From Opitutales bacterium (GTDB lineage: Bacteria; Verrucomicrobiota; Verrucomicrobiia; Opitutales; T3Sed10-336), in contig JAIUMY010000029.1 in NCBI GenBank assembly GCA_022565335.1, positions 1 to 33,724 on the forward strand: DNA of 33,724 nt, given 5' to 3'. The position numbers and the translations under genes were made by a program. Positions 1 to 33,724 of this stretch are shown piece by piece (within the stretch, counting starts at the first letter, position 1; every line of letters starts with the position of its first letter). The notes under the pieces were generated by a model. The model saw only the letters and a program-made list of their open reading frames with translations. It did not search any database and was not told where the DNA came from.

Positions 1-585
1 CACCAATCCCGCCCGTACCGGATTCAGATCGATGTAGGCCGCCACTACCTTCAAGGCATTGGCCCTGCCCTCCACCAGGACACTCTTAAACTTCTCGCTC
101 CCCAACGGACCATAGCGCCGGTACTCGCTGTTATACCAGATACTTACCCGTTGTTTGAAGGTTTTGACAAACTCCGGCAGATTATGCATCCGCTTATGCA
201 AGGCCGCGCGGAGTTCCTCAGCCTCCTTGCCTCCCTGTTCCAGCGTCCGCTGCACCTGCTCCACCGAATTGGGCGCATAGGCTATCGAACGGGGGGACTT
301 CCGCAAATGATTGTTCTCCCCGTGCAGATGCTCATACCGCTCCACCAACTCCTCATCGGTCAATTCGATCCCTTCCGCAGCGGGCACTTCCACCAGGATA
401 TGGAAGTGATTGGCCATTATACAGTAAGTCAAAACCTTGACCCCTGAAAAGGCCGCCACCTTGTGTAACATTTTGGCAAGAACGGCTTTCTCCTTCTCCC
501 CAAAAATCTTTTCTCCATTCACCGTCCGCGACATCACATGATAAACCGCCGGACAGTCTGTAAAATGTAAGCGTTTGCGTTGCAT
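1..585 (-). CDS. REP-associated / IS200-like Y1 (HUH) transposase (RAYT), C-terminus cut by the window edge
   Basis: Manual minus-strand translation from ATG at 583-585 is open to base 1: MQRKRLHFTDCPAVYHVMSRTVNGEK...YCIMANHFHILVEVP...VSIWYNSEYRRYGPL...AAYIDLNPVRAGLV. HFH (HUH) motif present; homologous to the ORF at 23498-24496. Not listed in the ORF track. Confidence 0.9.
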   Translation of the reverse strand, partial: MQRKRLHFTDCPAVYHVMSRTVNGEKIFGEKEKAVLAKMLHKVAAFSGVKVLTYCIMANHFHILVEVPAAEGIELTDEELVERYEHLHGENNHLRKSPRSIAYAPNSVEQVQRTLEQGGKEAEELRAALHKRMHNLPEFVKTFKQRVSIWYNSEYRRYGPLGSEKFKSVLVEGRANALKVVAAYIDLNPVRAGLV

Positions 586-771
586 ACCCTCAAAAAAGCA
601 ATAATCCACAACCCGTCAAATACTAAGTTGCAAAATCTTAAAAATTTTACGGGGAAATTTAGCTTGATCCTATTTCCCAGATTGCAAACACTGCTTTCTT
701 GCGCAAACCTCGCTACCATGAGACTTCCTCAATTTCTTGCTGAAACCCTAAATCACCCTTGCCTTACTCAG

Positions 772-1653
772 ATGTCCTCATCGCCAAGTAGGTGGATTGC
801 GGTAATTGCGTTGATCGTTTTGCCCCTCTCCCTTTTGGGCGCGGAGGAAATTTTGGAAACCTCACCCCAAGATCCCTATGAATTGGCCTGGGATCGGTTG
901 AGCAAGTTGTTGATTATCCAGTCTATCGACCGTTTTGAAGAAGCGAAGACCGCTGATCCCGACCGCGTGCGTGAAGCTCATTTGGGGATTGGTATCGCTC
1001 ACCTGAATCTCCAACCGAAGAGCCGCGCGACGATCGAGACCGCGGCCGAGTACCTCCAAAGAGTCAAAGAGGTCGAAGCCAATGACGAATTCGGGATACG
1101 GGCTCGTTATTTCCTCGGGAGAATCGAGCAAATTCATCGCTACACTCCTGACTGGGATAAAGCACAAGACATTTTCAACCGTCTCCACGAAGATCATCCG
1201 GACCACCCGATGGGCGAATTGGCCCGGGTACGATGGGCTACCATTCGTTTATACGAGCCAACCGATAGAGAAACCAAGGCTGGTCGCTTTGCCGAAACGG
1301 AGGCTTTCCGCGGAAGTTTTGTCAATTCCCGAACGCGGCGGGATTACCACCTACTCATGGCCAACGCCTACACTCATTTTGACCATGAGAGCCCGGAGTC
1401 GCAGCAATTAATTTTAGAGCACTTGATGGCCGCCGTGGATGCAGGCATTCACAATCGACAAACATTGGCATCAACCTATGTAGGTATCGCGGAAATGGCC
1501 CGGCATGTGGAAAATTATCCGGTGGCTGATGAATTTTATGGACTTTTTCTGGACAACTTCACCCGCGACAACCGCGTGGACTGGGTAGCGGACCGCCGCA
1601 TGGAAATTCAAACTTATCTGGAGGATTCTGATGACTCGGGAACGGATTCTTAA
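772..1653 (+). CDS. Exported TPR-like repeat protein (putative periplasmic, first gene of ABC transporter cassette)
   Basis: ORF 580-1653. The probable start at 772 gives the signal peptide MSSSPSRWIAVIALIVLPLSLLGAEE; ATG at 718 is an alternative. Body contains helical TPR-like repeats (AHLGIGIAHLNLQ..., ARYFLGRIEQIHR..., ELARVRWATIRLY). Confidence 0.7.
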   Translation: MSSSPSRWIAVIALIVLPLSLLGAEEILETSPQDPYELAWDRLSKLLIIQSIDRFEEAKTADPDRVREAHLGIGIAHLNLQPKSRATIETAAEYLQRVKEVEANDEFGIRARYFLGRIEQIHRYTPDWDKAQDIFNRLHEDHPDHPMGELARVRWATIRLYEPTDRETKAGRFAETEAFRGSFVNSRTRRDYHLLMANAYTHFDHESPESQQLILEHLMAAVDAGIHNRQTLASTYVGIAEMARHVENYPVADEFYGLFLDNFTRDNRVDWVADRRMEIQTYLEDSDDSGTDS

Positions 1654-3232
1654 TATAATAGGCATTGGCCTGCTTGTTTTTTGTTTTGCGGTCGCTTTGT
1701 ACCGTGTCTTTACACGCGAGATGGAACAACGTGATCCGGATCGTATTGTGATCAGTTTCGCGCACTGGCAGTTGGAATCCGGTATCCGCGAAGCCTTCGA
1801 CGCCATCGCACAAAATTACATGGAGGAATTCCCCCATGTCACCATTCGGCAAATCCCCATTCCCGAACGCGTGTACCCCACCTGGCTAACCGTACAACTG
1901 GTGGGGCAACAGGCTCCCGATCTTATTCAGCTGGGAGTTGGGAAAGGGCTTACCGAGGACCGATTGGCCCGGTATTTCGTACCCTTGACCGAATATGTTC
2001 AGCAACCCAATCCCTTTAACGTGGGCACGGATCTCGAAGAACTTCCCTGGCAGGAAACCTTCATCGATGGACTTCAGTCAGAGCTCACCTTGAACGAGCA
2101 GCTGCTCGAAGTTTACGGGATTCCCAATGCCCTCTTTACGATTCGGGTTTTTTATAATCAAGAATTGTGGGAAAGAATTCTTGGTGACCAGCCTCCCCCG
2201 GAAACGTTGGAGGAATTCATCGCCATTTGTGAAGAAATCCGGGCTTTTGCCCAAAGGACCGGGGAGGATATTTTTCCGATCGCAGGCTCCCGCTACAATG
2301 GGCCTCTATTGATGAACAACCTCTTCACCAGCCAGACGCAAAGGTTGATCTTGGAGGCTAATCCGGCGCGCGATTTACGGCCAAGTTCCAATTTTGTTCA
2401 GCTGGAAATACTTCGAGGCAATAAATCCGTAGGGGACACTCCCTTCCGGGAAGGTTTTGCTTTGCAATCCCTGATTACTCAGCATATGCAGCCGGGCTTT
2501 CAGCAATTGCAACGTGAGGACGCCAGTTTCCGATTTGAACGCGGAGGTATGGTGATGATTGTCAGCGGCAGTTGGGACGCCAGCAGTATGCACGCCGAAG
2601 CGCCTTTCCCCCTTGGCGCGTTCCCCATCCCCTTCCCCTCTCAGGAGCATCCGGAGTTCGGCCATAATGTACTTGGTCCGGTTTCGGAACGGGGCATTGG
2701 AACCGGGGCCGTATTTGGGGTCTACCGAGGGACCCGAAATCTCGATCAAACCATTCACTTTCTGCAATACCTGACCTCCAAGGCCTCCGCCGAACTTTTT
2801 GGCGAAATCAGTGGCTGGTTACCAGCCGTGGAAGGGGTTTCGGTCCCGGACATCACCAAGCCGTTCATGCCCCGAATGGAGGGGTATCCGGGCGGAATGG
2901 GTCTTTGGGGAGCCACTGAACGTTCGCGGGTTATTGATATCAACCAGCATCATTTGGCAGCGGGCAATGTCGACCGCTTCATCAATGAGCTGGAATCCAT
3001 CTATCCCCGGGCGATCGAGCGTGACCTTTCCCGTATCAGCAGCAATCAACTCAACAATGTGATGCGCATGGATTGTTCCTTCGGTGGTTACGAGCATCTC
3101 TACCGCCAGTTGCCCGAAGGCCGTCTAAGGGAGCATTTGTTTAATAAAATGCTGGAAATCAGCGAGACCCAAATAATTCAGGAGACCAACTCTCTTTATC
3201 TGGCGCATGAGCTGGAGATGATTGGACGGTAG
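1631..3232 (+). CDS. Extracellular solute-binding protein (family 1, sugar-type), N-terminally membrane anchored
   Basis: 533 aa; SBP family 1 features (ISFAHWQLESGIREAFDAIAQNYMEEFPHVTI, APDLIQLG, GGMVMIVSGSWDASS). Immediately followed by two permease genes. Confidence 0.88.
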   Translation: MTRERILNIIGIGLLVFCFAVALYRVFTREMEQRDPDRIVISFAHWQLESGIREAFDAIAQNYMEEFPHVTIRQIPIPERVYPTWLTVQLVGQQAPDLIQLGVGKGLTEDRLARYFVPLTEYVQQPNPFNVGTDLEELPWQETFIDGLQSELTLNEQLLEVYGIPNALFTIRVFYNQELWERILGDQPPPETLEEFIAICEEIRAFAQRTGEDIFPIAGSRYNGPLLMNNLFTSQTQRLILEANPARDLRPSSNFVQLEILRGNKSVGDTPFREGFALQSLITQHMQPGFQQLQREDASFRFERGGMVMIVSGSWDASSMHAEAPFPLGAFPIPFPSQEHPEFGHNVLGPVSERGIGTGAVFGVYRGTRNLDQTIHFLQYLTSKASAELFGEISGWLPAVEGVSVPDITKPFMPRMEGYPGGMGLWGATERSRVIDINQHHLAAGNVDRFINELESIYPRAIERDLSRISSNQLNNVMRMDCSFGGYEHLYRQLPEGRLREHLFNKMLEISETQIIQETNSLYLAHELEMIGR

Positions 3233-3251
3233 TCGCACCACTTTTTCTAAA

Positions 3252-4202
3252 ATGCAAAAATCGATCAGTACAGCAAAGGCTTTGCGCGAATGGCGGCTCT
3301 ATCTTTTTGTCGCGGTTCCCCTACTCTTCATTCTGATGTTTCAGTATTTTCCGGCGGCCAGCGCGGTGTATCACAGCTTTTTCGAGTGGGATGGGGACGA
3401 TACCAAACGTTTTATCGGTCTGGACAATTTTCGTCGCATCCTGGGAGACACGACTCTTTGGAATTCCTTTATCCTCATCGGAATCCTGGTGTTGGCCAAT
3501 GTGCTTAAGCTGATCCCCTCTATCTTCATTGCGGTGATGATCCACCGTTTGAAAAGCGATAAGGCCCAATATTGGTACCGCCTCCTGGTGGTTCTCCCGA
3601 TGATCGTTCCCCAACTGGTTGTTTTATTCATTTGGAAATTCTTTTTCGATCCCAATCTTGGTCCATTGAATAAAATCCTTGAGACCACCCGCCTGATGGA
3701 GGTTCTGGCCTGGTTTGACTCCACGTTTTTTGCGGGCAACACCTTCCGAACAGATGCCCCGGTGGCATGGCTCAGTCAGGAACAGCTCATCGTCCCTGCC
3801 CTAATCATTTGGGGATTCCCGTGGATCGGCGCGGTGGGGGTTTTGATTTACCTCGCTGGATTGCAATCCATCAGCAAGGACGTTTACGAGGCCGCGGACC
3901 TGGACGGCGTTTCCGCTTTCCAGAAATTCCTCTACATTGAGCTGCCCCTGATCATGACCCAAGTCCGTCTAACGCTGATTCTCTTGATCATCGGGACTCT
4001 CCAAAGTTTTGGTTTGCAGCTTTTGCTACTCGGGGAAGGAGGTGGGGCCGGTGGCCGCGGCATGGTTCCCGGATTATGGATGTACAACCAAGCCTTTGTC
4101 GCCAATGAGTTTGGCTATGCGTGTGCCATTGGTCTGGTACTTTTCTTCTTCATTCTGATTTTGACCATCATCAATAACAAATACGTTCGCGTCGACAAAT
4201 GA
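3252..4202 (+). CDS. Sugar ABC transporter permease (MalF/UgpA type)
   Basis: Multi-TM protein with EAA loop (VYEAADLDGVSAFQKFLYIELPLI). ATG at 3252; track ORF start 3222 is a TTG. Confidence 0.9.
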   Translation: MQKSISTAKALREWRLYLFVAVPLLFILMFQYFPAASAVYHSFFEWDGDDTKRFIGLDNFRRILGDTTLWNSFILIGILVLANVLKLIPSIFIAVMIHRLKSDKAQYWYRLLVVLPMIVPQLVVLFIWKFFFDPNLGPLNKILETTRLMEVLAWFDSTFFAGNTFRTDAPVAWLSQEQLIVPALIIWGFPWIGAVGVLIYLAGLQSISKDVYEAADLDGVSAFQKFLYIELPLIMTQVRLTLILLIIGTLQSFGLQLLLLGEGGGAGGRGMVPGLWMYNQAFVANEFGYACAIGLVLFFFILILTIINNKYVRVDK

Positions 4203-5053
4203 GTGCTCCCAATCAAAATCGACCTGCTGGCGCTCCCAAAGTAAGGGATTGGCCGAAGCACCTGATCATCCTTTTCGTTCTCGGCATCGAACTTCTTCCG
4301 CTGTACATGATGCTGCAAATCAGCGGAAAGAACAACCTCATGTTCACTGAGAACCCCTGGCTTCCGGCCCGTTTGGGAGAATGGCAATGGGAGAATTATC
4401 TTTTTGCCTTCGAGTTGATTGCCCCGGCGGTGGCCAACTCAATTTTCATCACGGTTTCCACTACTGTTCTGACCCTTTTCGTGGCCTTGTTGGGCGCATA
4501 TTTCTTTGCGCGATACAAAATGCCGTTCAGTAATTTTCTGTGGGCGGTATTCCTTTTCCTGATGCTGATGCCCGGGGTAGCCAATATCGTACCGCTTTTC
4601 ATGTTGATTAAAAGCATGAATCTGCTGAACACTCTCTGGGCCCTGGTTATTATCGGTATCAGTGGAGCGCAAGTTTTCAATATTTACATTCTGCGAAATT
4701 TCATCGAAGACCTGCCCAAGGATCTGTTCGAGGCGGCCGAAATTGACGGTGCCGGGCATTTCAAACAACTCTTGCACATCGTGATCCCAATGAGCGGGCC
4801 GATCATCGGCACCCTGGCGATCCTTTCTTTCCTCACGAGTTGGAATGAGTTCCTCATGCCATTAATCTTTCTTAAAGATTCCGAACTTTTCCCCATCGGG
4901 GTCGCCCTCATTTATCTTGATGGCGAATACGTCAAGCAATGGGGCGCGATTATGGCGACTTTCCTTCTTGCCAGTATTCCCCTCATTATCCTTTTCCTTT
5001 TCACCATGAAACTGTTTGTGCGCGGCCTCAGTAGCGGCGCCGTTAAAGGTTAA
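4199..5053 (+). CDS. Sugar ABC transporter permease (MalG/UgpE type)
   Basis: EAA loop LFEAAEIDGAGHFKQLLHIVIPMSGPIIGTLAI; ATGA overlap with the upstream permease gene. Confidence 0.9.
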   Translation: MSAPNQNRPAGAPKVRDWPKHLIILFVLGIELLPLYMMLQISGKNNLMFTENPWLPARLGEWQWENYLFAFELIAPAVANSIFITVSTTVLTLFVALLGAYFFARYKMPFSNFLWAVFLFLMLMPGVANIVPLFMLIKSMNLLNTLWALVIIGISGAQVFNIYILRNFIEDLPKDLFEAAEIDGAGHFKQLLHIVIPMSGPIIGTLAILSFLTSWNEFLMPLIFLKDSELFPIGVALIYLDGEYVKQWGAIMATFLLASIPLIILFLFTMKLFVRGLSSGAVKG

Positions 5054-5058
5054 TCGGC

Positions 5059-5733
5059 ATGCGTCCTGTTGCTGGCAAAAACCCTTCGCTCCTAGCTCCC
5101 TCCATTCTCGCGGGAGACCATGGGGATTTACGAAAAAGCACCCAGGAAGTCGAAAATCTGGGACTTCGCTGGCTTCATCTGGATATTATGGACGGCCATT
5201 TCGTCCCCAACCTTACCTTTGGCCCGGCGACTGTCGCAGCCTTGCGCAAGGATAGCCAACTCTTTTTCGACGTGCACCTCATGTTGGCCAATCCGGACGC
5301 TTTTATCGAACCTTTTGCCGAAGCCGGCGCGGACTTGATAAGTTTCCACATCGAAGCTCCGGTGGACCACCGGAAAGTCTTGCAACAAATTGCCGACCGG
5401 GACTGCCAAAAAGGTCTCGTCATCAATCCTGGCACAGCACCGGAAAGTGTTTATCCTTACCTGAGTTCGATTGATCTACTTCTGGTGATGACCGTCCAAC
5501 CCGGATTTGGGGGACAGTCCTTCAAAGAGGAGATGATCCGTAAAATTCGCAAAATCCACCAATGGCGTTTGGACAACAATCATCTTTTCCGCCTGGAAGT
5601 CGATGGCGGGATCGATATGGAGACCGCCAAGCGATGTGCCGAAGCCGGCGCGGACACCTTTGTCGCCGGAACCGCCTTCTTCAAATCGGCAGAAAAAGAG
5701 AAATTTATCGACACCGTCGAAAGCCTCTCCTAA
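5059..5733 (+). CDS. rpe: Ribulose-phosphate 3-epimerase family protein
   Basis: LLAPSILAGDHGDL, LHLDIMDGHFVPNLTFGP, DVHLMLANPD, VMTVQPGFGGQSF, LEVDGGI are signature Rpe motifs. Confidence 0.93.
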   Translation: MRPVAGKNPSLLAPSILAGDHGDLRKSTQEVENLGLRWLHLDIMDGHFVPNLTFGPATVAALRKDSQLFFDVHLMLANPDAFIEPFAEAGADLISFHIEAPVDHRKVLQQIADRDCQKGLVINPGTAPESVYPYLSSIDLLLVMTVQPGFGGQSFKEEMIRKIRKIHQWRLDNNHLFRLEVDGGIDMETAKRCAEAGADTFVAGTAFFKSAEKEKFIDTVESLS

Positions 5734-5787
5734 GAATCGAAGTCGATTGTATCGACGAAGGAAACCCTTTCCTTCGGTTACCTAGTT

Positions 5788-6798
5788 ATGTCTATTGAAC
5801 AAAACCAAGAAAAGAAACTAAAATACGATATCATTGGCGTTGGCTCTCCCATAGTCGATGCCCTGGCCCAAGTTGGTGAAGACTTCCTTAGTGAGCACTT
5901 AACGGGAGCCAAGGGAGGCATGGAATTGGTCTCCGGGGAAGAGATTGCCCGGTTGGCCGCCCTCGCTGGCACCACTCTGGTAGAATCCCCCGGTGGATCT
6001 GCCGGTAACACGGTCTTTGGCTTGGCCCGCCTCGGGATCAGCGCGACCTTTCTCGGAAAAATCGGGAATGACCAGACCGGTCATCTCTTCGCGGAGAGTT
6101 TTCGCCAAATGGGTGGCGATGTATCCCGTCTCAAAAAGAGCGAAGACCCTACCGGACGTTGCGTATCTCTCGTCACCCCTGATTCCGAGCGCACCATGCG
6201 CACTCACCTTGGTGCCGCTCTGACCCTGAGCCCCGAGGAGATCAGTGAAGAAGATTTCCTTGGTTGCCGACATGCGCACATTGAAGGATATTTGCTTTTC
6301 AACCGCGATTTGCTCCGCCACGTCCTCGGTTGTGCGAAACGTTCTGGTTGCACCGTGTCCCTGGACCTTGCTTCCTTCGAAGTGGTACAGGCAGCAGAGG
6401 ATATTTTGCCGGAGATCCTAAAGGAATACGTCGATATCGTCTTTGCCAACGAGGAAGAGGCCGAGACGTTTTTAGGCAAAGGGAAAAGCTATGCCGATAT
6501 GGCACGTGAGCTTAATCAATACTGTGAAATCGGAGTGGTCAAAATGGGCAAGGCCGGTTCCGTAGTTGCTTCCCGGGAAGGGATTGCGGAAGTCGAACCG
6601 TTACTGGTCGAGGATGTAGTCGACACCACTGGAGCCGGCGACCTTTGGGCGGCCGGTTTCCTTTACGGCTGGTTGCGCTCACAAAACCTCGCCGCCTGCG
6701 GGGGCAACGGTTCCCGTCTCGGGGCCGAGGTCGTTCGGCGCATGGGAACGGTCATCCCTCCCGAGCGGTGGGTTGAGCTCTCCCGCGAACTATCCTGA
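5788..6798 (+). CDS. PfkB-family carbohydrate kinase (adenosine kinase-like)
   Basis: GSAGNTVFGLARLG, DTTGAGDLWAAGFLYG; 336 aa. Confidence 0.88.
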   Translation: MSIEQNQEKKLKYDIIGVGSPIVDALAQVGEDFLSEHLTGAKGGMELVSGEEIARLAALAGTTLVESPGGSAGNTVFGLARLGISATFLGKIGNDQTGHLFAESFRQMGGDVSRLKKSEDPTGRCVSLVTPDSERTMRTHLGAALTLSPEEISEEDFLGCRHAHIEGYLLFNRDLLRHVLGCAKRSGCTVSLDLASFEVVQAAEDILPEILKEYVDIVFANEEEAETFLGKGKSYADMARELNQYCEIGVVKMGKAGSVVASREGIAEVEPLLVEDVVDTTGAGDLWAAGFLYGWLRSQNLAACGGNGSRLGAEVVRRMGTVIPPERWVELSRELS

Positions 6799-6828
6799 TT
6801 ATCCTTTGAAAAAATGCCCATACTTCCT

Positions 6829-6862
6829 GGCTTTACGCTCCGCTCCGGTGGGGCGTAAAGCC
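6829..6862. repeat. Perfect 10-bp stem inverted repeat GGCTTTACGC / GCGTAAAGCC
   Basis: Seen directly: ggctttacgc (6829-6838), tccgctccggtggg, gcgtaaagcc (6853-6862). No U-run follows, so not a classical terminator. Confidence 0.75.
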
Positions 6863-6891
6863 TGTTGCGCTACGCAATGGTCACCCCAAAA

Positions 6892-6905
6892 CTTTGTTAA
6901 CAAAG
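6892..6905. repeat. 14-bp perfect palindrome CTTTGTTAACAAAG
   Basis: Seen directly; enclosed by CAATG (6875-6879) / CATTG (6906-6910). Confidence 0.7.
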
Positions 6906-6975
6906 CATTGTGCCCGTTTGACAAAAGACTAAGAACGATTAAAGCCTAGTAGCCTACCTTGTATACCGACGGACT

Positions 6976-7300
6976 ATGAGAAGTGAAAGGAACCCTGAAA
7001 TTTATCGCAAAAAAGGGCGGCGCAGAGCCATCGGGGGAGTCGTTTTAGTTGGCTTGGGCATCAATTTTCTGGGTGAAGCCATTATCGTTAAAGGCAATCC
7101 GCCCCCCGATCCCGGATTCGCTCATATGGCCTATTGGTTCTGGGTGGGACTGTTTGGGCTAGCTCTCTTGAACGCAGGAATCTGCTGTATAGCGGATGCG
7201 GCCAAGCAACGTTTCTGGTTGGAGTTTTATTCTAAAGAATCTCCCAAGAATGAAACACATGGGGGGGAACCTAAAGGAGGATTAAAAAAAAAGAGTTTCC
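6976..7300 (+). CDS. Small two-TM membrane protein, hypothetical; true 3' end uncertain
   Basis: N-terminal ~105 aa contains two hydrophobic segments (GGVVLVGLGINFLGEAIIV, YWFWVGLFGLALLNAGICC). The ORF continues to 7686, but that part is antisense to the ORF at 7303-7698 and is low-complexity basic. Confidence 0.5.
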
Positions 7301-7306
7301 TACTAC
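7273..7306 (-). terminator. Possible weak intrinsic terminator (T9 tract on minus strand) after the 7303-7698 gene
   Basis: Minus-strand reading GAGTAGTAGGAAACTCTTTTTTTTT: short GAGT/ACTC stem followed by nine T, directly at the stop codon. Confidence 0.35.
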
Positions 7307-7698
7307 TCTGCCGACTCGACCTCGCGAAGAAGCAAGAGGACTCCGTCCCACTCGACCACGACAGGCGTAAAGGAATCCGGTGGGTTCGACTTATCCGCTG
7401 GCACCACCAAAGGAATCGCCTCCCCGGCAGGGGTTTCGGTCAAAACCACCCTCGCCCTTTCGTCCTCCATCAAATCTTCGGTAAAACGGACCTCCAGGAG
7501 ATAATGCCCTTCGTCCAGACGTTCGGGATTGGCGAGAAAGAATTCGACTGGAAATTCCGGCATTTCGATAGACCCATTGCGGGAAATTTCAGGATCGGTG
7601 ATCAATTCTTCAGCTTGGTTGAGCAGCACGTAAAGGACGCCCAGAAAGATAAAAGCAAGGGCAAGAATAAGGGCAATGGGCAGTAAGCGGAATTTCAT
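7303..7698 (-). CDS. Hypothetical single-TM anchored protein
   Basis: 131 aa, MKFRLLPIALILALAFIFLGVLYVLLNQAEELI...; abuts tsaD. Confidence 0.65.
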   Translation of the reverse strand: MKFRLLPIALILALAFIFLGVLYVLLNQAEELITDPEISRNGSIEMPEFPVEFFLANPERLDEGHYLLEVRFTEDLMEDERARVVLTETPAGEAIPLVVPADKSNPPDSFTPVVVEWDGVLLLLREVESAE

Positions 7699-8747
7699 CA
7701 GCGGTGGCCTTTCGGTAAAGATTGTTCAGTGAGGGAAAGCGAAGGCCTGACCGGAGCATTCTCATGCAGCGCCGCTCTTTCCAATAATCCGGCAAAAGCT
7801 ATCATGGCAGCATTATCTCCACAATATTCCTTGCGGGCCACCAAAAAAGGAAGGCTAGCATTCTCCGCTATGTCGGCCATGACTTTCCTCAGACGACGAT
7901 TTTGCGCCACTCCGCCACAAAGCCCAAGGCTTTGAAAGCCTCGATTACGACGAATGGCTTGTTTGATCCGCAAAGCCAATCCCTGCACCACGGCCTCTTG
8001 ATATGAGGCGCAAAGATGAGAAAGATTTTGCCGAACCGTCTCCTCAGGCTGGGTCTCCAAATAATAACGAAGGCTGGTTTTTAATCCGGAAAAGCTGAAA
8101 AACATATCCTGTTGGCGGTTCTGGCCGATGGGGAATTGGTGGTATGCCGAATCACCGTTTTCCGCCAATCGCTCAATGTGTGGTCCGCCGGGATAGGGCA
8201 AGCCCAATAATTTGGCTCCTTTGTCAATCGCTTCCCCCGCCGCATCGTCCCGGGTCTCGGCAAGAATCTTAATCGTTCCGATAGCGGTAATTTCATACAA
8301 AAGAGTGTTTCCCCCGGAGGCTAAAAGACCGAGATGCGGCAAGAGCTTCTCTACTCGCGTCGAAAAATCGCCCGGCGAATCCTGGAAGAAATCCCCAAAG
8401 GGTGAATAGGCATGAGCCCGTAAATGGTTGACCCCATAGGCCGGGCATTCCCAACACGAGGCCAGAGCTTGGGCCAATGTTTTCCCCATGGCCAAACAAG
8501 GGGCAAGTCCCGGACCTGCCGTGTAGAAGATGGTGTCCGGGGAAGCCCCCCCAAGAGGCTCCTGCAGCAACCTCAACATAGCCGGCAAATTTGCCAAATG
8601 CTCGCGACTGGCTAAGTCAGGAACAACTCCTCCGTATTGTTCATGCAAAGCCACCTGACTGCTCATCCAATGACCTTTACCACCCGTAACCGGATCAAAT
8701 AAGGCTAAGGCCGAATCATCACAGGAACTCTCAATGCCTAGGATCAC
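7698..8747 (-). CDS. tsaD: tRNA N6-adenosine threonylcarbamoyltransferase
   Basis: MILGIESSCDDSALALFD, GGVVPDLASREHLANLP, HLRAHAYSPF, LLASGGNTLLYEI, LCGGVAQNRRLR, YCGDNAAMIA. Confidence 0.95.
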   Translation of the reverse strand: MILGIESSCDDSALALFDPVTGGKGHWMSSQVALHEQYGGVVPDLASREHLANLPAMLRLLQEPLGGASPDTIFYTAGPGLAPCLAMGKTLAQALASCWECPAYGVNHLRAHAYSPFGDFFQDSPGDFSTRVEKLLPHLGLLASGGNTLLYEITAIGTIKILAETRDDAAGEAIDKGAKLLGLPYPGGPHIERLAENGDSAYHQFPIGQNRQQDMFFSFSGLKTSLRYYLETQPEETVRQNLSHLCASYQEAVVQGLALRIKQAIRRNRGFQSLGLCGGVAQNRRLRKVMADIAENASLPFLVARKEYCGDNAAMIAFAGLLERAALHENAPVRPSLSLTEQSLPKGHR

Positions 8748-10165
8748 TCTTCGGTTTCAATCGTTTCGAGGGCTTCAACGTCGGTATCTCCAGGGATAGC
8801 TTCTTCCGGAGTTTCCACTATTTCCTCTTCCTCGGGAGGTGCTTCCACAAATTGGGTTTGCTGTTCCTTGACTTCCTCCGCTGACAACCCGGCAATCCTC
8901 ATTCGGAGGACCTCCAAAGCCGCCTCCAATTGACGGTCGGAAATTGGCTCAAAATCATACCGTTCTACAAACTCTTCAGGATTCTCCAATAGATCGCGAC
9001 GATTTCGCTGCAGCCGCAATTTGCTTTCTTCCTCCACCGAATGCACCACCTCAATGTCGGGAATGATCCCCTTTTCGTGAATACTCACTCCCGCCGGAGT
9101 ATAGTAGAGCGAGGTAGTGAGGCGCAACGCATCTCCACTGCGCAAAGGAAGAATACTTTGCACGGACCCTTTACCGAAGGATGTCTCGCCGACAATAAAT
9201 CCTTTCCCTGAATCCCTCAATGCGCCCGCAACAATCTCGGAAGCACTCGCCGAACCCCCATTAAGAAGAACCACGATGGGCATTTCGGGAATTGACCGGC
9301 CACGCCGGGAACGCAGATTTTGTCGTTTTTCCGGATCCCGCCCCTGGGTAAAGACGATCAGTTCATTGCGATCAAAAAACAGGTCGGAAACGTCCACTGC
9401 GGCAGTCAGCAATCCGCCCGGGTTATTCCGCAAATCGAGAATCAATCCCCGCAACTCTTCCTTTTCCAGCAACCCTTCGAGGGCCTCCTGCAGCTCATCT
9501 TTGGTACGGTCGCCAAATTGAGTGAGACGAACATAGCCTACATTTTGCTCTAAAATTTCGGCGTCAAACACACTGTCCACTTGGATAATTGCCCTTTCCA
9601 AGATGAAACTTAGCCGTTCTTCAGTTCCTTGCCGGTAAACGGTCATTTCTACCTCAGAGCCTGGTTCTCCGCGAAGAAGATCAACAATTTGTCGAAGATT
9701 GGCGGTGCGGGTGTCCTCGCCGTCCACCTCAACAATCCGATCACCGGCTAAAACACCAGCCTCGTCCGCTGGTGTGCCCGCGATTGGAGCGATAACCAAT
9801 ATCGCTCCATCACGCGCTTCAATTTGAATCCCTACCCCGCCAAATTGTTGCTGCGTTTCTGACTGCAAATCACTGAAACGATCACGGGAAAGATAATCCG
9901 AATGAGAGTCCAGGGAACGAAGTAGATGCTTTAGGGCCTCCTCCACCATCTTCTCGTACCCGACTTCTTCCGGATCAACATAATTCTCCCGGATCAGGCG
10001 AAGCACCTGCCCGAACTCATCAAGATTTCGGTAGAATTCCGCATCCTCACCCCCGGCACGCCTTTGGGAGAGCTGGAAAGCCCCCAAAACAACATTCGCT
10101 GCCAAGAGGATAATTACAAAGAGGATAACTTGCCGATTCATTGATTGCGGAGATTCAGATTCCAT
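8744..10165 (-). CDS. S41 family carboxyl-terminal processing peptidase (CtpA-like, PDZ domain)
   Basis: N-terminal TM; PDZ (GVGIQIEARDGAILVIAPIAGTPADEAGVLAGDRIVEVDG); LDLRNNPGGLL, GGSASASEIVAGALRD, GETSFGKGSVQ. Confidence 0.95.
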   Translation of the reverse strand: MESESPQSMNRQVILFVIILLAANVVLGAFQLSQRRAGGEDAEFYRNLDEFGQVLRLIRENYVDPEEVGYEKMVEEALKHLLRSLDSHSDYLSRDRFSDLQSETQQQFGGVGIQIEARDGAILVIAPIAGTPADEAGVLAGDRIVEVDGEDTRTANLRQIVDLLRGEPGSEVEMTVYRQGTEERLSFILERAIIQVDSVFDAEILEQNVGYVRLTQFGDRTKDELQEALEGLLEKEELRGLILDLRNNPGGLLTAAVDVSDLFFDRNELIVFTQGRDPEKRQNLRSRRGRSIPEMPIVVLLNGGSASASEIVAGALRDSGKGFIVGETSFGKGSVQSILPLRSGDALRLTTSLYYTPAGVSIHEKGIIPDIEVVHSVEEESKLRLQRNRRDLLENPEEFVERYDFEPISDRQLEAALEVLRMRIAGLSAEEVKEQQTQFVEAPPEEEEIVETPEEAIPGDTDVEALETIETEE

Positions 10166-10240
10166 AAGGTGCCTTAAACTAGACCGTTAAACAATGCCAA
10201 AATCTCCTGATCCGGCAAACCCGGGAGCAAGATTAAATGA

Positions 10241-10636
10241 TTAATGGGAATACGTGGCTCCCCTGGCGACCAAAGGATTCGTCAAGCGGGTAATTTTTGT
10301 GTTGTGATCAGCAAGGACAATGACTCTGGGTTTCCATTGCCGGGCTTCTTCTTCCTTCATTTGCCCAAAGGCCATGATAACCAACAAATCTCCGGCTTGG
10401 CCTTTGTGGGCGGCCGCACCATTCAACGCAATAGTAAGAGACCCCCGGGGAGCGGGAATGGCATACGTTTCCAAACGCTCGCCATTGTTAATGTTACCTA
10501 CGAGGATTTTTTCGTAAGGCAATAAGCCGATCATTTCCATCCAATCTTCATCAATTGCCAAGCTTCCTTCGTAGTCAACTGAGCATTCGGTGACTTCCGC
10601 CCGTAGAATTTTCGATCGTAATACCGAAATCAACAT
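10241..10636 (-). CDS. panD: Aspartate 1-decarboxylase proenzyme
   Basis: DYEGSLAID (Gly-Ser autocleavage), [33 protein letters not shown]. Confidence 0.95.
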
Positions 10637-10724
10637 AATCTTATCCTATCCCTTTTACGGTGTTTCTCAATGCGAAACTGCAATTTCCGGACCAATAAAA
10701 CAAACTTTTACGGGCCCCGGGAAA

Positions 10725-11513
10725 TCAGATGGTCATTCCGGCATAGCCACCATCGACGAGAATCTCGGCTCCGGTAATAAAAGAACCAGCTCCCTCGGAA
10801 GCCAGTAGGAGAGTCGCCCCAATCAATTCACGGGCCTCGCCGAAACGATTCATCGGAGTGTGTCCCATGATTTGTTCAATCCGCTCGGGACTGAGCACCT
10901 TCTTATTTTGCTCGGCCGGGAAAAATCCGGGAACGATGGTATTCACCCGGATCCCTTCGGTGGCCCATTCCCGGGCCAAGTTCTTGGAGAGGTTATGAAC
11001 CGCGGCCTTGGTCATGGAATAGGTAAAAACGCGCGAAAGGGGAATGACTCCGGACATCGACCCGACATTGATAATCGAGGCCTTATCGCCGCGGTCTTTG
11101 AAGTAACGACCGAAAACCTGACAAGCGAGAAAGACCGCCTTGCAATTGACTTGCATGATGCGATCATATTCCTCCTCGGCCACCTCCAAAAAGGGCGTCG
11201 GCGAATTGACTCCGGCACCATTGATCAGGATATCGGCTTTGCCGCTGTGTTCCAGAACCGCCTGCAAAAGCTTTTCCAGACCTTCACGGGTACTCACATC
11301 CGCCGCTTGAAACCAAGCTTTACCGCCCAGTTCCTCAATTTTTTCGAGACGCGCTCTGGCTTTTTCCTCATTTCGGCCCACCAGGACGACTTCTGCCCCG
11401 GCACCCGCCAAGCCTTCGGCCATTTGGCCACATAGCTCGCCGGTTCCGCCGATGACCACGGCCACTTTGCCACTTAAGGAGAAAATTTGATCTAAGTATT
11501 TATTTGCAGACAT
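10725..11513 (-). CDS. SDR-family oxidoreductase (gluconate/fructuronate-dehydrogenase-like)
   Basis: [79 protein letters not shown]. Confidence 0.9.
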
Positions 11514-11582
11514 ATTCGAATAAAAGAAATGGCGGGGTCGCCCCCCCTCTAAGGGATGGGATTCACGCCGGGTTAATAAGAT

Positions 11583-12683
11583 TTAGCGGACCACACGGGC
11601 ACTACCTCCGCCCATGAGTTTTTCGACTTCGCCACGAGTGACCATGGAGGTATCTCCAGGGGTCGTCATGGCCAGAGCGCCGTGGGCAGCACCGTAATTG
11701 ACGGCTTTAGCCGGATCACCGGTTTCCATCATACCGAAGATAAAGCCGGAAGCAAAGCTGTCGCCGCCCCCAACCCGGTCGAGGATTTCCAACTCTTTCC
11801 GGTGGATCGCCTCGTGGAATTCCCCGTCATACCAGCAAATCGCGCCCCAGTCGTTTATGGTAGCGGTTTTCACTGAACGAAGGGTAGTTGCCGTAGCCTT
11901 GAAATTCGGGAATTCAGCGATGACCTTTTTGATCATATTCTGGAAGCTTTCCACTTCGATATTGGAAAGATTTTCATCGACCCCCTCGACCTCGAAACCA
12001 AGGCAGGCAGTAAAATCCTCTTCGTTACCGATCATCACATCGACCGAGCGGGCAATCTCCCGGTTGACTTCCTGAGCCTTGGCTTGCCCTCCGATGGATT
12101 TCCACAGGGAAGGACGGTAATTCAGGTCATAGGAAACAATGGTTCCGTGCTTTTGTGCCGCCTTCACCGCTTCCAGCGTAACCTCGGCAGCAGACTCCGA
12201 AAGAGCGGCATAAATGCCCCCGGTATGGAACCAGCGCACGCCCTGTTTACCAAAAATATCTTCCCAGTCGATATCGCCGGGTTTCAATTGGGAGGCTGCG
12301 GTCATCCCGCGATCCGGCACCCCCACGGCCCCGCGTACGCCAAATCCGCGCTCGGTGAAGTTCAACCCATTACGGACGGTCCGCCCCACCCCGTCATAAG
12401 GGACCCAGCGGATCAGTGAGGTATCAACTCCGCCCTGCAGAATAAAATCCTCGATAAGATGCCCCACCTCGTTCTCCGCAAAAGCAGTGACCACCCCGGT
12501 CCGCAATCCAAAGCAACGGCGAAGGCCGCGGGCCACATTATATTCGCCCCCGCCTTCCCAGGCGGCAAAGGAGCGGGCGGTTCGCACTCGTCCTTCGCCG
12601 GGATCCAATCGAAGCATAATCTCTCCGAGGGAGAGGCAATCATATTTGGTTTCTTCTACACTCTTGATCTGTAACTTAGCCAT
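11583..12683 (-). CDS. PfkB-family sugar kinase, probable 2-dehydro-3-deoxygluconokinase
   Basis: LSLGEIMLRLDPGEGRVRTARSFAAWEGGGEYNVARGL, DRVGGGDSFASGFIFG; neighbours SDR and Ldh-family oxidoreductase genes. Confidence 0.85.
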   Translation of the reverse strand: MAKLQIKSVEETKYDCLSLGEIMLRLDPGEGRVRTARSFAAWEGGGEYNVARGLRRCFGLRTGVVTAFAENEVGHLIEDFILQGGVDTSLIRWVPYDGVGRTVRNGLNFTERGFGVRGAVGVPDRGMTAASQLKPGDIDWEDIFGKQGVRWFHTGGIYAALSESAAEVTLEAVKAAQKHGTIVSYDLNYRPSLWKSIGGQAKAQEVNREIARSVDVMIGNEEDFTACLGFEVEGVDENLSNIEVESFQNMIKKVIAEFPNFKATATTLRSVKTATINDWGAICWYDGEFHEAIHRKELEILDRVGGGDSFASGFIFGMMETGDPAKAVNYGAAHGALAMTTPGDTSMVTRGEVEKLMGGGSARVVR

Positions 12684-12707
12684 TGTGTTTTCTTTTAGGG
12701 TTTGGTC

Positions 12708-13802
12708 TTAAAGTTCGACTGTTTTCAGGGTATTGCGATCCCAGGGTTGTTGCTGGCATTCCTCCGCAATTTCGGCAAAGGCGTCCATTTCGGCTTTGGA
12801 AAAAAGCAGGCCGCCATGCTTTTCGGTCAGGGCGGCGGCGTCCGCCTCGATCTGCCCGGGAAGAAGACAGTTTTTGTTATCTCCCTGTAGAATGTCCTCA
12901 AGGACTACCTTGAGGTTCGCTGCCTGGGTCCGCCCCTGGGCAAAATCCCCGCTGCCCATAGCCTCAGGATGAATGACCTGGAAGAAAAACGCCGGGGTAT
13001 GCTTCTCATCATCGTCGGCCCAGCGACTGCGCAGGGTCGGCTTGGACCCGCCGATTAACCCACCGACCAGTTCGTTGATAAGGGAAAGTCCATAGCCCTT
13101 GTGCGCCCCAAAGGGCAAAAGAGCCACCGCCTTTTCGGGATCCTGTGTCGGGTTTCCATCCGCATCGACCGCCGCATTGGGGGGAAGTTGTTTGCCTTCC
13201 CGGCGAAATTGTTGCACCCGTCCCATGGCCACCACCGAGGTCGCCCAGTCGATGACAATAGGAAAGCCCACCGCCTCGGTCGTAGGAAATCCCCAACTGT
13301 GCGGATTGGTCCCGAGAGTAGGCACCTTGCCCATAAAGGGCACCACCTCGGTCAACGCCGCAGTGCAGTTGGTATAGGCAAAATAGCCTTTTTTCGCAGC
13401 CTCCATCACATACCCGCCACCCCAAAGATAATGAAAGGCATTGTCCACACTGACCGTCCCCACGCCGTATTCATCGGCCAACCGAATGGCCTCGTCAATG
13501 GCCTTGTAGGCGGTGGATTGGCCGAGCTTTTTATTGGCATTCCACACCTTCGCGGCTGGAAACCGACCGGATTTGTCCTCAATCTCCGCTCCCGGAACAC
13601 AGCCCCCGGAACCGCTGCCAAAAAGGTGGTCCAAGTGCAAAGCCTTGATGGCGTTGTGGGTACGAATGCCGTGGCGGGCCGCGGACGCACAAAAACGAGC
13701 CGCATCAGCAGACTCCTCGGGCGTGAAGCCACGCTTCTCGTAGGCCGCTTCGACGAGAGCATTGTGTAAACCTTCGGGAACAATGGTGTAAGTTTCAGGC
13801 AT
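12708..13802 (-). CDS. Ldh-family (malate/L-lactate/ureidoglycolate dehydrogenase-type) oxidoreductase
   Basis: ARFCASAARHGIRTHNAIKALHLDHL, VDNAFHYLWGGGYVMEAAKKGYFAYTNCTA, GTNPHSWGFP, LPFGAHKGYGLSLINELVGGLIGG. Confidence 0.88.
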   Translation of the reverse strand: MPETYTIVPEGLHNALVEAAYEKRGFTPEESADAARFCASAARHGIRTHNAIKALHLDHLFGSGSGGCVPGAEIEDKSGRFPAAKVWNANKKLGQSTAYKAIDEAIRLADEYGVGTVSVDNAFHYLWGGGYVMEAAKKGYFAYTNCTAALTEVVPFMGKVPTLGTNPHSWGFPTTEAVGFPIVIDWATSVVAMGRVQQFRREGKQLPPNAAVDADGNPTQDPEKAVALLPFGAHKGYGLSLINELVGGLIGGSKPTLRSRWADDDEKHTPAFFFQVIHPEAMGSGDFAQGRTQAANLKVVLEDILQGDNKNCLLPGQIEADAAALTEKHGGLLFSKAEMDAFAEIAEECQQQPWDRNTLKTVEL

Positions 13803-13923
13803 AAGAAAACCTTTCTAAAGCGCTCCTCTGAAAAAAACAAACTAAAACCACCCTCAACCCTAAAAGGAGGGTTTTCGCGGTTAAAGAACTTGTGTGTGAG
13901 ACTAAGGCTTGGCCGAGGCCTTA

Positions 13924-14051
13924 GGAGTGTTGCGCGCAGGGGCGCAAGGCCCCCGTTCGCTTTTTGCCCAAGCGGGGACCTCGTTGTCCCTGCGCGGAGT
14001 GCTTCAAGCCAGGGGCGTAAAGCACGCCCCACCCCCTGCGCGAAACACTCC
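13924..14051. repeat. 128-bp structured intergenic element: long inverted repeat enclosing two related GGGGC hairpins
   Basis: Arms GGAGTGTTGCGCGCAGGGG (13924-13942) and CCCCTGCGCGAAACACTCC (14033-14051) complement at 18/19 positions. Internal GGGGC-GCAAG-GCCCC (13939-13953) and GGGGCGT-AAAGC-ACGCCCC (14012-14030). Confidence 0.8.
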
Positions 14052-14144
14052 GACCCCGGCGAGTCTCTTATTCGCTTGGACTCTATGGCAAATATTCGGC
14101 AAGGCATGCGGTCTCAGGTGAAAGCAGCGATTCGGCCACTGAGT

Positions 14145-17100
14145 TTACCCTTTCCCCTTCATCCCTTCGGCCTCTTCCTTTGCCATATCCTCGCGAATTT
14201 TCGCCGCGCGGATTAGCCCGTAGGCACTGGAACGCCCGAAGACCTTTTGGGAAAGCCCGTCCATCAGCCAATAAACCACGGGAATGACAAATAGACTAAA
14301 AACCGTGGCAATGGAGAGCCCTCCCACGACCACCAGACCCAACGGATTTCGAGTTTCGGCCCCCGGTCCGGTGGCCAGAGCAATGGGCATAATGCCAAAC
14401 ACCGTGGAGATCGCGGTCATCAAAATCGGCCGAAAACGTAAACTGGCCCCCTCGAAGGCAGCATCCCAGGCCTTTCGCCCCTGCACTTGTAGTTGATTGG
14501 CAAACTCCACTATCAAAATCCCGTTTTTGGCTACCAGCCCAATCAACATAATCAGACCAAAACGGGAGAAGAGATTATCGGTCATCGGATACCCGAAGAG
14601 ATTGCTTAGGTAGAGGACTAAAAGTCCCCCGGCCAATGCCAAGGCTACCCCGGTAAAAATCGTGAGAGGGTGAATAAAAGACTCAAACTGCGCCGACAAA
14701 AGAAGGAAGCAAAAGAGCAAAGCCAGGATGAAAAGAAAAATCGTCGCGCCCTCACTTTCTACAAACTCCCGGGTGTTGCCATCGTAGAGCGAATTGACCC
14801 CCGGCGGCAGTTCCGCACGAACCCCTTCCAAAAATGCCACCCCATCACCTATGGTATAGCCAGGCGCCATGTTGGCCGTAATTACCACCGAACGAAAACG
14901 ATTGTAACGGGGGTACTTATCGGGAACTACGGTCTCTTCCCAGTTGACCAGATTGACCAACTGAATCATCTCCCCATGCGTGGACCGAACATAGACCCGA
15001 CCCAGATCCGCTGGGGTAACCCGTTCGTCATCCTCGATTTGGACGAAGACCTCATATTCTTCTTGGTTCTTTTTAAAAGTGGTAACCTCTCGCCCTCCCA
15101 TCAGCGTTTCCAGGGTGCGGGCGATTTCATCGACCCGGACCCCCAGGTCAGCCGCTTTGCTCCGGTCAATGTTTAGATTGAGTTGAGGTTTGTTGGGAAT
15201 GGGGTCAATACGCGGACTTTGAAACATTCCACTTTGGGCCATTTGGCCCATAAGCCCAAACCCCAAGCCCACCAGTTGGTCAAAATCCGAACCTTGTAAA
15301 ACAAACTGAATGTCTTCCCCAAAAGAAAGAGGCCGAATCGGAATATTAAAAGACAATCCTCCGGTCACCTCCTGCGCGTAACGGCCCTGAATTTCCCCAC
15401 TGATTTCCCGGGTCGACCTTTCGCGCTCATCCCAGTCTTCAAGGCCGACAAACATCAATCCCTGATTAGCCTGGCCGGGGACCCCGAAACCAACATTGGT
15501 GATACTGAAAACCCTTTCCACCCCCTCGGTTTCCATGACAATATTCTCCATCGTCTCGACGTAAGTCCGGGTGTATTGTGGAGTCGAACCGAGCGGAGCG
15601 AAGAAGAAGGAGATAAAGACCCCTCGGTCCTCCTCGGGCACCAATTCGCTTTGCAACTGCGAATATGACCAGGGGCCGGCTAGCACGGCAAAGAGCAAGG
15701 CGACAATAATCACTACCGGCCAAGCATTCATCGCTTTGCGCAACGCCCACGAATAGCCATTGTTAAGGCCCGAGAAAAAAGGCTCTGTCGTGCGGTAAAG
15801 CCACGCTCCTGCCTTGCCTTCTTCCGCCGAACGACTGACTTTCAGGAACCGTGAACAGAGCATGGGCGTAAGGGTCAGCGCGATAAAACTGGAAAACGCC
15901 ACCGCGATGGCCAAGGTAATCCCGAATTCAAAAAACAAGCGTCCGGTGGACCCCTCTTGGAAAGCCACCGGCAAGAACACGGCAATCAAGCTTAAGGTCG
16001 TGGCGATAATCGCAAAAGCCACCTGCCGACTTCCTTTGAGTCCGGCCTGGATCGGATCCTCCCCTTCCTCCATCCGGCGGTAAATATTCTCCAGCATGAC
16101 AATGGCGTCATCAATCACCAAGCCCACCGCCAGCACCAATGCCAGCAAGGTCAGGATGTTGATCGAAAACCCAAACAATTGCATCACCGCAAAAGTCCCA
16201 ATCAATGACACCGGCACGGAAATCAGCGGAATCAGCGTCGCCCGAATGGTCCGCAAAAAGAAGAAAATCACCAAAATCACCAACCCGAAGGCAAAGAGAA
16301 GGGTTTTATAAACCTCGTTGATGGATTCCTGCACAAAGACACTGGCGTCGTAGGCCAATACCAACTCCACCCCATCCGGCATCGCCCCCTGCACCTCCGG
16401 AAGGCGATCACGAACCCCTTGGGCCACTTCGAGCAAATTGGACTGGGATTGCCGTACCACGCCCAAGCCGACCGTCGGGTTTCCCCGGAAGAAGGTCAGG
16501 GTCCGATAGTCCTCGGTTCCGACCTCCACCCGGGCAACTTCCCCCAGCAAGATCTGCCGACCGTCCCGTTCAGCGATGACCAAATCCTCAAACTCCTCCA
16601 CCTCATTCACATCCCCCATCACCCGCACTGAAAACTCCCTCGCTGCGGATTCAATCCGCCCCCCCGGGATCTCCACATTTTGCTCCCGCAAGGCCTGTTC
16701 CACATCCGCTGGGGTGAGGTCGTAGGCCGCCAATTGAGTCGCACTCAACCACACTCTCATCGCAAAACGGCGCTCCCCTCCAATGATCACATTGGCCACG
16801 CCGGATACATTTTGCAGGGTTCTTTTGCCAAAGCGATCGGCAAAATCGGTCAGTTCCAAGCGGTTGTAACGGTCGGAATTGACCGAAATCCACATAATCG
16901 GGGTATTATCGGATTCGGTCTTCTCCACCGAAGGCTCCCGCGCTTCATCAGGCAGGCTGTCCCGGGCCCGTCCTACCCGGTCGCGAACATCATTGGCGGC
17001 GTTATCAACGTTTCGTCCCAATTCAAATTCAATAGTAATTTGTGAAACTTCCTCCCGACTCTCCGAACTCAGCATACGAATCCCATCGATCGTCGAAATT

Positions 17101-17309
17101 TGTTCTTCCAAGACGTCGGTGATCCGGGATTCCACCACCTCCGCATCGGCCCCGGGATAAACCGTGTTAACGGATACGATCGGCGGATCGGTATCAGGGT
17201 ATTCGCGTACCGGGAGATTTTGAAAGGAAAGAATCCCGATTAAAACAATGAGAATACAGATGACCGTACAGACAACGGGGCGACGGATGGAGACTTCGGA
17301 AATAACCAT
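14145..17309 (-). CDS. Efflux RND transporter permease (AcrB/HAE1 family)
   Basis: 1054 aa; SIRRPVVCTVICILIVLIGILSFQNLPVREYPDTDPPIVSVNTVYPGADAEVVESRITDVLE; GLVIDDAIVMLENIYRRME (TM4 Asp pair). Confidence 0.95.
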   Translation of the reverse strand: MVISEVSIRRPVVCTVICILIVLIGILSFQNLPVREYPDTDPPIVSVNTVYPGADAEVVESRITDVLEEQISTIDGIRMLSSESREEVSQITIEFELGRNVDNAANDVRDRVGRARDSLPDEAREPSVEKTESDNTPIMWISVNSDRYNRLELTDFADRFGKRTLQNVSGVANVIIGGERRFAMRVWLSATQLAAYDLTPADVEQALREQNVEIPGGRIESAAREFSVRVMGDVNEVEEFEDLVIAERDGRQILLGEVARVEVGTEDYRTLTFFRGNPTVGLGVVRQSQSNLLEVAQGVRDRLPEVQGAMPDGVELVLAYDASVFVQESINEVYKTLLFAFGLVILVIFFFLRTIRATLIPLISVPVSLIGTFAVMQLFGFSINILTLLALVLAVGLVIDDAIVMLENIYRRMEEGEDPIQAGLKGSRQVAFAIIATTLSLIAVFLPVAFQEGSTGRLFFEFGITLAIAVAFSSFIALTLTPMLCSRFLKVSRSAEEGKAGAWLYRTTEPFFSGLNNGYSWALRKAMNAWPVVIIVALLFAVLAGPWSYSQLQSELVPEEDRGVFISFFFAPLGSTPQYTRTYVETMENIVMETEGVERVFSITNVGFGVPGQANQGLMFVGLEDWDERERSTREISGEIQGRYAQEVTGGLSFNIPIRPLSFGEDIQFVLQGSDFDQLVGLGFGLMGQMAQSGMFQSPRIDPIPNKPQLNLNIDRSKAADLGVRVDEIARTLETLMGGREVTTFKKNQEEYEVFVQIEDDERVTPADLGRVYVRSTHGEMIQLVNLVNWEETVVPDKYPRYNRFRSVVITANMAPGYTIGDGVAFLEGVRAELPPGVNSLYDGNTREFVESEGATIFLFILALLFCFLLLSAQFESFIHPLTIFTGVALALAGGLLVLYLSNLFGYPMTDNLFSRFGLIMLIGLVAKNGILIVEFANQLQVQGRKAWDAAFEGASLRFRPILMTAISTVFGIMPIALATGPGAETRNPLGLVVVGGLSIATVFSLFVIPVVYWLMDGLSQKVFGRSSAYGLIRAAKIREDMAKEEAEGMKGKG

Positions 17310-17325
17310 GGAAAGATCCCCCTAT

Positions 17326-18489
17326 TTAGAGCTCTGAATTTGCCAGTTCCCGCGGATCACGCGGACTCACCTGATCACCATCGCTGATGCGCAAAATACC
17401 GACTCCGGCGGAAATCACTTTATCTCCAGCGCTTAGCTCCCCCTCGGGGAGTACCTGCACCGATCCACGAAAACGCAGACCGGTTTCCACCGGCACTTGA
17501 TGAACCCGGAAAACCTCGTCATCATCCTCGTCCGGACGAACGGCAAAAACAAATTTCATTGGTCCCTCCTGACCGATCGCCGCCTCGGGAACGACCAAGG
17601 CTTCCGGTTCTTCATGCAGAACAAGTTCAACCGTAACGAACATACCCGGTTTGAGGCCCTCCGGGGGATTCGTTAAAACACCCTTCACCTGACTCGCCCG
17701 GGTCCTGCGCTCAAGGGTCGAATCAATAAAGCGAACCTCGCCTTCGGCAGTCTCGATATCCAGTCCCGTTACGCCGATCTGTGGCAACTGGAAAGGAGTG
17801 CCAATGCCAATTTGTGGCAGGAACCTCTCCGGCACTTGAAAAACTACCTCCAACTGGGAACCGTCATCAAGTCGGGTAATAATCGTTTCCGGGGTCACAT
17901 AATCGCCGCGACTCACCCGGCGCGTTCCGGTGATCCCGGAAAAGGCCGCCCGCACCTTGGTTTGGTCAATCCGCACTTCCAGCAGCGAAACTTCCGCCTG
18001 CAGTTGAGCATAATTCGCCTCGGCAACGTCGAGCTCACTGCGCGGAACGGTGCGCTCCTCGAAAAGACGCTTGGTTCGTTCTAGAGTTACCGTGGCCAAA
18101 TGAAGACGGGCCTTGGTCTCCTCTAATTGTGCGCGCAACTCACGATCGTCCAAGCGTACTAAAAGATCACCTTCCTCCACTTCGCTCCCATCGGAAAAGT
18201 GAATCTCCCGAATCAAGCCAGAGGACTCCGGACGAACCAAAATAGAATCAGCATACGCCAATGACCCAACCAAGCGAACGGTATCCAGGAGAGTCTCCTG
18301 AGAAACCTCGGAAACTTCCACCGGAGCCCCTTCTTGGTCTCCGGGCATTCCGCCTTCTGCCGTTTCTTCCGGAACCCCACAGGCGCCAGCCAGTAGCAAA
18401 ACAAAGCTCCCTCCGAGAGGGTTTCCAAATTTCTTAAGGAAAGTGATCATAAAGAAGCCTACTAGAAAGCAAACCATCACCCTCCGCAA
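17326..18489 (-). CDS. RND efflux periplasmic adaptor (MFP) subunit
   Basis: VRPESSGLIREIHFSDGSEVEEGDLLVRLDDRELRAQLEETKARL, GTRRVSRGDYVTPETIITRL; directly upstream of the RND permease gene. Confidence 0.92.
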   Translation of the reverse strand: MRRVMVCFLVGFFMITFLKKFGNPLGGSFVLLLAGACGVPEETAEGGMPGDQEGAPVEVSEVSQETLLDTVRLVGSLAYADSILVRPESSGLIREIHFSDGSEVEEGDLLVRLDDRELRAQLEETKARLHLATVTLERTKRLFEERTVPRSELDVAEANYAQLQAEVSLLEVRIDQTKVRAAFSGITGTRRVSRGDYVTPETIITRLDDGSQLEVVFQVPERFLPQIGIGTPFQLPQIGVTGLDIETAEGEVRFIDSTLERRTRASQVKGVLTNPPEGLKPGMFVTVELVLHEEPEALVVPEAAIGQEGPMKFVFAVRPDEDDDEVFRVHQVPVETGLRFRGSVQVLPEGELSAGDKVISAGVGILRISDGDQVSPRDPRELANSEL

Positions 18490-18609
18490 TCTCGAAGCGA
18501 TTTTTAACGACTTTACGACAAAATAGTCTCCACCATCTTCTCAAAGGGTGTGTCCGAAAAACCGATGACCCGAAACCTCGCTTCCTCTACAGAATCGATA
18601 GAGACAGCT

Positions 18610-19755
18610 CTAACGTCCGCCACTATGTGGCATGGAAAGCGGACGCTTCTGCACTTCCATCGCCCCTTCGCCAAAACCTTCCGGAGGATCCCCTTCCATC
18701 GGAACCATGGCAAAAATCGGTAGGATCGGATTCCCACGAGAATCCTTTTCGTAGTCCACTCCCTCTTGTTCGATCAAAAGTATCGCCTGATAATTCCCTA
18801 CCTGACCGTCCCCGAGAAAAATTTCGATGTCGTAATTCTGCCCACTACGAAGCTCCAGCCAATCTCCCACCGAGGCAGAGTTTCCGGGAAGACCGAAGTT
18901 ATAGCGTTCCGAAGGCCGCCAGGAGGTAATTTGATGATCACTCCCATATCCGTTCTGGGATACCACTTCCCGATCAACAATCACCACCATCCCTGCTTCC
19001 GCCTTGGTGATGAAACGATATTTTCCGCTTTCCGGAGGAGAAAACCGTCCGGTGTAATGCACCGCCCAGGTCCCGGGGGATACCCCGTGCTCTTCCGCTT
19101 CATAGGCCTCCAGGGCAAGGGTCGAGTTCCGCCGTGGGTGGAAGATAAAGGAGGTAAAGAGCGGGTCCGGCACCCGAAAATACTCGTCCAGAACCGATTG
19201 ATCGAAGTTGTTTTCGATATACTCACGGATCACCGGAAAATGGTCCCGATCCCGCAAGGAGGTATGGCCCCCATCCGCTTTTCTCTTAAAATCGTAATAG
19301 AATCCGCGCAAAAGGAATTCACTCTCTTCCCGTGACCCGAAACTATTCGCCCAATCCCCCCGCGGCATTGCCTGCCGAAAGGCCACGCGGTCAGCCGCTG
19401 TGGTGGGAATCGTGGGGGTCGGCGGAGTCGGCACCGCCTGAGTATCCGCGGTGATTTCCGGCAAGGCAACATCATGCAAAGGGTCCACCGTCAAACGGTC
19501 CAAATCAATTTCCACCTCCGGTTGCACTTCCGTCACCTCAACTTCCTCCACCACTTCCTGCGGCGCTTCCGCTTCTTCCCCCTGCTCCATCGCCACTTCC
19601 ATTCCGGGATCGCCTTCCTGCACATAGCGATACACCGTCCACAGGCCCAAAACAATCAGGAGGACAAAATGAACCACCACCGAAATAAGAATCGCCAGGG
19701 ACAAACGACTGCGGATTTGTTTCTGAGGTTTTACGGGTGAAGGGGTTGTACTCAT
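18610..19755 (-). CDS. Membrane-anchored protein with TonB-like N-terminus and C-terminal PA14-like domain
   Basis: N-terminal ILISVVVHFVLLIVLGLWTVY, acidic Glu/Pro-rich linker, then TWAVHYTGRFSPPESGKYRFITKAEAGMVVIVDREVV...SGQNYDIEIFLGDGQVGNYQAILLIEQ resembling PA14. Confidence 0.65.
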   Translation of the reverse strand: MSTTPSPVKPQKQIRSRLSLAILISVVVHFVLLIVLGLWTVYRYVQEGDPGMEVAMEQGEEAEAPQEVVEEVEVTEVQPEVEIDLDRLTVDPLHDVALPEITADTQAVPTPPTPTIPTTAADRVAFRQAMPRGDWANSFGSREESEFLLRGFYYDFKRKADGGHTSLRDRDHFPVIREYIENNFDQSVLDEYFRVPDPLFTSFIFHPRRNSTLALEAYEAEEHGVSPGTWAVHYTGRFSPPESGKYRFITKAEAGMVVIVDREVVSQNGYGSDHQITSWRPSERYNFGLPGNSASVGDWLELRSGQNYDIEIFLGDGQVGNYQAILLIEQEGVDYEKDSRGNPILPIFAMVPMEGDPPEGFGEGAMEVQKRPLSMPHSGGR

Positions 19756-19864
19756 AACTTTTTCGGGACGGAAAGGGATAACTTGAGATTGAATTTACAA
19801 TTTAGATCATTCTCATTCTGTGTAAATGAAAAAACTAAACAAAAGCTCCACTTTTACCCTACAC

Positions 19865-21577
19865 CTACTCCGAATGCCCATGCAATAGGTCCAAAAACAC
19901 ACTTGCCGTCCAAGTGTAGGCCGGATCGCACAGAGCCTTCCCCGTCAGGGCGTTATAGTTTTCGGCAAAACCCTCCCGTCGACCTAAATCCAAAAACCGT
20001 TTTTTGATTTCCTCCGCGAGCGTACTTTCACCACCGCGCACCAGACCATCGATAAGCAGCAAGGTCGAAGGAGCCCAGATCGGTCCCCGCCAATACCCCG
20101 AAGACCGGTAGTATTCGCTGTCCGGATGCTCCGTTGCCAATCCGTGCTCGGTCAAATAACGACGCAAACGCCCCACCACCTTCTCCCAAATCTCCGCAGG
20201 CAACTCTTCACCCAAAACCAGAGGCATGGTTTCAATCAGGGTGTCTTCCCGCATTTCCTCCCCTTCCGGCATACGCAAGGCGATAAAACGCTCTCCATCC
20301 CAAAGATGCTGCAACAATTTGTCCTTCAACGCATCAGCTTCCTGGTTCCACCAAGCCGCATCAACCGGTTCATTCAGAAGCTCGTGCAAACGCGCGATTT
20401 CCCGGCATTGCAAAATCAAAAAAGCCGGAAGATCGGGCCCCAGCAGAGGAACCCCGCGCCGGAAGAAGGTACTGTTGTCCCAACCACTGTCATTGCCATG
20501 CAAATAATAAGGAAGGCCCAGCGCCTTCCAAAGCCGGTGATTCAACCACCACCGGCACCAGGGGGCCAACCACCCCAGGGTTTCCCGAATCCGGGGGGAG
20601 GTGAAAAACTCCGGCTTCCTCCGGCGCATCCGGGAAACCGCCCAACCGTGAATCGGTGGCTTACAATGATTAAAATGCTCATGCACATCGTTCTGGGCGT
20701 CCGGAAACGCCCCGTACTCATTCTGGCGGTCTACCTGCAACAGCATTTGATCCCAGGCCAACTGAGGGTGGGATTCGAAGTGCGCCATCGCATTGAAAGC
20801 ATGGTCCCAACTCCACACATTGCTCATAAAGACCTTGCTCATCAACATGGCCTCCCGCCGAAAGTGACCATGCGGTGCCACCACCGCCGACCAATTGACA
20901 TAGGCCGCACGATTACGGGCCTCTTCCCACTCACTTTCCACCCTGGGGAAAGTCGCGAGAAATTCCTGAAATTCTTGGCCGACTTCCGCACGCAATTCAG
21001 CCCGGGGACGAAAGGTTCGTGGGATCCAGGTGCTGTGATAAAAATCAAAACCCAGTTCCCACTCACCCTCCTTTTGCCCGGCAGCCATTTGGATCTTCAT
21101 GACTGAACTCTCCTCCCCCAACCAATCGGTTTGCGCCGACAAATCGCCCCGGAGAGCACTCAGCTGAATTTTGGCTCGATTCGCCCGGGCATTTACCTCC
21201 CAACCCCCATGGGGAGAGGGATACATGGAGGAAAAACCCACCGTCGGAAATTCCAGCTCGACCGAGCATCCCTGCCCGCGAAACCGCAAGGCCCTCAGCC
21301 CGTCGAAGACAACTTCTACCAGCGCCTCACCCTGCCTTTGCCCAGCCGGATAGAGCCGCAGGCAATCCACCGTCCATTCGCTCTCCGGAATGGTTCCGTC
21401 AACCGTAAGCCCTGCCACCATGGGATCCCAAAAGCGAGTGCCGTGACATTGCCGAATAAAAACCCCGTTTCGGTCTTCATGCTGAAAGCTTTCCGCGTCC
21501 ATCCTCCGGATACTCAAATAACTACCCCGCCGCGAAAAGGGCTCCACCCGTAAATCCTGCGCCTGTGATACCTTCAT
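19865..21577 (-). CDS. GH63/MGH1-like (alpha,alpha)6-barrel glycoside hydrolase
   Basis: FMSNVWSWDHAFNAMAHF, QNDVHEHFNHCKPPIHGWAV, LHGNDSGWDNSTFFRRG, SSGYWRGPIWAPSTLLLIDGL, ALCDPAYTWTASVFLDLL. Start MKVSQAQD at 21577 preferred; ORF extends to 21637. Confidence 0.8.
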   Translation of the reverse strand: MKVSQAQDLRVEPFSRRGSYLSIRRMDAESFQHEDRNGVFIRQCHGTRFWDPMVAGLTVDGTIPESEWTVDCLRLYPAGQRQGEALVEVVFDGLRALRFRGQGCSVELEFPTVGFSSMYPSPHGGWEVNARANRAKIQLSALRGDLSAQTDWLGEESSVMKIQMAAGQKEGEWELGFDFYHSTWIPRTFRPRAELRAEVGQEFQEFLATFPRVESEWEEARNRAAYVNWSAVVAPHGHFRREAMLMSKVFMSNVWSWDHAFNAMAHFESHPQLAWDQMLLQVDRQNEYGAFPDAQNDVHEHFNHCKPPIHGWAVSRMRRRKPEFFTSPRIRETLGWLAPWCRWWLNHRLWKALGLPYYLHGNDSGWDNSTFFRRGVPLLGPDLPAFLILQCREIARLHELLNEPVDAAWWNQEADALKDKLLQHLWDGERFIALRMPEGEEMREDTLIETMPLVLGEELPAEIWEKVVGRLRRYLTEHGLATEHPDSEYYRSSGYWRGPIWAPSTLLLIDGLVRGGESTLAEEIKKRFLDLGRREGFAENYNALTGKALCDPAYTWTASVFLDLLHGHSE

Positions 21578-21661
21578 TCCATGAGCGTTTTTGCTACCGT
21601 TTTCAGAGTCAAGCCCGATTCGTCTCCTGGACGCCATCTCACTTCGGTACAGTTATCGAAA

Positions 21662-23254
21662 TTATAACAACGACTGCCGACGGGAAGAGGTTTTAATCGC
21701 GGCTGACAAGGCTTCCCCGGACCCATAGAGCCAAACTTTTTGCCGCGCCCGGGTAATTGCCGTGTACACCAGCGAACGCGTGGCCAAGGGGCTTCCCTCC
21801 CGGGGCAGAACCACCAGTACTTGCGCATACTCACTCCCTTGCGCCCGATGCACGGTGAGTGCCCAAGCCAAACTATAGTCCGGCAAAGCCGCCGGACTCA
21901 GCGAACGCAGCCCACCCTCCCCGTCGCGAAACCATACGCTACGATCCCCCTTTCCCGACGACCAAACAATTCCCACCTGCCCATTTCGTAAGTTCTGGGT
22001 ATAATCATTGCGGTTGACAATAATAGGATAGGCGACAAAGCCCCTTTGCCCCGAAAACTCGGCTTGGATTTTTTCGGAAAAGACCAGCGCCCCCTCTCGG
22101 AAACGACGCTGCGGAAAGAGCAAACAAATTTCATCAACCGCCGCCAAAGCTCTCTCAGGATTTTCGGCAAAAGCGATAGCTTCCAGAAGTTTCCAAATTT
22201 CCTTCGGCAAATCATGCGCCGATTCAGGACCTTCCTCACCCTCGATCCACCCCAAACCTTTGTTCCCCGCAGTCCCGATAACTTCTTCCCGAAGTGGAGC
22301 AATTCCCAGCGTATCCCCATTTTCCAATAGCGCCGCCAACCGGGCGATATCGGGTTGATCGCGAAAACGCCAGGATTTTCGCAAATGCACCCGACACCCT
22401 TCCAGATACCCGCCAACCTCCGACCTCGCCACCATCGCGGCAAAGATATTTCCCTGTCCCACACTTTCAAGTTGCAAAGGATCGCCGACAAAGACCAAAC
22501 GAGCCGCCGCCGGTAGAGCCCGGAGCAAAGTGTGCCACATCGACAAATCCACCATAGAGGCCTCATCGACCACCAACAAATCAACCGGCAAAGGATTATC
22601 AGGTCCATAGGGCGATGCTCCCCGACCCGGGTTATAGCGGATGAGGCGGTGGAGCGTTTGACAGCGATCAGCCACCGAAAAGAGCGCCTTTTGCTCTACC
22701 TCTTTCTCTCCGACTAAATCCGGAATTGCCTGATGTAGGGCTTCCCGCAAACGATCAGCGGCTTTCCCGGTGGGCGCCGCTACCGCAATACGCTCAGGAG
22801 AACATACCACACCACAAAGCAACGCCAACAGCCGCGCCAGGGTATACGTTTTTCCCGTCCCCGGTCCTCCGGTTAGAAGAGTTAACTTGCGCCGCAAAAC
22901 AGACTCTGCCGCACGAAACTGATCCCCGGCCTCCTTACCGAATTCTTTAAAAATCTCCCGCGCCTTGCTCAGGATCGTCGGATCAGGGTCCACCGAAGTT
23001 TGCACCCTCCCGGCCAGACTCTCCCGAATCTCCGCCTCAGCGAGAAAGGTCTTTCGCGTTTGAACCCAAAGACCATCTTCCCGTGAAAGTAAAACCAGCG
23101 GCGTCTCCCGGGCATCCTCCGGACCCGCAGCCGCATCCCCCCAATTTTCCGGAGGCGGGAAAAGGCGACAGGCCGTACTGCCCTCCGATTGAGCCTGCAA
23201 AAGACTTTCTACCGCCGAAACTGTTTCAGCGGGGAGATTCCAGCGATCTTGCAA
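21662..23254 (-). CDS. recD: RecD-like helicase (exodeoxyribonuclease V alpha subunit)
   Basis: SF1B motifs: LLTGGPGTGKTYTLARLLALL, VAAPTGKAADRLREAL, LLVVDEASMVDLSMWHTLLRALP, VFVGDPLQLESVGQGNIF, ALTVHRAQGSEYAQVLVVLP, LVYTAITRARQKVWLYG. Start codon in the track is TTG. Confidence 0.9.
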   Translation of the reverse strand: MQDRWNLPAETVSAVESLLQAQSEGSTACRLFPPPENWGDAAAGPEDARETPLVLLSREDGLWVQTRKTFLAEAEIRESLAGRVQTSVDPDPTILSKAREIFKEFGKEAGDQFRAAESVLRRKLTLLTGGPGTGKTYTLARLLALLCGVVCSPERIAVAAPTGKAADRLREALHQAIPDLVGEKEVEQKALFSVADRCQTLHRLIRYNPGRGASPYGPDNPLPVDLLVVDEASMVDLSMWHTLLRALPAAARLVFVGDPLQLESVGQGNIFAAMVARSEVGGYLEGCRVHLRKSWRFRDQPDIARLAALLENGDTLGIAPLREEVIGTAGNKGLGWIEGEEGPESAHDLPKEIWKLLEAIAFAENPERALAAVDEICLLFPQRRFREGALVFSEKIQAEFSGQRGFVAYPIIVNRNDYTQNLRNGQVGIVWSSGKGDRSVWFRDGEGGLRSLSPAALPDYSLAWALTVHRAQGSEYAQVLVVLPREGSPLATRSLVYTAITRARQKVWLYGSGEALSAAIKTSSRRQSLL

Positions 23255-23497
23255 CCAAAAAATGTCAGGGTCCGAGTGAATAAATTAATCCATAAAAGGC
23301 CCCCCACACAAGCGCAAGCAAGGAAAGTCAAAGACGAAGTAAACGCACGAATTAAAAGTATTTTCATGCCCACAATTTCACCATCCCCATCACCGCCAAA
23401 CGTCTTAATTGTACTGTTTGAATCAATCAATCTTGCTATAAAGACTGATTCCGTGAGCTGACTTTCATTTTCCCTTATCTCATTTTCACTTTTCGCC

Positions 23498-24496
23498 TTA
23501 CGGAAAACGATCCTTATTCGATTTTAGTTTAAACTTATTTTGCCCTAACGCTAAATCAGCAAAGATCGTTTTTTCATGACTGTTTCCAGTTACCTCAGAC
23601 CCTGGTCGCCACTTTTCTACAAAAGAACAACTTCCCACCACGATTCCCCGCCCCAAAGCGGCCCAAATCCGGCCCCATTTTGGCCCTCCTGAACCTTCCG
23701 TGCCAGGTCTTTGGGCCAGTATCCTCGCCATCTCATCCTTTGCCCCATCGCCTCCAGTCTGCCCCAGCAAAAGCAACCGGTATTCTCGCAAAACTTCCCT
23801 CCCCCACGCATTCCCTCGCAACCCCCGCAAAATCTCCACCAGTCTCGCCTGCGGCTCACCTTCTAGCTCTCCTTCCCCATAGCCACTGACCGCATAGTCA
23901 CGCGGATCCTCCACCAACCCCGCCCGCACCGGATTCAAATCAATATACGCCGCCATCACCAACAACGCCGTGCCGCTCCCCTGCACCAGCACACTCCTGA
24001 AACGATCACTCCACAAGGGTCCATAGCGATCGTGGTTCGCATTATACCAAATACTCACCTGTTGCTTGTAGATCTTCACAAACGCCGACAAATCATGCAT
24101 CCGTGACCGCAGGCTCGCCCGCATCTTCTCCGCCTCCTCACCCCCGTCCTTGAGGGTTCGCTCCACCTGTTCCGGCGTATTCGGCGCATACTTGCGTGCC
24201 CGCTCACTCTTGCGCAGCACCCCATCCTCCCCATGCAACATCCGGTAGCGCCGCAACAATTCCCCATCGTCAAGCTTGATCCCGCTCCCATCCGGCACTT
24301 CCACTAAAACATGGAAATGATTGCCCATCAGGCAATAGGTCAGGATCTTCACCCCACAAAACCCCGCTACCTTGAACAGCATCCGCCGCAGCACCTCTTT
24401 CTCTTCATCCGAGAAAAAGATCTCCCCATTCACCGTCCGCGACATCACATGATACAACGCCCGCTGACCTTTTACCTTTAATCGTTCCTTACGCAT
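23498..24496 (-). CDS. REP-associated / IS200-like Y1 (HUH) transposase (RAYT), complete
   Basis: ALYHVMSRTVNGEIFF, YCLMGNHFHVLVEVP (HUH), AAYIDLNPVRAGLVEDPRDYAVSGYGE; homologous to both window-end ORFs. Confidence 0.92.
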   Translation of the reverse strand: MRKERLKVKGQRALYHVMSRTVNGEIFFSDEEKEVLRRMLFKVAGFCGVKILTYCLMGNHFHVLVEVPDGSGIKLDDGELLRRYRMLHGEDGVLRKSERARKYAPNTPEQVERTLKDGGEEAEKMRASLRSRMHDLSAFVKIYKQQVSIWYNANHDRYGPLWSDRFRSVLVQGSGTALLVMAAYIDLNPVRAGLVEDPRDYAVSGYGEGELEGEPQARLVEILRGLRGNAWGREVLREYRLLLLGQTGGDGAKDEMARILAQRPGTEGSGGPKWGRIWAALGRGIVVGSCSFVEKWRPGSEVTGNSHEKTIFADLALGQNKFKLKSNKDRFP

Positions 24497-24581
24497 AACC
24501 CCACCAAAACCAAAGTCGCGTCAACAGTCAAGGGTCAAACCCGTAAATTTTCTAAAAATTTCTCATTTTATTACATTATGT

Positions 24582-25667
24582 CTAGAGGGATTGAAATGTG
24601 TTCCAGAACCGGGTCAACTGCTCGGGGGTGAAACCGTCTTTGGTATAGGCCTCGCCGATGGATTTCAATAAGACGAGACGAAGCGAAGCCCCACGGTTTT
24701 TTTTATCTTTGCCCATGGCCTGAACCAATGCCTCGGTTGGGAGGGGCTGGCGCAAGGCTATAGGCAATTGGTATTTTTCTAAAAGCTCTCTTACCCGATC
24801 TACCATACTTTCCGGCAAAACCCCGATTTCCATGGAAAATTTTGCCGCCAGGTGCAACCCGATAGCCACCGCCTCACCGTGTAGGTAGGTTCCATAACCA
24901 GCTACCTTCTCAATGGCATGAGCGAAGGTGTGCCCCAAGTTCAAAAGCGCCCGTCCGCCCTCAGCCGCGGTTTCTTTTTCATCCTCAGCGACGACTCTGG
25001 CTTTTATCGCACATGCCGCACGAATTACTTCCAACAATTCCGGCGCTCCCGGCTGCAAACAAGGTAATTCCTCCAGCCTTTCGAACAAACTGGCATCGGC
25101 CAGCAGACCAGCTTTGATGACCTCCGCCATTCCGGCAGAAAATTCCCGCTCCGGCAGGGTTTCCAAAAAGAAGTTTCCGATTACCACCATCCGGGGTTGG
25201 TGGAACGCGCCAACCAGATTTTTGCCAGCGGGGGTATTGATTCCGGTTTTTCCCCCAACACTGCTGTCCACCATGGCCAGCAAGGTGGTTGGAATCTGAA
25301 TAAAATCGATCCCCCGCAACCAGGACGCCGCCAAAAACCCTCCGAGATCACCGATAACCCCTCCTCCGATGACGACCACACAACCGGTTCGGTCGACCCC
25401 TGCCCGGGCGAAGAACTCCCAACCCTTTTCCATCCAACCGAGGGACTTGCTCCCCTCTCCCCCTGGGATCCGCAAAACAGGACCCTGCTGGCCCAGGGAT
25501 TTCCAGATCGAAGAGTGTTCCTCCGCAACGGCCGCATCAATTATCGTCGCCATCGGTCCCTGACGATTCGCCAGAAACTTTTCGACCAGAGAGTTGGCCG
25601 AAGCCACGTCATGAACAAAGCAAATAGGATAGGAACGGTCGGCCAAAGCCACGGAAAGGGATTTCAT
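24582..25667 (-). CDS. aroB: 3-dehydroquinate synthase
   Basis: IPGGEGSKSL, VVIGGGVIGDLGGFLAASWLRGIDFIQIPTTLLAMVDSSVGGKTGIN, LNLGHTFAHAIE, LHGEAVAIGL. Confidence 0.95.
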   Translation of the reverse strand: MKSLSVALADRSYPICFVHDVASANSLVEKFLANRQGPMATIIDAAVAEEHSSIWKSLGQQGPVLRIPGGEGSKSLGWMEKGWEFFARAGVDRTGCVVVIGGGVIGDLGGFLAASWLRGIDFIQIPTTLLAMVDSSVGGKTGINTPAGKNLVGAFHQPRMVVIGNFFLETLPEREFSAGMAEVIKAGLLADASLFERLEELPCLQPGAPELLEVIRAACAIKARVVAEDEKETAAEGGRALLNLGHTFAHAIEKVAGYGTYLHGEAVAIGLHLAAKFSMEIGVLPESMVDRVRELLEKYQLPIALRQPLPTEALVQAMGKDKKNRGASLRLVLLKSIGEAYTKDGFTPEQLTRFWNTFQSL

Positions 25668-25680
25668 TTTTTAAAAAATG
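25665..25680. repeat. 16-bp perfect palindrome CATTTTTTAAAAAATG covering the aroB start codon
   Basis: Seen directly; CAT at 25665-25667 is the complement of the aroB ATG. Confidence 0.8.
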
Positions 25681-25723
25681 CCAAACTTCCCCGCCAGCGG
25701 AAAGCACAAAGCGGGAAAACTTT

Positions 25724-26530
25724 TTACCGCTGCCAGGCCGGAGACCAACAGGTGGTTCGCCCGCCGATGGTTTCCCGCCGAAGCGGCTTTCCGGTCTGAG
25801 GACAGAAACCACCATCGCACCAACGATGAGGGAAAAGCCAATCCTTCGGCGGATCCTCGTGGGTTTGTCCAATAACCTTCACCGCCCAACGGCTGACTGC
25901 CACGATTTCGGTATACAAGCGCTTTTGGCGAACTACTCCCAGAGAGGCAACACGCGTCGAGGGGCGAATGCGGGCCCGCCAGAGAATTTCGTCGGCCATC
26001 CAATTGCCAATCCCTGGGAAAAGTTCCTGCTTCAGGAGGAAGGCTTTTAACGGAGTCCGGCGCCCTTTCCCTAGATATTCTTTGAAAAGAGTTAAATCAA
26101 AGCCTGCTTCGTGCGGTTGGGGACCCGTTATCGTCCACCAAGAGGGATTCCCCGTCCCTTGATACCACCAGACTCTCCCGAATTGGCGGTAATCCTGAAA
26201 CCCCAGAACCTTGCCCTCAGCCAGATGGAGCGAAAGATGCTCATAACGGTCTTCCTTCTGCGGTGGATCGGATTCCCGCCGTACCACCAAGCGACCGGTC
26301 ATCCCAAGATGAATCCCCAGGGAGCCTCCACTTTCAGTGAGGAATCTCATTTTCTTTCCATACGTTTCCGAAACCCGCAAAGAATCGCCGGTCAAACCCT
26401 TCCGCAAGGCGGCAGTATCGGTATCGCAAAAATTACGGGCATGATCGTGAGTTTCCACCCGCTTGATGGTCTTTTGCAAACCGTCTTTCCATTGACGACT
26501 ATGAAATAAAACTTCGGCCAACTCAGGCAC
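25724..26530 (-). CDS. Fpg/Nei family DNA glycosylase (MutM-like) with degenerate zinc finger
   Basis: MPELAEVLF start (Pro2, Glu3 retained), GIHLGMTGRLVV, FPGIGNWMADEILWRARIRPS, C-terminal IGGRTTCWSPAWQR. Confidence 0.9.
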   Translation of the reverse strand: MPELAEVLFHSRQWKDGLQKTIKRVETHDHARNFCDTDTAALRKGLTGDSLRVSETYGKKMRFLTESGGSLGIHLGMTGRLVVRRESDPPQKEDRYEHLSLHLAEGKVLGFQDYRQFGRVWWYQGTGNPSWWTITGPQPHEAGFDLTLFKEYLGKGRRTPLKAFLLKQELFPGIGNWMADEILWRARIRPSTRVASLGVVRQKRLYTEIVAVSRWAVKVIGQTHEDPPKDWLFPHRWCDGGFCPQTGKPLRRETIGGRTTCWSPAWQR

Positions 26531-26545
26531 GGCAGGAACCAGGTT

Positions 26546-26908
26546 TTACAAGGAAAAGCTTTCCCCGCAGGAGCAACTGGCCTTGGCATTGGGATTGGAG
26601 AATTTAAATCCTCCGGCCACCAGCTTTTGTGAATAATCCAGAACCGTCCCTTTTAGATAAAGCGCACTCTTGCGATCCACCAGTACTTCCACATCGCCCT
26701 TGCGGACCATAAAGTCGCCGTTTTTCGGCTCCGCGACAAACTTCATTTTATAAGACAACCCATTGCAACCGCCGCCGGTAATGGCGACCCTAAGATACGA
26801 CGCCTCAGGCTCACGGGCGATGAGATCAGCCACCTTAGCCTCCGCTTCGGGCGTGAGCTTGAGCAAACGTTCATCGGCTTCTCTGGGTTGGATCATGGTT
26901 GTTGCCAT
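26546..26908 (-). CDS. HesB/IscA/ErpA-type iron-sulfur cluster assembly protein
   Basis: LTPEAEAKVADLI, YLRVAITGGGCNGLSYKMKF, FSNPNAKASCSCGESF (C...CxC). Confidence 0.92.
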   Translation of the reverse strand: MATTMIQPREADERLLKLTPEAEAKVADLIAREPEASYLRVAITGGGCNGLSYKMKFVAEPKNGDFMVRKGDVEVLVDRKSALYLKGTVLDYSQKLVAGGFKFSNPNAKASCSCGESFSL

Positions 26909-26963
26909 AGGAAAAGAATAAACACTCCCTACCCGGCGGGCAAGAACAGAGCGAATTTTTCTC

Positions 26964-29900
26964 TCAGGCTCTATCTCGCGAAGGCGCTACGTCGCGGTGA
27001 AAAAGTGTATAAACCACGGGAATCACCAACAACGTAATCATCGCCGAAGAGATCAATCCGCCAACCACCACCCGGGCCAGCGGAGCCTGTGCTTCCGCCC
27101 CCTCCCCGATCCCAATAGCCAGTGGCATGAGCGCGAAAACGGTGGTAAAGGAAGTCATCAAAATCGGTCTCAATCGCCGACGACTGGCCTCACGAATTGC
27201 CTCTCCGACGGTTTTACCATCAATCGTTCTCAGGCGTGTGGCCTGATCCACAATGAGAATAGCATTATTCACCACGATCCCTCCCAGCATAATCAGTCCG
27301 ATGAACGAATTCACATTTAAAGTAGAGCCGGTAATAAAGAGGGCCAGAATCGCCCCAATAGTCGCCAGAGGCACGGTAAACATAACAATTACCGGATCGC
27401 GGAGCGACTCATACAAACAGGCCATTACCATGTACACCAAAAGTAAGGACAGCAGCAGACTGATCAGCAATTCACGAAAGGCCTGCTGTTGCTCCTCGAA
27501 ATCGCCCCGTAAAATAAAATCATGATTGGCGGGGGTGGCAATCCCCGCTAAGGCTTCCTGCACATCTGCAGCCACCGATCCCATATCGCGCCCCGCCGTA
27601 TTGATAGCCACCGCGACCACGCGCTGTTGGTCCCGACGTTCAATTTGCGTAGGACCGGGTTCCACGCGGAAAGAAACCATACTGCGCAAAGCCACCGCCT
27701 CTTCGGCCCCGTTCCGAATCGTTAAATCAAGCAAATCTTCGACCTCCATGCGGTCGGCATCCCGCAAGCGCACCCGCACATCGGTTTCATCCCCGGTACC
27801 ATCACGAAAAGTCGTGGCCACGGTACCACTGACCGCCATGCGCAAAGCTTCCGCAACCTGCCGAACGGTAAAGCCAAAATCCGCCGCCCGTTCGCGATCA
27901 ATGTCAATCAATTGCCGCGGAACACCAGCCTCCCGACTGGCCCGGGCATCGGTCACCCCGGTAATATCTTCCACTGCCGAAACCGCCTGGGCCGCCAGCG
28001 CATCAAGTGTATTCAGGTCAAAGCCCCGAACTTCCAGCGACAACTGCGCTCCATCATCCCCGCCGATACCCAAGCGCCGAAAAACAAAAAGACCGCCCCC
28101 GGAACGGACCGTTATCCGGGCCCCCGCAATCTCCTGCAAACGATTACGCAAATCCGCGGCAATCTCCCCGGAAGAACGGGACCTTTCCGTTTGAGGCACC
28201 AAATACAAACGAATATTGCCCGTGGCACCTGCAGTCGGGCGCCAACTGGAGGCCCCCATATCCACCAGATGATTCTCGGCCTCCGGCACCGCAGGAATAA
28301 CAATGTCCTCAATTTGTCGCATGAATTCATCCAAAACCTCTACCCGTGTTCCCCCGGCTAATTCCACATTGACCCGCCCCTCCCCCTCCTCCCTCGCCGG
28401 CATGAATTCGGTACCAAGAATAGGCACTAAGGTTAAAGTAACCCCCATTATCGCCGCCGCTCCCGCAAGCGTTAAAAAACGATTCGCCAAAACCAACTCC
28501 AGAACTTTCCGGTAGTGGCCTTCAATCTTTTCATAAATCACCAAAAAAGCTTTGGCCAAGGGACCAACGGTTTGAGTCTTTTCGGTTTTTGGCAAGCGCG
28601 AAGCCAGCATAGGCATCAACGTAAGGGCCACGACCAAGGAACAAAACAAGGCAAAACCGATCACCACCGCCAACTGCCGGAAGAGAATACCGGTGACCCC
28701 GTCCAAATAGATCAAAGGAAGAAATATAGCCAAGGTGGTCAGAGTGCTGGCGATAATCGCCGCCGCCACCTCGGAAGTCCCCCCCACCGCTGCCTCTTTT
28801 CTCCGGTGCCCATTCTCCCGCCACCGGAAAATATTTTCCAAGACTACAATGGCACTATCGACCATCATACCAACCCCCAGAGCAAGCCCGCCAAGGGTCA
28901 TCAAATTCAGCGTATATCCGCCAAAGTAAATGAGAGTAAAGGTTCCAATCAGCGAAATGGGTATGGCCAAGGTAATGACCAGGGTACTGCGGAAGTTGCG
29001 TAAAAAGAAAAACAGCGAAAAAGCCGCCAGGATACCGCCAAAAAGAATGGCTCGGCTAACGTTGTCGATGCTCCGTTGAATGAAAGTTGAGGAATCAAAA
29101 ATCGGCACCAGACTGATTTGCCCGAAATCCTGGTTGATCCTTTCAACTTCGGCCAAAACCGCCCCCGCCACATCCACCGTATTCGTCCCCGACTGTCGTC
29201 GAATGGCCATCCGCACCCCAGGTTCACCATTAATACGAACAATCCTACTGATTTCCTCGTGGGTGTCTTCCACGATACCCACATCACGAAGTCTTATGGT
29301 GCCCGATTCGCGGCGCACAATCACCGTATCCTCGATCTCCTCCAGGGACTGCCAAAGCCCGGGCGTGCGCAAGGCGATTTTCAAACGCCCCTCTTCAATT
29401 TCCCCGGCGGGCACCACGACATTGGCATCTCTCAAACGACTGGTAATTTCGCTGAGAGACAGGTTCAAAGCGTTGACCCGATCAAGATCCAACTCTACCC
29501 GAATTTCCGGCTGCAAACCACCCCAGGTATCGACCGCGGCAACCCCGGCCACCCGCTCCAGACGGTTTTGGACCTGATTATCCAACAACCGGCGAAGGGA
29601 CAAAGGGTCAAGGTTTGACCCGACCCCAAGGATAACCACTGGCGCTTGGCTGGGATCAAATTTTCGCAGACGGGGCCGATCAACCTCATCCGGCAAACGA
29701 TTGACCACCCGATCCAAACTATCCCGCACGTCGTTGGTCGCCTCGTCCAAATTGGTGCCCCAGACAAATGAAATGGTGACCTGACTGTTACCCTCGGTGG
29801 AATTGGAAACCATCTCTTCCACCCCCGGGACCCTGGCTACCGCTTCTTCGATGACTCTGGTAACCAACTCCTCCACTTCCTCCGGACTAGCGTCATCATA

Positions 29901-30053
29901 GCTGGTGGAAATAGTCAGATTGGGCAATTCGATTTCCGGTAAAAGGTCAATGGGCAAGCGCCAAAAGGAGATGGCTCCGATCAAGACAACCACCAGAGTC
30001 GCCATAGAGGTAAAAACCGGGCGCTCGACCGTGAATGCGGGAATCAACCTCAT
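26964..30053 (-). CDS. Efflux RND transporter permease (AcrB family)
   Basis: 1029 aa; FTVERPVFTSMATLVVVLIGAISFWRLPIDLLPEIELPNLTISTSYDDASPEEVEELVTRVIEEAV; GVGMMVDSAIVVLENIFRWRENG. Confidence 0.95.
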   Translation of the reverse strand: MRLIPAFTVERPVFTSMATLVVVLIGAISFWRLPIDLLPEIELPNLTISTSYDDASPEEVEELVTRVIEEAVARVPGVEEMVSNSTEGNSQVTISFVWGTNLDEATNDVRDSLDRVVNRLPDEVDRPRLRKFDPSQAPVVILGVGSNLDPLSLRRLLDNQVQNRLERVAGVAAVDTWGGLQPEIRVELDLDRVNALNLSLSEITSRLRDANVVVPAGEIEEGRLKIALRTPGLWQSLEEIEDTVIVRRESGTIRLRDVGIVEDTHEEISRIVRINGEPGVRMAIRRQSGTNTVDVAGAVLAEVERINQDFGQISLVPIFDSSTFIQRSIDNVSRAILFGGILAAFSLFFFLRNFRSTLVITLAIPISLIGTFTLIYFGGYTLNLMTLGGLALGVGMMVDSAIVVLENIFRWRENGHRRKEAAVGGTSEVAAAIIASTLTTLAIFLPLIYLDGVTGILFRQLAVVIGFALFCSLVVALTLMPMLASRLPKTEKTQTVGPLAKAFLVIYEKIEGHYRKVLELVLANRFLTLAGAAAIMGVTLTLVPILGTEFMPAREEGEGRVNVELAGGTRVEVLDEFMRQIEDIVIPAVPEAENHLVDMGASSWRPTAGATGNIRLYLVPQTERSRSSGEIAADLRNRLQEIAGARITVRSGGGLFVFRRLGIGGDDGAQLSLEVRGFDLNTLDALAAQAVSAVEDITGVTDARASREAGVPRQLIDIDRERAADFGFTVRQVAEALRMAVSGTVATTFRDGTGDETDVRVRLRDADRMEVEDLLDLTIRNGAEEAVALRSMVSFRVEPGPTQIERRDQQRVVAVAINTAGRDMGSVAADVQEALAGIATPANHDFILRGDFEEQQQAFRELLISLLLSLLLVYMVMACLYESLRDPVIVMFTVPLATIGAILALFITGSTLNVNSFIGLIMLGGIVVNNAILIVDQATRLRTIDGKTVGEAIREASRRRLRPILMTSFTTVFALMPLAIGIGEGAEAQAPLARVVVGGLISSAMITLLVIPVVYTLFHRDVAPSRDRA

Positions 30054-31267
30054 CTTTCGTCTCCGCTCCGGGGGCGTTCCACAAGTTCACCTTCCGTATC
30101 CTCCCCGACGATACGGAGATGAGAGCCATCAATCAATTGATCCTGCCCGAGAGTCACCACCCTTCCTTCAATCTCGGGAGACCGGATCTCCAACCAACCT
30201 CCGTCAACGATCCCCGGTTCCACTTCAACAAAACGGGCCCGAGGCTCGTCCTCCTCCCCGTCCACCAGAAAAAGCCCCTGCCGTGATTCCCGCCGCACTA
30301 CCGCATCACGGGGAACGGCAATCACCTCATCGCGCTCTGCGAGGGTAACATGAACCCGGGCAAACATTCCCGGGCGCAAATTTTGCTCCGTATTGGGAAC
30401 CCTAAGCTCCACCCGAGCCTGACGGGTTTGCTCGGCAAAGCGCGGCGACTTACGGGATACTTCGGCAGGAAAATCCTCCCCCGGATACGTATCAACTCGC
30501 AAAAGCCCTCCCATTCCCACCGAAATCCTCCCATAGTCCCGTTCCGTGACTTGGACATTAGCCCGCAATTCATCAATTTGCAAAAGCGAAACGATGGCCT
30601 CATTCACACTTAAATTGCCTCCCTCATTGGCGTAGCGCTCGCCCACTACACGCTCCGTGTCATTTCCTTCCCAGGAAGCATGAATACGGGTATGAGACAA
30701 GCGCACCTCGGCTGCCCGCAAAGTGGCCTCCCGTTGCCGAATTCTTGCTTCCGCCACCGCAAGGCTTGATTCCGCCGCCCGCAAACGAGCTTTCGCCGTA
30801 TCCAAATCGGCTTGTGAGGAAATATCTCTCTCCCGTAAGACCCGTTCCCTCTCCAACTCTACCGAAGCCAGTTCCAGAGAACTCTGAGCTTCTTTTTTAT
30901 TGGCCTCCGCCACCGCCAAATCGGCCCGCGCCTGTTCCACTTCCTCACGAAATTCATCATCCTCCAACCGAGCCAGCAACTGCCCGCGCTCAACCAAATC
31001 TCCAATGTCCACCTCAAGATTCAGTAATCGCCCACTCACTTTGGCCGCGACAATAAATTCCCTCGCTGGCTCCAACGTTCCGGTAAAAAGCCTAACCTCC
31101 TTAATCGAACGACGCTCAATGGTTTCCACTTCCACCGCCACCGCCTGACCGCTCCCCCGCCGACGATCCCCGGCGTCATCCTCCATCGTCCGACGAAGCA
31201 AACCCGCTCCAATAATCAAGAGCACCAAAACGATAACCACCGCCGACAGAATAACCTTACTTTTCAT
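30050..31267 (-). CDS. RND efflux periplasmic adaptor (MFP) subunit
   Basis: FIVAAKVSGRLLNLEVDIGDLVERGQLLARLEDDEFREEVEQARADLAVAEA; 4-nt overlap with the downstream RND permease gene. Confidence 0.93.
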   Translation of the reverse strand: MKSKVILSAVVIVLVLLIIGAGLLRRTMEDDAGDRRRGSGQAVAVEVETIERRSIKEVRLFTGTLEPAREFIVAAKVSGRLLNLEVDIGDLVERGQLLARLEDDEFREEVEQARADLAVAEANKKEAQSSLELASVELERERVLRERDISSQADLDTAKARLRAAESSLAVAEARIRQREATLRAAEVRLSHTRIHASWEGNDTERVVGERYANEGGNLSVNEAIVSLLQIDELRANVQVTERDYGRISVGMGGLLRVDTYPGEDFPAEVSRKSPRFAEQTRQARVELRVPNTEQNLRPGMFARVHVTLAERDEVIAVPRDAVVRRESRQGLFLVDGEEDEPRARFVEVEPGIVDGGWLEIRSPEIEGRVVTLGQDQLIDGSHLRIVGEDTEGELVERPRSGDER

Positions 31268-31536
31268 AATTTAAGAATACGGGCAACTTCTATTAAGACA
31301 AGAGACCCCGCAAATTCACAAAGGTTACACCGGTAGTTTTTTGACCAGTAAGTATTTGATCAACCAATTTATAAAATACCCAAGCCCTACCTAATACCCA
31401 AGGTTTTCTATTACTTCTTTCATAATAATTCATACCCCCTGCCCTGCCATCGTCCACCATCTGCAACATTCCAAAAAAAAAATCTACTTCCGTAAAAGCT
31501 TTCGCCCTTGCCTTGAAAGGGCTTTTGCCCCACCTC

Positions 31537-32430
31537 ATGAGTATGCGTATTGTTTTGTCAAGTCTCGGGGCGCTGATGATTTTGTTAGGTAGTTTTTCTT
31601 ACGGTGAATCTCCGCCACGATCTCTCCCTGGTCCGGAAATTGAATGGCGGCTTATCACCGCCGCAACCACCAGAGCTTCGTTCGATGATGTGGAAGGAGA
31701 TGTACGCTTCACCCGTATTCGTCCGGAGCTTCATCTAACCCAAAACTTTGGGCCTGGTTTCTTTGGAATCCTAAACCTATCCGCCGAGCGGGATTTTTAC
31801 AGCATCCGCGGGACCGCCACCCCCGGTACTTTCACGTTCGATCAAGCGAGTCGCCTGTCGGTGGGATTCAATCTACAAAAAGTCCCGCTCGAACGCTGGG
31901 GCTTTTTTGCCATGGGCGTGTTAGGCTTGGCCGCCGAAGATGACGGAAGATTCTCGGACGGTATGTATGGCTTTGGTGGGGCGGGCGTAAGCACCAGACT
32001 AAATGAGAATGTCGTGGTCGGTCTGGGACTTGGCGGCAGTCGGAACCTGGAGCGCAGCGACTCGCTCTTTCCTCTCCCCTTTTTACGTTGGCAAATTACT
32101 GAGGATCTTTTACTGACCACCCGCAACGGAGCCATCCTTCGCTACCAACCAGAGGAACACTGGGCCTTAAGCTGGAAAACCCTTTATGAAAACCGGGAAT
32201 GGGCTCTCGGCCAAACCGGTACCACCTCTCAAGGCGCTTTCCGCGACCGCTATATCTCCAGTGGCCTGGCCACTGAATACACTCTGTCGCCCGGTTGGAT
32301 AGTCCGCGCACAGGCCAAAGCTCTCTTCCTCAGAAAAAACGAAATCCGGGACGGCAACGGCAACCAACTGTTTAGTGAGAACGCAAATATTTCCTCCTTT
32401 TTTGAAATTTCCTCCGCTTACCAATTTTAA
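31537..32430 (+). CDS. Probable outer-membrane beta-barrel protein (resembles DUF6268-type)
   Basis: Signal peptide MSMRIVLSSLGALMILLGSFSYGE; alternating amphipathic strands (FFGILNLSAERDFYSI, LSVGFNLQKV) and C-terminal aromatic FFEISSAYQF. ORF could start at 31513. Confidence 0.6.
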   Translation: MSMRIVLSSLGALMILLGSFSYGESPPRSLPGPEIEWRLITAATTRASFDDVEGDVRFTRIRPELHLTQNFGPGFFGILNLSAERDFYSIRGTATPGTFTFDQASRLSVGFNLQKVPLERWGFFAMGVLGLAAEDDGRFSDGMYGFGGAGVSTRLNENVVVGLGLGGSRNLERSDSLFPLPFLRWQITEDLLLTTRNGAILRYQPEEHWALSWKTLYENREWALGQTGTTSQGAFRDRYISSGLATEYTLSPGWIVRAQAKALFLRKNEIRDGNGNQLFSENANISSFFEISSAYQF

Positions 32431-32441
32431 CCATTCGCGAA

Positions 32442-32975
32442 ATGGCCTCTATTCTCTTACCTGAAGCTATTGAAGTTCGAGACTCCCCCATTCATGGGAG
32501 CGGTGTTTTTGCCCGCCGGGATATTGAGGAAGGCGAACGACTCCTGCAATACATCGGTGAAAAAATCACCAAGGCTGAATCCAACCGCCGGGGCTTGGCC
32601 CAGGAGGAAAAATCCAAAAGCACTTCCGAAGGCGCAGTGTATATCTTTGAACTGAACAAACGTTACGATCTCGATGGAAATGTCCCTGAGAACACCGCCC
32701 GCTTGGTCAATCATTGTTGTGATAACAATTGTGACGCGGTCAATGTTAGGGGGAAAATCTATTTTGAAGCCATCCGCAAAATCAAAAAAGGCGAAGAGCT
32801 TTCCATCGACTACGGCTACGACATCTCCCATTTCATGGACCACCCCTGCCGCTGTGGCAGCCCCAAATGCGTCGGTTATATCGTCCATCGCGACCAACGT
32901 AAACGCCTGCGCCGCCTTTTAAACCAGCGCAAAAAACAATCAGTCGTCAAAAAAACCTCTCCCGAAAAAGGATAG
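32442..32975 (+). CDS. SET-domain protein-lysine methyltransferase with post-SET-like Cys cluster
   Basis: RDSPIHGSGVFARRDIEEGERLLQYIGE, ARLVNHCCDNNCDAV, GEELSIDYGY, CRCGSPKCVGYI; strongly basic C-terminal tail. Confidence 0.9.
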   Translation: MASILLPEAIEVRDSPIHGSGVFARRDIEEGERLLQYIGEKITKAESNRRGLAQEEKSKSTSEGAVYIFELNKRYDLDGNVPENTARLVNHCCDNNCDAVNVRGKIYFEAIRKIKKGEELSIDYGYDISHFMDHPCRCGSPKCVGYIVHRDQRKRLRRLLNQRKKQSVVKKTSPEKG

Positions 32976-33130
32976 TATCTATACTCTCCTGCAATGCCGG
33001 GACACTTGCATCTTCAACTCTTTCAATAGTACGCCTTCGATCCCTAATTACCTTGTCAAGTTTTAAGTCTATAGACCTTAATTTTAATCTTACTGACCTT
33101 TTTCAGACATCCTCTTCATTAATTCTTTTC

Positions 33131-33724
33131 TTATGTGCTGGGTTTATTGAAACGAAAGGAATTCGGCGTAAACAATCCGGCCAGCGGGGTCTTAAAAGTA
33201 AGACTGGGGCGCCGAACTTTGCCCAAAAGGCAATTCTTGGCTTTATTCAGGAGTCCCCCTACGAAAGACTCTGACCCAAACACTTGAGCTCTGGTAATGG
33301 CGGCGAAAATCTTGGCCCGCACACGGCGCTCATTATCGCTTACGGTCTGCTCGCTCAGCAATCGGGTGATCTCTTCCTGCGCTTCCTGGTCATCCAGATG
33401 CCCCTTGCCTTCCCGCGGCATTCGCCCCTGTCCCAGTACCAGCAACCGGTAAAAGCGCAACACATCGCTGCCCGTATCTTTATCAATCGCATCCACAATA
33501 TACCCCAGATCGACCATTGGCTCTCCCGCCATCACCGACTCCCCGTAACCACTGTAGGCATATTTGCCCGGATCATCCACCAATCCCGCCCGAACCGGAT
33601 TCAAATCGATGTAGGCTGCCACCACCTTCAAGGCATTGGGCCGCCCCTCGACCAGGAGACTCTTTAACTTCTCACTCGTCAGAGGACCATAGCGCCGGTA
33701 CTCGCTGTTATACCAGATACTCAC
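33131..33724 (-). CDS. REP-associated / IS200-like Y1 (HUH) transposase (RAYT), N-terminus cut by the window edge
   Basis: SIWYNSEYRRYGPLTSEKLKSLLVEGRPNALKVVAAYIDLNPVRAGLVDDPGKYAYSGYGE; homologous to the ORFs at 1-585 and 23498-24496. Confidence 0.88.
   Translation of the reverse strand: MSIWYNSEYRRYGPLTSEKLKSLLVEGRPNALKVVAAYIDLNPVRAGLVDDPGKYAYSGYGESVMAGEPMVDLGYIVDAIDKDTGSDVLRFYRLLVLGQGRMPREGKGHLDDQEAQEEITRLLSEQTVSDNERRVRAKIFAAITRAQVFGSESFVGGLLNKAKNCLLGKVRRPSLTFKTPLAGLFTPNSFRFNKPST

Follow-up and report, generated by a model that had tools for sequence, protein, structure and literature searches.

An intergenic hairpin feature in the window (i.e., the whole 33,724-nt stretch of Opitutales DNA analysed here) belongs to a dispersed, mobile repeat family, copies of which flank a gene for a Y1 protein whose catalytic motifs are split between two tandem domains. 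We consider it likely that these repeats are REP/BIME-like elements and that the fused Y1 protein, using one shared active site, is their mobiliser.

A nested hairpin repeat confined to one genus

The feature lies between an Ldh_2 (malate/L-lactate dehydrogenase) gene downstream (12708-13802) and an RND (AcrB-type) permease gene upstream (14145-17309), both on the minus strand, where a preliminary description made from the letters alone had placed it; coordinates below are for the plus strand unless stated. The nested anatomy given in that description was also confirmed. A 19-nt inverted repeat, complementary at 18 of 19 positions, has arms at 13924-13942 and 14033-14051 that are separated by 90 nt; two related units start at 13924 and 13996, each with a GGGGC-type hairpin (13938-13954 and 14012-14030); and CCCTGCGCG is repeated in direct orientation at 13988-13996 and 14034-14042. 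The REP-like hairpin of unit 1, CAGGGGCGCAAGGCCCCCG (13937-13955), was found by pattern match and folds alone as DNA, and folding identified GGGGCGTAAAGCACGCCCC (14012-14030) as the hairpin of the second related unit. A REP-like hairpin unit in the opposite orientation, CAGGGACAACGAGGTCCCCG on the minus strand, occupies 13973-13992, as seen in the sequence and in aligned copies. The hairpin feature at 13924-14051 is more than a product of chance, because on neither strand did any of 200 dinucleotide shuffles match its fold, and because the genome has more than 60 related copies elsewhere. The z-scores for the two strands were -5.2 and -4.8 when 13924-14051 was folded as DNA, and -4.8 and -6.0 when 13900-14075 was folded as RNA (where the transcribed strand gave -6.0). 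Secondarily, the window copy may form a putative strong mRNA hairpin in the RND-Ldh transcript.

The preliminary description ended at the inner arms. That core stands, but judged by homology to dispersed copies and by the rule for their ends it is the centre of a larger copy of about 13890-14075, with edges at C13889|T13890 and C14075|T14076. This copy includes an outer inverted repeat, GAGACT (13898-13903) and AGTCTC (14062-14067), that is also present in full copies, and a conserved left-terminal motif, GTGAGACTAAGG (13896-13907), that emerged from aligning the left ends of copies from two genomes. Reading 40 stretches gave the structure of the full unit, which is about 300 nt long, starts with T(T/A)(G/A)(T/G)GTGAGACTA and ends with ..CCAGCTCCGCTGGnGGCnnnnC. 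Within it, the outer GAGACT...AGTCTC repeat encloses an inner repeat, GGAGTGTTGCGCGCAGGG...GCGCGGAACACTCC; several CAGGGRC-nnRAR-GYCCCCG hairpins lie between these, some in one orientation and some in the other, and a right-terminal hairpin, CCAGC-TCC-GCTGG, follows. In the window copy, both this terminal hairpin and the spacer that separates hairpin units one and two are missing, and we thus read it as a shortened derivative of the ~300-nt unit. Its right edge was read from the sequence; full copies run on into the hairpin that is absent here.

Far from being a single copy, the element is one of many in the genome, as the preliminary description had supposed. Copy counts rest on sequence searches of the genome: BLAST with 13900-14075 found more than 60 related places (a lower bound), many of them clustered and in both orientations, and the core hairpin pattern occurred 132 times in this genome (G000), with 68 forward and 64 reverse matches that often alternate within one cluster. 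The pattern occurred 140 times in the only other member of the genus (the sister species, G001) and was found in none of 34 other relatives, while a reversed control pattern had no match in any genome searched. BLAST with the full consensus likewise found matches in G000 and G001 only, and the family is therefore confined to one genus. Across the collected hairpins, the upper stem pair was A-T in 57, G-C in 39 and another combination in 6, as expected if the hairpin is maintained. RNAalifold covariation on 12 close copies was near zero because these copies are too similar. The preliminary reading of the element as a BIME/REP composite thus holds for its multi-copy, extragenic, alternating REP-like hairpins and fails for the foot: neither GTAG/GTRG nor CGTC was found at the hairpins, where the stem is preceded on its 5' side by GCGCGCA, GCGCTCA or CCGCGCA.

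Insertion between C and T

The insertion point fell within a coding ORF at only 5 of 22 sites (17 of 22 being outside coding ORFs) versus 76% of random nearby points (p = 2e-7), with coding calls based on a dicodon score whose training set was 24 long ORFs of the window. Where both neighbouring genes were called, 8 pairs were convergent, 8 codirectional and 1 divergent. This site preference is the usual REP pattern.

Comparison with the sister species revealed empty sites. The flanks of 20 repeat copies were searched for and those of 14 were found in G001, where three sites (L094, L086 and L084) were cleanly empty. A fourth, L080, had no repeat there but carried a 43-nt difference, and some other sites, including that of the window copy, were filled in both species. 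The three empty junctions read ATTTTAC|TAATTTCC, GGGGAGTC|TTGAGCCC and AACGAGC|TTATTTCC, respectively, and their filled forms read C|T(element)C|T. At L084, CTTG borders the filled site at its left end and CTTA at its right, and the empty site has CTTA; this fits an element T...C put between C and T but not a 4-bp duplication. Furthermore, the predicted CT was in place at left ends in 37 of 43 cases and, scored at two adjacent offsets, at right ends in 24 of 29. At the level of sequence comparison, these junctions show that the repeat has inserted since the split of the two species, precisely between C and T. Cleavage at C|T is also what purified TnpAREP from E. coli and from S. maltophilia carries out (PMC8266576). 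Empty and filled sites that can be compared between two species are scarce for REPs.

Two other accounts of the element were weighed against a REP/BIME-like repeat. If it were a MITE that depends on a conventional DDE transposase, terminal inverted repeats and a 4-bp target duplication would be expected, and the GAGACT/AGTCTC repeat near the ends and the CTTG- or CTAA-like tetranucleotides at both ends of some copies could be read in this way. However, the inverted repeats are not terminal, the differing tetranucleotides at L084 fit C|T cutting and not a 4-bp duplication (which was dropped on the strength of that junction), and the hairpins flank a Y1 gene, all of which makes a MITE very unlikely. 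The alternative named in the preliminary description, a conserved structured RNA or attenuator specific to the RND-Ldh operon, would account for how strongly the transcribed strand folds (z -6.0) and for the position between codirectional genes. Yet an Rfam scan of the feature gave no match, more than 100 hairpin copies lie beside unrelated genes, and sites at other loci are empty in the sister species. A structured RNA is thus refuted as the sole explanation, and we regard it as extremely improbable.

A tandem Y1 protein flanked by the repeats

The preliminary description had linked the repeat to RAYT genes, and a link of this kind was found, but to a different gene from those it named. The window carries three Y1 (RAYT-like) genes, all on the minus strand (1-~546, 23498-24496 and 33131-33724), of which the two end ones are partial at the contig ends. 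The genome has 32 Y1_Tnp matches, about 27 of them in the same family as the window's copies. None of the 11 members of this family with enough flank to be tested had repeats common to both flanks, although one, L050 (on contig C52), showed a single weak repeat match downstream; the window-type genes were thus dismissed as partners. Members of this ~27-copy family encode proteins of about 330-380 aa, have no conserved flanks, and resemble subclass 2.1/2.3 of Quentin 2018 (PMC6006769), which are without REPs. Several contigs, including this one at both ends, break inside such genes. The window also encodes a SET-domain protein (PF00856; 32442-32975, plus strand), here in a bacterial genome.

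Screening 30 Y1 loci with a repeat profile revealed arrays on both sides at one locus only, the Y1 gene at C48:679-1479 (i.e., on contig C48), where the arrays lie directly on both sides. This gene is present in one copy each in G000 and G001, and no match of comparable score was found in the other 51 relatives. The G001 orthologue, its only close relative among 52 other genomes (98% identity), also has repeat arrays on both sides, and a near-identical gene occurs in an Opitutales MAG (JAFIGF010000190.1). Because repeat arrays flank the gene on both sides, we infer that the C48 Y1 protein is the partner enzyme of the repeat. The flanking arrays belong to a repeat sub-type that lacks the GTGAGACTA/CCAGC outer ends, which makes this protein no more than a candidate mobiliser of the full unit.

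The C48 protein gave two partial Y1 matches and scored below the cut-offs of both NF033573 (54.6 bits, cut-off 55) and NF047646 (15.3, cut-off 80). Aligned with the IS200-type transposase 2f4f, its residues 144-231 correspond to chain positions 5-92 and its residues 62-115 to positions 70-126. AlphaFold modelling of the tandem protein (two input sequences) was uninformative (pLDDT 43). A search of the class and phylum found 25 tandem Y1 proteins with readable frames in many Verrucomicrobiota lineages, a set that includes the near-duplicates L034/L117, L118/L149 and L119/L120. These proteins are about 260 aa long with D-H-x-H in domain 2. Motifs were located with a Y1 profile derived from single-domain homologues: all 25 proteins had the Tyr and Gln (Tyr-xxx-Gln) in domain 1, where none had the HxH pair, and all 25 had HxH in domain 2, where none had the tyrosine. 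A second domain-2 tyrosine, Y245, is near-invariant and could be catalytic instead of Tyr110; it is Arg in L162, however, which makes Tyr110 the better candidate. In a tree of both domains together with single-domain relatives, domain 1 and domain 2 each formed one clade with the same 7/17 split, and one ancient fusion would thus be the simplest history of the family.

Repeats also accompany the tandem genes beyond this genus. Repeats common to both flanks (at least 50 bits) were found at 18 of the 23 tandem loci with enough flank, with none at that threshold at the other 5, versus 5 of 21 ordinary single-domain Y1 loci, where they were mostly inverted, and 0 of 11 window-type loci. The repeats beside tandem genes are lineage-specific and often GC-rich hairpins with ACAAG-like loops, and relatives of the C48 protein at 28-49% identity lie among hairpin repeats of their own. 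In the genome that hosts the 49%-identical protein (G634), a specific pattern found 19 copies of the cognate hairpin over many contigs. General dispersal across tandem-gene hosts was not seen with a generic hairpin-loop pattern, and because G287 and G400 have one hairpin type beside the gene only, dispersal is not a general property. A scan of viral contigs gave matches mainly over domain 2, none of which was treated as tandem. In other genomes of the class, the single-domain Y1 loci L123, L129, L130, L132 and L139 carry classic REP-like repeats on both sides, mostly inverted.

Proposed mechanism and related systems

Under the mechanism we propose, the repeat would be a non-autonomous mobile element of the single-strand type, and the C48 protein a fused pair of Y1 domains that forms a pseudo-dimer with one composite active site, in which domain 2 would supply the HUH motif and domain 1 the catalytic Tyr and Gln. 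Work by Ronning in 2005 reportedly found that the active sites of IS608 TnpA are shared between subunits. The complementary motif loss in the tandem proteins is what a fused dimer keeping one shared site would look like. Once single-stranded, the CAGGGRC-nnRAR-GYCCCCG hairpins would be recognised by the fused protein, which would cleave on both sides at C|T and rejoin the ends, and so spread the repeats. The window copy would then be an old insertion that later lost internal and terminal pieces.

A REP/BIME-like repeat might instead be moved by another Y1 protein (one of the ~27 window-type genes or an IS200-like gene on contig C100), with the C48 gene beside the arrays by chance or as a relic. 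The number of Y1-like matches in the genome and the ends of the full mobile unit, which are not seen in the C48 arrays, are consistent with this. The flanks of the window-type genes, the restriction of both-side arrays to C48, the conservation of the C48 arrangement in the sister species and the hairpins around its distant relatives all argue against it, and we consider it unlikely. It is also quite unlikely that the tandem proteins have lost catalysis and been domesticated to bind DNA, with the repeats left as relics. Taken singly, each domain is indeed degenerate; however, the losses in the two domains complement each other exactly in all 25 proteins, which come from many lineages and have the Tyr, the Gln and both His residues without exception. 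This suggests selection for one composite site, and insertions have occurred since the two species diverged.

REP/BIME (REPIN) elements and their RAYT (TnpAREP) genes form "REPtrons" (Nunvar 2010, PMC2817692; Bertels & Rainey 2011, PMC3116915; Quentin 2018, PMC6006769). The system described here resembles them in its short, high-copy, extragenic hairpins of alternating orientation, its junctions that fit C|T and its single-copy Y1 gene with hairpins on both flanks, but it differs in lacking a GTAG/GTRG foot, in having nested units of up to ~300 nt with precise ends, and in its tandem Y1 protein with split catalytic motifs and Y-xxx-Q instead of Y-xxx-NP. In class 2 TnpAY1 RAYT proteins, HUH and Y-xxx-NP lie in one core, whereas here HUH and Y-xxx-Q are on different domains. 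IS608 TnpA is a dimer (Quentin 2018, PMC6006769). The C48 system shares the Y-xxx-Q and DHxH motifs and the hairpins flanking the gene with IS200/IS605 TnpA (IS608, ISDra2). Unlike IS200/IS605, it joins two domains into a single chain that has retained just one of the two shared sites, and within the genus the gene is single copy per genome with repeats dispersed without it; the IS200/IS605 traits of a single-core TnpA with DHxH and Y-xxx-Q, and of a gene between mobile ends in several copies per genome, are not found. Class 3 TnpAY1 (Solibacter and others), the hairpins of which reach about 600 copies in one genome, has a Y-motif ending in Q and a gene flanked by atypical hairpins, but its proteins are single-core (~178 aa) with NHVH and a CnGA foot (Quentin 2018, PMC6006769), unlike the ~260-aa tandem form. 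The CGTC-tagged REPs (Di Nocera 2013, PMC3733652) are also palindromic repeats without GTAG; they have no associated transposase gene, whereas the present repeats have one and lack the CGTC foot.

The repeat system is thus BIME/REP by anatomy, yet it fails two defining RAYT-REP features (a GTRG/CGTC foot and a single-core HUH-Y enzyme). A term search of Quentin 2018 (PMC6006769), which was restricted to proteins carrying the two motifs in a single core, found no mention of tandem proteins, and no description of a tandem, split-site Y1 transposase was found in the open-access literature (subscription papers lay outside the search). Because of this anatomy, the two failed features and the lack of a described tandem enzyme, we take the system as a variant within the BIME/REP kind. 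On balance, we favour the view that the tandem proteins are a distinct class of REP-associated transposase with fused, complementarily degenerate Y1 domains, one shared site per chain and lineage-specific hairpin repeats, here driving nested BIME-like elements of about 300 nt with insertion at C|T. IS200-type TnpA acts as a dimer in which two active sites are shared, and E. coli TnpAREP works as a monomer. If our reading is true, a natural fusion with just one shared site left would be an intermediate between these two forms, and the tandem protein would allow the cutting and spread of REP-like sequences to be studied in a single chain.

Finally, other sequences recur with the repeat copies. 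Another hairpin module, GCCCCGCTAAGGCGGGATTTCGCTGTGGCTCAACAGA, lies inside copies L062, L063, L066, L081 and L085, as if one family had landed in another. The palindrome-containing AAGCGCATATGCGTCAACCTAAGCACTT recurs beside copies L072, L077, L087 and L097 and at the G001 counterpart of the window site (L216), and is possibly another small repeat family. A TGACCTCCGACC-like sequence follows many copies (right flanks of L069, L082, L102, L108 and L112) and is itself reiterated intergenically.
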